Below are positions 1-64,000 of a DNA stretch of 64,000 nucleotides, one piece after another; the first letter of the stretch is position 1; the number at the start of each line of letters is the position of its first letter. The DNA is from Niabella beijingensis. GTDB lineage: Bacteria; Bacteroidota; Bacteroidia; Chitinophagales; Chitinophagaceae. Location: the NCBI RefSeq assembly GCF_020034665.1, contig NZ_JAIQDI010000002.1, positions 558,001 through 622,000 on the forward strand. Reading direction: 5' to 3'. The position numbers were made by a program, and so were the translations under genes. The notes under the pieces were generated by a model, which was not told the origin of the DNA, ran no database searches, and saw only the letters and a list, made by a program, of their open reading frames with translations.

Positions 1-1817
1 AGGAACCTTGATCCGGGTGGCTATTGGGGTGAGTTCATTGGCAAGTGGGCGGCAGCAGCAGCGCTGGCCTGCCGGTACCAGTCCAATCCTGCATTAAAAG
101 AGAAAGCCCGTGTGGCGATGGATGAGTTGATCCGGACACCTTCTGAGAACGGATATATTTCTACCTATAATGCCGGAGACGCATTTACAGTATGGGACAT
201 CTGGATACAGAAATATGTGCTGCTCGGACTGATCGCTCAGTATGAAGTAACCGGTAACCGGCAGTATCTCGGGGCGGCGCAGAAAAGTGCCGGCTATCTG
301 CTGAATAAAACCGGACCGGGGAAAATTAGCCTCGAAGCATATGGCCCGCCTTTTCATAAAGGAGGGGTGAACTTTTCTATCCTGGAACCAATGGTGCTGT
401 TGTATGAATATACGGGCGACAGCAAATACCTGCAATACAGTAAATATATTGTGGCATCCTGGAGCAGGCCCGGAAAATATTCCCCGAAAGGGCTGCGGTT
501 GATCGAAAATGCGGAAGCCGGTTTGCTGCCGGTGCAGTACGAGGTACGCCATGCGTACACACTCATGTCCGACTTCGAAGGATTATGCGAGCTTTACCGG
601 GCCACCGGTCACCGGCGCTATCTGGAAGCCTGTATCCGGTTTGCCCGTGCGGTTGAGCGTTATGAACTGATGATCACCGGAACGGTATCCAATCATGAAA
701 TGTGGTACAATGGCGCGTTATCGCAAACAGGTACGCTGGAGCAGCCTAACGAAACCTGCGCAACAGTTACCTGGATGAAACTTTGTTATCAGCTGCTGCG
801 TCTTACCGGCGATCCGCACTGGGCCAATAACATGGAAACGTCGTTGTACAACGGGCTGCTGGGTGCCATGATGCCCAGGGGCGAATGGTGGGCCTATCAT
901 TCCCAGCTGAACGGACAACGGATGCCCAGCCGTGTACAGGGTTGCGATATCAGCTGCTGTGTCTCCAGCGGGCCCAGAGGCCTGCTGATCACACCGGAAT
1001 GGGCCGCGATGAAAACCCCCGGCGGCGGACTTACGATCAACCTCTACAATGCTGGCTCCATTGACCATCGTATGCCGAACGGACAGTTGATACAAATCAA
1101 AGAAGAGACGGATTATCCGGTATCGGGTCTTGTACGGTTTACGGTTCATACGTCACAACCGGCCACCTTACAGTTGGCACTGCGTATACCAGCCTGGAGC
1201 AAAAAGACAAAACTAAAAATAAATGGCCGGGCCGTTCACGTCGAAGCTGGCGCATATGCTGTTCTCAACCGTACCTGGAAGCAGGGGATCAGGTTGAACT
1301 GGAACTGGACATCCGCGGCCGCATTGTACATGCCCCGGGCGGCACAGAACAGGCCGTGGTACGTGGTCCGGTGGTACTGGCTTTGGACAACCGCCTGGTA
1401 CAGGAACAGGATACTGCCATATGGCTGATCCCCGACTCCCGCCATTTTGAACTATTCCCCAATAATCCGAAATACCGGTTCATAGGTCCCGTACATGATT
1501 TTGACAGCCGTAAAAGGGACGTATATATTGATCTGAAAGCAGTAGCGGTGCCGGATAAAAATATCCGGATGGCCTTTGAAGTGCCCTTTACAGATCGCCC
1601 GGTGTTTCATATTCACCGGGAAAAAAAGATCATTATGTGCGACTATGCTTCTGCCGGCAATCAATGGAACGATTCGAACTTTTACCGGGTCTGGCTGCCA
1701 CAGCCCCTCTATATGGGTAATATGTACGCACGAAATACATGGAAACTGATGGGCTATGGTCTGAAAGCTCCGGTAAAAGTACCTCAATACATTACCAAAG
1801 CACTGCAGCAGGAATGA
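1..1817 (+). pseudogene. GH127 (DUF1680) beta-L-arabinofuranosidase, 5' end outside window, frameshifted
   Basis: The reading frame is open from base 1, so the gene begins upstream of the window. The first residues visible (YWGEFIGKWAAAAALA) are typical of the (alpha/alpha)6 barrel of GH127/DUF1680 enzymes, which release beta-L-arabinofuranose from plant glycans. The GH127 zinc/catalytic residues are present: Glu and Cys of NETCAT (codons at 751 and 757) and the Cys-Cys pair in DISCCVSS (955-960). Frame 1 stops at 1428 with aberrant Trp-rich sequence. The expected C-terminal beta-sandwich (VELELDIRGRIV, then VRGPVVLALDNRLV) continues in frame 3 to a stop at 1815-1817. The switch maps to the G run at 1284-1287, where four Gs stand and five would keep the frame. 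The family assignment is secure. Whether the shift is a true mutation or a sequencing error cannot be told from here. Confidence 0.85.
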
Positions 1818-2070
1818 TACTGCCTGGGTTTACCGGATCCTTGCCTCAAAATTGCTGTTTGTTTATATGATTTTCAGTCTTATTATTTAATGTGCTGATC
1901 TTTAGTATGCTGCCCGCGATTCTGAGCGGCGGGAACAGGAGCGCCCTTGTCTTTTATGATGACAGGGATTTTGCTTTTCGGGCTACACCCCGCCTGATAT
2001 ATGCCTGTTTGTTAAAAAAATAATTTAGCCGACCCCTACCATCGGTCATTTTGCGGATATACTATGATAG

Positions 2071-3120
2071 ATGGAAAATAAAGAACTGTTACGGCTGATC
2101 GAAAAGTTAAAGGCAAAACGGATCGATGCAGGGGAGCTTTCCAGGTTAAAACAGCTGTTGTCAGAAACCGACGCTGCGAAAGAACTATTGTCGGATATGC
2201 AGCAGGTCTTCAGGGAGCTGGAACTGCAGCAGGAGGAGTTGCCGGTATTTCCCCGGCAGGAGCAGGTAAAAGCGCGCCTGCTGCATGAGCTGCAAACCGT
2301 AAAGCCTTCGTCGGAGAAACGGAGAAGATTATGGCCGGCTGTTGCTGTCGTGGCCGCGGCTCTTATAATGGCCGGTGTTCTGCTGCTTTATAAAAAACGG
2401 GAGGCTGCTTCTCCCGGTATCACCTGGCAAACAGTTGAAACAAAGCATGGAGAACGTAAAAAGGTAACATTGAGCGACGGAAGCTCGATTCTACTGAATG
2501 GAAATTCAATACTTCAATATCCCCTGGAAGATCTGGAGAATATGCGGGTTGTGAAGCTGCAAGGTGAAGGCTTTTTTGAAATAGCAAAGGATACCACCCG
2601 GCCGTTTTACGTAGCCGCTTCAGATTTTGTAACGCGGGTTGTAGGCACATCGTTCAATATTGATTCCAGGATCGAAAAGACCGTAGAGGTGAATACAGGG
2701 AAGGTGAATGTGTTCGCGCTTGATGGGGTTCAGTTCCAATCCCGGCTGGAGCATATCCGTACAAACCAGCAGGGTTTCCAGCAACAAATTGATCAGATCA
2801 GTTTTAATAAGGCGATCCTTGAAAAGGGGCAAAAGGCCCGGCTAACAGGAAACACCTGGACCGTCTTCAGTTTTAATACCAAAAACTGGCACGACAATGA
2901 GCTGGTATACCTGAATGAACCGCTGCGTCAGGTTGCTGAAAAAGCCTATCGTTTTTATGGCGATTCCATTTATGTAAGTCCCGGGCTTTCCAATGCCCGG
3001 ATCACCATTACTTTCAGAAATAAGGATGCAGAGCAGGTAGTAAAAACACTAAGCGAAATAACCAACGGAAAATTGATAAAAGATAAAAAAAGCAATGTAT
3101 GGAAGATCCTGAATGAATAA
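2071..3120 (+). CDS. FecR-family anti-sigma factor
   Basis: A 349-residue FecR-type transmembrane regulator. An N-terminal cytoplasmic anti-sigma part (about 1-85) is followed by one membrane span (about 87-107, LWPAVAVVAAALIMAGVLLL). The periplasmic FecR domain comes next (about 120-220, with SDGSSILLNGNS and GTSFNID), then a C-terminal DUF4974-like region (about 265-345). Such proteins hold an ECF sigma factor until a TonB-dependent transducer with an STN domain signals substrate. The next gene (3254) encodes exactly such a SusC. No sigma gene lies directly upstream; the likely partner is the minus-strand ECF gene at 10411-11001. The 253-bp gap before it (1818-2070) should hold its promoter, but no consensus box is clear. 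Confidence 0.9.
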   Translation: MENKELLRLIEKLKAKRIDAGELSRLKQLLSETDAAKELLSDMQQVFRELELQQEELPVFPRQEQVKARLLHELQTVKPSSEKRRRLWPAVAVVAAALIMAGVLLLYKKREAASPGITWQTVETKHGERKKVTLSDGSSILLNGNSILQYPLEDLENMRVVKLQGEGFFEIAKDTTRPFYVAASDFVTRVVGTSFNIDSRIEKTVEVNTGKVNVFALDGVQFQSRLEHIRTNQQGFQQQIDQISFNKAILEKGQKARLTGNTWTVFSFNTKNWHDNELVYLNEPLRQVAEKAYRFYGDSIYVSPGLSNARITITFRNKDAEQVVKTLSEITNGKLIKDKKSNVWKILNE

Positions 3121-3138
3121 ACCATCCCCCAAAAAAAA

Positions 3139-3210
3139 CCAGAAGTGCCAAGGCACTTCCGGCGATGTTTGATCGTGTCTTCAGTCGGCCTGAGAAACTT
3201 CCTGAGACAC
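3139..3210. promoter_or_regulatory. Two inverted repeats between fecR and susC
   Basis: The first is gaagtgcc-aa-ggcacttc (3142-3159), extendable to 3139-3162 with one mismatch. An A run lies at 3131-3138, so read on the minus strand it looks like an intrinsic terminator. The second has arms at 3175-3184 and 3202-3210 (gtgtct(t)cag / ctgagacac) with one bulged base. They lie between the FecR stop and the SusC start. They could be a processing or attenuation element that lets SusC be expressed at a different level from FecR; that role is inference. Confidence 0.45.
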
Positions 3211-3253
3211 GCTGACGTATTAACAAAGTATCACCTTTATTAACAATGCAAAG

Positions 3254-6200
3254 ATGCGAAAAAAAAGACTTACTTACTCTATCCAAAACCTCAAACAGAT
3301 TATGCGCATTTCGTTTATGCTATGGGCGTTTCTTTTTACCACCTGTATCGTTCTTGCCAGCAATAGCAGCTACGGACAAAAGGAGCTGGAGCGGACCATT
3401 CATGTTAATTTCAGTAATATCAGTCTGCAGCAGGCGCTTGAGAAATTACAGACCGACTACCAGATACCGCTGGCTTACAATAACAATGAAGTTTTTCTGA
3501 AAGCCCGGGTGAACTATACGGCCACAAAGCCGGCAAAAGTTATACTGGCCGACCTGTTAAAAAACCACAACATGACTTTTGAGTTGCGACACGACTTTGT
3601 CCGTATCATACGCCGCCAAACGCCGGGCCGGCCGGCCTTTTCACAGGATCGCGAAATCACCGGTACCGTCGTTAACAGGGCGGGAGAGCCCCTGGCCGGT
3701 GTTTCTGTTTTTGTAAAAGATAAACCGGGCACCGGAACCACCACCGATATCAACGGGAAGTTTGTACTGGTGGTGCCTTCTTCAGCAACGCTCGTATTCC
3801 AGATCGTATCCTACAAACCGGTAGAAGTGGTGGTGGGCGCCCAGCGCTCGTTACAGGTAACAATGGAGCTTACAGAAAAGGGCCTGGATGAAGTAGTGGT
3901 AGTAGGTTTCGGAACACAGAAAAAGATAAGCCTTGTAGGGGCGCAGTCGACTGTAAAAGCAAAAGATCTTCAGATCCCGGTCGCCAACCTTTCCAATGCG
4001 TTATCCGGACGTATTGCAGGTGTGGTTTCCGTACAACGTACCGGGGAGCCGGGGTTTGATGATGCCAGCATCTGGATCCGCGGTATCTCCACCTTCAGCC
4101 AGGGACTGAGCGCACCACTGGTGCTGGTAGACGGCACACCACGCAAAATGGCGAATGTTGATCCGGAAGATATTGAGAGTTTCACCGTCCTGAAAGACGC
4201 CTCCGCAACCGCGGTTTACGGGGTACGGGGTGCTAATGGGGTGGTGATCATCAAAACAAAAAGCGGGCGTACCGGGCGTCCGAAATTTAACTTCCGGTAT
4301 TATGAAGGCATTACCGAGTTCACCAAACTTCCGGAGTTCGCAGATGGGATCACTTATATGCAGATGTCCAACGAAGCATTGACCAACCGTGGTGCGAACC
4401 CCCTCTACAGTGAAGAGCGGATTCAGAAAACAGCCGGTGGGGAAGATCCTTATCTTTACCCGAATGTTGATTGGATGGCCACCCTGTTCAACAGACACGG
4501 GTACCAGCGGCGCGGTAACCTCAATATCAATGGAGGATCCGACCTGACAACCTATTATGTAGGGATCAGCTATTTTGATGAAAAGGGATTGTACAAACAG
4601 GATGACCTGGTAAAGTACAATCAGCAGGTGGGTTACAAACGTTATAATCTTACCTCCAACCTTACTGTTAAGCCATCTCAGCTTGCAAAGATAGAATTGG
4701 GGATCCAGGGGTATCTTGCCAACGCCAACTACCCCGCAACCGCACAGGCCGATATTTTTGAAGGGGCCTGGTTTATGACACCGGTTGTGCATCCCCCGAT
4801 GTTTGAAAATGGCACAGTACCCGATCAACGGGCCGGGTCGCTGCAAAATCCGTATGCCATGCTTACCCAGACGGGTTATGCCAACCAGTGGCGCAACCAG
4901 CTTTTTTCAAATTTACGGGCAACCCATGACCTGCCGTTTATCACAAAAGGATTGTCTGCCACAGCGATGTTTTCGTTTGATGTGTACAACTACACCAGCA
5001 TGCGGAGAACAAAACGGCCCGATACATTTCTCGCCACGGGAAGGGATGAGAACGGAGAAATGCAATACGAACAAACCTATGTGGGAGAGCGCTTCTTAAG
5101 TTTCAGCCGCAACAGCATCGGGGAACGGACCATGTATGTTGAAGCAGCCCTGAACTATAACCGCTCTTTCAGCAAACATAATACAACAGGGATGTTGTTG
5201 TTTAATAAAAGCGACCGGCTGGATGCACAGGCAACTAATTTTATCAACTCGCTTCCTTACCGCTACCTGGGGCTTTCCGGCCGTGCTACCTATAACTACG
5301 ACAGCCGTTATTTCGGGGAATTCAATTTCGGCTATAACGGATCCGAAAACTTTGCGCCTGAAAGCCGGTTCGGCTTCTTTCCCTCTGTGGGCCTGGCCTG
5401 GGTTGTCAGCGAAGAGCCCTTTTTTGGTGATCTGAAGGAGCACCTGCCCCTGGCCAAGATTCGGTTCTCGCATGGTAAGGTAGGCAACAGTAATATTGAG
5501 GGCGACCGCCGCTTTGCCTATATCTCGACAGTTGAAGGTACCACGGGGTACGAATTCGGAAAGGGCAGAAACAATACGTTCCCGGGTTACAATATAGGAG
5601 AATATGGCGTTAATGTTACCTGGGAAACGGCCATTAAAACCAACCTGGGTATCGATCTCCAAACAAGGAACAATGCCCTCATTTTCCAGTTTGATTTATT
5701 TAAGGAACGCCGCGAAGGGATCTTCCTCCGGCGGGGCAATGTTCCCGGCTACGTAGGACTGCAAAAAGCACCTTACGGGAACCTGGGTATCATCGAAAAT
5801 AAAGGATTCGACGGTTCGCTTACCTATTCAAAAAAGATCGGTGATTTCTCTTTCCAGGTGCTGGGCAACCTGACCTATAACCGGAATAATATTATTGAAA
5901 ATGACCAACCCGCTCCGTTATATCCCTGGCTGGACCAGCGCGGGCATAAAGTAGGACAACGCTGGGGACTGAATGCGCTCGGCCTGTTCGAATCGGAAGA
6001 TGAGATCGCCAATGGCCCGCTGCACCCGGGCCTGGTGAAGCCCGGAGACATCCGGTTCCAGGATGTGAACGGCGACGGGAAAATAGATGACTTCGATAAA
6101 ATACCCATCGGATACGGCACTATTCCCGAACTCGTTTATGGATTTGGCCTTTCGGTTTCCTACGGAAATTTTTCAGTATCCTCCCTTTTCCAGGGTGTGG

Positions 6201-6610
6201 GCAATGTAGACATCCTGATGAATGGCGAAGGACTGATGCCCTTCTCGGTTTCTATGAGCAGGGGAAACCTGCTGAGTAATATTGAAGACCGCTGGACCAT
6301 CGACAATCCCCGGCAGGATGCTTTTTATCCCCGTTTGTCCGACGGCAGCCCTAACGGGAATTATAATACCAGCACCTGGTGGCTGAAGAATGGCCGTTAC
6401 CTGCGTTTAAAGGACCTGCAGGCGTCGTATAAGCTGCCGGAGCGGCTCATTAAACCGGCTGGCCTGTCCGGCGCCAGCATCTTCTTTGCCGGATACAACC
6501 TGGTTACCTGGAGTCCGTTCCGGTTCTGGGACGTGGAGCTGGGCGACGGCCGCGGCACACGGTACCCCAATTTAAAAACCTATTCTGTTGGCATCAACGT
6601 TAATTTTTAA
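3254..6610 (+). CDS. SusC/RagA-type TonB-dependent transporter with STN signalling domain
   Basis: A 1118-residue outer-membrane transporter importing glycan fragments with TonB energy. In order: signal peptide (about 1-42, ending SSYGQ), STN domain (about 47-120, HVNFSNISLQQALEKL), carboxypeptidase-like regulatory domain (about 135-205, ITGTVVNRAGEPLAGVSVFV), the segment DEVVVVGFGTQ, plug domain (about 220-345, LSGRIAGV to YGVRGANGVVIIKTK) and a beta-barrel ending in Phe. The STN domain means it can signal to FecR (2071) as well as transport. SusD follows after 11 bp. The substrate cannot be read from the sequence. Confidence 0.95.
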   Translation: MRKKRLTYSIQNLKQIMRISFMLWAFLFTTCIVLASNSSYGQKELERTIHVNFSNISLQQALEKLQTDYQIPLAYNNNEVFLKARVNYTATKPAKVILADLLKNHNMTFELRHDFVRIIRRQTPGRPAFSQDREITGTVVNRAGEPLAGVSVFVKDKPGTGTTTDINGKFVLVVPSSATLVFQIVSYKPVEVVVGAQRSLQVTMELTEKGLDEVVVVGFGTQKKISLVGAQSTVKAKDLQIPVANLSNALSGRIAGVVSVQRTGEPGFDDASIWIRGISTFSQGLSAPLVLVDGTPRKMANVDPEDIESFTVLKDASATAVYGVRGANGVVIIKTKSGRTGRPKFNFRYYEGITEFTKLPEFADGITYMQMSNEALTNRGANPLYSEERIQKTAGGEDPYLYPNVDWMATLFNRHGYQRRGNLNINGGSDLTTYYVGISYFDEKGLYKQDDLVKYNQQVGYKRYNLTSNLTVKPSQLAKIELGIQGYLANANYPATAQADIFEGAWFMTPVVHPPMFENGTVPDQRAGSLQNPYAMLTQTGYANQWRNQLFSNLRATHDLPFITKGLSATAMFSFDVYNYTSMRRTKRPDTFLATGRDENGEMQYEQTYVGERFLSFSRNSIGERTMYVEAALNYNRSFSKHNTTGMLLFNKSDRLDAQATNFINSLPYRYLGLSGRATYNYDSRYFGEFNFGYNGSENFAPESRFGFFPSVGLAWVVSEEPFFGDLKEHLPLAKIRFSHGKVGNSNIEGDRRFAYISTVEGTTGYEFGKGRNNTFPGYNIGEYGVNVTWETAIKTNLGIDLQTRNNALIFQFDLFKERREGIFLRRGNVPGYVGLQKAPYGNLGIIENKGFDGSLTYSKKIGDFSFQVLGNLTYNRNNIIENDQPAPLYPWLDQRGHKVGQRWGLNALGLFESEDEIANGPLHPGLVKPGDIRFQDVNGDGKIDDFDKIPIGYGTIPELVYGFGLSVSYGNFSVSSLFQGVGNVDILMNGEGLMPFSVSMSRGNLLSNIEDRWTIDNPRQDAFYPRLSDGSPNGNYNTSTWWLKNGRYLRLKDLQASYKLPERLIKPAGLSGASIFFAGYNLVTWSPFRFWDVELGDGRGTRYPNLKTYSVGINVNF

Positions 6611-6621
6611 GCATTACAAAT

Positions 6622-8484
6622 ATGAGCTCACTATATAATTATCTTTTAAAAATCCTGATGATAGCAGGTATCGCTGCATTGAGCGCCGGCTGCTCAAAAA
6701 AATTCCTGGACCAGGTACCTGACGACATGTTGACCGTAGAAGAGGTCTTTAACCGACGCGATCTTTCCGAGGCATGGCTGGCCAATACCTATAATTATAT
6801 ACGGGATGAAGCACACCGTACCAATGATACGCCCTGGGATGTTTTGTCAGATGATTGCGATGTGTCGCAGCGGAACGCACCCTACCGGGTAAACCTGGGC
6901 AACTGGAATGCTTCTTCCAACTACTGGAATTTTTGGGATCACTATTATAAAGGCATTCGTACGGCCACTACCTTCATCAATCACATTGATGGCAACCAGG
7001 AAATACTGAAAGAGCGTGAGGGTGCTGCGCTGATCAAACGAAGAAAGGCAGAGGCCCGGTTTCTGAGAGCCTTCTTTTATTCCGAGCTCCTGAAACAATA
7101 TGGCCCGTTCATTATTCTGGGTGACGAAGAAATTGACCCGGATCTGCCCCTGACCGATCCTGCTATGCAAATGGCCCGGTCATCCTATGATGAATGTGTG
7201 GAGTATATTATCGCGGAATTGAATCAGGCGGAAACGGATCTGGATGTTGAACATTATTACAATGGCGATGCCGTACTGGAAAATGATATGGGCCGTGCCA
7301 GCAAACTGCTTTGCAAGGCAATAAAAAGCAAACTGCTGCTGTATGCCGCCAGTCCGTTGGTAAACGGAAATACCGAGTATGCCGGCTTTAAGAACCATGA
7401 TGGCAAGGCCCTCATCAATACCACGTATGATGTGAGCAAATGGGCGAGGGCTGCAGAAGCGGCAAAAGCGGTCATCGACTATGCCGAAACATCGGGGAAG
7501 TTGGGACTTTATAAAAAATATACCAATGGGGTGCTGGATCCCTATCTTTCTTACAGGGATGCGTTCCTCGACTCCTGGAACATTGAATGGATCCTGGCCC
7601 GGGACAAGAATAACCTGAGCAGTTACCAGCGGTCGTCCACGCCCCGGTTAGCCAATGGTTATGCATCGATGGGGCCCACACAGCAATTGATTGATGCCTA
7701 CAGGATGGCAAACGGCGAGAGCCCGGTCCTGCGGTACAACAGTGATGGCAGCCCGGTTATCAACAGCGCCAGCGGTTATTCGGAGACAGGTTTTTCCAGT
7801 TACCGCGCCCCGGGATCAACACGCTCTAAAAATACGTTCAATATGTATATCAACCGGGAACCCCGCTTTTACGCCACTGTTACCTATAGCGGCAGCGACT
7901 GGATCAACACCACTTCCAGCCTGGGGGTACGGGAAATAGAACTGTACTATACCGGGGAATCGGGCAAAGGAGGCTCACATGATTATTCGGAAACCGGTTA
8001 TATTTTCCGGAAAAATATTTCACCAACCTACCATCCCACGCAGAACAATGTTGCCCGGCCTTTTGTGATGATGCGGTATGCAGAAATACTGCTGAACTAC
8101 GTGGAAGCGCTCAACGAAGCGCAGCCGTCTCATCCCGATGTGCTGAAATATCTGAACCAGGTGCGTGAACGTGGCGGGTTGCCGGCATTGGCGGGTTTGG
8201 ATCAGGCGGAGTTGCGCCGGCAGATCCGTACAGAACGGCGTATTGAACTAACCATGGAACAACTTCGGTACTTCGATACGCGACGCTGGAAAATTGCGGA
8301 ACAAACCGATGCAGGAGCTTTCTATGGAATGAACGTAGAAGGAGGTACTTCAAATTCGGACCTTAACTTTTTTAAGAGGACCCGGTTTGAAACAAGGGTT
8401 TTCAGGAAAAGTTTCTATTTTTTTCCCATTCCGCAAACTGAAGTTCAGCGAAATCCCAACCTGGTGCAGAATCCCGGCTGGTAA
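6622..8484 (+). CDS. SusD/RagB family glycan-binding lipoprotein
   Basis: A 620-residue surface lipoprotein that caps the SusC barrel and binds the glycan. The signal peptide ends in LSAGC with Cys24 as the lipid anchor. The TPR-rich SusD fold follows: SusD-like N-terminal domain to about residue 230, RagB/SusD domain with the family end motifs RYAEILLNYVEALNEA, LNQVRERGGLP, RTERRIELTME and RYFDTRRWK, and the standard C-terminus NPNLVQNPGW. It directly follows its SusC partner and precedes an accessory glycan-binding lipoprotein, the usual order in a PUL. Confidence 0.95.
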   Translation: MSSLYNYLLKILMIAGIAALSAGCSKKFLDQVPDDMLTVEEVFNRRDLSEAWLANTYNYIRDEAHRTNDTPWDVLSDDCDVSQRNAPYRVNLGNWNASSNYWNFWDHYYKGIRTATTFINHIDGNQEILKEREGAALIKRRKAEARFLRAFFYSELLKQYGPFIILGDEEIDPDLPLTDPAMQMARSSYDECVEYIIAELNQAETDLDVEHYYNGDAVLENDMGRASKLLCKAIKSKLLLYAASPLVNGNTEYAGFKNHDGKALINTTYDVSKWARAAEAAKAVIDYAETSGKLGLYKKYTNGVLDPYLSYRDAFLDSWNIEWILARDKNNLSSYQRSSTPRLANGYASMGPTQQLIDAYRMANGESPVLRYNSDGSPVINSASGYSETGFSSYRAPGSTRSKNTFNMYINREPRFYATVTYSGSDWINTTSSLGVREIELYYTGESGKGGSHDYSETGYIFRKNISPTYHPTQNNVARPFVMMRYAEILLNYVEALNEAQPSHPDVLKYLNQVRERGGLPALAGLDQAELRRQIRTERRIELTMEQLRYFDTRRWKIAEQTDAGAFYGMNVEGGTSNSDLNFFKRTRFETRVFRKSFYFFPIPQTEVQRNPNLVQNPGW

Positions 8485-8514
8485 TCTTTATTATCCATTT
8501 AATGAAATGATACA

Positions 8515-9507
8515 ATGACAAATAAAATCATAACAACGCCCCGGTTCTTAACCGCCGTTGGTTTATTGGCAATATGCCTGTTGCTGCAATATTGTAAGAA
8601 ACCCGCGTTTGAGGTGGGTGACCCCGCCACCTATGCGCACGTGTTTATGCCGCTTGCGGGCAACGGGGCGGTAACAAAAAGCCTCCCGATCAAAGATGAA
8701 TGGGTTCGTTCCCCTCTTGGAGTAGGGTATGGAGGTCCTGCGGAGCTGGATGCCGCCATCGATATCACCCTGACGATCGATGAAACAGTGATTGCTGCAT
8801 ACAATGAGCAAAACAATACCAGCTACGAGCTGCCGCCGGCAGGAAGCTACCGGCTGAGTGGTGACCAGGTACAGATCCCTTCGGGAAAAAACGGGAGTAA
8901 TTCGGTAGCATTGGAGATCAACCCGCTGAAGCTTGGCGGCACCCGGTCCTATCTCATTCCTGTCAGTATTAAAACGGTCAGTGCCGATCTTTCAGTAGCA
9001 CCGGGGATGAAAACCGCTTATTTTATTGTGAACGGATTTTATGAAACCAATCCCTTTACACCTTATCCGGTTACTGACTGGGAAATAGCGGATTATTCGG
9101 ATGATGACTACGATGCCATTGGCGGCCGTGCTCCTTATTGCATCGACGGTGATGTGAACACCTGCTGGCTGTCTACCTACCGGCGGGTCAATGGCTGGCG
9201 CCCGGGGCACCCTCATTATGTAACAATCGATATGCAAACAAACCATACCCTGCATGGCATTAAGCTTTACGGACGCCGGGGTGCTTCTTTTGCGTATCTG
9301 TTCCCAAAGAATGTACAGATCGAAACAAGTGAAGATGGCACCAGCTGGAGCACGGCCGGTATTTTTACAATAGCGGCGTCTTCTGATGAAACGGCGGCAA
9401 CGATGTATTTTGAGAAAAGTGTCACCGGTCGTTATACGAAGGTGACGGTCTTAAGCAGCGCCACCGGCGGCGAAACCACGGCTGTTGCGGAAATAGAAGC
9501 ATTTTGA
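8515..9507 (+). CDS. DUF1735 plus discoidin (F5/8 type C) lipoprotein
   Basis: A 330-residue protein with a lipoprotein-like signal (hydrophobic stretch then Cys27 in LLLQYC). The N-terminal half (about 35-175) resembles the DUF1735 sandwich (ITLTIDETVIAAYNEQNNTSYELPP, then RSYLIPVSIK), common next to SusCD pairs and in BT_3987-type endo-glycosidases. The C-terminal half (about 185-330) is a discoidin-like carbohydrate-binding module (GDVNTCWLSTY, HYVTIDMQ, VQIETSEDGTSW). No catalytic domain is present, so it is best read as an accessory surface glycan-binding protein. It lies 30 bp after SusD, in the same operon. Confidence 0.8.
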   Translation: MTNKIITTPRFLTAVGLLAICLLLQYCKKPAFEVGDPATYAHVFMPLAGNGAVTKSLPIKDEWVRSPLGVGYGGPAELDAAIDITLTIDETVIAAYNEQNNTSYELPPAGSYRLSGDQVQIPSGKNGSNSVALEINPLKLGGTRSYLIPVSIKTVSADLSVAPGMKTAYFIVNGFYETNPFTPYPVTDWEIADYSDDDYDAIGGRAPYCIDGDVNTCWLSTYRRVNGWRPGHPHYVTIDMQTNHTLHGIKLYGRRGASFAYLFPKNVQIETSEDGTSWSTAGIFTIAASSDETAATMYFEKSVTGRYTKVTVLSSATGGETTAVAEIEAF

Positions 9508-9547
9508 TAAACGGGGGGCATGATGCCCTGGATGGAATGATCGAACA

Positions 9548-10375
9548 ATGACTATGACTGGAAAAAAATATATGTATGTCCTTTTTTTCTTTTTATGCGC
9601 CTGCAGCAAAGAAAAAAAGGAAGCTCCGGAAGTGGATCCGCCGGAGCAAAAAGAAGTTACTGTAAAGACAATGACCTATAATATTTACGGCGCGCGCAGC
9701 GGCGGTATCCCCGATCTGCAGGCCATTGCCGATGTCATTAAACGGGCAAACCCGGAACTGGTTGCATTGCAGGAGGTGGATAAATTCACCACACGCAATG
9801 CGAAGAACGGCGATATCGCCAGGGAGCTGGCCCGGCTTACGGATATGGACTATTTTTTTGCCAAGGCAATCGATACGTATGGTGGAGAGTATGGTGATGC
9901 GGTGTTGTCTAAACTGCCGGTGAAAGAAAAAAAAGCCTACAACCTGGAGGTCGATCCTGCCCTTGGGGGAGAACGGAGATCTGTTGCCCGGATCCTGGTG
10001 GAAAAGGATGGCAAACCGTTCTATTTTATCAGCACCCATTTTGACCATCTGAGCGACGAACGCAACCGTCTCCGGCAGGCACAGGATTTTGTGGCACTTG
10101 TCAGGACTTTTGACAAGCCGGTTATTGTGGGGGCCGATTTCAATGCTTTACCCGCTTCCAATACGATCGGAATGCTCCGCGGCTATTTCTCATTGGGCTG
10201 TCTGAACGGGGACTGTACGCAGCCTACCTTTTCCACTACGAATCCCAACCGGACGATCGATTATCTGATCTATGCCCCGCTGAACGCGTTCACCGTCAAA
10301 TTATACAGTGTTTACGATTGGGCGAATAAAGAATCGGATCATTTCCCGGTGCAGGCAACTTTTACCGTTAAATAG
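9548..10375 (+). CDS. Endonuclease/exonuclease/phosphatase-family lipoprotein
   Basis: A 275-residue DNase I-like fold protein. A short hydrophobic signal with lipobox FLCAC (Cys19) suggests export and lipid anchoring. EEP motifs are complete: TYNIYG, the metal-binding Glu in LVALQEVD, STHFDH, GADFNALP, RTIDYLIY and the C-terminal SDHFPV. Family members in PULs are often sugar-phosphate or phosphodiester hydrolases rather than nucleases, but the substrate cannot be told. It is the last gene of the first PUL and converges on the sigma gene 35 bp away. Confidence 0.88.
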   Translation: MTMTGKKYMYVLFFFLCACSKEKKEAPEVDPPEQKEVTVKTMTYNIYGARSGGIPDLQAIADVIKRANPELVALQEVDKFTTRNAKNGDIARELARLTDMDYFFAKAIDTYGGEYGDAVLSKLPVKEKKAYNLEVDPALGGERRSVARILVEKDGKPFYFISTHFDHLSDERNRLRQAQDFVALVRTFDKPVIVGADFNALPASNTIGMLRGYFSLGCLNGDCTQPTFSTTNPNRTIDYLIYAPLNAFTVKLYSVYDWANKESDHFPVQATFTVK

Positions 10376-10410
10376 CCCGTTTTACTTTTAGCAGGCGGGA
10401 CGCTGACGGG

Positions 10411-11001
10411 TTAGACACCCATGCACACAGAAAGAACAAGGAGTTTCATAACAATATCATGCTCCCTGGCCAGGTAATCTTTCATCGATTTCATGGCCAG
10501 GGACATGTGTTCTTTTACCGTATTCGGTGAGATTTCCAGGAACCGGGCGATTTCCTTATGACTTAATCCTTCTTCCCTGCAAAGTTGAAAGATCCGTTTA
10601 CGTTGAGGCGGAAGCTGCGCCAATGCCTGCTCGTACAGGGCGTTGTAGATGCCCGCCGGTTGCTCGGTCGGCGCGGCGGCAACACGTAAGGTCTCCCGGC
10701 GCTGTAAATCGGCCAGCGCATCCGCCGTTCTTGCCTGTTTCTTTAATTCTTTGAACACCACATTACGGGCAATGCGATATAAGTAGTTTTTTACAGGATA
10801 TTCAGGTTTGACGCGTTCCCTTGATCTCCACAGATTGTAAAAGGTGTCGTGGACCATATCGGCAACAGTGTCCTGGTCCTGGATATACTTCTTGATAAAA
10901 TTATAGAGCAGCGTCGAGTAACGTTCATAGATTTCCAAAAAAGCCTCGTGGTCACCATTGCTCAGTCGTATGTTAATTTGATATATCAGTTTGGATGGCA
11001 T
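10411..11001 (-). CDS. ECF RNA polymerase sigma factor
   Basis: A 196-residue sigma-70 of the extracytoplasmic function class, Bacteroidota FecI-like type. Region 2 (about 20-90) contains YIQDQDTVADMVHDTFYNLW. Region 4 (about 135-185) has the helix-turn-helix GLSHKEIARFLEISPNTVKEH. The protein ends in a short hydrophobic tail. It is the only sigma gene near the FecR/STN-SusC pair at 2071-6610 and is their probable partner, although it sits 7.3 kb away on the opposite strand. Separation of fecI from fecR is less common than adjacency. Confidence 0.93.
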   Translation of the reverse strand: MPSKLIYQINIRLSNGDHEAFLEIYERYSTLLYNFIKKYIQDQDTVADMVHDTFYNLWRSRERVKPEYPVKNYLYRIARNVVFKELKKQARTADALADLQRRETLRVAAAPTEQPAGIYNALYEQALAQLPPQRKRIFQLCREEGLSHKEIARFLEISPNTVKEHMSLAMKSMKDYLAREHDIVMKLLVLSVCMGV

Positions 11002-11568
11002 CTCAACTTATTCATTCATTGATGAAGGTAAAATCCTCCTGTTAACTCAATATTAAGGCTTCTTTAAACTACAAAACGCCAATGGACAGTTGCACCATGA
11101 TTTTAGGCGGATCTTTTTTCTGAACCCCATATCCGTATTGATTTCTGAGCCCATTTTTCCTTATTTCAGGCAACGCTGAATCAATAATTTCTATCGTCTT
11201 GATGGTAACGCTGATGCGCTATCAATGGCTGTCTCGTTAATAGATCCGAAGGTACGGCATCCTGTTGTAAAATTGCCAAATTCATACGATAAGAAGGCGG
11301 CTGCTGATAAATGAAACCCTGACGCATTTACGGAGGGATGCGTGCGGAAACTGTATAAAGCTGGGTATGAATTTTTTGGAAGATGTGTAGCTGGCTTTAT
11401 AAGGATCATGCTCGTTTTTGTTATGATGACCCGTAAGAAAGGCTGTTTTTTCCGGAACTCCGCTAAAAGAAAATACTATTACAATATCAAAAAGTATCAG
11501 CATGCTGAAGCCGGTTGAAGTACTTTTGAAGATGACGATAATGCCGTTTAACGAGATTAAGTAGTTGC
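11002..11568. other. Intergenic region between divergent genes
   Basis: The 567 bp between the sigma gene (minus) and the dehydratase gene (plus) should contain both promoters. Short open frames on the minus strand (11191-11503) lack recognisable domains and a gene-like context, so I do not call them. No RNA gene, clear hairpin or repeat was seen. Confidence 0.6.
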
Positions 11569-12810
11569 ATGAAAATAAAAGAGGTTACCACTGTTTTGCT
11601 TACGGGGCCCTGTACCCTGGATCCCTACCTGTCCGAAGCACGCAAACTGCGCAGTGCTGCATTTATAAAAATAGAAACAACGGAAGGACTCGTTGGTATT
11701 GGTGAAACGTATGGCGGTTATTTTTTCCCGGAATCGATACCGGCCATGGTGGATTTTTTTAAACCCATTTTGATCGGTGCAGATGCCGGCGATATCCGCA
11801 CGCTGTGGCAGCGGATGTATCATTGCGGCAATTTCTGGTGCAGGGTGGGGTTGGGCGCTATTGCTCTTACCGGTATAGAGGCGGCGCTTTGGGATCTCAA
11901 AGGCAAGGAGGCCGGTGTGCCGGTATACCGGTTGCTGCAGGAAGAATATAAAAAAGATTTCCGGGAGACAAAACAACATGAAAAGCTTCCCTGTTATGCA
12001 ACAGGAGGCCCCAGCAATTATCCGTTGGATAAACTCGCAGGGAAAATTGACTACTATTGCTCGCTGGGATTTAAAGGAGTGAAAGTGGGAGCCGGCGCGT
12101 ATTACAAGGACCGCGGTTCCGAAATTTCCGGTGAGCCCGAAGCCGCGGCAGCGTTTGAAGCCGCCAAACTCCGTTTTATACGTGAACGGTTTGGAAAAGA
12201 GCTGTGGCTGATGCTGGACGCACATATGGGTAATCATACGGCGGCTACCTGGAACCTGGAGACCGCCTTGGCAGTGGCGAAGGCCGTGGAGCCGGAGGAG
12301 CTGTTCTTTCTGGAAGAACCGTTGCATTATACGCGGCCCGACTGGTATGCGGAACTGTGCCGCAATACAAAAACACGTATTGCCGGAGGCGAATGCCTTA
12401 CTGCCGCCAGCGAATGGCAGACGTTTACCGATATGGATTGCTTCCATATCGGGCAGCCGGATGCCGCCTTTGTATCCGGGTTGGGGCCGTTCATGGAAAT
12501 TGCAGCGCGTCTTTCTGCAAAGAATAAAAGTATTGCGCCCCATGCCTGGGGCGCCGGGGCTGCGCAAATGCAGAACATTCATTGCGGTTTCGCCTGTTCC
12601 AATACCGTAATGCTGGAAGTAGCTCCTGCTTATGGTCCGTTGCACAGCGAGCTGATCCGGGATAGTCTCTGTATAAAAGAGGGCTATGTGCTTCCCCCCG
12701 AAAAGCCCGGCCTGGGAATAGAACTGACGGATGCAACCATTGCACGTTTTCCGTTCGTTCCGGGGAGTGGGGAATTTAATAGTGTACCGGGAAAAATACT
12801 CACCACTTAA
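11569..12810 (+). CDS. Enolase-superfamily (mandelate racemase/muconate lactonizing) dehydratase
   Basis: A 413-residue cytoplasmic enzyme. The N-terminal capping domain (about 1-130) ends in ALTGIEAALWDLKGK and is followed by the TIM barrel. Candidate active-site residues: Lys172 in GVKVG, metal ligands Asp217 (MLDAH), Glu249 (FLEEP) and Glu275 (AGGE), and an Asp298/His325 pair (QPD, APHAWG) typical of the mandelate-racemase subgroup. Most such genes in sugar operons encode sugar-acid dehydratases (galactonate, gluconate, fuconate type) yielding 2-keto-3-deoxy acids. That role fits the DapA-type lyases at 21261 and 30699, but the exact sugar acid is unknown. It starts the long plus-strand operon; the next gene follows after 12 bp. 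Confidence 0.9.
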   Translation: MKIKEVTTVLLTGPCTLDPYLSEARKLRSAAFIKIETTEGLVGIGETYGGYFFPESIPAMVDFFKPILIGADAGDIRTLWQRMYHCGNFWCRVGLGAIALTGIEAALWDLKGKEAGVPVYRLLQEEYKKDFRETKQHEKLPCYATGGPSNYPLDKLAGKIDYYCSLGFKGVKVGAGAYYKDRGSEISGEPEAAAAFEAAKLRFIRERFGKELWLMLDAHMGNHTAATWNLETALAVAKAVEPEELFFLEEPLHYTRPDWYAELCRNTKTRIAGGECLTAASEWQTFTDMDCFHIGQPDAAFVSGLGPFMEIAARLSAKNKSIAPHAWGAGAAQMQNIHCGFACSNTVMLEVAPAYGPLHSELIRDSLCIKEGYVLPPEKPGLGIELTDATIARFPFVPGSGEFNSVPGKILTT

Positions 12811-12822
12811 CTGGACCGATAT

Positions 12823-13830
12823 ATGAAAATTCTGATCGATCTGCCCGTATATGAACCGCTGCTGAACCGGTTGCACGCGCTGGAAGGAGTGGAGGTAGTG
12901 GTGCTTGACCCGGCAACAGAAGCGCGGGAGCTTCCTGTGGATATGATCCGGGACGTTGACCTGCTGCTTTGCACCGTGCCGCCTTCCAACCATGCGGAAA
13001 TGAAACAGCTGCAGCTGATACAGATCGCATCTGCAGGTTATACTCAACTTATTGGCCAGGGTTTTGTGCCGCGCGGTGTGCGCTGTTGCAATGCACTCGG
13101 CGTATTTGATGTGCCCATTGCAGAATGGAATATCGCCATGATGGTGCAGCTGGCAAGAAATATGAAAGGCATGCAGCAAAACCAGCGGCAAAAGATCTGG
13201 AACCGCTCGGCCCGTTTTCAGGAAGAGATCCGGGGGAAAGTGATAGGCTTGTGGGGCTATGGCGGTATCGGCCGCGAAACGGCGCGCCTGGCGAAAGCAA
13301 TGGGACTCTCGGTGTTCGTATTAACCCGGGGAGGACTGAAACCCAGGATCAACACCTGGCATGTTCCGGGCACCGGCGACCCAGAAGGCCTGCTGCCCGA
13401 CCGCACGTTTACTATGGAGGAAAAGGATCTGTTTTTGAGCGCCATTGATTTTTTGATCATGGCCATTCCTCAAACGGCCGGTACCGAAGGAATTGTAGGC
13501 GAAGCGGAACTGCGATTATTAAAGCCTTCGGCTTTTTTATTGAACCCTGCCCGGGGACCGCTGATCCGGGAAGCGGCACTTATCCGCGCGCTCCGGGAAC
13601 AATGGTTTGCGGGGGCGGCCCTGGACACGCATTACTATTATCCGCTTCCGCCGGAGCATCCTTTGTGGGAGATGGACAATGTGATCCTTACACCTCATAT
13701 CTCAGGATCCAGCGCCAGTCCGCATTTCCTGGAACGCGTATGGAATATCTTCTTTGAGAATGTACAGCGCTTCCGTGACCGGCGGCCATTATTAAATGAA
13801 CTTTCCGCAGATGCGCTTCAGGGAAACTGA
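12823..13830 (+). CDS. D-2-hydroxyacid dehydrogenase family protein, atypical active site
   Basis: A 335-residue member of the D-isomer-specific 2-hydroxyacid dehydrogenase family. The N-terminal substrate lobe (1-100) flanks a Rossmann domain with GYGGIG at 145-150. The family Arg (Arg244 in NPARGP) and His (His292 in TPHISG) are present. The usual catalytic Glu in DVFxxEP is not: the segment reads LDTHYYYPLP, with Tyr in its place. The acidic residue that normally follows beta-2 and binds NAD ribose is also absent (VFVLTRGG), which may point to NADP. It overlaps no neighbour and lies between the dehydratase and the esterase, so it may reduce or oxidise an intermediate of the same sugar-acid route. 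Activity is uncertain. Confidence 0.85.
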   Translation: MKILIDLPVYEPLLNRLHALEGVEVVVLDPATEARELPVDMIRDVDLLLCTVPPSNHAEMKQLQLIQIASAGYTQLIGQGFVPRGVRCCNALGVFDVPIAEWNIAMMVQLARNMKGMQQNQRQKIWNRSARFQEEIRGKVIGLWGYGGIGRETARLAKAMGLSVFVLTRGGLKPRINTWHVPGTGDPEGLLPDRTFTMEEKDLFLSAIDFLIMAIPQTAGTEGIVGEAELRLLKPSAFLLNPARGPLIREAALIRALREQWFAGAALDTHYYYPLPPEHPLWEMDNVILTPHISGSSASPHFLERVWNIFFENVQRFRDRRPLLNELSADALQGN

Positions 13831-13846
13831 TAGAAAATACAGATTT

Positions 13847-14824
13847 ATGAAACCGTTCCTGATCATCATACGGGGTTATTTCCTGCTTTGCATTGTTACA
13901 GGAGGAAACAGCGGCTACGCGCAGCCGGCGCTCCCGTACGAAAACAGCATCCCTGCGGATGTGCAGCTGTTCTGGAAAAAGACAAGGGAGCAACTGGCCG
14001 CCATTCCGCAGGAAGCAGCCGTGGTGCCTGTGAACGAAGCATTGCCCTATAAAAAGTTTTTTATTACCGTAAAAAGCCTGGACAATGTGACGGTTGCAGG
14101 ATATTTATCCATACCGGTCCGGGGAGAAGCCAGCGCCCGGCCCTGGCCCGTTCTGGTGACCACCTGCGGGTACAGCGGCAACGGACAGGGGGTGCAGCTG
14201 AGCGAATGCCAGCGGGGATATGCGGTACTGCAGGTATACCCCAGGGGGCAGGGCATTTCGGGTAATTACTTCACCATAAACAGCGATAAGCTGAGTACCG
14301 CTCTTGCCACGCCCCGGGGCTATTATTACCAGGGCGCTTATATGGACATCATCCGGATGATCGACTATGTGGTAACCCGGCCGGATATTGATACCACCCG
14401 GATCGCGATGGTAGGTACCAGTCAGGCCGGGGGTATCTCCCTCGCGGTAACGGCGTTGGATCCGCGTATAAAAACCGTGGTGGCGCATGTGCCGTTCTTA
14501 TGCCATCTGAGAAAGGCGGCAACCCTTCCGTCGCTGGCAAAGACCCTGCTGGACCGCGCGGGCGCCAATAACGAAAAAGCATTCCGCACGCTGGATTATT
14601 TTGATCCCTATGTACTGGCGGATGCCATTCAGGTGCCGGCGTTCATAAGTGCAGGGGGTAAAGATCTGTTGTGCCCGGCATCAACGGTCAAAGACGTGTA
14701 TGATAAAATAAAAAGCAAAAAAGAATACCAGTTCTATCCGGAGCTGCCCCATACCAGTTGTATGGATTCCTATGCACGTACCTGGGTGTTTTTAGACCGG
14801 TATCTGCTGAACCCTAAACAATAA
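13847..14824 (+). CDS. CE7-type acetyl esterase (acetyl xylan esterase/cephalosporin deacetylase family)
   Basis: A 325-residue secreted alpha/beta hydrolase. I chose the ATG at 13847 because it gives a clean signal peptide (MKPFLIIIRGYFLLCIVTGG, cut after GYAQ); the frame is open from 13796 but that extension is charged. CE7 features: RGQGIS loop, RGYYYQGAYMD before the nucleophile elbow, nucleophile Ser192 in GTSQAGG, Asp273 in SAGGKD and His302 in LPHTS. These enzymes remove O-acetyl groups from sugars and short oligosaccharides, which fits a locus with a second, CE2-type esterase at 22206. It follows the dehydrogenase after 16 bp. Confidence 0.88.
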   Translation: MKPFLIIIRGYFLLCIVTGGNSGYAQPALPYENSIPADVQLFWKKTREQLAAIPQEAAVVPVNEALPYKKFFITVKSLDNVTVAGYLSIPVRGEASARPWPVLVTTCGYSGNGQGVQLSECQRGYAVLQVYPRGQGISGNYFTINSDKLSTALATPRGYYYQGAYMDIIRMIDYVVTRPDIDTTRIAMVGTSQAGGISLAVTALDPRIKTVVAHVPFLCHLRKAATLPSLAKTLLDRAGANNEKAFRTLDYFDPYVLADAIQVPAFISAGGKDLLCPASTVKDVYDKIKSKKEYQFYPELPHTSCMDSYARTWVFLDRYLLNPKQ

Positions 14825-14832
14825 CAGAACCC

Positions 14833-16368
14833 GTGATCATCAGCCGGTACATACAAGCAATAAAGGAGCGGTATTATCTGCCGGGCATGGCATTAATGCT
14901 GGCAGTGTGCTGTCCGTTTTCCGGAAGCGGGCAATATTCTACGCGTCCCAATATCCTGCTGATCGTGTCGGAAGACCATGGTCCGCATTTATCCTGTTAC
15001 GGCGACACCAATATCCGCACTCCGAACCTCGACCGGGTGGCGCAGCAGGGTATCCTGTTCCGGAATGCTTATGTTACCGAATCCGTATGCAGTCCTTCAC
15101 GCAGCAGTATCCTTACCGGTTTGTATCCCCATCAGAGCGGACACCTGGGGCTGACCACACATGGCTTTCATTTTGTAGGGCCGGTTCAGACGGTCTACGC
15201 ATTGTTAAAGCAGGCGGGGTACCGTACGGGTATGATCGGCAAGCTGCATCTGGAACCGGCATCGCTTTTTCCTATTGATGATCATCCGATCTCCGATCCG
15301 AACTACAATAAGAAAGGCCTGGAACGCTACGCTGCATATGCAGAGCGGTTCATGCAGGCGGCGGATACTCCGTTCTTTCTGATGGTGAATTTTCCGGATA
15401 CCCACTGGCCGTACCAGGATGTGGTGGAAGGCCGTCCGCAGCAGCCGGTTACTGCAGATCAGGTGCGTTCCTTTCCCTATATCGGTTTTGACAACGAACG
15501 GATCCGGAACTATACAAAGAGCATTTATAATTGTATGTTGCGGCTGGATGAATGCGTAGGGGAACTGATGGAAAAATTAAACACTTCGGGAAAAGCGGCA
15601 AACACACTGATCATCTTCCTTTCGGATCATGGTGATGAAATGGCCCGCGGAAAATTTGATATTTATGAAGCCTCCAATAAAGTGCCGCTTATGGCGGTGT
15701 GGCCCGGGCGGATAAAGAAGGGCATTGAATCAAAGGCCCTGGTATCATCTGTAGACATCGTGCCGACAATTCTTGAACTGGCAGGGTTGCCTGCTGCTGA
15801 AAATCTTACAGGAAAAAGCCTGGTGCCCTTATTTGCCCGGCCGGCCGGGCCTTACAGGGAATATCTTTTCACGGAAAAGAATGCAGACCAGATCGGGATG
15901 TATTATCCCCGCAGGGCAGTTAGGGACAGGCGCTATAAGCTGATCTGTTCGTTGCTTGATGATGGCCGTGAAAATGAAGTGGCGGTGCAATACACACGCA
16001 ATAGTAAAAAGCCGCGCACCGACGCCGTGGCCGGCTCGCCGACACGGGAGGAGCTGAAAAGCGCGCCCGATTCCATCCGGCAGGCATACCATGATTGGAT
16101 CCGGCCGTCAAAGTTCCAGCTATACGACCTGGAAAAGGATCCCTTTGAGTTTCATGATCTTTCCGCAGATGTACGCTATACTGCGATTAAAGAGCGACTG
16201 ACAGCGGCTCTTTTCCGGTGGCAGCAGGATACGGATGATCCGCTCCGGTTTCCGGATAAGCTAGCGAAGTTAACGCAGGAAAATGATACAATGAAGGTTG
16301 CAACCGAAATGCGTTGGCACTACCCGGAATATCTCTATAACAAAACCAGTGACGCCCGTAAAAAATGA
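14833..16368 (+). CDS. Sulfatase (type I, Cys-type formylglycine site)
   Basis: A 511-residue exported sulfatase. The start taken is the GTG at 14833, 8 bp after the esterase stop; an internal ATG at 14887 would give a shorter signal peptide. The N-terminal metal site is NILLIVSEDHG (Asp48). The formylglycine signature CSPSR stands at 86-90, with Cys86 the residue converted by a maturase. Further metal and sulfate-site motifs are HWPYQD and LSDHGDEMARGK. The SEDHGP...LSCYG pattern resembles heparan N-sulfatase-like sulfatases, but substrate inference from this alone is weak. It suggests that the target glycan is sulfated. No maturase gene is in the window. Confidence 0.92.
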   Translation: MIISRYIQAIKERYYLPGMALMLAVCCPFSGSGQYSTRPNILLIVSEDHGPHLSCYGDTNIRTPNLDRVAQQGILFRNAYVTESVCSPSRSSILTGLYPHQSGHLGLTTHGFHFVGPVQTVYALLKQAGYRTGMIGKLHLEPASLFPIDDHPISDPNYNKKGLERYAAYAERFMQAADTPFFLMVNFPDTHWPYQDVVEGRPQQPVTADQVRSFPYIGFDNERIRNYTKSIYNCMLRLDECVGELMEKLNTSGKAANTLIIFLSDHGDEMARGKFDIYEASNKVPLMAVWPGRIKKGIESKALVSSVDIVPTILELAGLPAAENLTGKSLVPLFARPAGPYREYLFTEKNADQIGMYYPRRAVRDRRYKLICSLLDDGRENEVAVQYTRNSKKPRTDAVAGSPTREELKSAPDSIRQAYHDWIRPSKFQLYDLEKDPFEFHDLSADVRYTAIKERLTAALFRWQQDTDDPLRFPDKLAKLTQENDTMKVATEMRWHYPEYLYNKTSDARKK

Positions 16369-16544
16369 AAACAGATAAATACGCTGGGGCGGTTCTCCGG
16401 CCGGCAACTGATCAGCGGAGCACTCCGGCTGGTGCTGCCGGTATACGGGCAGGAAATCCTGGAGTTGCAGAAAATATAAGGTGGCACAGATGATAAAAAA
16501 TTATCGGTTGAAATATCATTATACATACAAACAAGATCAAAAAC

Positions 16545-17918
16545 ATGAATCAGCATCCATCCAGAAGAAGATTTTTAAGACAGACAGGAGTCATAATGGC
16601 CGGGATTCCTTTTGTCAATACCAGCCTGTTTCCGGGTAAGCAACAGGTGGCACGGGAGCATTGGGAACTGGCGCGTAATACGCCGCTTACCGTCCTTAGT
16701 GATAACCGCCTGAAATTTGAATACGGGGAGGAACGGATGGTGCTCGATGACGGACTGCAACCTTCCATGCTGATCACGCAGAGGAATACCATTGTGGTGC
16801 AATCCCAGAATCATAACAAACCGTTGCCGCAGAAGCGGATCTATTATCCTTTTGCAGTGGATACCGTGGTGTCGAGGGATATGGGCGCTACCTGGGAGAA
16901 AGTTCCCCTGCTTCCTGGTAAAAATGATATCAATATCGAGGGCGGGATCATCCAGCTGAAAGACGGAACCATCCTGGGGCTGGAAACCTATGTAACACCG
17001 GGCAGCAAGCCGGATACAGGAGAATCACTGCTGTTTTATTCTACAGATGATATGAAGACCATCAAGGGGCCGGTAACCGTTACGTTTGATATACCGGACG
17101 CCAATTTTTATGCATCTTCTGATGATGGCGGCCGTCCGCACATAGCCATGCGGCTGCACCGGAGGATCATTGAGCTGCCCAACGGGGACCTGATGACCAC
17201 TATTTACGGATGGCAGAAAGGAGATAAAAGCCCATCTGATTATGAGGTGCGCATGATAAAAACAAGAGTAATGATCTTCCGGTCGTCCAACAAAGGAAGG
17301 CACTGGAAATATGTTTCAGCGATCACCACTATGCCCCAGGCGCAAACCGAAGGTTTTGGCGAACCGGTACTTAACCGGGTGAACAAGGGGAAATATGCGG
17401 GCCGCCTGATCTGTTTTATGCGTACGGGCAGGGAACTGTTTAAAGCCTATTCCGATAATGAAGGGAAAACCTGGAGCCGGCCGGAGCCCATTATGTTTGC
17501 AGACCGGGATGTATATGCTACTGAAAAATGGCGGGATCTGTTTAAGGACATAAAGCGAAAAGGCATTCCGGTTCCGGAGAATGCGATCGAGATCATCGGG
17601 GCAGTAGTGGACCCGGATCTCTGTGTATTGCGCAGCGGACTACTGGTGGCCGCATTTGGGATACGCATACCGGCAAAAGCCTGCTGGCAGAAGTTTGATC
17701 ATCCCTGGAACGGAAATTACATTGCTGTAAGCAGCGACGGAGGCGATACCTGGAGTAATGTACAACAGCTTACCTCAGGCATTCCCACCACGCATTATAT
17801 GGCGGTAGAGGAAACCAAAGAAGAGAATAAACTATTTGTGGTGTACGACTGGGGCTGGTGGGGATACAAGGGAGGGCGTTATACCTATGGCCGCACGGTA
17901 ACCATCCGGAAGCAATAA
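16545..17918 (+). CDS. Sialidase-like (BNR/Asp-box) exo-glycosidase family protein, Tat signal
   Basis: A 457-residue protein with a twin-arginine type signal (RRRFLRQTG, residues 7-15). The body is a six-bladed propeller with Asp-box repeats: SRDMGATW, SSNKGRHW, SDNEGKTW and SSDGGDTW. Bacteroidota PULs contain many such proteins annotated as exo-sialidases. Several act on other sugars and some lack activity, so I do not assert sialic acid as substrate. A 176-bp gap separates it from the sulfatase; an internal promoter is possible there but none is clear. Confidence 0.82.
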   Translation: MNQHPSRRRFLRQTGVIMAGIPFVNTSLFPGKQQVAREHWELARNTPLTVLSDNRLKFEYGEERMVLDDGLQPSMLITQRNTIVVQSQNHNKPLPQKRIYYPFAVDTVVSRDMGATWEKVPLLPGKNDINIEGGIIQLKDGTILGLETYVTPGSKPDTGESLLFYSTDDMKTIKGPVTVTFDIPDANFYASSDDGGRPHIAMRLHRRIIELPNGDLMTTIYGWQKGDKSPSDYEVRMIKTRVMIFRSSNKGRHWKYVSAITTMPQAQTEGFGEPVLNRVNKGKYAGRLICFMRTGRELFKAYSDNEGKTWSRPEPIMFADRDVYATEKWRDLFKDIKRKGIPVPENAIEIIGAVVDPDLCVLRSGLLVAAFGIRIPAKACWQKFDHPWNGNYIAVSSDGGDTWSNVQQLTSGIPTTHYMAVEETKEENKLFVVYDWGWWGYKGGRYTYGRTVTIRKQ

Positions 17919-18040
17919 CCGGTTGTAGCGGTGATCTGATTTGCAGCAGCACCGGATTGTATTTACCGGCCGGTAATTTTCCTGAACCGGTGTGGATCCG
18001 CGTGGTATAAAAAATAGTTGAAACAAAAAATAATGCGTTA

Positions 18041-20293
18041 ATGAATCGGAAACAGATCCGTAAGCGAATGTACGAATGCCTGCTCTGGATGACCGTATCC
18101 TGCGTCACACTTGCTGCTGCAGGACAACAGGCGATCGAAAAGATCGATGGTCCCGACGGGGGATGGCTCCTGCGTACGAGGTCTTCGGCCTATCAGCTGC
18201 TGATAACTGCCGATAAAAGAATCTATCCTGTTTATTACGGACCGCTGGCGCAGGCCGGTTATAAAAAAAGATCGGCGGTCTGGACCCAGGGAGTGGAGGA
18301 ACTGCCGGTACGGGGCGGTTATCCCACAAAGACACCGCTGCTGGAAGTGGTCTTTAATGATCATGTGCGGGATGCCGATCTGGAATATGTATCGGGGGAA
18401 GCGATCACCCTGGAAGGCCGGCCGGTATTGAAACTCGTTGAAAAAGACCGCAGGTATCCCCTGCAGGTGACGGAATATATACGGGTGCTGGAAGAATATG
18501 ATATCCTGGAAAAATGGATCGAAGTGACCAACACCGCAAAGAAAGGGGATATAAGAATACAGAACCTGTTATCCGGAAGCCTGTTCCTTCCTCCGGATGA
18601 ATATGAGCTGACCCAGCTCTCAGGAATGGAGCTGGCAGAGTTCAAACCCTTCCGCTCCACGCTTACACCGGGCGTAAAGATCATCGAGAACAAATTGTTC
18701 AAATCAAACCGGAATATGCCCTGGTTCCTGGTACGCCCCAAAACGGCTGCAGCGGCAGATCTGGGGCCGGCCTGGTTTGGCGCTGTACATTACAGCGGTA
18801 ACTGGAAACTGATCTTCGACAACCAGGTGGAACGCACCTATAACTCGGCGTTGCAGATACTGGGGGGGATCAATTTCTGGGATACTGAGTGGACATTAAA
18901 ACCGGGAACATCTTTTGCCACCCCGAAATTTTCAATGGGGTTTACTGTAGGGGGTGAAGAGGGTGCTGCCCGGCAAAATGCGGCCTATATCAGAGAAACC
19001 ATTCTGCCCGAAACCCACCGGAAATTACTGCGACCCGTATTGTTCAACAGCTGGTATGCCACTACGTATCATTTGAAAGAAGAAGAGCAGGTGGCAATGG
19101 CGAAGATCGCCGCGGATATGGGAGTGGAACTGTTTTGTATGGATGACGGCTGGTTTATGAACCGGAATAAAGGCGATGAAGGATTGGGCGACTGGGAAGT
19201 GGACCCTCAGAAATTTCCGAACGGGTTACAGCCGATGATCGATAAAGTACATGCCCTGGGCATGAAATTCGGGATCTGGGTAGAGCCGGAAAGCGTGGTG
19301 TTGAAAACCGCGCTGTATAAAAAACACCCGGACTGGGTCCTGCAATTCCCCGGCCGCAGGCAGGTGCCGGGACGTGTATTCCTGAACCTGGCGCGAGAAG
19401 ATGTATACCAGTATTTGTACCGGTCGCTGAGCAAACTGCTTCGTGAAAACAAGATCGATTTTATAAAATGGGATCAGAATACGTATCTTTCGGATCCGGG
19501 CTGGGCGGCGGCTGCGCCCGAAATGCAGCTTGAAGTGCGGATCCGCTTCATCCGTAATGTTTACCGGCTGGTGGATGCATTGCGGAAGGAGTTCCCGGAT
19601 GTGCTGTTTGAAAGTTGTGCCAGCGGCGGCGGACGTGTGGATCTGGGAATGCTGTCGCGGATGGATCAGGCCTGGACCAGCGACAACAGTACGGCAGTAG
19701 ACCGGCTATTCATTCAATATGGATACCTGGCCGCATTGCCTGCCAACACTATGGTGTCCTGGGTGATCGAAGGCATCGCCAACCAGGTGCAGCTGAATCC
19801 GCCCTTATCGTATAAATTCGATGTGGCGATGAGTGGTGTGCTGGGCATCGGGTACGATATCCGGAAATGGACGGCAGCAGAACGCGCACTGGCGAAGCGC
19901 AAAATTGAAACGTATAAGCGCATCCGTCCGCTGGTACAGCAGGGTATTTTGTACCGGCTGGTATCACCGTATGTGCACAACCGCTGTGCATTACAATACA
20001 ACAGCGGGGACAAAAATGCGGCTGCCGTGTTCTGTTATAATCTCGCGGTGTATGTATCCGGAGGTTATTCAAAGACGGCTGATCTGAAAGGAGCGCAGTA
20101 CATCGACAACGGATCGACCGTGTTAAAATTAAAAGGGCTGGACCCCGCCAAACAGTACCGCATCCGCAAGCTGGGAATAACAGATGACGACGGAGCCGTG
20201 TACTCCGGCAGCTTTTTAATGGATGCGGGCATCCAGTGGCCGGTAAAGAATTCTTTTGAAAGTCAGGTGCTCCTGGCAGAAGCAATAAACTAA
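18041..20293 (+). CDS. GH36 alpha-galactosidase
   Basis: A 750-residue exported glycoside hydrolase of family 36. It has a signal peptide (about 1-27), an N-terminal beta-supersandwich (to about 320), a TIM barrel and a C-terminal beta domain. Signature motifs: LFCMDDGWF, FGIWVEPESV, IKWDQN with nucleophile Asp478, LFESCASGGGR, and WTSDNS with acid/base Asp548. It releases terminal alpha-galactose, giving the clearest sugar clue in this locus. Family members acting on alpha-N-acetylgalactosamine exist, so galactose is probable rather than proven. It is followed after 14 bp by the NHL propeller gene. Confidence 0.93.
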   Translation: MNRKQIRKRMYECLLWMTVSCVTLAAAGQQAIEKIDGPDGGWLLRTRSSAYQLLITADKRIYPVYYGPLAQAGYKKRSAVWTQGVEELPVRGGYPTKTPLLEVVFNDHVRDADLEYVSGEAITLEGRPVLKLVEKDRRYPLQVTEYIRVLEEYDILEKWIEVTNTAKKGDIRIQNLLSGSLFLPPDEYELTQLSGMELAEFKPFRSTLTPGVKIIENKLFKSNRNMPWFLVRPKTAAAADLGPAWFGAVHYSGNWKLIFDNQVERTYNSALQILGGINFWDTEWTLKPGTSFATPKFSMGFTVGGEEGAARQNAAYIRETILPETHRKLLRPVLFNSWYATTYHLKEEEQVAMAKIAADMGVELFCMDDGWFMNRNKGDEGLGDWEVDPQKFPNGLQPMIDKVHALGMKFGIWVEPESVVLKTALYKKHPDWVLQFPGRRQVPGRVFLNLAREDVYQYLYRSLSKLLRENKIDFIKWDQNTYLSDPGWAAAAPEMQLEVRIRFIRNVYRLVDALRKEFPDVLFESCASGGGRVDLGMLSRMDQAWTSDNSTAVDRLFIQYGYLAALPANTMVSWVIEGIANQVQLNPPLSYKFDVAMSGVLGIGYDIRKWTAAERALAKRKIETYKRIRPLVQQGILYRLVSPYVHNRCALQYNSGDKNAAAVFCYNLAVYVSGGYSKTADLKGAQYIDNGSTVLKLKGLDPAKQYRIRKLGITDDDGAVYSGSFLMDAGIQWPVKNSFESQVLLAEAIN

Positions 20294-20307
20294 AAGGTAT
20301 TTCAACG

Positions 20308-21246
20308 ATGATTACCGGGCATTACTATCACCGCTATCAGGTACGGGAAAACTGGGGAACACCGGCCACGGGAACCTGTCCCGTAAAGGATTGTCATGAA
20401 ATGGTTATAGATGCCAGGGGGCGCATCTTCCTGCTCACCAACGATACCGCCAATAACATACTTATCTATAACAAAGACGGGAACATCCTCGGTTACTGGG
20501 GGCAGGAGTATCCCGGTGCCCACGGTCTTACGATCCATGATGAAAATGGCACGCAGCGGCTTTATATCTGCGATATTGAGCGGCACCAGGTGATAAAAAC
20601 GGATCTGAACGGACGCGTGCTGTTGGTAATCGGTTATCCGGAGGAAGCGGGCGTGTACCGGCAGGCCGCGGAGTTCTTACCCACAGAATCTGCGGTAGCA
20701 CCCAATGGCGATATTTACATTACGGACGGGTACGGCTTGCAGTATGTTATCCAGTACGACAGCAGGGGAAACTATATCCGGCACTGGGGCGGGCGGGGAC
20801 ATCAGGAAGACCAGTTCGATTGTGCGCACGGGATCACCATTGATACCCGGAAGGGTGGTTCCAGCCTGCTGATCACTTCGAGAAATCACAATGCCTTTAA
20901 ACGGTTTACCTTGGACGGACAATACCGGGAAACGATTTACTTGCCGGGATCTTTTGTTTGCAGACCGGTTATAAAAGAACAGTTCCTGTATGCAGCGGTG
21001 TTCCGGTCCGGATCCAACACCTTCTTTGGCTCCGGCTATATTACCATCCTTGATGTAAATGACCGCGTGGTGTCTACGCCGGGAGGATCACTGCCGGTAT
21101 ACAGGAACGGAAAACTGGAACCGCAATATAAAGAAGAAGCGGTATTTATTCACCCGCATGATGTATGTGTGGATGAAAATGAAAATGTGTATGTGTGCCA
21201 GTGGAATTCAGGACAAACCTATCCCATTCTTTTGGAGCGGGTATAA
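20308..21246 (+). CDS. NHL-repeat six-bladed beta-propeller protein
   Basis: A 312-residue protein without a signal peptide, hence probably cytoplasmic. Repeating blades are visible: MVIDARGRIFLLTNDTANNI, LTIHDENGTQRLYICD, NGDIYITDGYG and HDVCVDENENVYVCQW. The pattern matches NHL / peptidyl-alpha-hydroxyglycine lyase-like propellers. Such proteins occur next to sugar-catabolic genes and may be lactonases or sensors, but no catalytic residue set can be fixed here. It lies tightly between the GH36 and DapA-type genes, which links it to the same pathway. Confidence 0.8.
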   Translation: MITGHYYHRYQVRENWGTPATGTCPVKDCHEMVIDARGRIFLLTNDTANNILIYNKDGNILGYWGQEYPGAHGLTIHDENGTQRLYICDIERHQVIKTDLNGRVLLVIGYPEEAGVYRQAAEFLPTESAVAPNGDIYITDGYGLQYVIQYDSRGNYIRHWGGRGHQEDQFDCAHGITIDTRKGGSSLLITSRNHNAFKRFTLDGQYRETIYLPGSFVCRPVIKEQFLYAAVFRSGSNTFFGSGYITILDVNDRVVSTPGGSLPVYRNGKLEPQYKEEAVFIHPHDVCVDENENVYVCQWNSGQTYPILLERV

Positions 21247-21260
21247 TTAATCATAAACAG

Positions 21261-22199
21261 ATGCAACCATTAAAAGCAAATGAAATCGTAGGAACCTGGG
21301 GTACGCTGTTGCTACCGATAGGGAACGATGACAGCATTGATCAGGAACTGCTGTCGTCTGAAATACAAACGTTGATCGCCGCAAAAGTAAATGGCATTTA
21401 CTCCAATGGAACGGCGGGCGAATTTTATAACCAGACAGAGGAAGAATTTGAGCTGATCAGCCAACTGCTTGCCGATGCGTGCAACGCAGCAGAAATGCCT
21501 TTTCAGATCGGATGCAGCCACACAGGACCCAAACAAACCCTGGAACGCATTAAGCGGATACGGCCGCTGAAACCCGGTGCCATACAGGTGATCCTCTCCG
21601 ATTGGTTTCCGCCATCCCGCCGGGAGATACTTAAATTCCTGGAAGGGGTTTGCAATGCTGCGGAAGATATCGGGATAGTATTGTATAACCCGCCACATGC
21701 AAAAGTGATACTGAGTCCTTCGGATTACGCTGCGATCTTAAAGGAGGGGATCCCGCTGGTAGGTTGTAAAACAGCCGGCGGTGATGCGCAATGGTATACG
21801 GCCATGAGTGCCCTTCAGGATTTCTCTGTGTTTATACCGGGACATCATCTTGCCACCGGCATCCGGCAGGGTGCTCACGGGTCCTATTCAAATGTTGCAT
21901 GTCTGCACCCGGCCATAGCCCGGAGCTGGTATGAAGACATGAAAACAGATATGGAAAAAGCCTTGTTGTTTGAAGTGCGCATCCGGCAGTTTATGGAAAA
22001 GCATATCGTTCCGCTGATCAAAGAAGAAAAATATTCCAACCAGGCTGTTGATAAATTACTGGCCTGGATCACCGGCTGGGCTGCAATGCCTTTGCGGCTG
22101 CGGTGGCCCTACAGCAGCGTTACAGAAGAAGAGGCGCTGAGGGTACGGGATCATTGCCGCGACCTGCTTCCGGAGTTTTTCGAAACGGTAACCGCCTGA
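21261..22199 (+). CDS. DapA/NanA superfamily class I aldolase or lyase (first copy)
   Basis: A 312-residue TIM-barrel enzyme of the dihydrodipicolinate synthase/N-acetylneuraminate lyase superfamily. The ATG at 21261 is taken because the frame upstream overlaps the previous gene and adds no domain. Schiff-base Lys170 (LVGCKTAGG) and Tyr142 (IVLYNPP) are present; the pyruvate-binding GTTGE motif appears as NGTAGEF at 50-55. Family members cleave or form 2-keto acids, including 2-keto-3-deoxy sugar acids. Placed with the enolase-superfamily dehydratase, a KDG/KDGal aldolase-like role is a fair inference. It could equally act on another 2-keto sugar acid. Confidence 0.88.
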   Translation: MQPLKANEIVGTWGTLLLPIGNDDSIDQELLSSEIQTLIAAKVNGIYSNGTAGEFYNQTEEEFELISQLLADACNAAEMPFQIGCSHTGPKQTLERIKRIRPLKPGAIQVILSDWFPPSRREILKFLEGVCNAAEDIGIVLYNPPHAKVILSPSDYAAILKEGIPLVGCKTAGGDAQWYTAMSALQDFSVFIPGHHLATGIRQGAHGSYSNVACLHPAIARSWYEDMKTDMEKALLFEVRIRQFMEKHIVPLIKEEKYSNQAVDKLLAWITGWAAMPLRLRWPYSSVTEEEALRVRDHCRDLLPEFFETVTA

Positions 22200-22205
22200 T
22201 TTAAA

Positions 22206-23378
22206 ATGAAACGGCAACCGATGAGGGATCAGGATAACCGGGAGCGCTGTTATTTTCGCACAGTTCTGTTGCTGCCTGCGGTGTTCCTGTTTTCCGGTTG
22301 TACTATGAATAATAAAATTCAGGTAAAAAAAGAAGCCGGCGCCGTTGTTGTGCCCTTTAATGATCCGCGCATCCGGTATGAAGGCCGCATTGATGAAAGT
22401 GATCCGCAGGCCGCCACGCTTTGCTGGTCGGGTACCAGCATGGAGATGACCTTCACCGGTACGGGTATCAGCGCTGTATTAAAGGACTACAGTGGTCAGA
22501 ATTATTTTAATATAATCGTGGATGGTGACACTGCTGCCATCAAAAAGATCCGGATTGATAGCGTAAAAAAAAACTATATACTGGCGAAAGACCTGGCACC
22601 GGGAAAACATCATATACTACTTTTTAAACGTACGCAGATCAACAGGGAATACAACCGCGGGTATACAAAATTTTATGCGGTACAGTTGGCACCGGGCGGG
22701 ATGCTGCTAAAGAATCCGCCGCGCTCAAAGCGGAAGATGGAGTTTTATGGGAACTCCGTTACTTGTGGCCATGCGGTGGAAGACAGCTCCGGCAGCGATT
22801 CGGGTGCCGGTATTTACGAAAACAATTACCGGTCCTATGCTGCCGTCACGGCTAGGCATTTTAATGCAAGATACCGTTGTATCGCAGAGAGCGGCATCGG
22901 GCTGCTATCTGGGTTCCGGAAGGAGCGGATGCCGGAGATTTATAACCGGATCAATCCTTTTGAGCCGGCGGTCCGCTGGGATTTTTCATTGTACCAGCCG
23001 GATGTGGTGGTGGTGAATTTATTGCAGAACGATGAAGCCGTGATCGGCAACCCGGAAAGCGAAGCGTTTCGCCGCTGGTTTGGAAACAACCCGCCGTCAG
23101 CTGATGCGATCATCCGCGCCTATGCCGGTTTTATCCGCAGTTTACGAAGACATTATCCCGCTGCGCATATTGTTTGTGTGCTGGGTAATATGGGCATTAC
23201 CCGTCCCGGTTCACCCTGGCCCGGGTATGTGCAGGAGGCGGTTGCCACACTTGCAGATAAGAAAATATACACCCATTTCTTTCCCTATAAAGGCACTCCG
23301 GGCCATCCACTGATAAAAGAGCATGAAGCGATGGCGCAAAGCCTCATCCGGTTTATAAGTAAAACAACCGGATGGTAA
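22206..23378 (+). CDS. CE2-type SGNH carbohydrate esterase lipoprotein
   Basis: A 390-residue lipoprotein (lipobox LFSGC, Cys32). The N-terminal jelly-roll (about 50-165; RYEGRIDES, SMEMTFTGTGISAVL) and C-terminal SGNH hydrolase domain are the two-domain plan of CE2 deacetylases. Catalytic Ser184 lies in FYGNSVTCG, the oxyanion Asn in NLLQND, and His367 in GHPLIKEH. It probably removes O-acetyl groups at the cell surface or in the periplasm, complementing the CE7 enzyme at 13847. It follows the lyase after 6 bp and ends the catabolic run before the second SusC. Confidence 0.85.
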   Translation: MKRQPMRDQDNRERCYFRTVLLLPAVFLFSGCTMNNKIQVKKEAGAVVVPFNDPRIRYEGRIDESDPQAATLCWSGTSMEMTFTGTGISAVLKDYSGQNYFNIIVDGDTAAIKKIRIDSVKKNYILAKDLAPGKHHILLFKRTQINREYNRGYTKFYAVQLAPGGMLLKNPPRSKRKMEFYGNSVTCGHAVEDSSGSDSGAGIYENNYRSYAAVTARHFNARYRCIAESGIGLLSGFRKERMPEIYNRINPFEPAVRWDFSLYQPDVVVVNLLQNDEAVIGNPESEAFRRWFGNNPPSADAIIRAYAGFIRSLRRHYPAAHIVCVLGNMGITRPGSPWPGYVQEAVATLADKKIYTHFFPYKGTPGHPLIKEHEAMAQSLIRFISKTTGW

Positions 23379-23516
23379 TTCAGGTGCGGAGCAATTAGGA
23401 TCCGCTGTTAATGACCCCTTAAAAGAAAATACAAAAAAGCAACAGGATCGTATCATAATGCAGGATGTTTAAACTGTAATTTTCACTATCAATAACGGTT
23501 TAAAAAAAAGTGCATT

Positions 23517-26500
23517 ATGACTGTATTTTATCGAATGGTGTACCGGCGGGTTGGTACCGGAAAAAAATGGAGGATCTCCGTACTGCTGGGAATCGTTGCA
23601 TTTGCGTTTTCCGGGACGGCTTTTTCGCAGGTAACAGGTACTGTAAAGGATGGGAGAGGTATCTCCCTTCCCGGGATCACGGTAACGGAAAAAGGGACAA
23701 CGCGTTCTGCGATGAGCGGCAGCAATGGAAAGTATTCCATAACGGTATCCGGTAAAGAAGATACGCTGCTGTTCACCGGTACAGGATATATGGCACAGGA
23801 AGTTCCTGTGGCCGGCAGAAGTATCATTGATGTAACGATGGAGGAACAGGTATCCCGGTTGGAAGAAGTGGTGGTGATCGGATACGGTTCCCAGTCGCGG
23901 GAAAAGCTTACCACCGCAGTGGCCAAGCTGGACAATAAAGTACTGCAGAATGCCACGTTTACCAATGTGGGCGCGGCACTTGAAGGAAATATACCGGGGC
24001 TCCAGGTACAATCCACCGGAGGAGGCCAACCGGGAGCGGCGCCGCGGATCATTTTGAGGGGAGGCACCTCCATCAATAACCCCAACGGAGCAGCCCCGCT
24101 GTACATCGTGGACGGCGTGATACGTCCGAACGGACTGAACGATGTCAATGCGCTTTCGATCGAATCGGTACAGGTACTGAAGGACGCAGCATCAACGGCC
24201 ATCTATGGTGCGCGCGGATCAAATGGTGTGATCATTGTAACTACCAAAACAGGTAAGGCCAACCGTACATCGATCGGCTATTCCTTTAACGGATCCTTCG
24301 GAGAGCCCACCCGTTTGCTGAAATACGCAAATGCGGAGGATTACATTTATTATAACCGGTTGGGTACACAGGCCGCGGCAGCATATACGCCCAGTCTCAT
24401 TACCCGGCTCGGACTGGCAAATGCCTCGGGTACAGGGAACGATCTTACCGATAAAACGCCGTATACCGTCATGTACCTGACACCCGAGAATGAATACAAA
24501 CTGAAACAAGGATGGAAGAGTATGCCGGACCCGATCGACCCTACAAAGACACTGATCTATGATGATACCAATTACCAGGACCTGATCTACCGGAACGCGT
24601 ATACTTACGATCACTACCTCGAAGCGTCGGGTGGCAACGACAGGGGCAGTTTCTACACAGGACTGGGGTATACACGTTCGGAAGGAACGGCAACGATTAC
24701 CGACTACAACCGGCTTAGTTTTAATTTCAATGGCAGCTACCGCATCTTTGATAACCTGCGGATCAACGGCGGCGTACAGTACATCAACCGCAACAGCAAG
24801 ACCATATCGAGTCTGGCCAATGTTTTTTACCGTTCCGCCTCACTTCCCGGTACGGCAAAATACCAGTTTGAAGACGGAACGATTGCACCCGGACAAAACC
24901 AGTCCATCGGTAATCCCGATTATTTTTTCAAAGGAGCTTATGCACCGAAGGGTAATTCGGAGTTTGAAACATCCACCTATCTGCTGGGAGCGAAATGGGA
25001 CATCACCAGGGAATTATCCTTTGAACCCTTGCTTTCTTTAAATAAAGATATCGCACCCAGCTATAGTTTTCAACCGGCAGCATTGCTGAACGGGATCGGT
25101 CCGATGGTGACCACAAGGAACACTTCCTCCAGCATTACAAGGAATACACAATACCAGGCCGACGGGGTGTTGACCTACAAACATATCTTCGGTGGAAAAC
25201 ATAACCTGGAAGTAAAAGGAGGATTTTCTCACTACTTCAGAAGAAATACATTTTTTTCGGCAACCGGTCAGAATGCAGCCACAGACCTGATCCCAACGCT
25301 GAATAGTGCGGCATTGCCAACAGCAGTGAACAGTACGATCTCTGATCTTGCCATCCAGAGTCTGTTCTCACGGATCAATTATGACTATGAAGGCAAATAC
25401 CTGCTGTCGATCAATGCGCGGTACGACGGAGCTTCCAATCTCGGCGAAAATAATAAGTTCGGTTTTTTCCCCGGCGTATCCGCGGGCTGGAATGTAGACC
25501 GTGAAAAATTCTTTGAGGGTATCGCCAAAGTACTGCAGTTGAAATTGCGCGCCAGCTATGGAGTGAACGGTAATATCTCCGGCCTGGGCGATTTTCAGCC
25601 CTATGGAAGCTATATCACTACCGGCGGTCTGTATGGCGGTCAGTCCATCATCAGGGCCGCGGATCTTCCCAACCAGGACCTGCAGTGGGAGCGTTCCAAG
25701 ACCGTCGATATCGGTGCCGATATCGGTTTCTTTAACGGCCGGGCCAGTATTATTGTTGATTATTATAACCGGAAAACCGACAACCTGCTGACGACGGTAA
25801 GCCTGCCGGCATCTACCGGGTTCGCCAGTATCTTCACCAATTTGGGAAGCCTTCAGAATAAAGGATTTGAAATAGAACTGAACGGAAACGTGCTCCCGCC
25901 TTCCTCTGAATTCAGATGGAATGTTTCATTCAATGCAGCGCATACAACAAGGAAGATCCTGAAATTACCGGATAACGGTATTCCCCGCAACCGGGTAGGA
26001 GGCGAATATGTTTGGGATCCTTCCATCGGTGATTATGCCTATCTGGGCGGGCTGCAGGAAGGGGGACGCATCGGGGATATGTTTACCTATAAACAGATTG
26101 GAGTCTATGCAACCGATGAAGAAGCGGCAAAAGCGATACCTGATAATGTGCCCACCAATGCCAATAAATTCAAACGCGGCGGTGATGCGATCTGGCAGGA
26201 CACGGATGGGAATGGGGTCATTGACAGCCGGGACCGCGTTTATATCGGTAACCCGTATCCTTCCTGGACCGGTGGATTTAATAATTACTTTACCTATAAG
26301 GGTATCGGGCTAAACATCCGCACGGACTTTACCACCGGCAATACCATTTATAATTATCCTGCAGCATTTGCCAATGCACAGGCCCAGGGTGACGCATTGC
26401 CGCTGCAAAGCTATATCGATAATATGTGGAAGAAGCCGGGTGATGTGACCATGACGCCGCGTTATGTATGGCAGGATCAGCCGTCGAATATTTTCCGAGG

Positions 26501-26738
26501 GAATAACTTCTATTATGAAAAAGGCGACTTTCTTTGCCTGCGGCAGATAGCGGTCAGCTATACCTTCCCCAGGTATATCAATAAGATCCATCTGAGCAAT
26601 CTGAAGGTGTTCTTCTCCGGTAACAACCTGTATTACTTCACTGCCTTTACGGGCATCAATCCGGAGGACGGGGGACAGGACAACGGCCACTATCCCGTTA
26701 CCAGGACCTATACCCTTGGAATCAGCGCTACCTTTTAA
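23517..26738 (+). CDS. SusC/RagA-type TonB-dependent transporter
   Basis: A 1073-residue outer-membrane importer. It has a signal peptide (about 1-38, GTAFSQ), a carboxypeptidase-like regulatory domain (about 39-125, VTGTVKDGRGISLPGITV), the EEVVVIGYG segment, a plug domain (ALEGNIPGLQV to YGARGSNGVIIVTTK) and a barrel ending in Phe. Unlike the SusC at 3254 it has no STN domain, so it is not expected to signal through a FecR protein. The AraC regulator at 34222 is a candidate controller. Its SusD partner follows directly. Confidence 0.95.
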   Translation: MTVFYRMVYRRVGTGKKWRISVLLGIVAFAFSGTAFSQVTGTVKDGRGISLPGITVTEKGTTRSAMSGSNGKYSITVSGKEDTLLFTGTGYMAQEVPVAGRSIIDVTMEEQVSRLEEVVVIGYGSQSREKLTTAVAKLDNKVLQNATFTNVGAALEGNIPGLQVQSTGGGQPGAAPRIILRGGTSINNPNGAAPLYIVDGVIRPNGLNDVNALSIESVQVLKDAASTAIYGARGSNGVIIVTTKTGKANRTSIGYSFNGSFGEPTRLLKYANAEDYIYYNRLGTQAAAAYTPSLITRLGLANASGTGNDLTDKTPYTVMYLTPENEYKLKQGWKSMPDPIDPTKTLIYDDTNYQDLIYRNAYTYDHYLEASGGNDRGSFYTGLGYTRSEGTATITDYNRLSFNFNGSYRIFDNLRINGGVQYINRNSKTISSLANVFYRSASLPGTAKYQFEDGTIAPGQNQSIGNPDYFFKGAYAPKGNSEFETSTYLLGAKWDITRELSFEPLLSLNKDIAPSYSFQPAALLNGIGPMVTTRNTSSSITRNTQYQADGVLTYKHIFGGKHNLEVKGGFSHYFRRNTFFSATGQNAATDLIPTLNSAALPTAVNSTISDLAIQSLFSRINYDYEGKYLLSINARYDGASNLGENNKFGFFPGVSAGWNVDREKFFEGIAKVLQLKLRASYGVNGNISGLGDFQPYGSYITTGGLYGGQSIIRAADLPNQDLQWERSKTVDIGADIGFFNGRASIIVDYYNRKTDNLLTTVSLPASTGFASIFTNLGSLQNKGFEIELNGNVLPPSSEFRWNVSFNAAHTTRKILKLPDNGIPRNRVGGEYVWDPSIGDYAYLGGLQEGGRIGDMFTYKQIGVYATDEEAAKAIPDNVPTNANKFKRGGDAIWQDTDGNGVIDSRDRVYIGNPYPSWTGGFNNYFTYKGIGLNIRTDFTTGNTIYNYPAAFANAQAQGDALPLQSYIDNMWKKPGDVTMTPRYVWQDQPSNIFRGNNFYYEKGDFLCLRQIAVSYTFPRYINKIHLSNLKVFFSGNNLYYFTAFTGINPEDGGQDNGHYPVTRTYTLGISATF

Positions 26739-26751
26739 TTTAAAAAACAGT

Positions 26752-28218
26752 ATGATGAACAATAAAAAAATCCTCTTTTTAATAATGGGCTGTATCCTTT
26801 TATTCAATTCCTGTCGAAAGGGAATCGAAACGGAGCCGGTGAGCATTATAACCACCGCCACTTTTTTCAAAACACAGGATGATGTTTTGGGCGTGCTCCG
26901 TGGGATGTATTTTCAGCTCCGGATACCGGCTTCCGGTGATCTGTATTTTATGGGCGAGGGCCGCAGCGATATCCTTACATCAGCGGCGGCAGGCACGCTG
27001 ACCTTCGACCGGTATTATAATAATACCCTGAATGTGACCAACCCCGGGCCGAACTGGATGAGTCTTTATACCGTGGTGAATACGGCGAATCTCCTGTTGA
27101 AATATACACCGGATATCACGTTCTCTTCGGATGCGGCCAAAAACAATGTGCTGGCACAGGCCTATACCATGCGTGCCTTTATTTATTTCTCACTCGTGCG
27201 TACCTGGGGCGGTGTGCCCATCCGTACGGAACCTACAGAAAAATATGATCCCCAAACGATACAGGTGGCGCGATCCGGAGAGGACGAGGTTTTTCAGCTT
27301 ATTAAAGATGATCTTGAAAAGGCCCTGGCATTGTATCCGGATAATACGATTGATGCGACCCGGTCTTACTGGAACAAAGCTGCAGCCAATGCACTGAAGG
27401 GAGAAGTATACCTGTGGACCGGTAAACTGAGAAGTGGAGGTGCCGCCGATTTTAATACGGCTTTAACGGCGCTCACTGATGCAAAGAGCAGTGATGTACA
27501 GCTATTGCCGAATTATGGAGATATTTTCAGTTATACCAATAAAACAAATAAAGAAGTATTGATGGCGGTGCGGTTTCAGCTGCTGGACCAGGCCCCCAAT
27601 AATTACTTTACCAATATGTACCTGATCAACTTTTCCAATCTGCCGGCCGCGGCGCAAACGGTGATCGGGGCCCAGGGCGGAAACGGCAGTGTGATGCAGA
27701 TACGGGAACCGGTGCGGAATCTGTTCACCTCTGACGACCAGCGCCGGAATGCCACGTTCTATGAGTTGTATGATAACTCCAATAAGTTCATCAGTGCGCT
27801 TACCATGAAAGGTCGGGGTGTGGTGGACGGAGGGACCCGGTATTTTTTAACAGATGTGATCTTATACCGCCTGGCTGATGTACTGCTTCTTATTGCAGAA
27901 GCAAAGAATGCGCTGGGACAGGATCCTTCCGCCGAGATCAACCAGGTGCGGCAGCGCGCCTATGGCGCGGACGCGGCCACACATCTGTTCGTAAACGGAT
28001 CTAAAGAAGCCAATGACGCTGCCATACTTAAAGAACGTTTGTTAGAATTTTGTACGGAAGGTAAGCGCTGGTGGGACCTGATACGTTTCAATCAGGTATT
28101 CAATATGGTGCCTTCATTGCAGGGCAAAGAGGGGGATAAATACCTGCTGCTGTTCCCGGTCGGACAAACAATCCGCAGCCTGGAACCCCTGGTAACAGAG
28201 AATCCCGGGTGGGAATAA
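26752..28218 (+). CDS. SusD/RagB family lipoprotein
   Basis: A 488-residue partner of the preceding SusC. I place the start at ATG 26752 (MMNNKKILFL), 13 bp after the SusC stop; the open frame extends to 26716 but would overlap SusC. The lipobox is LLFNSC (Cys21). SusD motifs: AQAYTMRAFIYFSLVRTWGGVP, LYRLADVLLLIAEAKN, INQVRQRAYG, FCTEGKRWWDLIRF and the end VTENPGW. It is shorter than the other two SusD proteins here. A strong intrinsic terminator lies 92 bp downstream. Confidence 0.95.
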   Translation: MMNNKKILFLIMGCILLFNSCRKGIETEPVSIITTATFFKTQDDVLGVLRGMYFQLRIPASGDLYFMGEGRSDILTSAAAGTLTFDRYYNNTLNVTNPGPNWMSLYTVVNTANLLLKYTPDITFSSDAAKNNVLAQAYTMRAFIYFSLVRTWGGVPIRTEPTEKYDPQTIQVARSGEDEVFQLIKDDLEKALALYPDNTIDATRSYWNKAAANALKGEVYLWTGKLRSGGAADFNTALTALTDAKSSDVQLLPNYGDIFSYTNKTNKEVLMAVRFQLLDQAPNNYFTNMYLINFSNLPAAAQTVIGAQGGNGSVMQIREPVRNLFTSDDQRRNATFYELYDNSNKFISALTMKGRGVVDGGTRYFLTDVILYRLADVLLLIAEAKNALGQDPSAEINQVRQRAYGADAATHLFVNGSKEANDAAILKERLLEFCTEGKRWWDLIRFNQVFNMVPSLQGKEGDKYLLLFPVGQTIRSLEPLVTENPGWE

Positions 28219-28309
28219 GCCATGCAACCGGTATTTTTAAGCGGATTATAAACAAAAGCCACTGATAATATTTAAAACTAAGAAACACAGAACAATGAAT
28301 CGTTTATAC

Positions 28310-28341
28310 AACGTCTCCTCTAAAGGGAGACGTTTTTTTTT
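28310..28341 (+). terminator. Rho-independent terminator after the second SusD
   Basis: A nine-base-pair stem (aacgtctcc / ggagacgtt, arms 28310-28318 and 28326-28334) with a 7-nt loop runs into an uninterrupted T tract to 28341. It ends the plus-strand operon that includes SusC/SusD and separates it from the small gene at 28431. Confidence 0.9.
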
Positions 28342-28396
28342 GAAAAAATTTCAATTTATTTAATAGATTCTTTAATAACAGATCAGAATCTTGCAT

Positions 28397-28404
28397 TAAA
28401 TTTG
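28397..28404 (+). promoter_or_regulatory. Bacteroidota-type -7 box (TAAATTTG)
   Basis: A perfect match to the Bacteroidota housekeeping -7 consensus TAnnTTTG lies 26 bp before ATG 28431, just past the terminator. The upstream -33 TTTG element is not well formed. Position and match make it the likely promoter of the small gene that follows. Confidence 0.45.
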
Positions 28405-28430
28405 TAACGCCTTCTTAAATTCTAGTATGC

Positions 28431-28670
28431 ATGAAAGTGAGATTTGTGAACCGGAACACGGTTCTTATGAATGCGCGGACAAATTCGGATATTGTAAAAT
28501 GGATGATGAAACATGACTATGACACAACTTATCTTAAGAATGTGGACCTTTTCATGAAGAGTTATTCAGAGCGTAAAGCCCTGTATGCAAATACAACCAT
28601 CCGGTTTGAATCCGTCGACTGTTTTGTTGAGGACCTTGTTTCTAATGGGATCATAGAGGTCTCCCGCTAA
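28431..28670 (+). CDS. Small conserved-looking protein of unknown function
   Basis: A 79-residue soluble protein, which I do not recognise as a named family. It is mixed-charge with an N-terminal strand-like KVRFVNRNTVLMNARTNSDI, two probable helices (VKWMMKHDYDTTYLKN, LFMKSYSERKALY) and the C-terminal FVEDLVSNGIIEVSR. No signal peptide, membrane span or Cys motif is seen. Support for a real gene: it follows a terminator, has its own -7 box, has balanced codon use and fills most of the gap. I faintly associate this pattern with small hypothetical proteins of other Bacteroidota, unverified. Confidence 0.6.
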   Translation: MKVRFVNRNTVLMNARTNSDIVKWMMKHDYDTTYLKNVDLFMKSYSERKALYANTTIRFESVDCFVEDLVSNGIIEVSR

Positions 28671-28982
28671 AATGCGGATGGCCTGCTGCGTTCAATACCA
28701 GGCTGCATGCAATTTTCAAAAGCTTTTATTGTTGTTCATCTGCTTATATGGGAGCACCGGCTGTTATAGTTGCCGGCAGCTATAATGTTGGCGGAGGTAT
28801 GAATTGTTCTGTGACTGTCCAGGCCGCTCTGTGCAGGAAGCAGGCATCCGGAAACTGTAAGCCCCAAAAGAGGGATAGGATCGTACAAAAAATGGGCAAA
28901 TATTTAAATTGTTTCCTGCTCCCTCAGTGATATTTTTACACCCAGAACGGAAACGCTTCCCAATGAATGATAAAATTTACAG
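28671..28982. promoter_or_regulatory. Symporter upstream region with two operator-like palindromes
   Basis: In this 312-bp gap, 28764-28785 is a 22-bp palindrome with a single mismatched pair (ttatagttgccggca...). The 12-mer ggaaacgcttcc at 28949-28960 is a near-palindrome with a central CpG, the style of LacI-family operators, 22 bp before the symporter ATG. An open frame of 60 codons at 28748-28930 overlaps the first palindrome and shows no domain, so I do not call it a gene. Confidence 0.35.
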
Positions 28983-30548
28983 ATGAAGAAATTGCCTTTG
29001 ATTGATCTTAGTGTGATCCTGCTTTACCTGGTTGCCATGGTGGTGGTGGGATACCTGTTTTCAAGAAAGAACAAAAATGCCGATCAGTTCACAACAGCCT
29101 CCGGCCGTATTCCCGGCTGGGCGGTCGGGCTTTCGATTTATGCCACCTTTTTAAGCAGCAATACATTCCTTGGAGTTCCGGGAAAAGCGTTCGGGAGCAA
29201 CTGGAATGCCTTTGCATTCAGCCTGTCCATGCCGCTTGCTGCCTGGGTAGCCGCAAAATATTTTGTACCGTTCTACCGGAACATAGGAGAGGTATCGGCC
29301 TATACCAATCTTGAGAAACGCTTTGGTCCCTGGGCACGCACTTATGCGGTCATCTGTTTTTTACTGACGCAGATCGCCCGGATGGGATCGATATTTTTTG
29401 GATTGTCACTCACACTTCAGGCGCTTACCGGGTTTAATATGCAGATCATCATGCTCATTACCGGTAGTTGTATCATCCTGTATACCGTGATGGGGGGTAT
29501 AGAGGCCGTGATCTGGACCGAAGTGGTGCAGGGGATCCTGAAAACACTGGGCGCGTTACTTATTGTATACCTGGTGATCTCAAATGTAGACGGCGGTGCA
29601 GCAGCGATCCTGGACATCGGAAAAACGGAGCACAAATTCAGTATGGGCAAGCTGGATCTTGACTTCACCAGTTCCGGCTTCCTGGTGGTACTGTTATACG
29701 GGTTCTTTATCAATCTGAACAATTTCGGAATGGATCAGAACTATGTGCAACGTTACCACACAGCCACTTCAAAAAAAGAAGCGGCAAAGTCGATATGGCT
29801 TTGTGTGTGGATCTATATTCCCGCATCATTGCTGTTCTTTATTATCGGTACCTGTCTGTATGCCTATTACCAGCTGAACCCGGAATTGCTGAGTGCAGTG
29901 AAGTTGCAGGTGGCGGCGGAGCGGCTGGGACAAAGCGCCTCAGCGGCAGAGATCAATTCCATGGCGACGCAGCTGGCTCCCGGCGATTACGGCGATAAGG
30001 TAATGCCGCATTTTATGGTGACGATGATACCCACCGGGCTTGTTGGGCTGATCATTTCTGCGATCCTGTCGGCCGGTATGAGCACGATCAGTTCAGGCAT
30101 GAATGCTTCTGCTACGGTGTTTGCTGAAGATATTTACAAACGATATTTTAAAAGAACCGTGAATGAAAAACAGGGGCTGCGTCTGCTTCATATCGCAACG
30201 GTGGTATTCGGACTCCTCGGAATGATCGCCGGGGTACTGATGATCGGAGTAAAAAGTGTGCTGGATATCTGGTGGCAGCTTTCGGGCATTTTTGCCGGGG
30301 GGATGCTGGGGTTGTTCCTGCTGGGGATCATCAGCAAAAAGACCGGCAACACCGCGGCGCTGGCTGCTACGCTCACCGGTATTATTGTGATCCTTTGGAT
30401 GACCTTTTCTGCCTGGATCCCGGAGGAATACCATTATGTGAAGAGCACGCTGCATGCCAATATGATCATTGTAGTGGGAACATTGGTGATCTTCCTCGCC
30501 GGCCTGCTGTTCACCAGGTTTCAGAAAAAAAGGCTGCCTGTAACATAA
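28983..30548 (+). CDS. Sodium:solute symporter (SSS family)
   Basis: A 521-residue inner-membrane protein with about 13 hydrophobic spans. The SSS pattern is clear: N-terminal LSVILLYLVAMVVVGYLFSRK, the GRIPGWAVGLSIYATFLSSNTFLGVPG region of TM2 with its Ser/Thr-rich sodium site, TVMGGIEAVIWTEVVQG, and the AILSAGMSTISSGMNASATVFAEDIY signature around TM8-9. It imports a small solute, perhaps a monosaccharide, sugar acid or sialic acid-like compound released by the locus. Together with the DapA-type gene 151 bp downstream it resembles transporter/lyase pairs for keto sugar acids. Confidence 0.92.
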   Translation: MKKLPLIDLSVILLYLVAMVVVGYLFSRKNKNADQFTTASGRIPGWAVGLSIYATFLSSNTFLGVPGKAFGSNWNAFAFSLSMPLAAWVAAKYFVPFYRNIGEVSAYTNLEKRFGPWARTYAVICFLLTQIARMGSIFFGLSLTLQALTGFNMQIIMLITGSCIILYTVMGGIEAVIWTEVVQGILKTLGALLIVYLVISNVDGGAAAILDIGKTEHKFSMGKLDLDFTSSGFLVVLLYGFFINLNNFGMDQNYVQRYHTATSKKEAAKSIWLCVWIYIPASLLFFIIGTCLYAYYQLNPELLSAVKLQVAAERLGQSASAAEINSMATQLAPGDYGDKVMPHFMVTMIPTGLVGLIISAILSAGMSTISSGMNASATVFAEDIYKRYFKRTVNEKQGLRLLHIATVVFGLLGMIAGVLMIGVKSVLDIWWQLSGIFAGGMLGLFLLGIISKKTGNTAALAATLTGIIVILWMTFSAWIPEEYHYVKSTLHANMIIVVGTLVIFLAGLLFTRFQKKRLPVT

Positions 30549-30698
30549 TATAAATCGCATGGATATTATTACCTGCCATCCCGATCCGGAGGGCAGGACG
30601 GATGAGCTATTGCCGTACAAAGCCGGAAGAACCGGTGTTTACAAGCAGCCGTTACAGGCTGTCTGTTGCAACTGTTGATAATAATAAAACGAATCATA

Positions 30699-31643
30699 AT
30701 GACAAAGAAAGAAAAGGGGTTTGTGCCCGTAATGCTCACCCCCTTTAAGGAGAACGGGGCTGTTGATTTTGAAGGGTTGGACCGTATCACCGAATTTTAC
30801 CTGCGTTCAGGAGCAAAAGGCCTGTTTGCCAATTGTCTTTCCAGTGAACTGTTTGAACTTACGGATGCCGAAAAGCTGAAGGTGATCAGCCGGGTAATGA
30901 AAGCCGCCGGGGGACAGGTTCCGGTGGTAGCCGCAGGTAATTTCGGACGCACGTTAAAAGAGCAGGCGGATTTTATAAAACGGGTATATGATACCGGCGT
31001 ACAGGCGGTGATTGTGCTTACCGGATTGCTGGCCGAAGAAGCGGCCTCCGATACAGTACTGGAAGATGCGATCGGCCGGCTGCTTTCACTGACCGGTAAT
31101 ATCCCTCTGGGCTTTTATGAATGCCCTGTCCCCTATAAAAGGATCATATCGCCACAACTATTGGGAAAGCTGGTGAATACCGGCAGGGTCATTTATCATA
31201 AAGATACCTGCCTGAACATTGAACAGGTGCGGGAAAAGAACCGGCTTTGTGCCGGGAAGCCTTCCTTCGGATTGTACGACGCTTATATGGTACACGCGGT
31301 AGCATCCTTGAGATCCGGATCTGCAGGGCTTTCCTGTATCCAGGGAAATTTTTTCCCGGAGCTAGTGGTATGGTTGTGTAAACACTATGACAACGCTTCA
31401 TTAAAAAAGGAAGTACAACTGGTGCAGCAGTTTTTTATTGATGAAATGGATGTGATGCACCGGAATTATCCCAAGGCGGCTAAATATTATCTGTGGAAAA
31501 ATGGAATGAATATTTCTGTTTATACCAGGGAATCGGGAAACAGCCAGGTGTCTTATGCTATAAAAGAGGACGTGGAAAAGCTGGAACTCCGGTTCCGGGA
31601 CCTGGCAGAAAAGATCCCGGGTGTGCTCGTCCGCGCACAATAA
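30699..31643 (+). CDS. DapA/NanA superfamily class I aldolase or lyase (second copy)
   Basis: A 314-residue relative of the enzyme at 21261 but clearly divergent. The ATG at 30699 is preferred to upstream non-ATG starts because it begins at the usual family N-terminus (KGFVPVMLTPF). Schiff-base Lys168 (VIYHKDTC) and Tyr140 (LGFYECP) are present. The usual GTTGE loop is replaced by CLSSELFEL (46-54), suggesting a different substrate at the carboxylate/keto-acid pocket. It probably cleaves a keto acid derived from the solute imported by the symporter; this is inferred from context. Confidence 0.85.
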   Translation: MTKKEKGFVPVMLTPFKENGAVDFEGLDRITEFYLRSGAKGLFANCLSSELFELTDAEKLKVISRVMKAAGGQVPVVAAGNFGRTLKEQADFIKRVYDTGVQAVIVLTGLLAEEAASDTVLEDAIGRLLSLTGNIPLGFYECPVPYKRIISPQLLGKLVNTGRVIYHKDTCLNIEQVREKNRLCAGKPSFGLYDAYMVHAVASLRSGSAGLSCIQGNFFPELVVWLCKHYDNASLKKEVQLVQQFFIDEMDVMHRNYPKAAKYYLWKNGMNISVYTRESGNSQVSYAIKEDVEKLELRFRDLAEKIPGVLVRAQ

Positions 31644-31885
31644 AATTGTATGAGAAGATAATCTTCTGGTCAGGCCTGTGGCAGTGCTTATGCCGTTCTC
31701 ACATTCCGGTTACCGGACGGTTTCCTGTAAAGGCATAACAGGATCGGGACAAAGCTTCTTTTTGTTAATTCAGATGCGGTTGCCCTGACAACAAAAGATA
31801 TCGGCCGGAAAAAACAATAAGGAGTGTATTTTGCATTTAGAGCCATCGGGCGGGAGTAAAGAGGGGCGTCTTTCAATAAGATAAA

Positions 31886-33904
31886 ATGAATAAAAAAACA
31901 AGATCAGTACAGGTATGGAGAAAACAGGTGCGCTGTTTTTTTGCGATGGTCATGAGCATGATGACAGGCAGTGCCGCAGCTCAGCAAAACAGCAATACCG
32001 ACCTTCAGTTGCTGAAGTATAACAACCCCGGGCTGGTCACAGACCTGGGTGTGGGGCTCTGGGGATGGCCGCTGCCGGTGGATTACGATGGGGACGGCGA
32101 TATGGACCTGCTGGTATCCAGTCAGGGCAAGCCCTACAACGGGATCTACCTGTTTGAAAATACCAGCGGGGCTGCCATACCCGTGTTCGCACCACCGAAA
32201 TGGCTGAATAAATCCATTAAAGATATACAGGTTTCTTATGTAAACGGTACGCCAAGGTTCCTGATTCCCGGAGCGGAACTGACCGGTTTTTTAAACCGGT
32301 TTGAAAGAGATAAGAAACCCCTGTTTTCCGCAAAAGAAGTGCTGAAGGCAAACACGGGAAACAACCGTTTCAATCAGTGGAAGCTGGTGGATTATGATAA
32401 CGATGGAGATGACGATATTTTGATTGGTGTGGATGACTGGGGCGATTACGGCTGGGACAATGCATTTAACAGCAAAGGAGAATGGACGAGAGGGCCCCTG
32501 CACGGCTTTGTGTACCTCATAGAGAATGTAAATGGTGATTATATAAACAAAGGACGCTTACAGGTGAACGGTAGCGACTTGGATGTGTACGGCGCTCCCA
32601 CTCCAAATATGGCCGACTTTGATGGTGACGGGGACCTTGATCTTATTTGCGGGGAGTTCCTCGATAAGCTCACCTATTTTGAAAATACAGGCACAAGAGC
32701 ACATCCGGTATATGCCGCGGGCCGGTATCTGAAGAATGAATCCGGTTTTATCGCTATGGACCTTGAGATGATCGTGCCGGTGGCGGTGGACTGGAACAAG
32801 GATGGATTCACCGACCTGGTGATCGGTGATGAAGACGGCCGTGTAGCGCTCGTGGAGCACACGGGCAGGGTAAAGAACGGGATGCCGGTGTTCAAATCGC
32901 CATATTATTTTCAGCAGGAGGCAGGGGATGTAAAATTCGGCGCACTGGTAACCCCCTTTAGTGTAGACTGGGATGGTGATGGAGATGAGGACCTGATCTG
33001 CGGTAACTCCGCCGGTTATATTGGTTTTATCGAAAACCTGGGCCGGTTTGACGGAATGCCACGCTGGGCAAGACCTGTACACTTAAAAAGCGAAGGAAAG
33101 ACGATCCGGATACAGGCCGGTAATAATGGTTCCATACAGGGACCTGCCGAAGCCAAATGGGGATACACGACCCTGTCCGTAGCGGATTGGGACGGGGACG
33201 GGCTGAAGGATATCATCGTAAATTCTATATGGGGCAAGGTGGTCTGGTATAAAAATGTCGGAACCGCAACACAGCCGCGGCTGGCAAAGGAACAGCCCGT
33301 GCAGGTACAATGGCCGCTGTCTTCCGGTGTACCCAAACCATCATGGATCTGGTGGACACCACAGAAAGAGATGCTGGTGACCCAGTGGCGTACCACACCA
33401 TTTGTTACCGACTGGAACGGAGACGGACTTGCAGACCTGGTTATGCTGGATACTGCCGGTTACCTGGCGTATTTCGAACGGTTTAAAAAAGGCCATCAAC
33501 TGCTGTTAAAACCCGGCCGGCATATTTTTGAGGGAACCAACGGCGCGGTTTTCAACCATAATCATGTCCTCGATAGTAACGCCGCCCGTATGGGGCTGCT
33601 GCAGCTGAACAAAGGCCGGTTCGGACAAAGCGGCCGGCGCAAATTTACCATCGCCGACTGGGATGGGGATGGCAGGCCGGACCTGCTGGTGAACAGCGTT
33701 AATGTCTCTTTCTTAAAAAATGAAGGAACCCGGCAGGGGATGGTCCGCTTTGCGGATAAAGGCCCCGTGGCAAAACTGGTGCTGGCAGGTCATGATACCA
33801 GTCCCACTACGGTCGACTGGGACAAAGACGGGGTGCGCGATCTGCTGGTGGGAGCGGAAGACGGATTTCTCTACTATCTTAAGAATGATACACGGACCAG
33901 GTGA
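31886..33904 (+). CDS. Secreted FG-GAP/VCBS repeat propeller protein
   Basis: A 672-residue exported protein (signal about 1-33, MTGSAAAQQ). At least nine calcium-binding repeats are visible as DxDGDGxxDLL-like motifs: DYDGDGDMDLL, DYDNDGDDDIL, DFDGDGDLDLI, DWNKDGFTDLV, DWDGDGDEDLI, DWDGDGLKDII, DWNGDGLADLV, DWDGDGRPDLL and DWDKDGVRDLL. They make one or two seven-bladed propellers. No separate catalytic domain is present. Related proteins in PULs include rhamnogalacturonan lyase-like and binding proteins, so it may bind or act on the glycan. A 242-bp gap precedes it. Confidence 0.85.
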   Translation: MNKKTRSVQVWRKQVRCFFAMVMSMMTGSAAAQQNSNTDLQLLKYNNPGLVTDLGVGLWGWPLPVDYDGDGDMDLLVSSQGKPYNGIYLFENTSGAAIPVFAPPKWLNKSIKDIQVSYVNGTPRFLIPGAELTGFLNRFERDKKPLFSAKEVLKANTGNNRFNQWKLVDYDNDGDDDILIGVDDWGDYGWDNAFNSKGEWTRGPLHGFVYLIENVNGDYINKGRLQVNGSDLDVYGAPTPNMADFDGDGDLDLICGEFLDKLTYFENTGTRAHPVYAAGRYLKNESGFIAMDLEMIVPVAVDWNKDGFTDLVIGDEDGRVALVEHTGRVKNGMPVFKSPYYFQQEAGDVKFGALVTPFSVDWDGDGDEDLICGNSAGYIGFIENLGRFDGMPRWARPVHLKSEGKTIRIQAGNNGSIQGPAEAKWGYTTLSVADWDGDGLKDIIVNSIWGKVVWYKNVGTATQPRLAKEQPVQVQWPLSSGVPKPSWIWWTPQKEMLVTQWRTTPFVTDWNGDGLADLVMLDTAGYLAYFERFKKGHQLLLKPGRHIFEGTNGAVFNHNHVLDSNAARMGLLQLNKGRFGQSGRRKFTIADWDGDGRPDLLVNSVNVSFLKNEGTRQGMVRFADKGPVAKLVLAGHDTSPTTVDWDKDGVRDLLVGAEDGFLYYLKNDTRTR

Positions 33905-34221
33905 TGGATGGGAAGCAGTGCCTGTACAATTGGAATATTGCAGTGATACCGTTCCGTAGTTGCAAGCTGCAAATTTCGGTCATACGGCGCGTTGTTTTTT
34001 CCATTTTATTGTCATTTTGTTATACGATCTTATCATTTCATTTAGGAAGATAAAGCGATAAAAGATATTTCTTTTTTATGGCTGAAAACTTGTCTTTTTA
34101 GGAAACTAGGCATAAATTCGTTACAGTGCGTATGAAAGGTACAGCTGTTTTACCGGGACAATTTTGTATAAAAGAGCTGTAGGGTGGGTGACTGTTTTTT
34201 TATACTTAACGATAGCAGTTT
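33905..34221 (+). promoter_or_regulatory. AraC-gene upstream region with candidate promoter
   Basis: This 317-bp gap is AT-rich. A plausible promoter is TTG at 34090-34092 and TAAATTCG at 34113-34120 (one mismatch to TAnnTTTG) with a 20-bp spacer, about 100 bp before the AraC ATG. Nothing else is evident. Confidence 0.3.
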
Positions 34222-35103
34222 ATGAAGCTTCATTTTCACAAAGTACCGGTTCCTATACAGGATTCTTTTTCGATACGACACGACCGGGCTCCTAATTTCG
34301 GCAGACCGTTGCACTATCATCCTGAGCTGGAACTGCATTTTACCATCAGGGGGGAAGGCATCCGGCTGATCGGAGATAATGTTTCGCACTTTAAAGAAGG
34401 GGAGGTGATCCTTTTGGGAGAGAACCTGCCGCATGCATGGCGCGGGAAAGAGAACGGAGCAGGTGAAATAATGGATGATTCCTGGGTGGAAGCCATCGTG
34501 ATCCAGTTCTCTGCAAAATGCCTCGGCCGGGAATTCTTTGAATTGCCCGAAGCATACCTGGTGCCCCGGGTTTTTGAGCTGGCAAAAAAGGGATTGCTTT
34601 TTCACGGCGATTCGGCCGAACAGATCAAAGACCTGATGTACCGCTCTGTAAAAGCCACGCGGTTTGAACGGGTACTGATCCTCCTGCAGATCTTACAGGT
34701 GATCAGCGAGCAGGAGGAGTTTACCACTATTGCTTCGGCGCATGCCTTCTACAAGCCCAATGAACATGAATCGGCCCGGCTGAACAATGTACTGGTATTC
34801 ACACTTGCCAATTTTAAACGGGAGATCTCACTGGAAGAGGCTGCAGCGGTCAGTAATCTCAGTGTGACCTCCTTCTGCCGTTATTTTAAAACCGTAACCA
34901 GCAAGACCTACCTGGATTTTCTGACCGAAGTACGGATCAGTCATACCTGCAGGATGATCATTGAAGACCGCCACCCCATAGCCATGATCTGCTATGAATG
35001 CGGCTTTAATAACGTATCTAATTTTTACCGGCATTTTAAAAAGGTTACCGGACTTACCCCGTTTGAATACAAAAAGCGGTACCGGAAAGAACTTTCTGCC
35101 TGA
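34222..35103 (+). CDS. AraC-family transcriptional regulator
   Basis: A 293-residue regulator. The N-terminal cupin-like sensing domain (about 10-150) has the metal-cupin look RPLHYHPELELHFTIRGEG and GEVILLGENLPH. The C-terminal AraC double helix-turn-helix (about 195-290) contains ISLEEAAAVSNLSVTSFCRYFKTV and the family end motif CYECGFNNVSNFYRHFKKVTGLTPFEYKK. It closes the catabolic locus and, given that the second SusC has no STN domain, is a natural candidate to control 11569-33904. The effector is unknown, probably a small sugar. Confidence 0.93.
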   Translation: MKLHFHKVPVPIQDSFSIRHDRAPNFGRPLHYHPELELHFTIRGEGIRLIGDNVSHFKEGEVILLGENLPHAWRGKENGAGEIMDDSWVEAIVIQFSAKCLGREFFELPEAYLVPRVFELAKKGLLFHGDSAEQIKDLMYRSVKATRFERVLILLQILQVISEQEEFTTIASAHAFYKPNEHESARLNNVLVFTLANFKREISLEEAAAVSNLSVTSFCRYFKTVTSKTYLDFLTEVRISHTCRMIIEDRHPIAMICYECGFNNVSNFYRHFKKVTGLTPFEYKKRYRKELSA

Positions 35104-35376
35104 ACACCACCGGTTATGCGATCCTGAAGTTGTATATCGGTAAAGGGTCAATGAATACGCCGTGCATCGTTATTGACAGGATATATCATTACGGCAGCGA
35201 TCAGTTCTCACGTACTACGGAATTACTACAGACCGTTAGTGTCAGTAGCATGTTTTCTGTGTAAATCTGCGTCATCTGCGAGCCTTTTTTCAAAGGATCA
35301 TCGGAGGCAATGAATACGCAGACAGCACAAGGCAAACACCTTCATATGGCTTCGGGTCTTTATAGTCGTTTAAAGA

Positions 35377-36585
35377 TTATTTCCTGTTCACCTGGTAGCG
35401 GCCCACTTCCTTGCCGGAATCATCGAGCATACTTACATTGAGTTGTTTTTTTGTGGCGTTGACACGCGTGATGGTACGGGTACCTTCTTTGGGGCCGCCA
35501 CCGATGATAATGGGGTAATGGTTGGCCTGTTTGTCGGGCCCGTGTACTTTATACCGGTGGGTATGTCCGCTCAGCACCAGGTCTACCTTCCCTTTGTTAA
35601 ACAGCGGTTCAAAAAGTTTGGTACAATGTGTGGCGCCATGCCAGTCGCCGGAATAGCGGGGCGGAATGTGCATCATCACTACGCGGAACGGCGCGCTTTT
35701 AAAAGCTTTACTGCTGACCTCCTGTTCCAGCCAACGGGCCTGTTCTTCGCGGTAGCCGTCAAAGTCAACAATACCGGCATATACAGGGTGTGTGTCTTCC
35801 TTGTCTTCACCGGTATCCAGTATCACAAAGCGCACCGGTCCCAGTGAAAAGGCCGTGTAAGCTACATGATGAAAATAAGAAGAAAATTCACGTGCAAATT
35901 TTCCCCTTGTTTCATGATTGCCTCTTACATAAACAAAAGGCAGCTGTTTTGCAAAAAGATCGATACAGGGTTGCAGCATATGCTCGATGATCTGCTGTTC
36001 GTCTGTTTGATAATCAAAAACATCCCCGTTGAAAAATACAAAATCACGGGAGGCGCCCTTGTCCAGGTTCAGCAGGTGCGGAATGGATTTGGGGCGGTCG
36101 TGGATATCGTTGAGCATTACAAAAGAAACCGTGTCCTTATCGGGGTCGGGGTTTACGAATTGTTCGGTGGCTCCCTGTACCTCTTCGCCATAGGTAAGTT
36201 TGTAAGGCTGAAAATCTTTTATCTCTTTTGAAACGATCCGGTAATGATAGGTAGCACCGGGTTTCAGACCGGTGAGTGTGATACAGTTGAGTCGTCCTGC
36301 GGGTTTAAAACCCAGTTCGCTTTTACCAAGAACCTTTGATGTAAGCTGATCTGCTGCCGGACCATACTCCACCCAGCTCGCAGCTTCCTTATTCGTGATC
36401 CAGAGAATGGAGATGCTGTTGCCGAAATTTGTCTGAAGATAGGGCCCTGCAATGATCCGGAATGATTCTTCGGATGTTGTAGCCGCCGCAATGGCTTTTT
36501 GAGGATTTAGAATGGCCATTCCGCCAATGGCCAGGCCTCCTTTTAAAAAGGAGCGTCTGTTCTCTCTTAATGCGTTCGCTTTCAT
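35377..36585 (-). CDS. Tat-exported metallophosphoesterase (purple acid phosphatase-like)
   Basis: A 402-residue exported phosphatase. The start is set at 36585 because it begins a twin-arginine signal (RENRRSFLKGGLAIGG); the open frame upstream to 36777 runs into the repeat array and has no domain. A fibronectin-III-like N-terminal domain (about 40-135) precedes the calcineurin-like catalytic domain with metal motifs NDIHD, FNGDVFDY, RGNHET, MHIPP and SGHTHRYKVHG. It probably hydrolyses phosphomonoesters or diesters in the periplasm. Its 5' flank carries the 104-bp repeat array, so expression could be influenced by that structure. Confidence 0.9.
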   Translation of the reverse strand: MKANALRENRRSFLKGGLAIGGMAILNPQKAIAAATTSEESFRIIAGPYLQTNFGNSISILWITNKEAASWVEYGPAADQLTSKVLGKSELGFKPAGRLNCITLTGLKPGATYHYRIVSKEIKDFQPYKLTYGEEVQGATEQFVNPDPDKDTVSFVMLNDIHDRPKSIPHLLNLDKGASRDFVFFNGDVFDYQTDEQQIIEHMLQPCIDLFAKQLPFVYVRGNHETRGKFAREFSSYFHHVAYTAFSLGPVRFVILDTGEDKEDTHPVYAGIVDFDGYREEQARWLEQEVSSKAFKSAPFRVVMMHIPPRYSGDWHGATHCTKLFEPLFNKGKVDLVLSGHTHRYKVHGPDKQANHYPIIIGGGPKEGTRTITRVNATKKQLNVSMLDDSGKEVGRYQVNRK

Positions 36586-36701
36586 GATAACTTTGAGTTG
36601 ATGGTTGCGGGCAAAATTGGAGTATTTATTTGATACAGACGGCCCGGAGGCAAAGATTTTTTTGTTACGTGTTATTTGGTCAGTGTGTTTGAAATGATGG
36701 G

Positions 36702-37190
36702 GAACCATTAAGGGCCTAAGGAACATTGAGGGTTTACTATTTCTTAACTTTTCAAAGGTTTTGAATGCATGGATCATGACCGGCAGTTCGCAGGAATAGT
36801 TGTTGAACCATTAAGGGATTAAGGGACATTGAGGAACTTAATAGTTCTTAACTCCTTAATGGTTTTTAAAGCATGGATCATGACCGGCAGTCCGTGGGAA
36901 TAGTTGTTGAACCATTAAGGGATTAAGGGATATTGAGGAACTTAATAGTTCTTAACTTCTTAATGTTCTAGAATGCGTGGATCATGACCGGCAGTCCGCA
37001 GGAATAGTTGTTGAACCATTAAGGAGTTAAGGGTCATTGAGGGGCTTAATAGTTCTTAACTCCTTAATGGTTTTTAAAGCATGGATCATGACAGGTAGTT
37101 CGCGGGAATAGTTGTTGAACCATCAAGGGATTAAGGGACATTGAGGAACTTAATAGTTCTTAACTTCTTAATGATTTTTAATGCATTGGA
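36702..37190. repeat. Tandem array, about 4.7 copies of a 104-bp hairpin-forming repeat
   Basis: Units begin with gaacca at 36702, 36805, 36909, 37013 and 37117, giving spacings of 103, 104, 104 and 104 bp; the last copy is partial. Each unit is a long inverted repeat followed by a conserved 38-bp spacer (begins gcatggatcatgaccggcag). In copy four the inverted repeat is perfect: aaccattaaggagttaag (37014-37031) and its complement (37055-37072), 18 bp with a 23-nt loop. Other copies carry mismatches, worst in copies one and three. No open frame spans it. It fills the 779-bp gap between two minus-strand genes. The rest of the gap (36586-36701, 37191-37364) shows nothing clear. It is not a CRISPR array: the unit is too long and the spacers are alike. 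Confidence 0.93.
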
Positions 37191-37364
37191 TATAGCAGAG
37201 CACAAGTAATACAACTAAAGAAAATAATAATTACAACGGCACTGCCAGGTACAAATAAATGACAGTGCTGGAGCTGAAGAGCAGGACATGCATCCTGTTT
37301 CTTCGTGAGGGGGAGAAAACTGGTGCAGAACGCTGGCTTTATTGCCGGCGTCTCAGCGGTGGTA

Positions 37365-37772
37365 TTATCCCTGGGGAAATTTGGTCATGTCCATGTAGAT
37401 CACTTCCCAGTTGTGACCGTCCAGGTCTTCAAAGCACCGTTGCTGCATGAACCCGTAGTCCTTGGGATCGGCATATTGATTGCCTCCTGCGGCAATAGCC
37501 TTGTCGGCTATCTCGTTAACGGCCGCTGCGCTTTCGACGGTAATGGCATTAATGGCAGCAACGGTTTTCCGTGTGTCTGCGATCTCTTTGGACGAAAAAT
37601 CCCTGAAATGCTCATGTGTCAGCAGCATCACAAAAATAGCATCTGTCAGCACCATACAGGCTCCTTTGTCATCTGTGAACTGCGGGTTGTTGGTAAAGCC
37701 GATAGCAGTATAGAAGTCCATTGATTTCTGAAGGTCCTGTACCGGAAGATTGATAAAGATCTGCTTGCTCAT
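37365..37772 (-). CDS. VOC (glyoxalase/bleomycin-resistance-like) family protein
   Basis: A 135-residue cytoplasmic protein with the paired beta-alpha-beta-beta-beta modules of the vicinal oxygen chelate fold. Visible are IFINLPVQDLQKSMDFYTAIGF at the N-terminus, the middle MVLTDAIFVMLLT and the C-terminal CFEDLDGHNWEVIYMDM. It resembles Bacteroidota extradiol-dioxygenase-like or glyoxalase-like small enzymes of unknown substrate. It stands alone, with the repeat array downstream and the antiporter gene upstream on the same strand. Confidence 0.88.
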   Translation of the reverse strand: MSKQIFINLPVQDLQKSMDFYTAIGFTNNPQFTDDKGACMVLTDAIFVMLLTHEHFRDFSSKEIADTRKTVAAINAITVESAAAVNEIADKAIAAGGNQYADPKDYGFMQQRCFEDLDGHNWEVIYMDMTKFPQG

Positions 37773-37978
37773 TTTATTTTGTTTTTAAAGATGAAATTAT
37801 TTCTTGTTTGCAATACAAAAATAACACCTGCTGCTTCCGGAGAAGCTGTATAAAAAAGTCAAAATGCAGGTGTTTTGCGACAGGATAAAAGAAATATCAT
37901 TTAAGTAAGTTGCATAATCTGTGGCTTACGGGGCTTTGGGTCCTGATGATCGTGCAAACAATCTTGACCGCAATCCGC

Positions 37979-39565
37979 TTACTGGTACAACATCTTTATC
38001 CGTTCTTCCTCCAGGTCGATCAGGAAGAGCTGTTCACGGATGATGGCTTCATCAAAGGCCGGATCTTTGTTTAATTCCGTCAGGTACCGGCGCTGACTTT
38101 CGAGCATTTCCAGGAAGATGATCCTTGCAGGGTGACTCATGCGTTCATCATCGGATGCCTTCAGTTTGGCTTCCCAGTGCTGCAGCATGTTTCTCGTTCC
38201 CGCCAGTTCCTGCTGGTCCTGGTCGTATTTGCCCTGAAGGAATTGATAGGTATGCTGCCGTAATCCGTGTTTTAATTGCTGCTTGGCCGTTTCCCGCGGT
38301 TCTTCCGGAAAGTTTTCAAACATGCGCCCGTGTTTTATCACATAAGGCAGCGTTAACCCCTGCACCACGAGTGTAAGCAGTATCACAACAAAAGTGATGA
38401 AGAGGATAAGATCGCGGTGAGGAAAGGCCATGCCGTTGTTCAATGTTACCGGTATGGCCAGGGCAGCTGCCAGCGATACAACACCGCGCATGCCGGTCCA
38501 CCCCAGGAAAACGGGGATCAGCCAGCGCCTGTTCCTGGAGGATACACGGGGCGCCACGCTCGGCCGGAAGATAAGCGTTGCTATCAGAGCCGCATAGGAG
38601 CTGATGACCCGGGCAAGTATCAGTACGGCGGTCACCAGTACGCCATAACCGATGGCTGTATGCAGCGAAATACCTTTTGAACGCAATCCTTGCACGATCT
38701 CCGGAAGCTCAAGTCCGATGATGAGGAATACAATCCCGTTGAGTATGAAAATAAAGCTTTCCCACACGCTGTACCCTTTTATCCGGCTGGTGCTGTTGAG
38801 AAACGAGAAGCGGTGGGTAGACATCAGCAGACCGCCGCTTACGACGGCCAAAACCCCGGAACTGTGCACCTGCTCTGCCACCCAATACAGAAAATAAGGT
38901 TCAATAAGTGTAAAGGCAATATCGGAAGGAGCATCCGTAGGCAGCCGCTTGTGCGCCTGCATGAAGACCCATCCCAGCGCCAGCCCGATGCCGATGCCTC
39001 CTGTGATCATCCATAAAAAGCTGAAAGCCGCTTCATGCCAGATGAACTGGCCGGTGCCCACGGCAACGAGCGCAAAACGGAAGATGATCAGTGAAGAGGC
39101 GTCATTCAGCAGGCTTTCGCCTTCCAGGATGGCCGCGGTGGATTTGGGGATCTTTACAAATTTGGTGATGGCTCCTATGCTGACGGCATCGGGAGGCGAC
39201 ACGATGCCGCCCAGTAAAAAACCCAATGCGATCGTAAAGCCGGGTATAAAATAGTTGGCCACTACTGCTACCGACAATGCAGTAAAAAATACCACCAGGA
39301 AAGCAAAACTGCTGATGATGCGCCACCACTTTTTCATTTCCTTGAAAGAAACGGACCATGCTGCTTCACAAAGCAAGGGCGGAAGCAAAATGAAAAAGAT
39401 CAGATCCGGGTTGACTTTCACAACCGGTAATCCCGGGATAAAGCTCACCAGCAGGCCCGCTACAACCAGTAAGATCGGATAAGCAATCCGGAGCTTTGTT
39501 GCCAGCATTTCCAAAAGGACCACTGCTACTACCATGGCCAGCAGAAAGGGGAGGATACTATGCAT
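37979..39565 (-). CDS. Na+/H+ antiporter, CPA1 family
   Basis: A 528-residue inner-membrane exchanger with about 12 spans. CPA1 motifs: LLFEAAW-like LLPPLLCEAAW, GGIVSPPDAVSIGAI (ion-binding PDA), LEGESLLNDASSLIIFR (conserved ND pair), HSSGVLAVVSGGLL and WTGMRGVVSLAAALAIP. A charged cytoplasmic C-terminal tail follows from about 420. It exports Na+ (or K+) in exchange for protons for pH and salt homeostasis. It is probably monocistronic. Confidence 0.93.
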   Translation of the reverse strand: MHSILPFLLAMVVAVVLLEMLATKLRIAYPILLVVAGLLVSFIPGLPVVKVNPDLIFFILLPPLLCEAAWSVSFKEMKKWWRIISSFAFLVVFFTALSVAVVANYFIPGFTIALGFLLGGIVSPPDAVSIGAITKFVKIPKSTAAILEGESLLNDASSLIIFRFALVAVGTGQFIWHEAAFSFLWMITGGIGIGLALGWVFMQAHKRLPTDAPSDIAFTLIEPYFLYWVAEQVHSSGVLAVVSGGLLMSTHRFSFLNSTSRIKGYSVWESFIFILNGIVFLIIGLELPEIVQGLRSKGISLHTAIGYGVLVTAVLILARVISSYAALIATLIFRPSVAPRVSSRNRRWLIPVFLGWTGMRGVVSLAAALAIPVTLNNGMAFPHRDLILFITFVVILLTLVVQGLTLPYVIKHGRMFENFPEEPRETAKQQLKHGLRQHTYQFLQGKYDQDQQELAGTRNMLQHWEAKLKASDDERMSHPARIIFLEMLESQRRYLTELNKDPAFDEAIIREQLFLIDLEEERIKMLYQ

Positions 39566-39843
39566 TAAGGCGTTGTTTAATATTTTATCACCAATGATCT
39601 TCTACCGGTCCGTTGAGTAACGCATTCCGCCGGCTATGACGGTTGATTCTCGGTACCTGCTTTCGGTGCCCCGGCTTTGGTTTATGCCCCGAATTTATAA
39701 AAAAGGCAAAAAAGATCAATAAAATTATTCTTACCGATCGGGAATCTGAACCGGCAATACAGGATAAAAAACGGGAAAGTTTGCCCATTGGCTGGCCGTA
39801 CTATTTTACATGATGAGCCGCTGACAGCTGAAGGCCGAAAACC

Positions 39844-41535
39844 TTACTCCCAGATGCTTTTCAGTTCATATACTTCCAGCCCCGAAACCTTAGCGGATCC
39901 TCCTTTTGCGGATAATGAAAGCGAACGGTTACTGCCGTCGATGTTTATGTTGACCGGCATAAATACGAGTCCGTTATTAACAAATACTTCCAGTCCTGTC
40001 CGGTCGGCATAAACCAGCAGGCTGAGTTTTCCGTTTTGCAGTGCTGCCGGGGCTTTTACACCGTCGGCTACTAGCTCCTGCCGGGTCACATCATAGATCA
40101 GAGGTACGCCGCGGACATTCAGGCGGATCTCTTTTGCCTTGCCGGGTGCCAGTTCCATCCGGATCTCCGCCAGTTCAACAGCAATGTCTTTTAAGGGATC
40201 GGGGCCCATTTCTTTCAGGGTACTGTTGCCCTGCTTGTATGCTTTTATTCTCAATTGTTCCAGTTCCTTTACCGGCATCCGGGTCAGCCGGATCCCGTCC
40301 GGTGTTTTTACCAGCCGGTGCTCCATGGGCAGGCTCATCGACTGGTTGAACGGCATCTGATCTTTTACAGTATTCGTACGCCACCAGCCGATCTCGATCC
40401 GGCGGCCGGAAGGTTCATCGCTAAAGGTTTGCGGTGCATAGAAGTCGCGCCCGTATTGGTTTTGCAGCCTTTTTTCTTCTTCAGTGAAACGGGTGCCGTC
40501 AAAACTGCCGATGGCATATTGGGTATTGGCGCCCGTAAGCACCCATTTTTTTACACCGTTCATGCCCTGTACCGGCAATTCATAGAACTCGGGGCATTCA
40601 AAAAGATACCGGTCATTGCCCGCACCGCCATAGGTGATGCTGGCGGGCGTCCAGTTCTTCAGATCCGGTGAAGTGAGGAACTGCATGCTGTGTTGTTCGT
40701 TGTTGCCACGTTCCACCCACACAACCATGATCCATTTCTTTGTCGGCTCATACCAGATCACTTTGGGATCGCGGTTGTCCTTGTTAATGCGCGGTACCAC
40801 AGCCTTGCCATAATTCCGGAACCTGCGCCCATCGGTGCTCCAGCTCATGTATTGTCCCCAGCCCCGGGCACCTGTATGAAAGAGAACCATTGCGGGCTTC
40901 CCGTTTTCCCCCAATCCGCTGGTATTGTTTTTATCCACTACGGCGCCGCCACTGAACACCGGCCCGCCCTGGTCGGGATGAATGGCATCGTCCAGTTCGT
41001 TCCAGTGGATCAGGTCTTTGCTTACGGCGTGTCCCCAGGTCATATTGCCCCAGTTGCGTCCGTAGGGGTTGTGCTGAAAAAAGAGGTGGTACTCCCCGTT
41101 GAAGTAAACCATTCCGTTGGGATCATTGGTCCAGCCGCGTTTGGGCGAAAAATGAAACTGGGGCCGCAGCTTTTCCCGGTATTCATTTGTATTGCTGTCT
41201 TTATCACTTTGCAGTACGGGGTTAAATATAGTTGAAGAGGCGGCTACTTTATCCACCCGCAGTTCGATGGCTTTGCCTTTCCATTGGTCAATGCGCATAT
41301 ATGCATACCAGTCCGGCAGCCCTTCAGCCAATTCCATATCCCAGAACCGCGTGTTAACGCCGTCTATCCAGAGCTCCAGGTTCCGTTTGGGGGCATCATT
41401 TTTTACCGGCAGCACCAGGTATTTTTTATCGGCGGTAAAATAGGTGCTGATATTTTTGGTTTGCGGCTGCTCCTGGCCATTGGCTGACAGGAATACTAAA
41501 AGAAACAAGCAGGGTTGGAGCCATCTTTTTATCAT
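39844..41535 (-). CDS. GH32 fructan hydrolase (levanase/inulinase type)
   Basis: A 563-residue exported enzyme (signal about 1-20). An extra N-terminal beta domain (about 25-115, DUF4980-like) precedes the five-bladed GH32 propeller and a C-terminal beta-sandwich. The three GH32 acidic motifs are intact: nucleophile Asp138 in WTNDPNG, Asp256 in NRDPKV and acid/base Glu313 in FECPEF. Motifs FSGGAVVD and HLFFQHNP fit exo- or endo-fructosidases. It indicates that the minus-strand SusCD locus is for levan, inulin or sucrose-type fructans. It is separated from the lipoprotein gene upstream by a strong terminator, so it likely has its own promoter or read-through expression. Confidence 0.95.
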   Translation of the reverse strand: MIKRWLQPCLFLLVFLSANGQEQPQTKNISTYFTADKKYLVLPVKNDAPKRNLELWIDGVNTRFWDMELAEGLPDWYAYMRIDQWKGKAIELRVDKVAASSTIFNPVLQSDKDSNTNEYREKLRPQFHFSPKRGWTNDPNGMVYFNGEYHLFFQHNPYGRNWGNMTWGHAVSKDLIHWNELDDAIHPDQGGPVFSGGAVVDKNNTSGLGENGKPAMVLFHTGARGWGQYMSWSTDGRRFRNYGKAVVPRINKDNRDPKVIWYEPTKKWIMVVWVERGNNEQHSMQFLTSPDLKNWTPASITYGGAGNDRYLFECPEFYELPVQGMNGVKKWVLTGANTQYAIGSFDGTRFTEEEKRLQNQYGRDFYAPQTFSDEPSGRRIEIGWWRTNTVKDQMPFNQSMSLPMEHRLVKTPDGIRLTRMPVKELEQLRIKAYKQGNSTLKEMGPDPLKDIAVELAEIRMELAPGKAKEIRLNVRGVPLIYDVTRQELVADGVKAPAALQNGKLSLLVYADRTGLEVFVNNGLVFMPVNINIDGSNRSLSLSAKGGSAKVSGLEVYELKSIWE

Positions 41536-41743
41536 ATGATACCGTTGTTTTTAAATATGTCATCGCGCTTCCCTGTAAGTGACTGAATTGTGTTATGTCT
41601 GCGATGCCGCCATTCCGGCCGGGCACCGCAGGTGCTGAATGAAGGCTTTTGAATAGTGTCACCTCCGGGATCGTTGTTCCTGTAAAAATATCATATTCTT
41701 TTTGAAGATGGATGACCGGCCCCGGGAAAATACCTGCAAGTAT

Positions 41744-41783
41744 AAAAAAAAGGAAAGCTGTAGTTCTTACTACAGCTTTCCTT
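41744..41783 (-). terminator. Rho-independent terminator between the lipoprotein genes and GH32
   Basis: A perfect 15-bp stem (arms 41750-41764 and 41769-41783, loop tctt) is followed on the minus strand by a run of seven or more T. It ends the SusC-SusD-lipoprotein transcript 25 bp after the stop at 41809. Confidence 0.93.
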
Positions 41784-41808
41784 GATGGACGGTCTTTCCT
41801 GCCGGAGC

Positions 41809-42894
41809 TTATCTTTTATATACTCCAAGCTCCGCCAATGCAGTAGCTGTGCCGCTTTTATAATCAGATTTTATTACAATACGGAAATGACGGAATGTTG
41901 CAGGTGCGATCAGATCGAGGTATTGCTTTGCGGCGTTGTTGGCGAAGGTATAAGGTCCCAGCGACCGCCATACCGCTCCGTCATCGCTTACGAATATTTC
42001 CACCAGTTTTACCGCTCCATCCAGCGGAGTACGCTGATTATAGGTGAAACCATGTACTTCTTGTACCGCGCCCATGTCAACTGTGATTTGATGCGGATAG
42101 CCGGTGGCTTTACTCATATGCCAGATGGTTGATGTACTGTTGTCGATGGCGTTAGCGGGAGACCGGTTTGTTGGTACATCATAGTCTTCCATGGTGGGTA
42201 CCCATCCGTTTTTAGGATATTCAACCGGTGGTCCTTGTGCCAGCAGCGGAGTATAATCGGTTTTAAAGGTGTCCAGCGACAGCGAATCGGGTTTGTACAG
42301 GGTCCGGTAGCGGAAGGTTTTGTTCCCCCCGAAATCACTCAATACCGTTGTGTCTGTTGTGTTATCGATGTACAGCTGATGCCCGGTACCGGCACTGTCG
42401 GTATATTCCAGTTCGTTGCCCAATACGGTCTCTTCCCGGCTTCCCCATGCAAGTGTAACTTCTTCGTTCAGGTATACTGCACTGGTTATGGCAGTAGGAA
42501 GCAGTCCCTTTTCATAGGCTGCTCCGTAAACGCGGCCCACCACTGATGACTTCACGGATTTATTACCTGCTTTGTCGTACAGATACAGGTCAAAAGAATA
42601 AATGCCTTCGGTCATGGACGGGAAATAGAGCTCTTCCACCGGTTTGCCGGTCTGAAATGCCGCTGAGTCGGTCATGTTATCCCAATATACGACCGCGCGG
42701 TTAGCGCTCAGGTCGGATTGATGAATACGGAGACTGATCCGATTTCTTCCGGGGAGCACTTCAATGGAATCGGGACTGCCGGTATATACGATTGATCCGT
42801 CTTTAATAAAGTCTTTGTAGGTGGCATCCATCTTATCGCAGGTGCAAAGCAATAACACACTGCATACTGCTATTCCAATTCTTAAAAGTTTCAT
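41809..42894 (-). CDS. DUF4998-like plus discoidin (F5/8 type C) lipoprotein
   Basis: A 361-residue lipoprotein (lipobox LLLCTC, Cys19). The N-terminal half has fibronectin-like DUF4998 features (YTGSPDSIEVLPGRNRISLRI, EGIYSFDLYLYDKAGNKS). The C-terminal half (about 225-361) is a discoidin-like module (SPANAIDNSTSTIWHMS, HQITVDMGAVQEVHGFTYNQR, VEIFVSDDGAVW, RHFRIVIKS). It is probably a surface fructan-binding protein of the locus. It follows the DUF5000-type gene after 32 bp and is the last gene before the terminator. Confidence 0.85.
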   Translation of the reverse strand: MKLLRIGIAVCSVLLLCTCDKMDATYKDFIKDGSIVYTGSPDSIEVLPGRNRISLRIHQSDLSANRAVVYWDNMTDSAAFQTGKPVEELYFPSMTEGIYSFDLYLYDKAGNKSVKSSVVGRVYGAAYEKGLLPTAITSAVYLNEEVTLAWGSREETVLGNELEYTDSAGTGHQLYIDNTTDTTVLSDFGGNKTFRYRTLYKPDSLSLDTFKTDYTPLLAQGPPVEYPKNGWVPTMEDYDVPTNRSPANAIDNSTSTIWHMSKATGYPHQITVDMGAVQEVHGFTYNQRTPLDGAVKLVEIFVSDDGAVWRSLGPYTFANNAAKQYLDLIAPATFRHFRIVIKSDYKSGTATALAELGVYKR

Positions 42895-42926
42895 TTACTT
42901 CAATTTTTACATGGATTAAAAGCGGG

Positions 42927-44123
42927 TTAATAATCACCCCAAAAAGTAAGCTCCGCCATATATATATGATCCAGTGCACCCCACACTCTGTTGGTTTTCC
43001 AGCGGAGATAACGCACCGGCGGTGCATCCGGCGGAAAATCGAATTCTTCCCCGTTTACGACCGCATAGTTGAAATCTTCTTCGGTAACCGTTCCAAGCGG
43101 CAAACCGGAAGGCTTAAGCGAGGTAAAGTCCCCGATCTTAAACCAGGAATCCCAGGTACCGTCATTTACCGGTTGGTCAGAACCCCACAGTTCAAACACT
43201 TTTGGATCACCACCGTTGTAAGCACCATCGGAGGCACCCTGGCCGGTGCTTCTCCTGTGATAGAATTTAAAACGGCTGATCTTGGCCTTAACACCCAGGT
43301 CAAAACTGAACCACTGGGGCAGGCCGGTTCCCGGTTTGGTATGGAAAACATTTCCGCCATTGAATACGCCGTCCCACAGATCACTCAACCCCACACCGCA
43401 GCAGTGTTGTGCATTCTGATCGGTTATAAGGTTCAGTGCTTTTATTTTTGTACGATCGAGCAGCTTCTCCAGCCAGGGAGTGTATTCCCCGAATAAAGTA
43501 TCCGACCGGTTGTTCCACCGGTCGCGGATGTATACTCCAAAACGCCGTTTTACAGGATCAAACCCGCGTACAGCAAAAGACCCTCCGATGCTTTTTGTAT
43601 AATAGGTGAGGGCCTCTTTCATTTGCCCTACCGAATCTTCGGCAATGACCGTCATTACCAGATTGGCGGATACGGGGTTATCAAATGTCAACCGAACGCC
43701 GCCAAATGTTTCTTCCATTTTTAGAGAACGGAACGTGTTTTTAATCGGCGGTTCCAAAGGATGGATCACCGTCTCCACGGGTTCGGAAACCTGCTCTCCG
43801 CGACTTACCGAATACAGCTTTACCGCATACTCTTTTGTGTCAGGGAACCCTTCCACTTTCAGTGTTTTGTTGTAGTAGGAAGACTTGATTTCCTGGGTAA
43901 CGCCTTCGCGGATATCGTACACCGCTTTTACGTACAATAACCGGCTGTCGTCCGGAACATCATAAGAGATCACGGCTCCTCCCGGAACATTCTCCACTTT
44001 AACATTGGTTACTCTTGCAGGTGCGCCATCGCCTGCATCCAATGGGTCCTTCAACGCATCCCGCTCACAGCCCAGGATGGTGAATGCCACTATTAAGAAA
44101 AGTAAATGTATTCGTTGCTGCAT
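42927..44123 (-). CDS. DUF4959/DUF5126/DUF5000-type surface lipoprotein
   Basis: A 398-residue lipoprotein (lipobox FTILGC, Cys19). The order is a DUF4959-like domain (about 35-120, GAPARVTNVKVENVPGGAVISYDVP), a DUF5126-like domain (about 125-225, LKMEETFGGVRLTFDNP) and a DUF5000/discoidin-like module (about 240-398, LSDLWDGVFNGG, QWFSFDLGVKAKISRFKFYHR). This triple architecture is common right after SusD in Bacteroidota PULs and is thought to bind glycans at the surface. It follows SusD after 30 bp. Confidence 0.87.
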   Translation of the reverse strand: MQQRIHLLFLIVAFTILGCERDALKDPLDAGDGAPARVTNVKVENVPGGAVISYDVPDDSRLLYVKAVYDIREGVTQEIKSSYYNKTLKVEGFPDTKEYAVKLYSVSRGEQVSEPVETVIHPLEPPIKNTFRSLKMEETFGGVRLTFDNPVSANLVMTVIAEDSVGQMKEALTYYTKSIGGSFAVRGFDPVKRRFGVYIRDRWNNRSDTLFGEYTPWLEKLLDRTKIKALNLITDQNAQHCCGVGLSDLWDGVFNGGNVFHTKPGTGLPQWFSFDLGVKAKISRFKFYHRRSTGQGASDGAYNGGDPKVFELWGSDQPVNDGTWDSWFKIGDFTSLKPSGLPLGTVTEEDFNYAVVNGEEFDFPPDAPPVRYLRWKTNRVWGALDHIYMAELTFWGDY

Positions 44124-44153
44124 GGTTATTTGTATTAAAATAGTATTCTTGAA

Positions 44154-46052
44154 TTACCATCCGGGGTTTTGGTTGATGCGTTTATTGCTTAACAGTTCCC
44201 CTTCAGGCAGCGGCCACAGATAATCACGGGTGGTGAATGTCTGATTAAAAATCACTTTCTCCCGGTAGTAAGCAGTTGCATCTTCCTGCTCCAGATCCCA
44301 GCCGGTAACCGGTTGGTTCAGGTATTGGGTAGCCAGCTTCCAGCGCCGCAGATCCCAAAAACGTTGCCCTTCAAAAGCCATTTCGATCAGGCGTTCGCGC
44401 TGGATAATTTCCCGAAGCCCGTCCTTCTGCGTGTATTTGGTTGGATTTTTTGCATAGTTGGCCCAGGCATCCTGCACATCAGGTACACCGGCGCGCTCAC
44501 GCACCAGGTTCAGATAATGGTATACCTGGTCTGTGGGACCGTTGACCTCGTTCAGGGCTTCGGCCAGGTACAGATAAAGACTGGCCAGGCGGATCATCGG
44601 CCAGGGGTAGGATTCGACGGTGTAGGTATTCCCGGTTCCGATCACATTATTGAAATTTACGAGTTTTTTAGGCCAGTATCCGGTGACCGAATAAGAGGCT
44701 TGGTTTTGTGCAGCCGCAGGTTGTCCTTTCTTCGAGGAAACAAAAAGCATGTCCTTCGCATCATCGAAGAATCCCTGACCATACCATACGCCGCCATCAA
44801 ATCCGAGTGAAGCATAAAAACGCGGCTCGCGGTCGAAATTCAATTGGGCCGTGACATAACCTTCCTGTATATAGTAACGTGTCGCGGATGTGCCCAAACG
44901 TAATTTAAACCGTGAAGCATAATCATAGCTGGCGTCCTCATCGATGGGTATCCCGTTTTTAGTATAGAACATTTCCGCTATTTTCAGTGGTGGCGCAATA
45001 TTGCCCTGGGTTCCGGAGTTGGCGCTTTTGGAGGGATCAAGACCCCGGGGGGTAGCCTGTGCCTGGATGGATCCGGCCATACTGTTGGTGTTTCCCCAGA
45101 TGATCTCGGCATTCCATTTTTCGGCGACGGCGTTGCGGATATTCATGCCGATCCGCGTTTCATCAGAAATTTTATACTGAAAGAAATCGGGGGCAAACGT
45201 ATAAAGTTTATGCCCCAGTGATTCGCAATAGTCAACAGCTTCCTGGCAGGCGGTCAAAGCGCGCTGCCATTTTCCGTTGTCTGCAGTACTGTTGAACAGC
45301 ACTGTTCCCTCCGGATCCTTAAATCCGTTGTAATCAGAATTGCCGTTGAATAAAGGACTGGCAGCGGTAACCAGTACTTCCGCTTTTACACTTAAACCGA
45401 TCGCTTTGGTGATACGACCCAGCTCAGCTACTTCGTTATCGATGCGCTGCGGAAGATCGGGGATGGATTCATCCAGCAGCTGAACCATATAGTTGATACA
45501 GGAATCCACGGGAGCCCTTGCGGGGTAGACTTCAGATGCAGGCGCATCAACAGGCACATTCTCCTTTATCAAAGCAATAGGACCGTACATGCGAAAAAGA
45601 TAATAATGAAAATACGCTTTCAGGAATTTCGCTTCAGCGGTCCAGCGTTCCAGCTCTCCCGGACGCAGATCGGGGACGTTGCCAACATTGTCCAGGAAAA
45701 TATTACAGACCCGGATGCCTTCAAAAAGATCTTTTCCTCCATTGTTGCCCTGCCAGAAATTCATGTAAGAATTGGTCTTGTTTTGTCCGCCCCGGGCAAT
45801 CTTCCAGGCGTTGGAACCACTGGTAGGCACCAGCCAGAATTCATCGCCCGCGCCATTTGCAGGATTAGACTCAAACGCACCCAATGCGGGAAGATAGGAG
45901 TAACAGGTAAACAGATAACGTTCCGCAGTGGTGCGCAACTGAAACGCATAATCGATAGTGGCCACATTATCCGGTACGATATCCAGGAATTTTTTGCAAC
46001 CTGCGGATGAAATGATCAGGGCCAGAATAACAGCCCGGTAGAACAGTTTCAT
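44154..46052 (-). CDS. SusD/RagB family lipoprotein
   Basis: A 632-residue glycan-binding partner of the SusC at 46078. The lipobox is ISSAGC (Cys19) followed by KKFLDIVPDNVATIDYAF. Family motifs: AEAKFLKAYFHYYLFRMYGPI, RLASLYLYLAEALNEV, LNLVRERAGVPD, QRERLIEMAFEGQRFWDLRRWK and the C-terminus NKRINQNPGW. It lies 25 bp after the SusC stop. Confidence 0.95.
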   Translation of the reverse strand: MKLFYRAVILALIISSAGCKKFLDIVPDNVATIDYAFQLRTTAERYLFTCYSYLPALGAFESNPANGAGDEFWLVPTSGSNAWKIARGGQNKTNSYMNFWQGNNGGKDLFEGIRVCNIFLDNVGNVPDLRPGELERWTAEAKFLKAYFHYYLFRMYGPIALIKENVPVDAPASEVYPARAPVDSCINYMVQLLDESIPDLPQRIDNEVAELGRITKAIGLSVKAEVLVTAASPLFNGNSDYNGFKDPEGTVLFNSTADNGKWQRALTACQEAVDYCESLGHKLYTFAPDFFQYKISDETRIGMNIRNAVAEKWNAEIIWGNTNSMAGSIQAQATPRGLDPSKSANSGTQGNIAPPLKIAEMFYTKNGIPIDEDASYDYASRFKLRLGTSATRYYIQEGYVTAQLNFDREPRFYASLGFDGGVWYGQGFFDDAKDMLFVSSKKGQPAAAQNQASYSVTGYWPKKLVNFNNVIGTGNTYTVESYPWPMIRLASLYLYLAEALNEVNGPTDQVYHYLNLVRERAGVPDVQDAWANYAKNPTKYTQKDGLREIIQRERLIEMAFEGQRFWDLRRWKLATQYLNQPVTGWDLEQEDATAYYREKVIFNQTFTTRDYLWPLPEGELLSNKRINQNPGW

Positions 46053-46077
46053 TGTTTTAATATTTAGAATTCATTTT

Positions 46078-49000
46078 TTAAAAAGAAGCCTGCAACCCGA
46101 TGTTCAGCACCCGCTGGATGGGATATCCCAGCCCGTTTCCTGCCATTTCCACATCCCACATCTTAAAGGAACTGAAAGAAAACAGGTTGGTTCCGGTAAG
46201 GTAACAGCGAAGATTCTTTAAATGCATTTTTCTCGCAAGCGGCGCGCTCAGCGTATATCCCAGCTCTACCTGTTTTAACCTCAGGAAAGCACCATTACGC
46301 ATGAACCAGGTGTTCCGCTCATTGTTGTTATCGGTTCCGGTGGCAGTAGTGGTTAACCGCGGCCAGGTGGCATACAGGTTCTGATTGCTTTCCGACCAGT
46401 AACTGTCTGCATAGGCTTTCAGTAACTGATTGGTCGGTTGTCCCAGCAGCGTTTCTCCGTCATAAGTGTATTGCATGAAAGGCGCCGTGGCATTGTAATC
46501 GATCCAGAATGATTCCCGTCCCAGTCCCTGGAAAAAGAGAGAAAAGTCGAAGCCTTTATAACCGGCTGAAGCTCCAAATCCATAAGTGATCTCCGGAGTA
46601 GTGGGGTAACCGATGGGTACCTGGTCCAGGCTGGTAATGACTCCGTCTTTGTTGACATCATAATACTTGATGTCTCCGCCGCCGTATTCGCCAAACTGGC
46701 GGGGCGACTTGGCGGCTTCATAATCATCTACGAACAACCGCTCTGCAATGTAACCCCATTGCTGGCTGATCGGATAGCCTACATGCCGTTTCCAGGGGGC
46801 TTCGTCATAGAATGGTTCTTCGTAACGGAGAAACTTGCTGGTAGCATAGGTAAAGTTTACCCTTCCCTGTATCCAAAGGCTGTTACTAAAAGACTGGTTA
46901 TAGTCCAGCGATCCATCGATCCCTCTTCCGGTAGCCTGGCCTATATTGGCTTTGGGTTGCGCTGTAAGCCCCATTGTGGCGGGAGTTGCCGTGCGTGTCA
47001 TTAATATGCCCGTACGGTGTTCTTTAAATACGTCAACCTGTAAATTCCATTTTCTGAATAAGGTCATTTCCAGACCTAAATTTGTTTTGGTGGCGGTCTC
47101 CCAGGTGATGTTGGGATCGGCATACCGCACCAATGATATACCGTCTCTGCGGTAACCGTTATTGGTACCGAAAACAGCACCATGGCCGGCATCCGTCATA
47201 TTTACTTCCGACAGGTAAAGAAAACGGTCCTGCGGGGCGCCGATGGCATCGTTCCCGGTAAGACCATAAGTACCCCTCAGTTTCAGATTGGAGATGGCTT
47301 CTTTCAAAGGCGCCCAGAACGCTTCATTCGATACGGACCATGCTACCCCTGCAGAAGGGAAGAATCCCCAGCGGTTATTGATGTGGAAGCGTTCCGATGC
47401 ATTGTATCCAAAATTCAGTTCGGCGAAATACCGGTTATCATAACCATAGGTGGCGCGCCCGGCAAGACCAATGTTCCTGAACGGCAGGGAGGCCTGGAGG
47501 GATGAGATCTGCCCGGTCAATTCATTACGCAGCATAAATACCATCATACCACTCAGGTTGTGTACATTGGAAAAAGTGCGGTTATAACTCATCGCTCCTT
47601 CCATGTAAAACTTTGAATTAACAGTGCGGTCGCTTGGATTGTAGTCAAGATATTCGGTACCATCGTCCTCATTCAGCAAGGTCAGTTTGTACTCATTGGT
47701 TGTATTATCATAGGAGTTTGCCTGGTACCAGAAAGGCTTATAGGCCCTGCGTACTTCAAAAAAAGTATTTCTTGTTACGTTCATCAGTAAGCGCGCCTGG
47801 AGCCCGGGCGTAATAAAAGAGAGTTGCTGCTTGAGTTCCATTTGGGCGGACATCATAGAACGGGAGTAGTTCTTGTATCCCCGTACCATCTCCGCGTATG
47901 GGTTTAACAAATAACTGCCGCTTCCATCGTCATAGTTACCAAAAAGAATGTGCTTGGTATGAAGGTGATCTGCGTCTGCGGGATAGTAGGCCGGAAAATA
48001 AACAGGATTCGTACGCATCACCTGTCGGTATAACCCGGTACCTTCTGTGAGCGGTCCCGTGTAATCATCAAAGTTGCCCGACATACGGACAATGAGCTCG
48101 GTGCTTTTAGTAAGGTTTACATTGACGTTGGAACGCAGATAATAACTGGTTAATTTGATGTTGTTATTAAAGTTATTTTTAGGATCCACGCGCAACACAC
48201 CGTTATCGCGATTGACAGAGCCTGCCACAAAATACCGCGCAATTTTTCCGCCCCCATTTACATTCAGATTGGCCCGCTGGTTCATCGCATAGTCTTTGAA
48301 GAGTGCAGATCTCCAGTCCGTAGTAGGGAACATTAGCGGATTGGTGCCTGCGATGGTATTGTCAATCTTCTGTTGCGAGTAAGGTACTTTGCCTAGCGGG
48401 TCCCGCGTAAGTACGGCCTCATTATGCAACTGCATATACGTGATCGGATCTGCCAGTTCTACATTTTTGGTGGGCTGGGAAAAAGAGTTTTCAACCCGGA
48501 TGGTGACCGAGGCCTTTCCTTCCTTTCCTTCCTTTGTGCTGATCAGGATCACTCCGTTCGCAGCCCGGCTTCCGTACAGGGAGGTAGCAGTAGCATCTTT
48601 CATTACACTAAAGCTGGCGATATCGTCCGGCTGTAGGCGGGCCAGATCGGTTGTTGATACTTCCAGTCCGTCGATCAGTATCAAAGGATCTCTTTTGTAT
48701 CCGAAAGTGGTAACACCGCGGATGAAGAAATCGGCATTGTCCTGTCCCGGTTCACCGCTGCGCTGATAGGCAATGATGCCTGCTACACGGCCTGCGAGTG
48801 CGGTAGTCAGGTTACTGGAAGGGATCTTCAATTCAGAAGGGTTGATAGTAGTTACGGAACCTACCACTTCTCGTTTCTTCTGCTTGCCGAAGGCCACTAC
48901 CACTACATCATCCATAGAGCTGTCGCTTACCTGCAACATGATATTGGAAAAATTTCCGTCTTTTACCGGAAGCTCCTGTGTGATGTATCCGACACTTGAT

Positions 49001-49335
49001 ACCACCAGTACTGCTGTTTCATCCTTCACGTTCAGTGAAAAATTTCCTTCAGCATTGGTAATGGTACCGTTGTTGGTGCCTTTTTCCGTCACATTTACAT
49101 TTGCCAGGGGTTTACCTTCGGCATCAACGATCTTCCCGGTTACCGGCAGGGCTGTCATCCGGTGGCCGGAGTGAAGCGCTGGTCTCGATGCTGTGATGGG
49201 GGCGCTTACTTTGGTAATTGCTGCGACTGTGGCAGGTTTACCGGCAATGAGTACCGCAGTTAAGAGGAATGGGGTGATCCGCTTACGCATAGGGATATAA
49301 CTCCGGTATACGGCAGAACAATGTACTTTCTCCAT
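46078..49335 (-). CDS. SusC/RagA-type TonB-dependent transporter of the fructan locus
   Basis: A 1085-residue outer-membrane importer. The first ATG is at 49335; an internal ATG at 49290 (MRKRITPFLLTAVLIAG) would make a more standard signal peptide and may be the true start. The carboxypeptidase-like regulatory domain (about 66-145, VTGKIVDAEGKPLANVNVTEKG), the segment DDVVVVAFGKQKK, the plug (ALAGRIAGIIAYQ to YGSRAANGVILISTK) and the barrel ending in Phe are all present. No STN domain is present, matching control by a cytoplasmic repressor instead of sigma/FecR. Confidence 0.95.
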   Translation of the reverse strand: MEKVHCSAVYRSYIPMRKRITPFLLTAVLIAGKPATVAAITKVSAPITASRPALHSGHRMTALPVTGKIVDAEGKPLANVNVTEKGTNNGTITNAEGNFSLNVKDETAVLVVSSVGYITQELPVKDGNFSNIMLQVSDSSMDDVVVVAFGKQKKREVVGSVTTINPSELKIPSSNLTTALAGRVAGIIAYQRSGEPGQDNADFFIRGVTTFGYKRDPLILIDGLEVSTTDLARLQPDDIASFSVMKDATATSLYGSRAANGVILISTKEGKEGKASVTIRVENSFSQPTKNVELADPITYMQLHNEAVLTRDPLGKVPYSQQKIDNTIAGTNPLMFPTTDWRSALFKDYAMNQRANLNVNGGGKIARYFVAGSVNRDNGVLRVDPKNNFNNNIKLTSYYLRSNVNVNLTKSTELIVRMSGNFDDYTGPLTEGTGLYRQVMRTNPVYFPAYYPADADHLHTKHILFGNYDDGSGSYLLNPYAEMVRGYKNYSRSMMSAQMELKQQLSFITPGLQARLLMNVTRNTFFEVRRAYKPFWYQANSYDNTTNEYKLTLLNEDDGTEYLDYNPSDRTVNSKFYMEGAMSYNRTFSNVHNLSGMMVFMLRNELTGQISSLQASLPFRNIGLAGRATYGYDNRYFAELNFGYNASERFHINNRWGFFPSAGVAWSVSNEAFWAPLKEAISNLKLRGTYGLTGNDAIGAPQDRFLYLSEVNMTDAGHGAVFGTNNGYRRDGISLVRYADPNITWETATKTNLGLEMTLFRKWNLQVDVFKEHRTGILMTRTATPATMGLTAQPKANIGQATGRGIDGSLDYNQSFSNSLWIQGRVNFTYATSKFLRYEEPFYDEAPWKRHVGYPISQQWGYIAERLFVDDYEAAKSPRQFGEYGGGDIKYYDVNKDGVITSLDQVPIGYPTTPEITYGFGASAGYKGFDFSLFFQGLGRESFWIDYNATAPFMQYTYDGETLLGQPTNQLLKAYADSYWSESNQNLYATWPRLTTTATGTDNNNERNTWFMRNGAFLRLKQVELGYTLSAPLARKMHLKNLRCYLTGTNLFSFSSFKMWDVEMAGNGLGYPIQRVLNIGLQASF

Positions 49336-49396
49336 ACATTTAGTTTTCAGAAAAATATGTGAGCACTAAAACAGATAGATGCTGGCTTAATGCAAT

Positions 49397-49507
49397 CGTT
49401 ATCGGGATCAAATATAGATAACTGAATTAAAAATAAAGGGGCATTATTCTTTTGCAATGCCTGGCAGGGCACGCAAACGCAGACTGCAACAGTCGAAAAC
49501 GTTATCG
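49397..49507 (-). promoter_or_regulatory. Promoter and two LacI-type operator copies of the fructan PUL
   Basis: Read on the minus strand, TATATTTG at 49416-49409 is a perfect -7 box, about 75 bp before the SusC ATG. CGATAACG occurs twice on the minus strand. At 49507-49494 it forms CGATAACGTTTTCG, a palindrome with one mismatched pair and a central CpG as in LacI-family operators. At 49404-49397 it begins CGATAACGATT and overlaps the expected transcription start. The spacing suits repression by looping or roadblock. No LacI-family gene is in the window. The remainder of the 393-bp gap (49336-49396, 49508-49728) shows nothing distinct. Confidence 0.5.
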
Positions 49508-49728
49508 CATTTTTTTATTTTTAACGGATGTTGAAGCGCAAAAAATGGCGGTTAAGGGTTAGGTGCAGCGGCGGTTGTATGTAAAAGAAAGAAGCCGGTG
49601 CTGCTGTATCAGACAATTGCACGGAAGCCAGGTTTTTTGTTTTGCGAATGACTGAAAAGGCCTGCAGGACCGCGTTTTATGGAGTATTATCAGAACGGCC
49701 AACATCGTTTGTCACAGGAATGTCCTTT

Positions 49729-50181
49729 CTAAGCATCCCGCAGCCTTTTTATCTGATGATGAGCAGTTAGTAATTTACTGTTCTGATCTTTGATTAATGA
49801 AAAATTGTCGGGGAATAATCCCGGCTGGTTCAATGCACTCTCATATGCTTTTTTCACAGCATCTTCAACCGCTTCACAACTGTTCAGGATGGTCTGTCGG
49901 TCGTTGCCGGTAAAGAACGCTTTGATCTCCATCCACGCAACATAGATCTTGCCCATTCCAGTGGTCCTTTCGGTGACGGGCGCTTCCATTTTTTTGAGGG
50001 CATCTGCCAGTTCGGCAACAAAAATGTTGCTGTTGTCAATATAGTTTTGAAACAGGCGTATTAAGTCAGCATCTTCAGTACCCTCTTTTAACTCAGCGAT
50101 CGCCCGTTCATAGCCGGCGATGCGATCTTTGTTGATGTGAAGCAGGTCATTCAATACTTCACCATCGATAGTGGTAGTCAT
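49729..50181 (-). CDS. DUF2383 / PA2169-family four-helix-bundle protein
   Basis: A 150-residue soluble protein, almost all helical. The family pattern is LNDLLHINKDRIAGYERAIAEL, then a helix with FVAELADALKKM, WMEIKAFFTGNDRQTILNSCEAVEDAVKKAYESAL, and a final helix. It is a ferritin-like bundle of unknown role, often in stress-related accessory islands. A divergent relative is encoded at 62782-63252. It is transcribed divergently from the DUF6496 gene. Confidence 0.85.
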   Translation of the reverse strand: MTTTIDGEVLNDLLHINKDRIAGYERAIAELKEGTEDADLIRLFQNYIDNSNIFVAELADALKKMEAPVTERTTGMGKIYVAWMEIKAFFTGNDRQTILNSCEAVEDAVKKAYESALNQPGLFPDNFSLIKDQNSKLLTAHHQIKRLRDA

Positions 50182-50444
50182 AAAAATTGCATTTACGAAG
50201 TAATGTCAAATGGCAGGATCTCTTTGTTAAAAAACCGGATGATACAACAACCCGGTACTGATCCTTTTCCCGCAGATCTTTTGAAACGTCTGCAGCGGGC
50301 CTTCCGCTTACAAACAGCCAAGATCAGGCCAATCGCGACTGTCCGGTGTTGACTTTTGATCCATGCAATGAGGATCGCCCCGGCCTATCGGTAATTCCGG
50401 CTTGTTTATTGCGGCGCTTAATGATATCAACAAAATGATTTTTT

Positions 50445-50900
50445 ATGCCGTTAAAGAGTACAATTACAAAAGCAGGGATGGCAAAAAAACAGGGGAAATC
50501 GCCATCCACCCAGGCTGGTGCGTTTGTAGAGGAAGAGATCAAAAGCATCCGTAAGGGAAGGCATGGTGCCCGATCTGCCAGGCAGGCCATCGCCATCGGT
50601 TTGTCGAAGGCCCGGCGGGCAGGAGTAGACCTGAAGCCACCGGAAAAAGGCACAGTTGCTGAAAAAACAAGAAAGAGCGCCGAAGGGTCCTATAAAAAAG
50701 GACAGGCACATGAGCCGGTTTCTGCCACCCGATCAGCAGCGCGTGAAAAAGCGCTGAAAAAAGAGCCGGAGACCGCAGCCTCACATGAAGCGTTGTCCCG
50801 GCAGGCAAAGGCTGCCGCACGGAAGCGGACGGCTGCGGACCGTTCGCGGGCTGCAAAAAAGGCGGCGCGCACGCGGAAAAGAACAGCAATGAATACATGA
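50445..50900 (+). CDS. DUF6496 histone H1-like basic protein
   Basis: A 151-residue Lys/Arg/Ala-rich protein; ATG 50478 (MAKKQGK) is an equally good start. The N-terminal part contains the DUF6496 core GAFVEEEIKSIRKGRHGARSA followed by RQAIAIGLSKARRAGV (about 26-61). The rest is a low-complexity tail of KKA/RKR motifs like eukaryotic linker histone and bacterial nucleoid-associated tails. It probably binds DNA or RNA non-specifically; function is unproven. The 50-codon gene at 50918 follows after 17 bp, so the two may be co-transcribed. Confidence 0.82.
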   Translation: MPLKSTITKAGMAKKQGKSPSTQAGAFVEEEIKSIRKGRHGARSARQAIAIGLSKARRAGVDLKPPEKGTVAEKTRKSAEGSYKKGQAHEPVSATRSAAREKALKKEPETAASHEALSRQAKAAARKRTAADRSRAAKKAARTRKRTAMNT

Positions 50901-50917
50901 TCTGAAAAATAAAGAAG

Positions 50918-51070
50918 ATGATACGCAAATTAAAATCCGGAAAATACCGCCTGTACTCCCGGATGCCGGATAAAAAAACAAACCGGCGACGGAACCTGGG
51001 TACTTTTGATACACTGGCGGCGGCCAAAAACCACGAACGGGAGATCCAGTATTTCAAGCAGCACCACTAA
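50918..51070 (+). CDS. 50-residue conserved basic small protein
   Basis: An ATG at 50918 opens 50 codons ending in TAA at 51068-51070. The protein starts MIRKLKSGKYRLYSRMPDKK, continues with NRRRNLGTFDTLAAAKNHE and ends EIQYFKQHH. I recognise this pattern (RKLKSGxYRLYSR...RRNLGTF...AAxxHERxxQYFK) as a widespread uncharacterised small protein of Proteobacteria and Bacteroidota. It resembles the short N-terminal arm-type DNA-binding fold of tyrosine integrases (strand-strand-strand-helix), but this is inference. It lies 17 bp after the DUF6496 gene and is easy to miss because of size. Confidence 0.82.
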   Translation: MIRKLKSGKYRLYSRMPDKKTNRRRNLGTFDTLAAAKNHEREIQYFKQHH

Positions 51071-51169
51071 CCGGCCGGCGGACGGCTTCCGCATGCCGGC
51101 AGTATTATATCAAACCGGAGTGCGGAAAAAAATCCCCACTTTGCAATGAAGGACCCTAAAAGATAATTC

Positions 51170-51670
51170 ATGAAAAAGAAGCTCCTGTGCGGTATCAGTC
51201 TCCTCCTGGTAATGCTGGTGACCGGCGTCTTCTGGGGAACCTGGTTTACTTTAACGCGCAGTATTGACAGTTTTCCCGCAGATAATTTCATAAATATAGG
51301 TAAGGCCATCATTGCCAATGTTGGCATACCGATGCGTGTACTGATGCCGCTTGCGTTGCTTATGCTGCTCTTGCTGTGCCTCGCAACCCTGAAAACCCGC
51401 GGCCCCCTTCTACTGTTTACCGGGGCACTCATTTTTATGGTGTGCACGTTACTGATCACTGTGATGGTGGAAGTGCCGATCGATAACCGGATAAAAACAT
51501 GGACAAACACCACCGTTCCAGATGACTGGACGGTGTTGCGGGCAAAATGGGCCCGGTTCCACTTTTACCGGACCTGCACGGGTATTTTGAGCTTTCTGCT
51601 TTTAACCACCGGTGTGATTGCCTGGCTTTCCGGCCGGGACAGGCTTGTATTCCCGCCTTCCGGCCAATGA
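51170..51670 (+). CDS. DUF1772-like four-helix membrane protein
   Basis: A 166-residue inner-membrane protein with four hydrophobic spans (about 5-25, 55-75, 80-100, 140-158). The pattern of an N-terminal GVFWGTWFTLTRSI, central MVEVPIDNRIKTW and RAKWARFHFYRT fits the DUF1772/anthrone-oxygenase-like family, whose role in bacteria is unknown. The N-I-x-W and W-x-R/H features are the parts usually conserved. It has its own 99-bp upstream gap. Confidence 0.75.
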   Translation: MKKKLLCGISLLLVMLVTGVFWGTWFTLTRSIDSFPADNFINIGKAIIANVGIPMRVLMPLALLMLLLLCLATLKTRGPLLLFTGALIFMVCTLLITVMVEVPIDNRIKTWTNTTVPDDWTVLRAKWARFHFYRTCTGILSFLLLTTGVIAWLSGRDRLVFPPSGQ

Positions 51671-51877
51671 GCGGGGGATCGTAAATGGATCGATCCAGTG
51701 TATCCCCATGCCCTGTTATTGTTGTTTTTAAGCCTGTTCGGGCATAAAGAACAGCAATATATGTTGTATTATGATAAATTATATTCGTTGGTTCTTCAGG
51801 GAAATGTAAGTTTGCAGGCGATGGTTAGGAGGCGTTGGGCAATACTGCTTTTTGTAAACTAACTCAAATCTGTACTT

Positions 51878-52090
51878 ATGACCCTGAATGAATTTTTATC
51901 CTGTGACGAGCTGGAGCAGCTGAATGCGCTCTGGAGGGCGGAGCTTGTTGCAGAAACAAAGGAAGAAGCATATACGTATTCTTTATACAAACTGGATGAT
52001 TTTTATGTCCGGGTAAAAGTAGCTGTAAAAGACAAGTCTGTCTGCGGCTTCGAATGCCTCGGAGATAAAGCAGATCTGCTTTCTGCCTGA
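51878..52090 (+). CDS. Small hypothetical protein
   Basis: A 70-residue acidic protein that I do not recognise: TLNEFLSCDELEQLNALW, then KEEAYTYSLYKLDDFYVRVKVAV and a Cys-containing end (SVCGFECLGD). The likely fold is a helix followed by a beta hairpin. No signal or membrane segment is seen. Support is moderate: a sensible ATG preceded by a 207-bp gap, ordinary codon use, and no competing frame. Confidence 0.55.
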   Translation: MTLNEFLSCDELEQLNALWRAELVAETKEEAYTYSLYKLDDFYVRVKVAVKDKSVCGFECLGDKADLLSA

Positions 52091-52221
52091 TCGTACCGCG
52101 GTACCGGCCTTTCTGTAAGGCGATCCGCCGGAGGCGCTGCTGTTTTCATGACTGCCGGTTAAGCCGGTATACATTATTCCGGATTTTTTTTACGGAGGCG
52201 TAGGGGTAACGCTTTTTTGAG

Positions 52222-52250
52222 TTGTATTGTTAAAAGCAATACTATATTTA
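52222..52250 (+). promoter_or_regulatory. Candidate promoter with internal inverted repeat before the ECF sigma gene
   Basis: TTG at 52222-52224 and TATATTTA at 52243-52250 (one mismatch to TAnnTTTG) are separated by 18 bp. The spacer holds a perfect inverted repeat gtattg-ttaaaag-caatac (52224-52242), a possible operator. If used, transcription would begin about 52256, almost at the ATG (52258), giving a nearly leaderless mRNA. Confidence 0.35.
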
Positions 52251-52257
52251 CGCCCGG

Positions 52258-52797
52258 ATGGCCTTTGACAGTGCGCAATACAAACGTGTTTTTGATCTTC
52301 ATTATGAGGAATTGTATGGCTATGCCTGTTCGATCCTGCGGTCGGAGGTATATGTGGAGGACATTGTGCAGAATATTTTTATCCGGTTATGGCAGACACG
52401 GGATACTGTTCGGATGGGGTCTGTGAGGGCCTATCTGTACACAGCGGTGCGCAATGAATGCTTTAATCATTTAAAACATAAGAATGTACGGGTGGCCCAT
52501 GCACAATCCGTTCTGGCCGCAGGTGAGGGAACGACGCACCACTTCCGGGCAGAAGAAAAAGAGTTGCAGAATAAGATACAGGAGCTGGTGAGCCGGCTTC
52601 CTGAAAAATGCGCCATGGTCTTTTATATGTGCCGGCAACTGGGGCTCAGTTACAAAGAAGTGGCGGAAAAACTGGAGATCTCCGTAAAGACCGTGGAGAA
52701 CCAGATGACAAAGGCATTGAAGTTTTTGCGGAGCGGGCTGGCAGGATACCTGGTGAGCCTGATCCTGCTGATTATTTATCCACTCTTTAATTTATAG
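52258..52797 (+). CDS. ECF RNA polymerase sigma factor (FecI-like)
   Basis: A 179-residue sigma factor. Region 2 (about 8-75) contains YKRVFDLHYEELYGYACSILRSEVYVEDIVQNIF. Region 4 (about 115-165) holds LPEKCAMVFYMCRQLGLSYKEVAEKLEISVKTVENQM. It ends in an unusually hydrophobic tail (about 160-179) that could insert in or touch the membrane. The FecR gene starts 3 bp after its stop, so the two are co-expressed. The regulon probably includes the three genes that follow. Confidence 0.95.
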   Translation: MAFDSAQYKRVFDLHYEELYGYACSILRSEVYVEDIVQNIFIRLWQTRDTVRMGSVRAYLYTAVRNECFNHLKHKNVRVAHAQSVLAAGEGTTHHFRAEEKELQNKIQELVSRLPEKCAMVFYMCRQLGLSYKEVAEKLEISVKTVENQMTKALKFLRSGLAGYLVSLILLIIYPLFNL

Positions 52798-52800
52798 AAC

Positions 52801-53754
52801 ATGGAACATCAATTGATCGCCTATTATGAGCAGCGGCTGGATGCTTCCCGGATCAAGGCAGTGGAACAATGGCTTCGCGCAGATATCCGAAATGAGAAGA
52901 TGTATGAAGAAGTGATCCGCGTGTGGCAGGCCGCAAAAACGGACCGGCAGTACCTTTATTACAATAAAGAACAGGCCTGGGAACGGCTTCAGCAGCAGAT
53001 CGCCGGGGCGCAAATGACCGGACGGGCCTCTAAACCCCGGTTGCTGCGGCTGCACTGGGCACAGATAAGTGCGGCAGCGGCCCTGGTGCTCATATTGGGT
53101 CTGCTGCTGTTGCGCATCAGCCGCCCGGAACCGGCAGCGTACATAGCGAAGGATAACCTGGAAACAATTACTTTGAAAGACGGCAGCCGGGTGGCGCTTT
53201 ATCCGCAGGGTGGTTTACAGGTGGAAAAAGACTTCAATAAGGATTCCAGGACGGTAACCTTAAAAGGGGACGCCTATTTTGACATAGCCCGAAACCCGGA
53301 GAAGCCATTTATTATCCATAATGATGATATGGAAGTGCAGGTACTGGGGACCTCGTTCACCATTCAGCAACGGGCGGACAGGTATACGGTATTTGTTCAC
53401 ACCGGCAGGGTAGAGGCCCGTTATGGCGGGCAAACGGTTACGGCAACCGCGCATCAGAAGATCATAAGGGATCTGCACAGCCGGCGGTTGCTGCTTGAAG
53501 ATATGGAAGCGGATATTGATGCAGTATTGAAATCACAAACGATACAATGTAAGGACATGCGTATCGACAGCCTCGCCAGGATCCTGAAGGAAGTGTATTA
53601 CATCGACCTGCAGCTGGGTGCGGGCATTGCAGGGAAAAGGATCACCAGTACCTACCTTTCCTATGAGACCCCGGAACAGGTGGTACAGAATATAGCGCTG
53701 ACCATCAATGCCTCCTGGAGCAGGAACGGAAACCATTATATCATCACCAAATAA
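52801..53754 (+). CDS. FecR-family anti-sigma factor
   Basis: A 317-residue membrane regulator. The N-terminal sigma-binding part is about 1-80, with a single span about 87-105. The periplasmic FecR domain (about 115-215) contains DGSRVALYPQGGLQV and GTSFTIQQ. The C-terminal DUF4974-like domain (about 235-317) carries RIDSLARILKEVYYIDL. It sequesters the sigma factor encoded just upstream until a periplasmic partner changes its state. The next gene, 6 bp downstream, encodes an STN domain, the module that normally contacts FecR, but here without a TonB receptor. Confidence 0.92.
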   Translation: MEHQLIAYYEQRLDASRIKAVEQWLRADIRNEKMYEEVIRVWQAAKTDRQYLYYNKEQAWERLQQQIAGAQMTGRASKPRLLRLHWAQISAAAALVLILGLLLLRISRPEPAAYIAKDNLETITLKDGSRVALYPQGGLQVEKDFNKDSRTVTLKGDAYFDIARNPEKPFIIHNDDMEVQVLGTSFTIQQRADRYTVFVHTGRVEARYGGQTVTATAHQKIIRDLHSRRLLLEDMEADIDAVLKSQTIQCKDMRIDSLARILKEVYYIDLQLGAGIAGKRITSTYLSYETPEQVVQNIALTINASWSRNGNHYIITK

Positions 53755-53760
53755 TTTTTT

Positions 53761-55446
53761 TTGAAGCCCTTTTTTTTTATTTTTCTTGTATTCTTTTTTG
53801 CTACCGGCGTATGCGCGCAAACCGATGGCCTTCAAAAGGTGATCTCTGTCGATTTCCGGAATATAACGATGTACGATGCCCTGAGGCAGATCGAGGCCCG
53901 GGCCGGATTCTATTTCTCCTATGATAACCAGTTCATCCGGAATCAGAAAAAGATCTCTTTTACCGCAGCAGACAAACCGGTAAAAGAGATCCTGAACCAG
54001 ATCCTGGACAACGAGTATCAATACATTGTTCAGAACAATAAGGTGATCATCCGGAAAAAAGAACAGGCAGCTGTTGAAGTGCGTGGCCGTTTTGTTGACA
54101 ACAGTGATCAGACACCAGTGGCTTATGTAAGCGTTTATGTGCCGGAACTTCAGATCGGTACCATGTCTGACCAGGAAGGCTTCTTCTCCTTAAAAGTGCC
54201 CCGGTCCGATCAACTGCTTATTACGGCCAGCCGTATTTCATACGAGGATACTGTTTTCAGCGCAGACAACAACAGCGACCGGGAATTGAATATAGCACTC
54301 ACCCCGCACATTACAGAAGCTCCTGAGATCCGCCTGAATACGGTGCAGCGGCACTGGCTGGCCCGCCGGCTGATCGGCTCCCGGCAAAAATTAAGCAGCA
54401 TCAACCTGAAAAATTATTTTTATCAGCGGAAGTTCCAGCTGGGGGTGCTTCCGGGCATTGCTACAAAGAATGTCCTCAAGGGCCAGCAGGAAAATAATTT
54501 TTCGTTTAATGTGCTGGGAGGCTATGCCGCCCAGGTGGATGCCGTGGAAATAGGAGGATTGTTCAATATCGTGCAAAAACATGTCCATTCTGTACAGATC
54601 GGAGGACTGGCCAATATTGTCGGGGGTGGTGTGAACGGCGTGCAGGTTGGGGGTATGTATAATTATGTGGGTGACAGCATGCAGGGCGTGCAGATCGGAG
54701 GACTGGTGAACACGGCGCAACAGCATACAGGCGGTGTGCAGGTCGCCGGCTGGTACAATGGTACATCTGCTTTTAACGGGCTTCAGATTGCAGGTTTGAT
54801 GAACAGGGTACGCGACAGCAGCACCGGTCTGCAACTCGCCGGATTGGTGAATGTGGCGGGCACGGTTTCCGAAGGAGTTCAGCTTTCCGGGCTGGTGAAC
54901 CGGGCATCGAAAATAAAGGGATTGCAGCTGGGGCTGGTAAACCTCGCTGACACGCTTAGGGGCGTGGCCATCGGACCGGTAAACTATCACCGGAACGGTA
55001 AGCATGCATTGTCCGTTTCCTGGCAGGAGAACAATCAGCTGAATGTGGCCTACCGGTCGGGTAGTTATACCCTGTATAATGTTGTCCAGGGTGGAGTGAC
55101 CTTTGCACCGGGCGGCGAACATTATTATTCATTTGGATATGGACTGGGAAGCGAATGGGTGCTAAAAAAGAAAATCAAAATGGCCGCCGAGCTGGTTAAC
55201 CTTTTCTATACATCCGCCGACCGCATCGATCTTAATTATACCAATCTTTCTTTCCAGCCATTGCTGCTGTACCAGCTGCGCCCGAAGCTGCAGTTGTTTG
55301 CGGGACCAAGATTGCAGTACCCGATGCCGGGTAAGGAGGATGCAGCATCTGTTCAGGATGCGTTGAACCGGAATATGCTTGCCATTAATCCGGGTAGTAA
55401 AGACGTATTGTACCTGGGCTGGACGGTAGGCATAAATATTTTCTGA
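53761..55446 (+). CDS. STN-domain protein with GLxN repeats and barrel-like C-terminus
   Basis: A 561-residue exported protein. TTG at 53761 is the start that gives a proper signal peptide (about 1-20, ends GVCAQ); no ATG fits. In order: STN domain (about 25-80, VDFRNITMYDALRQIEARAG), carboxypeptidase-like regulatory domain (about 103-190, VRGRFVDNSDQTPVAYVSVYV), a linker, then about eight repeats of roughly 20 residues with GVQIGGLxN or GLQLAGLVN cores (about 250-410). The C-terminal part (about 420-561) has alternating strands and ends GINIF with a terminal Phe, like outer-membrane barrels. No TonB plug is present. The repeats resemble surface-repeat proteins I associate with Leptospira LA_2272; this link is from memory. 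Inferred role: an outer-membrane sensor that signals to FecR. Confidence 0.85.
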   Translation: MKPFFFIFLVFFFATGVCAQTDGLQKVISVDFRNITMYDALRQIEARAGFYFSYDNQFIRNQKKISFTAADKPVKEILNQILDNEYQYIVQNNKVIIRKKEQAAVEVRGRFVDNSDQTPVAYVSVYVPELQIGTMSDQEGFFSLKVPRSDQLLITASRISYEDTVFSADNNSDRELNIALTPHITEAPEIRLNTVQRHWLARRLIGSRQKLSSINLKNYFYQRKFQLGVLPGIATKNVLKGQQENNFSFNVLGGYAAQVDAVEIGGLFNIVQKHVHSVQIGGLANIVGGGVNGVQVGGMYNYVGDSMQGVQIGGLVNTAQQHTGGVQVAGWYNGTSAFNGLQIAGLMNRVRDSSTGLQLAGLVNVAGTVSEGVQLSGLVNRASKIKGLQLGLVNLADTLRGVAIGPVNYHRNGKHALSVSWQENNQLNVAYRSGSYTLYNVVQGGVTFAPGGEHYYSFGYGLGSEWVLKKKIKMAAELVNLFYTSADRIDLNYTNLSFQPLLLYQLRPKLQLFAGPRLQYPMPGKEDAASVQDALNRNMLAINPGSKDVLYLGWTVGINIF

Positions 55447-55498
55447 GCGTATAGGGGGGACGCCGCTTTAATGTGTATTACAGGTATACATTAAAGAC

Positions 55499-56509
55499 AT
55501 GAAAAAGAAACAACTACTATGTGCATTGCTGTTGCTGGCGGCACTGAAGAGCACCGCACAGGATGGGATCGGGGAACGCATTCACCTGGGACTGGTTACA
55601 CCGCTGAGCACGCAAGGGGCCCAGGCGCGGAACGCAAGTCCGGTTTTTGCCCTGCATGCGTTACAGGGTGTAAACCGCGACAACAAAGGCCTGGCTGTTG
55701 CAGGACTTTATACCAAACTCTTTGGAAGTAACCGGGGCGTTATGATAAGTGGTCTGGTAAATGAAGTACAGGGTTCGGATAAAGGTCTGGCTGTTGCAGG
55801 CCTGGTAAATATCGCACGTAACGGCAGGGGGCTGCAGCTGGCAGGCTTGTACAATCATAATTCAGGGAATGGTTTTGCACAGATCGCAGGTATCGGTAAT
55901 TCGAACCGTTATAGTGAATTGCAGCTGGCAGGACTGATAAATATAACACGGAATGGCGGCAGCCAGATCGCCGGCCTGATAAACAAGGCAGGCACGGTTA
56001 AAGGGATACAGTTGGCAGGACTGGTGAACATCGCGGACAGTTCAGCTTATCCCATAGGAATCGTCAATATCATCAGGCAGGGTGAAAAGCAACTCGGCAT
56101 TCAGGTGTATGATGATGCTTCTGTGAGCGTGGTACTGCGTACCGGCAGTAATAAAACCTATGGTATTGTCGGGATCGGTCTTGCCAGGGAAAACAAACGA
56201 ACAATACCCCAGGGCGAAGCCGGATTGGGCTATCACATACCCATTGCCCGGAGGGTACGGGTGAACGCGGAACTGGTAATGCTGGGAAGGACCGACTTTA
56301 CCTACTTTAAACACACAGAATCACTGCGGACCCTGCTGGGATGGAAACTCACGAAGGCACTGGAACTAACGGCAGGGCCAGCGCTGTATGCCAATGCGTA
56401 CGGCGATTCAAAACTGTTCTCCGGAAGCTATATCTGGAAATCGCACCGCCAGGGCTCCTCCTTTGTTATTACGCCCGGAGCAATAGCAGGACTGAACGTC
56501 CGTCTGTAA
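55499..56509 (+). CDS. Secreted GLxN-repeat protein, paralog of the preceding gene without STN
   Basis: A 336-residue exported protein (signal about 1-21, KSTAQ). It shares with the preceding protein the 18-22-residue repeats (GLAVAGLYTKL, GVMISGLVNEV, GLAVAGLVNIA, GLQLAGLYN, GIQLAGLVNIA; about 55-195) and a C-terminal region (about 200-336) with similar strands: LGIQVYDDASVSVVLRTGS, EAGLGYHI and ELTAGPALYANAYG, ending in GLNVRL. It lacks the STN and regulatory domains. It may assemble with, or be sensed by, the larger protein. The gap is 52 bp. Confidence 0.85.
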   Translation: MKKKQLLCALLLLAALKSTAQDGIGERIHLGLVTPLSTQGAQARNASPVFALHALQGVNRDNKGLAVAGLYTKLFGSNRGVMISGLVNEVQGSDKGLAVAGLVNIARNGRGLQLAGLYNHNSGNGFAQIAGIGNSNRYSELQLAGLINITRNGGSQIAGLINKAGTVKGIQLAGLVNIADSSAYPIGIVNIIRQGEKQLGIQVYDDASVSVVLRTGSNKTYGIVGIGLARENKRTIPQGEAGLGYHIPIARRVRVNAELVMLGRTDFTYFKHTESLRTLLGWKLTKALELTAGPALYANAYGDSKLFSGSYIWKSHRQGSSFVITPGAIAGLNVRL

Positions 56510-56537
56510 ATTTTTTGTTCAACTAATTCTATAATCA

Positions 56538-57254
56538 ATGCACATGAAACCATTTTTTATTTTGATCTTCTCTCTCCTGGTCATGATCCTGACATCAGGT
56601 TGTAAAAAAGTATATCCAGATGGTCCGGCCATACGGGAAAACCGGAATGTATCCCGATTCAGAAAAATCGAAACCACTTTCAGCGCCCATGTGGAATACC
56701 GGAAAAGTCCTGATATTAAAGTAGAAGTACTGGCAGCCGAAAATATACAGCAGTATGTCATTGCTGAAGTGATTGGCGACCGGCTCATATTACGAACGCC
56801 TTCCAATATCAGCCTGAAAAGAGGCAGTGTAACGGTTTATGTGACGGCACCGGAGCTGGACGGTATAACACTTACAGGATCCGGTAATTTTACGGCTGTT
56901 GATCCGATCGATGCTGATGCCCTGACACTTGATCTTTCCGGCTCCGGGGATATCACCATTTCAGAACTCGGTACCTCCTCTCTTAAAGCGCGCATCAGCG
57001 GAAACGGAAATATTACGATAAACAGTGGCAACAGCGGACGCCAGGAGGTATCCGTTACCGGCAGCGGAGATTATAATGCACAACAGCTGGAAACGGAGGA
57101 TGCCATTGTTAAGCTAACAGGGTCCGGGGATGCCAGGGTATGGGTGCGGCGTAAACTGGATGCGACCATAACCGGCAGCGGCGACATACGGTATGCCGGC
57201 ACTCCTGAGGTGAATGCGTCCGTAACCGGATCCGGCAGTGTAAAGCGGTTGTGA
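56538..57254 (+). CDS. DUF2807 (head GIN domain) lipoprotein
   Basis: A 238-residue lipoprotein (lipobox LTSGC, Cys21 from this ATG; MKPFF two codons on is an alternative start). The body is a right-handed beta-helix-like DUF2807 domain with recurrent TGSGNF, SGSGDI, SGNGNI, TGSGDY and TGSGDA turns (about 105-235), following FRKIETTFSAHVEYRKSPDIKVEV. The family is widespread in Bacteroidota with unknown function, probably a periplasmic or surface adhesin/scaffold. It is 28 bp after the GLxN-repeat gene, so it likely belongs to the sigma/FecR unit. Confidence 0.87.
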   Translation: MHMKPFFILIFSLLVMILTSGCKKVYPDGPAIRENRNVSRFRKIETTFSAHVEYRKSPDIKVEVLAAENIQQYVIAEVIGDRLILRTPSNISLKRGSVTVYVTAPELDGITLTGSGNFTAVDPIDADALTLDLSGSGDITISELGTSSLKARISGNGNITINSGNSGRQEVSVTGSGDYNAQQLETEDAIVKLTGSGDARVWVRRKLDATITGSGDIRYAGTPEVNASVTGSGSVKRL

Positions 57255-57495
57255 TTTGGGCAAAGCACCGGGAAATATCCTGTCGCATATTTTAGGGCAG
57301 AGGAACCATTGCTTTCCGGCGATTGTATATCCCTATTGCTGCAGTTTGTGATAAACTCAGTCGTCAGGTATCTGTTGCAATTTGTTTTTCCTGTTTGCCG
57401 TAAGACATTACAGTAACAACCCTGCCCGGAATTGTCGGGGCTGATCCGCACCCTTTTTGTCCTGGTCGGATATTTGCGGCTGGCTCTAAAAATAC

Positions 57496-57888
57496 ATGCG
57501 TAAAGGACAAAGTTATATTGGCACTTCCGGCGGGCATTACAAACACTGGAAACATCGTTTCTATCCCGAAGCGGTTAAGGAACCGGAATTTCTTGCTTTT
57601 TACCAGCAATGGTTCAGAATGGTGGAGATCAACAACAGCTTTTACCACCTCAACGGTCATCTTTCGCCGCTGGTTCCTACAGCAGATTTTATCTACATTT
57701 GTTTACATGGCCCAGGCGGCGGATATGAAGGAAGTTATGCTATGCTACAGCAATGTTAAAAAAATGGACACACAGCTGCAGAAGCTGGATGAAACAACGG
57801 GTTGGATGTTTATGTATATTTTGATAACGATCAGGAAGGATATGCCGTGAAAAACGCACTGAAGCTGACAGAATTGTTAAAACGCTGA
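57496..57888 (+). pseudogene. DUF72 protein remnant (internal deletion and frameshifts)
   Basis: The N-terminus is that of DUF72 proteins: SYIGTSGGHYKHWKHRFYPE, then FYQQWFRMVEINNSFYHL. The frame then jumps directly to TADFIYICLHGPGGGYEGSYA, which in intact proteins lies some 100-130 residues later, so the middle is deleted. A stop at 57757-57759 follows. The true C-terminus DVYVYFDNDQEGYAVKNALKL...LLKR is found in another frame ending at 57886-57888. At least two more shifts lie between about 57740 and 57810. Intact DUF72 proteins are usually 240-300 residues, against about 130 codons left here. Confidence 0.85.
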
Positions 57889-57968
57889 TCCGCAGCGGCC
57901 TTCAACAGCAGCTGATCCGCAGATAGTTGCGGCAGCATTTTTGTACGGGTATTAAAAAGCGTTAAACA

Positions 57969-58427
57969 ATGGAAAAAGAAACCTCATCAGAAAAGATGAA
58001 TACGATTTCGGAGTGTCTGAACAAAGCAGTCCATTCGGGGTACAGCAAAGATTTTTTTGTAAGCAGCGGAGGGCTTTTTTTTAAGGATGCCGAACGTTAT
58101 TATCAGCCGGAGGAAGTAATGATCCGTAATTTCTACCGGTTTGAAGGGGAGAGTGATCCCGGCGATAGTTCTATTCTTTACCTGCTGCAGACGGAAGACG
58201 GTACAAAGGGTACCCTGCTGGATGCTTACGGAGTGTATTCTGATAAGGGAATTTCGGCCTTTGTAAAGAATATCGGCCGTACCCGGAAACAACTTCCGTC
58301 TGCAGCGCCACATATACGCCGGAAGGTTATGGTTGCAATGGGCGCGCTTACAGCATTGTTTTTCATGCTGTGGTACCTTCGTAAATCAGAAAAAATTCCT
58401 TCCCGGTTACGGCAGGCTTTTTCATAA
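57969..58427 (+). CDS. Small YRFEGESDP-type domain protein with C-terminal membrane anchor
   Basis: A 152-residue protein. Residues about 10-100 match a small Bacteroidota domain often labelled (probably wrongly) phosphoribosylpyrophosphate synthetase: ISECLNKAVHSGYSKDFFVS, YYQPEEVMIRNFYRFEGESD, SILYLLQTEDGTKGTLLDAYGVYSD. That domain is normally about 100 residues. Here a basic linker and a single membrane span (about 122-138, MVAMGALTALFFMLWYL) are added, placing the domain in the cytoplasm. No enzyme motif is seen. It lies downstream of the DUF72 remnant, alone. Confidence 0.7.
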   Translation: MEKETSSEKMNTISECLNKAVHSGYSKDFFVSSGGLFFKDAERYYQPEEVMIRNFYRFEGESDPGDSSILYLLQTEDGTKGTLLDAYGVYSDKGISAFVKNIGRTRKQLPSAAPHIRRKVMVAMGALTALFFMLWYLRKSEKIPSRLRQAFS

Positions 58428-58671
58428 AACAACAGGCCGGTCAAATGGGCAGCGTGTGGAAATTATGCCCGCTTCATGTAGATGGATGGAACAGGAACGG
58501 CGGCGGGCAAAGGCTTTCCGGATCAGGATTGTTCCGTGGTTTAAATTTCTTCTTTCTTTAAATTGCTGTTTTTGATGTTGTTTTGTAACGATTAACAGGT
58601 GAACGCCTTTACCGCTGATGAGTACCGGTGCTGTTCGTTGGCATCATAATTTCATTTTATAAATAAAAGTT

Positions 58672-58760
58672 TTCTTCCGGGGAGTGTTACATATCGAAAG
58701 ATATACGCCGAGAATAAAAACCCGTTGTACCTGAACTGGATAATGCCAGCGGAGGAAGAA
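58672..58760 (+). promoter_or_regulatory. Thiamine pyrophosphate (TPP) riboswitch
   Basis: The conserved THI-element parts occur in order. P1 arms are ttcttcc (58672-58678) and ggaagaa (58754-58760). The ggggag start of P2 (58679-58684) pairs with accc. A P3 arm gtgt...acgc carries an atatc-gaaa-gatat extension. Then come the gccgaga loop (CUGAGA-like), acccgttgtacctgaact and ctggataatgccagcg of P4/P5. This is a near-consensus TPP aptamer. It is followed by an intrinsic terminator (58771-58794), the standard expression platform. No thiamine gene lies downstream in the window. The remaining part of the gap (58428-58671) shows nothing notable. Confidence 0.9.
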
Positions 58761-58770
58761 GGAATTTTGT

Positions 58771-58794
58771 CCCCGGCAATGCCGGGGGCTTTTT
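58771..58794 (+). terminator. Terminator of the TPP riboswitch expression platform
   Basis: The stem ccccggc (58771-58777) / gccgggg (58781-58787) with loop aat is followed by T-rich sequence to 58794. It starts 10 bp after the riboswitch P1 and ends 26 bp before the ATG of the downstream gene, the position expected for TPP-dependent termination. Confidence 0.85.
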
Positions 58795-58820
58795 GTAATC
58801 CCCTTAAACGGCCCTGTAAA

Positions 58821-59172
58821 ATGAAAACACAATCTTTTGAAACCGCGGCACATGAGCTTACAGGCCTTGTTGCGATAGACTTTGTAAACAACGCTGCTGC
58901 ATTTCTGACGGCTCTTTTTGCTAATTACGATCCGGAAGTTGTATCTGCCCGTAAGTCTCCGTTTTTTTCTTGAAGAAGAGGGCTGGGGCGTTACCCTTTA
59001 TGCCGATCATGGCAGGGAAGACGAAGCACCGGAGCCGGACGCCGTTTTCCCGGTCAGGAAATTTAAGACGACAATTACGCATAAGGCTTTTGTACAGGCG
59101 GTGGCCCATTTTGCTGTTTCCCTGCAAGTTGCTGCATTGGATGTGGATCGAATGCGGGTGACAAATAAATAA
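58821..59172 (+). pseudogene. Small unknown gene downstream of the TPP riboswitch, frameshifted
   Basis: ATG 58821 starts TQSFETAAHELTGLVAIDF, reads to NYDPEVVSARKSPFFS and stops at 58971-58973. In the next frame the sequence continues as LYLPVSLRFFLEEEGWGVTLYADHG, then FPVRKFKTTITHKAFVQAVAHF, to a stop at 59170-59172. Joined by removing one base around 58936-58941 this gives a sensible protein of about 116 residues, so a one-base insertion (or read error) has split the gene. I do not recognise a named family. The pattern of AHELTGLVAIDFVN and VxKFK is like small hypothetical proteins of Bacteroidota. It is the only coding sequence that the riboswitch could control. Confidence 0.65.
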
Positions 59173-59287
59173 GGGATTGATAGCAAAAAGAATGGGCAAT
59201 TTAAAAACAGGGGGACGACTTTTTTGAGGTTTATTTTCCCGGGTGTAGCCCTGATTCCCGCTTCAATGACAAACATTTTTTGCCAGT

Positions 59288-59383
59288 GTGCGGCCCGGGC
59301 TCTTTACCACAGGTCTTTTTATCCTTGTTGGCGTAATTCTTGTGTTCTTGTTTCGCGTGCTGTCAAAGCACAGGAATGGATAG
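59288..59383 (+). CDS. Possible 31-residue single-span membrane peptide
   Basis: A GTG at 59288 opens 31 codons to TAG at 59381-59383. The product is one hydrophobic helix (LFILVGVILVFLF) flanked by Arg/Lys (VRPGLFTTG, RVLSKHRNG), the typical layout of bacterial small membrane proteins. It fills part of the 294-bp gap before the kinase gene. There is no strong ribosome site, so this is only a candidate. The rest of the gap shows nothing further. Confidence 0.25.
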   Translation: MRPGLFTTGLFILVGVILVFLFRVLSKHRNG

Positions 59384-59466
59384 CGCACAGGTGTAATTGA
59401 CCGGCTCGAAGTATTATTCCGGTTTTACGGGTCCCGGGCCGTTATTTTCTGTGTCTGTGAAAGCAA

Positions 59467-60861
59467 ATGACAGCATTTCCTGACAACAAAAGCCCAAAAG
59501 GTATGATTAAATCCTTAAATAAAATCCGGATCGGCTATGTATTGTCTTCCCTGCTGCTGCTAACTTCTTATATCCTTATTTTATCTACCAACCGCCGGCT
59601 GCAGACCGAGAAGGAACGCGTGGTAAACAGCTATATCCTTATCAACAAGCTGGGAGCGATCAAAATGGCTGTAAGCGAGGCCGAAACCAACGTACGGGAA
59701 TACCTGCTGAATAAAAACGAAAAGGCATTGGCCACTTTCCATACCACAAGGGCAAACCTGCATCAATTACATCAGGAGGTGCGCCGGCAGACACAATATA
59801 ACAGCCAGCAGGCACAAAGTGAATCCGTCCTGCAGACAATGACCGAAGAGCGGATGGCGCAACTGGCGACAGCGCTTATTAAGGGGAGGGCTTCTGTTCT
59901 CGGACAGGCGAACAATATATATACGCAGATCCAGGATATGACCGCGAGGGAAGAACCACTGATGCGGAAACGCATGACCCGGCTCGACAGGTTTTACAAC
60001 AGCACAGAAACGCTGACGATACTCTCCCTTTTTATGGCGGCTATAGCGGTGGTTTATGCGGTACTGACGTTTAACAGCCAGTACCGGCAGAAGAGAAAGG
60101 CCGACAAAACCGCAGATGTTTACCGGAATGAACTGGAGGAGAATGTAAAACAATTACAGGATAAGAACACCACGCTCAAGGAATTAAAAGGAATGGAAAA
60201 ACTGGCGACCATCGGGCGGGTGGCGCGCGTGGTAGCGCATGAGGTAAGGAACCCGCTCACCAATATTTCGCTGGCCACAGAACAGCTACAGGACCTTGCC
60301 TGTATCCGGCAGGACCCGGATGGCCAGCTCCTGCTGGGTATGATAGAACGTAACTCTACCCGCATCGGACAGATGGTATCTGATCTGCTGAATGCCACAA
60401 AATTCATGCAGCTGGATAAACAGCAGGCGGACCTCAACCAATTGCTGGATGAAAGCCTGGCAATGGCGCGGGACCGGCTGGTGCTGCGGAAGATCGAAGT
60501 GGTAAAAAATTATTCGGATAAAGTATGTGATGTAATGGTGGATAAGGAACGTATCAGGCTGGCATTCCTGAATATTATCGTAAACGCCATTGAGGCCATG
60601 CGCGAAGGAGCGGGGATACTGGAGCTGACCACAAAACGCGACGGCGACCGCTGCATTGTGGAAGTCCGCGACAATGGAAGCGGGATGGATGAGGCTACCC
60701 TGCAGAATTTGTTTGAACCTTATTTTACAATGAAGAAGAAAGGAAACGGGCTTGGTCTGACGAACTCGCAGAACATTGTATTAAATCATAAGGGCAATAT
60801 CAAGGTGAGCAGTGAGCCCGGCAAGGGTAGTTTGTTTGTTATTTCATTGAATGTCCTGTAA
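59467..60861 (+). CDS. CHASE3-like sensor histidine kinase
   Basis: A 464-residue membrane kinase (ATG 59503 is an alternative start). Two spans (about 22-41 and 183-202) enclose a helical periplasmic sensor (about 45-180) with the CHASE3-like pattern VNSYILINKLGAIKMAVSEAETNVREYLLNKNE. A coiled coil leads to the HisKA domain with phospho-acceptor His258 (VVAHEVRNPL). The ATPase domain has the N box (NIIVNAIEAM), G1 (VRDNGSGMDE) and G2 (KKKGNGLGL). Its likely output is the NtrC-type regulator at 61405, with the lone receiver at 60865 as modulator. Confidence 0.93.
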   Translation: MTAFPDNKSPKGMIKSLNKIRIGYVLSSLLLLTSYILILSTNRRLQTEKERVVNSYILINKLGAIKMAVSEAETNVREYLLNKNEKALATFHTTRANLHQLHQEVRRQTQYNSQQAQSESVLQTMTEERMAQLATALIKGRASVLGQANNIYTQIQDMTAREEPLMRKRMTRLDRFYNSTETLTILSLFMAAIAVVYAVLTFNSQYRQKRKADKTADVYRNELEENVKQLQDKNTTLKELKGMEKLATIGRVARVVAHEVRNPLTNISLATEQLQDLACIRQDPDGQLLLGMIERNSTRIGQMVSDLLNATKFMQLDKQQADLNQLLDESLAMARDRLVLRKIEVVKNYSDKVCDVMVDKERIRLAFLNIIVNAIEAMREGAGILELTTKRDGDRCIVEVRDNGSGMDEATLQNLFEPYFTMKKKGNGLGLTNSQNIVLNHKGNIKVSSEPGKGSLFVISLNVL

Positions 60862-60864
60862 TGT

Positions 60865-61281
60865 TCAGCGTGGGGAATGTTGTCTTTTATCGATGATCGC
60901 AAGGATCTCCTTTCGGGTAAAGGGTTTTCCTATAAAATCATCGGCACCATTGCTGACTGCCATTTTCCGGTCGTAACTGGTGTCATAAGCGGTTATCATT
61001 ATGATAGGGGCCGCCGTGAGCTTTTTAAAACTGCCAATAAATTGATACCCCAGTCCGTCCGGAAGCCGGTTGTCCAGGAAAATAAGATCGATATCAGGGT
61101 TTTTTTTCAGGACATCGAAGGCTTCTGATATCGATGCCGCTGAAACAGTCTGAATATCCCGTTGTTTTAGTATATTTCCGATAAGGAAGTAGATATCCGC
61201 TTCGTCATCAACGACTAAAGCCTTTGATATCCGGTCGGAAAGGTACGGAGCCTGTGTATGTAAAGCATTGTTACGGGTCAC
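60865..61281 (-). CDS. Single-domain response regulator receiver
   Basis: A 138-residue protein consisting of one REC domain: acidic pair in ALVVDDE (Asp25/Asp26), phospho-acceptor Asp70 (LIFLDNRLP), Thr97 (MITAY) and Lys119 (FIGKPF). No output domain follows. It is convergent with the kinase gene (stops 3 bp apart) and divergent from the NtrC gene. It may act as a phosphate sink or as a protein-protein switch on the same pathway. Confidence 0.92.
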   Translation of the reverse strand: MTRNNALHTQAPYLSDRISKALVVDDEADIYFLIGNILKQRDIQTVSAASISEAFDVLKKNPDIDLIFLDNRLPDGLGYQFIGSFKKLTAAPIIMITAYDTSYDRKMAVSNGADDFIGKPFTRKEILAIIDKRQHSPR

Positions 61282-61404
61282 TAAAAAATCGCGACAATTA
61301 TTTTGCCAAACAGCAAATTTCCCGGCTTAAAAAAGTTCAGGTAAAAACCGGCACGATTTGCGCTGTAAGATAATTATTAAACGTACTGGTTAATTACATT
61401 CATT

Positions 61405-62766
61405 ATGTCCACTAAACTCCTCATTATTGATGACGATATCGACCTGTGTCATTTATTGTCACGCTTTCTTTCAAAAAACGGATATGAGGTGGAGACCGCA
61501 TATTCAGGAAATAAGGGTCTGACTAAATATAAGGCAGACAAATATGATGCGGTCATTGCTGATTATCGCCTGGGTGATATGGATGGGGTAGATCTGGTAA
61601 GAGCGTTGAGGCAGTACGATGATCAGGCCGCTATATTGGTTATTACCGGTTATTCAGAAGTGAAACCGGCTGTGGAAGTCATTAAGCTGGGAGCCTTTGA
61701 CTATATCTCGAAACCGCTTATTCCGGAAGAGGTGCTCAGTATTTTGAACAGGATCGTAAACCGGCCGGAGCGGGATCCCGATGATGCGCCGACCACCGGA
61801 AGAACGGCTGTTACGGACGATGGTGAGGATTGTTACATCGGGAAATCGCTGCCTACCCTTCAGTTGTACCGCCAGGTGGAAGTGGTGGCTGCCACGAGGT
61901 ACAGTGTGATCCTTTACGGGGAAAGCGGTACCGGTAAAGAAGTGATTGCCCGGTCCATTCACCGGCGCAGCCAGCGTGCATCCGGACCTTTTGTGGCGCT
62001 GGATTGCGGTACGCTTTCGCGGGAGCTGGCCGGCAGCGAATTGTTTGGTCATATAAAAGGTTCTTTTACCGGGGCCATACAGGATAAGGAAGGACATTTT
62101 GAACTGGCGAACGGAGGGACTTTGTTCCTGGACGAGATCGGCAACCTGTCACCGGAGATACAGGCCGCATTGTTGCGCGTGATCCAGGAGCGGAAGTTTA
62201 AGCGGATCGGCAGTAACAAAGAGTTGCTGACCGATGTCCGGATCATTGTGGCCTCCAATGAAGACCTCCGGCAGGCCTGTCAGAACGGGAAATTCCGGGA
62301 AGATCTCTATCACCGGCTCAACGAATTCTCCATAGACCTGCCTCCGTTGCGGGAGCGCAGGGAAGACATCCGCCCGCTGGCCGATTTTTTTCTGCAAAAA
62401 TGCTGTGAGGAGAATGAAAAGACTGTTGACGGATTTAATGAAGAAGTATATGAATTATTCCAGAACTATGCATGGCCGGGTAACCTCCGGGAACTGAAAA
62501 ATATGATCCGGCGGGCGATCCTGCTGACACCGGAGCGCGCTACCGTGGATCGCACGGTTCTGCCACATGAGATCAGGGAAACAGAGCCGGAAGTAGCGGG
62601 TGAACAGGGGGCAACCACTGATCTTTTAAAGAAGGCCGCCGGACGGGCGGAATACCAGACGATCATGTCGGTACTGCAAAAAGTGAATTTCAATAAAAAG
62701 AAGGCGGCAGAGGTTTTAAATATCGACCGCAAGACCCTTTATAATAAACTAAAACCCTATGAATAA
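61405..62766 (+). CDS. NtrC-family sigma-54-dependent response regulator
   Basis: A 453-residue activator. The REC domain (1-118) has phospho-acceptor Asp53 (VIADYRLGDMD). The AAA+ domain (about 143-375) has Walker A GESGTGKE (172-179), the sigma-54 contact loop GSFTGA (219-224; the first Ala of the usual GAFTGA is Ser), Walker B GTLFLDEIG and the arginine-finger region LPPLRERREDI. The C-terminal Fis-type helix-turn-helix is NFNKKKAAEVLNIDRKTLYNKL. It turns on sigma-54 promoters when phosphorylated, presumably by the kinase at 59467. Confidence 0.95.
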   Translation: MSTKLLIIDDDIDLCHLLSRFLSKNGYEVETAYSGNKGLTKYKADKYDAVIADYRLGDMDGVDLVRALRQYDDQAAILVITGYSEVKPAVEVIKLGAFDYISKPLIPEEVLSILNRIVNRPERDPDDAPTTGRTAVTDDGEDCYIGKSLPTLQLYRQVEVVAATRYSVILYGESGTGKEVIARSIHRRSQRASGPFVALDCGTLSRELAGSELFGHIKGSFTGAIQDKEGHFELANGGTLFLDEIGNLSPEIQAALLRVIQERKFKRIGSNKELLTDVRIIVASNEDLRQACQNGKFREDLYHRLNEFSIDLPPLRERREDIRPLADFFLQKCCEENEKTVDGFNEEVYELFQNYAWPGNLRELKNMIRRAILLTPERATVDRTVLPHEIRETEPEVAGEQGATTDLLKKAAGRAEYQTIMSVLQKVNFNKKKAAEVLNIDRKTLYNKLKPYE

Positions 62767-62781
62767 GAAGTGGGGGCCTGC

Positions 62782-63252
62782 TTAACAGGGCGGCTGCTCG
62801 CCGATAAAACTGCGGATCCGTTTGATCCGGTCACGGGTATTCTGGATCTTTTCCTGTTGCTGCTGTAACAATGTTTCCAGTTCTTCGCTGATCTCATATT
62901 CTGTAAGAACGATCTCGTATGCCCGCAGTGCGGCATTTTCACTATACTCACAGGCGGCCAGCAGGGTCAGTGCGCCACTGCAGCGATAGGTATACCTGAG
63001 ACTTGTCCAGATATTGTATAAATAGCCTTTTACAAAAGCACTGGCATGCTCCGGGGCCTCCTGCTCAATGCATCGCCTTAAGACGGTAATGAAGGAACAA
63101 CCTTCAGCGATCAGCTCCTCAAAAAATTCGGCGAGATAATTACCGGTGCAGAGTTCCTTTATATTTTCATAGATCCTGATCCGGTCGGCATTGATTTTTA
63201 TCAGATCGCTGAGCAACCCCCTGTTCTTAATGGAATTTCCGCTACTGCGCAT
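62782..63252 (-). CDS. DUF2383-like helical-bundle protein (second copy)
   Basis: A 156-residue soluble helical protein, a divergent relative of the one at 49729. It has the same opening (LLSDLIKINADRIRIYENI), a middle helix with FFEELIAEGCSFITVLRRCIEQEAP, LLAACEYSENAALRAYEIVL, and a Gln-rich coiled coil near the C-terminus (LETLLQQQQEKIQNTRDRIK). Its stop lies 15 bp from that of the NtrC gene (convergent). The role is unknown; it may be a stress protein in the regulon of the nearby two-component system. Confidence 0.75.
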   Translation of the reverse strand: MRSSGNSIKNRGLLSDLIKINADRIRIYENIKELCTGNYLAEFFEELIAEGCSFITVLRRCIEQEAPEHASAFVKGYLYNIWTSLRYTYRCSGALTLLAACEYSENAALRAYEIVLTEYEISEELETLLQQQQEKIQNTRDRIKRIRSFIGEQPPC

Positions 63253-63327
63253 AAATGATACTAAGGTTTGCGAAGCCCTGCCGCTTCATGGTTTAAAAAA
63301 TAATATCCCGGTAAGGGGTATCTGTTA

Positions 63328-63359
63328 CCCGTTATGTGGATATTATTCCACACAACGGG
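63328..63359. terminator. Hairpin between the DUF4142 and DUF2383 genes
   Basis: The 12-bp arms cccgttatgtgg (63328-63339) and ccacacaacggg (63348-63359) pair with one mismatch around an 8-nt loop. It lies 22 bp after the stop of the minus-strand DUF4142 gene. There is no clear T tract on the minus strand, so a terminator role is probable but not certain. Confidence 0.45.
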
Positions 63360-63381
63360 CTGTTTGCGGATGGCTGCCGAA

Positions 63382-63951
63382 CTACTTCCAGTATTTTGTT
63401 TTTATACTTTTCGCACTATCCAGGTGTTGCCGGAGCATCGGGATCCTCCTGTCCGCGAATTCTCTTATGTCCGTATCGTCAGCCATTTTTACTGCTGCTT
63501 CAAATTCATCAAGTATATTTTTGTATCCGTCAATGGATGCATTGATATAAGCCTTGTCAAAACTGCTGCCCTGTAATGCCGCTAAATTTCCGGGTTTCCT
63601 GTCATTGCTCACTGTAGGGATGGCTACATTCTTTTGTGCTGCCAGCTGTGTGGCAGCCAGGTTCAGTTCTTCACAGACCTTCTGCTCGGTCCCCGAAAAT
63701 TCTTTTATTGTGGGAATGGTAGCCTTGCCTTCGGCCAATACGGACTGGTCCATTCCTTTCAGTGCTGCGTTGGCGATCCGCACCAGGAAAGCGGCGCTGG
63801 TACTGTCTGCGGTGCTGATAATACCTGCGGCATTACTGTCCTGTTTGACCTTATTAATAGAGTCTGCCCGGGCGACGGGATTTTTGGGAGTACCCGTGCA
63901 TGCGGCAATAAACAGGAGCGCTATAAAACTGATATAAATTGTTTTCATCAT
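63382..63951 (-). CDS. DUF4142 lipoprotein
   Basis: A 189-residue exported lipoprotein (lipobox LFIAAC, Cys18). The helical ferritin-like DUF4142 domain (about 50-185) shows TADSTSAAFLVRIANAALKGMDQS at its start, LQGSSFDKAYINASIDGYKNILDEFEAAV in the centre, and ADRRIPMLRQHLDSAKSI at the end. DUF4142 proteins are periplasmic, of unknown function, and often found in stress or envelope clusters. The upstream region is cut by the end of the window. Confidence 0.87.
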   Translation of the reverse strand: MMKTIYISFIALLFIAACTGTPKNPVARADSINKVKQDSNAAGIISTADSTSAAFLVRIANAALKGMDQSVLAEGKATIPTIKEFSGTEQKVCEELNLAATQLAAQKNVAIPTVSNDRKPGNLAALQGSSFDKAYINASIDGYKNILDEFEAAVKMADDTDIREFADRRIPMLRQHLDSAKSIKTKYWK

Positions 63952-64000
63952 TTTTAATTTTTAAGATCACAGGGATCGTTGAACAGGATCCGGTATAAAA

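Follow-up and report, generated by a model that had tools for sequence, protein, structure and literature searches.

Gene organization

The window, the whole 64,000-nucleotide stretch of DNA that was analyzed, contains five open reading frames at 52258-57254, all on one strand and separated by gaps of 3, 6, 52 and 28 bp. The gene set that a sequence-only reading had assigned here, comprised of an ECF sigma factor, FecR, an STN protein, an STN-less paralog and a DUF2807 protein, was found as proposed at the coordinates given below.

52201..52228, + strand: promoter-like motif TAGGGGTAA-N11-GTTGTATT, 29 bp upstream of the sigma start codon; 15/16 consensus positions, 27.5 bits
52258..52797, + strand: ECF sigma factor with a hydrophobic C-terminal tail (TIGR02985)
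52801..53754, + strand: FecR-type anti-sigma factor (PF04773), C-terminus weakly FecR_C (STN-like)
53761..55446, + strand: putative STN transducer without TonB receptor parts; 561 aa, TTG start, signal-peptide-like N-terminus
53830..54066, + strand: STN domain, residues ~24-102 (PF07660 at residues 52-100; beta-alpha-beta pattern in the model)
54070..54321, + strand: carboxypeptidase-regulatory-like domain, residues ~104-187
54322..54489, + strand: linker, residues ~188-243, mostly of low confidence (pLDDT <50 at residues 186-192 and 207-243)
54490..54990, + strand: GLxN repeats, a predicted beta-solenoid of ~16 residues per turn, residues ~244-410
54991..55443, + strand: predicted 8-stranded outer-membrane-type barrel, residues ~411-561, C-terminal Phe
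55452..55479, + strand: second, weak motif copy upstream of the paralog (10.9 bits; matched by the exact pattern)
55499..56509, + strand: paralog without STN, predicted solenoid (residues ~28-192) and 8-stranded barrel (~195-336)
56538..57254, + strand: DUF2807 protein (PF10988), probably a lipoprotein (N-terminal ...LTSGC; lipobox read by eye from the sequence)

The sigma factor matched TIGR02985 with 157 bits (cut-off 126), FecR matched PF04773 with 53.9 bits (cut-off 24) and the DUF2807 protein matched PF10988 with 156 bits (cut-off 24.2). The hydrophobic C-terminal tail was present in 64 of 76 sigma factors from related loci versus 2 of 19 other sigma factors of the window genome. The C-terminus of the window FecR scored 18.4 bits against FecR_C (PF16344), under the cut-off of 24.4, and is not one of the 38 in 40 FecR relatives in which FecR_C was detected at E≤0.001. 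Every family-profile match of the paralog was under its cut-off, NF047436 reaching only 13.5 bits (cut-off 25).

Domain architecture of the STN protein

The STN domain (PF07660) was identified in the 53761-55446 protein with 29.6 bits, barely above the cut-off of 28.4, and CarbopepD_reg_2 with 46.8 bits (cut-off 32.2). STN was present in 58 of 60 homologs. In a profile search at E≤1, neither a Plug nor a TonB-barrel family matched the window protein, and Plug and TonB_dep_Rec were also missing from the families listed for the 60 homologs, results which bear out the earlier description of an STN protein that lacks a TonB plug or receptor barrel.

The repeats scored 45.7 bits against NF047436 (LA_2272 surface repeat; cut-off 25), a family whose name is silent on STN, sigma and FecR. 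Across 76 homologs the pattern GxQxxGxxN averaged 6.25 copies per protein versus 0.04 in shuffled sequences, successive copies being spaced by exactly 16 residues in 316 cases and by 15 in 34; the window STN protein contains six strict copies at residues 293-380. Structural matches to barrel proteins were confined to residues 412-561 of the STN protein and 195-336 of the paralog, with exactly eight strands, and beta-helix proteins matched over residues 200-413 of the STN protein. Barrel proteins filled the list for the paralog with no beta-helix protein among the matches listed, and the STN part of the 53761-55446 protein had no direct structural match among those listed. The domain arrangement is unsure since the pTM of the predicted structures was only 0.55 and 0.67.

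The models suggest that the GLxN repeats form a beta-solenoid preceding a separate 8-stranded barrel the size of OmpA. The sequence-only reading had called the repeat protein barrel-like and had placed it at the cell surface. Repeats as part of the barrel were ruled out, the barrel consisting of the ~150 residues C-terminal to them and the beta-helix matches covering the repeats themselves. A surface location of the repeats was not supported, since the solenoid lies N-terminal to the 8-stranded barrel and should therefore be periplasmic. The barrel resembles the 8-stranded barrels of OmpA, OprF-N and NspA in fold, with an identity of 4-16% that does not imply kinship.

Linkage to sigma and FecR genes

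Of 332 related loci matched by an alignment of STN-bearing proteins, the best 80 were studied; three of these begin at a contig edge, leaving 77 that could be evaluated. Sigma and FecR genes were located immediately upstream of the STN gene in 75 of the 77. The FecR gene of one locus, L054, is broken.

A phylum-wide sample was drawn from 395 genomes, 62 of which had a match, and was comprised of 40 neighbourhoods from 39 of these genomes. FecR adjoined 16 of 17 STN-bearing proteins versus 0 of 23 STN-less relatives (Fisher p 2.7e-10); at one STN-less locus (L152) a sigma gene lies ~2 kb away on the opposite strand. Exceptions among STN-bearing loci were L083, L088 and L139, with sigma and FecR absent nearby, and L146, with no sigma gene. 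The proposed tie to sigma and FecR genes stands for STN-bearing proteins in both samples, and does not extend to STN-less members or to L083, L088 and L139. The presence of STN alone sets apart the linked from the unlinked relatives. In a tree, one branch separates the sigma factors of these loci from 19 other sigma factors, with low support (71/2).

A conserved promoter-like motif

The site at 52201-52228 is the top-scoring motif site in the whole window. In 69 of 75 loci the consensus TAGGGGTAA-N11-GTTGTCWT precedes the sigma gene; this consensus was initially chosen by eye from the same loci, and the matrix test on the phylum sample is fairer. In that test, sites of at least 17 bits were present in 15 of 17 STN-bearing versus 0 of 23 STN-less loci, and both misses were the two STN-bearing loci without a sigma gene; the matrix was trained on sigma-upstream sites of the 80 loci, and the 17 overlap with these training loci by at least 2. 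Random 380-base pieces of the same loci reached at least 12/16 positions in 77 of 1520 draws, partly from including the true site.

The 80 loci contained 139 motif sites, of which 131 lie within 400 bp upstream of five gene types: sigma (64), paralog (34), TonB-receptor-like (22), DUF2807 (7) and PepSY-like (4). Sites orthologous to the weak copy upstream of the paralog were stronger in other Niabella loci than in the window. Since many relatives carry the motif of the sigma gene before them, the paralog and the DUF2807 protein look like outputs of the sigma factor, as judged from sequence. This favours the output among the roles suggested earlier for the two proteins, which were ligand, co-receptor or output.

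None of 19 other testable sigma genes in the window genome scored above 0.7 bits, versus 27.5 for the window site, ruling out one promoter common to all FecI-type sigma factors of this genome; the label 'SusC' given to the 19 is provisional, a 20th region yielded no sigma gene and 6 of 27 FecR genes were left out. With one mismatch allowed, the window genome contained 4 sites versus 14 for the reversed control, and a perfect match only at the window site. Pattern searches covered 79 genomes, that of L085 being left out. Exact and relaxed patterns matched 26, 26 and 51 sites in 16, 17 and 46 genomes versus 5, 5 and 8 sites for the reversed pattern. By reading, 26 of the 103 sites were off-locus, hardly above the 18 sites of all reversed controls, and the motif is weak as a genome-wide regulon finder. 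The genes behind the 26 were DUF2807 plus receptor-like (1), receptor-like (1), LpxL-type within ~250 bp (2) or beyond 600 bp (1), fatty-acid hydroxylase (3, one genus), START-like (2, one genus) and other or unclear (16).

Comparison with known systems

Cell-surface signalling (CSS) is usually regarded as an add-on to TonB importers. As in FecI-FecR-FecA CSS and SusC-linked sigma/FecR pairs, one operon in the window encodes an ECF sigma factor, FecR and a protein with an N-terminal STN, the sigma gene adjoining the FecR gene and the STN partner, of predicted outer-membrane location, lying beside them. In contrast to FecIRA-type systems, the STN protein has neither a plug nor the 22-stranded TonB receptor barrel, a predicted solenoid and 8-stranded barrel taking their place, and the system has its own promoter motif and an STN-less paralog.

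The sequence-only reading treated STN as invariably N-terminal in a TonB transducer; a published counterexample is VreA of the PUMA3 (VreA-VreR-VreI) system of Pseudomonas aeruginosa, a CSS STN protein that lacks a TonB receptor barrel (PMC2729926). VreA is a mostly soluble 23 kDa protein with a TolA/TonB-like C-terminus, and VreR is encoded in a separate unit (PMC2729926). STN signalling independent of a TonB barrel was already demonstrated by VreA, and the window system is therefore a variant of that kind. However, the window STN protein has 561 aa and a predicted solenoid and barrel, its gene forms one operon with those of sigma and FecR, and neither a TolA/TonB-like C-terminal domain nor a soluble periplasmic character was found for it. 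No description of this sigma/FecR/STN-solenoid-barrel system was found in the open-licence literature.

Proposed mechanism and alternatives

Building on the computed gene order, domains, linkage and motif, we infer membrane topology, STN-FecR contact, FecR processing and reading of the motif by this sigma factor as follows. The locus probably encodes a CSS variant with a small-barrel, periplasmic-solenoid transducer and a sigma factor driving its own set of outer-membrane proteins. The 53761 protein would be anchored in the outer membrane through the barrel, with the solenoid hanging beneath it and the flexible linker presenting the carboxypeptidase-regulatory-like and STN domains in the periplasm, where STN would touch the STN-like C-terminus of inner-membrane FecR. 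A change in barrel or solenoid may alter this contact, leading to processing of FecR and release of the sigma factor, which would then read TAGGGGTAA-N11-GTTGTCWT before its own operon, the paralog and DUF2807 and, in many relatives, before a receptor-like gene without STN. An outer-membrane protein whose barrel is too small for import appears to feed a sigma/FecR relay, and many related bacteria carry this switch together with its own DNA start signal. The conserved promoter serves as an inexpensive, direct reporter and predicts a regulon, which makes the signal, perhaps the condition of the outer membrane itself, accessible to tests in culturable bacteria. The scheme also provides a frame and names for what family databases label 'STN and carboxypeptidase regulatory-like domain-containing protein'.

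The TonB-receptor-like gene without STN, found in 34 of the 80 loci, weakens the earlier proposal of signalling without transport. It raises the alternative of an ordinary two-piece nutrient CSS, in which sensing and import fall to the receptor-like protein and the STN protein supplies its STN domain in trans. The 22 motif sites before such genes, and motif-bearing unlinked copies in two genomes, are consistent with this split. We consider it unlikely, given that 46 of the 80 loci, the window locus included, are without a receptor-like gene in the fetched flank, that only 16 of the 34 contain Plug and only 5 a TonB-barrel (E≤0.001), that the receptor-like homolog of the window genome (37% identity) has no motif of at least 12 bits in the 5.3 kb examined, and that the STN transducer possesses its own barrel. 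Less probable still is a passive role for the STN protein as an outer-membrane output, with another protein acting as the sensor. It does share operon and promoter with clear outputs, and the paralog and the 23 STN-less loci represent solenoid-barrel proteins without signalling; yet a passive output would not need the co-occurrence of STN with FecR observed in the phylum sample, and these operons showed no second STN gene.

What the small-barrel transducer responds to is addressed by a further reading, possible though doubtful, in which the barrel senses lipid A or the state of outer-membrane lipids and the envelope and its lipids are remodelled by the regulon. As a pathway of Bacteroidota for lipid A or lipid asymmetry, it might run from the barrel through solenoid and STN to FecR, the sigma factor driving acyltransferase, fatty-acid hydroxylase, START-like, paralog, DUF2807 and receptor-like genes; this scheme is equally doubtful. 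The link to a lipid signal is indirect, the lipid genes are confined to few, partly related genomes, the off-locus sites hardly exceed the reversed controls, 16 of the 26 have no gene of the classes named above behind them, and the START match falls short of its cut-off (19.3 of 22). In favour, an LpxL-type acyltransferase gene (PF03279) lies close to the STN gene in 5 of the 80 loci, directly 3' of the paralog in 4 Dyadobacter loci, and ~250 bp or less behind a motif site in the window genome and one Chitinophaga-type genome. L071, L112 and L127 have a fatty-acid hydroxylase gene (PF04116) within or next to the operon, and in three genomes of the same genus as the window such a gene follows a motif site. 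A START-like gene is located 3' of DUF2807 in L050-L053 and behind a motif site in two genomes of the genus, and 12 of the 23 STN-less loci have PagL nearby (one representative checked).

The five-gene locus

The five genes lie where the sequence-only reading had placed them; all share one strand and are separated by 3, 6, 52 and 28 bp:

52201-52228 (+), copy of the promoter-like motif
52258-52797 (+), sigma factor gene (hydrophobic end, 52740-52797)
52801-53754 (+), FecR gene
53761-55446 (+), STN protein gene
55499-56509 (+), STN-less paralog gene
56538-57254 (+), DUF2807 gene

A curated family search assigned the products to ECF sigma factors (TIGR02985), FecR anti-sigma factors (PF04773), STN plus CarbopepD_reg_2 plus LA_2272 repeats (NF047436) and, for the fifth gene, DUF2807; the STN match was barely over the cut-off (29.6 vs 28.4 bits), and the paralog matched no family above cut-off. 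The closest named homologs are from Niabella (62-65% identity), some of them annotated as "STN and carboxypeptidase regulatory-like domain-containing protein". Among the matches listed, the long STN protein was present in 11 of 17 genomes of the genus and the remaining six had SusC-type matches only. The N. beijingensis genome contains 27 FecR genes and 21 STN matches (17 above the cut-off). Since 18 of the 21 reading frames are 887-1210 aa and two are FecR-length, the STN protein of the locus is the sole short one found. A second FecR and a SusC-length STN receptor are present at the start of the window (approximately 2431-2706 and 3356-3817; G000:C2:560431 and 561356).

Linkage of the STN protein to sigma and FecR genes

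A scan of species genomes yielded 332 loci with relatives of the STN protein, of which the best 80 were retained; three start at the contig edge of the STN gene, leaving 77 evaluable. Adjacency of sigma and FecR genes, which the sequence-only reading had proposed as a check, was found directly upstream of the STN gene in 75 of these 77 loci, including one with a broken FecR (L054) and one with a split STN gene (L057). The two unlinked loci (L083 and L088) are both from Chitinophaga genomes; there the STN protein, with its predicted solenoid and barrel, is kept without a nearby sigma or FecR gene, and a peptidase-like gene then follows.

The strongest test of the proposal that STN makes the solenoid-barrel protein a FecR partner was the contrast within a separate phylum sample of 395 genomes, 62 of which had relatives; 40 neighbourhoods were taken from 39 of the 62. 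FecR adjoined 16 and sigma 15 of the 17 STN-bearing loci, at least two of which (L135 and L137) were already in the first set, versus neither gene adjacent at any of 23 loci encoding an STN-less solenoid-barrel protein, mostly of one family, f43 (Fisher p = 2.7e-10 for FecR). At one STN-less locus (L152) a sigma gene lies ~2 kb away on the opposite strand. The locus is probably a variant of cell-surface signalling, and it is well supported as a genetic unit. The STN-less loci (L147-L169) have stable neighbourhoods of MsrB-like, PH-domain-like and PagL-type genes without FecR (PagL being the only assignment checked with Pfam).

A shared promoter-like motif and the sigma factor set

The regions upstream of the sigma genes share the motif TAGGGGTAA-N11-GTTGTCWT, first picked by eye and counted afterwards. 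It was found at 12 or more of 16 positions before sigma in 69 of 75 loci (15 of 16 in the window), and its layout, with a G-rich box ~16 bases ahead of TC, resembles ECF promoters. A weight matrix at 19.7 bits or more located 139 sites in the 80 loci; all 75 non-sigma sites are on the + strand, and the eight elsewhere appear to lie within mechanical ORFs, called too long, of the genes tabulated here.

Motif sites in the 80 loci, by gene within 400 bp downstream
Sigma gene: 64/139
Paralog: 34/139
TonB-receptor-like gene: 22/139
DUF2807: 7/139
PepSY-like gene: 4/139
Elsewhere: 8/139

In the phylum sample, 15 of the 17 STN-bearing loci had a motif site of at least 17 bits, the two negatives being exactly those that lack a sigma gene; none of the 23 STN-less loci had one. 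The 19 other sigma genes examined in the N. beijingensis genome scored at most 0.7 bits, and a weak copy (10.9 bits) lies ahead of the paralog in the window. A tree separated the sigma factors of the present set from those 19 by one branch (support low at 71/2, long branches). A hydrophobic C-terminal tail, a possible membrane tether, was found in 64 of 76 sigma factors of the set (a second one from L084 included) versus 2 of the 19.

The TonB-receptor-like gene and known systems

A ~780-aa TonB-receptor-like protein is encoded in 34 of 80 loci. All 34 have a carboxypeptidase-regulatory domain, 16 a Plug match and five a TonB-barrel match; the family search found STN in none. Off-locus copies carrying the motif occur in two genomes (L237, and L233, there behind DUF2807). 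The N. beijingensis genome has a homolog (37% identity) with no motif of 12 bits or more across 5.3 kb. Since receptor-like genes are present at some loci and part of them bear the motif, the proposal of signalling without transport stands where the transducer is concerned but may not extend to the whole system.

The premise that STN is the N-terminus of a TonB-dependent transducer was too strong, because VreA of P. aeruginosa, as described in PMC2729926, is an STN protein of a cell-surface signalling system that likewise lacks a TonB receptor barrel; its C-terminus is TolA-like and the protein mostly soluble. According to PMC11637429, a signal-free STN-type signalling domain in the Fox system binds the anti-sigma factor and shields it from proteolysis, and the C-terminal subdomain of PupR is STN-like. 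No published description of the present system was found in the open-licence literature searched.

Lipid genes and other neighbours

The boldest reading, possible if rather doubtful, is that the system senses outer-membrane lipid state and that its regulon includes lipid enzymes. LpxL-type acyltransferase genes (PF03279) are found in five of the 80 loci, four of them Dyadobacter loci where the gene comes immediately after the paralog; they also lie behind one motif site each in N. beijingensis (G000:C2:2665837-2665864) and G462, with a third case farther from the site in G463. Fatty-acid hydroxylase genes (PF04116) occur inside or next to the operon in three loci (Pfam check on two) and after motif sites in three genomes of the genus (Pfam check on one). 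In four Niabella loci DUF2807 is followed by a START-like gene (Pfam START score below cut-off), and two further genomes of the genus have such a gene after a motif site. In the STN-less set, 12 of the 23 loci have a gene for a PagL-type lipid A deacylase in the neighbourhood (one representative checked). However, the off-locus motif sites in 79 genomes, 26 by our count, barely exceed the total of 18 given by a reversed-pattern control, and for 16 of these 26 no such gene class is seen.

In other Niabella loci (L050, 12420-16122), genes for an SDR, an HpnA-like epimerase, a LytS-type kinase and a LytTR regulator lie behind DUF2807 and the START-like gene; these four are absent from the window's operon. 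A short ORF at 57496-57759 resembles the start of a DUF72-type protein and is probably a gene remnant, and downstream ORFs (59467-62766) resemble a sensor kinase, a response regulator and a sigma-54-type regulator.
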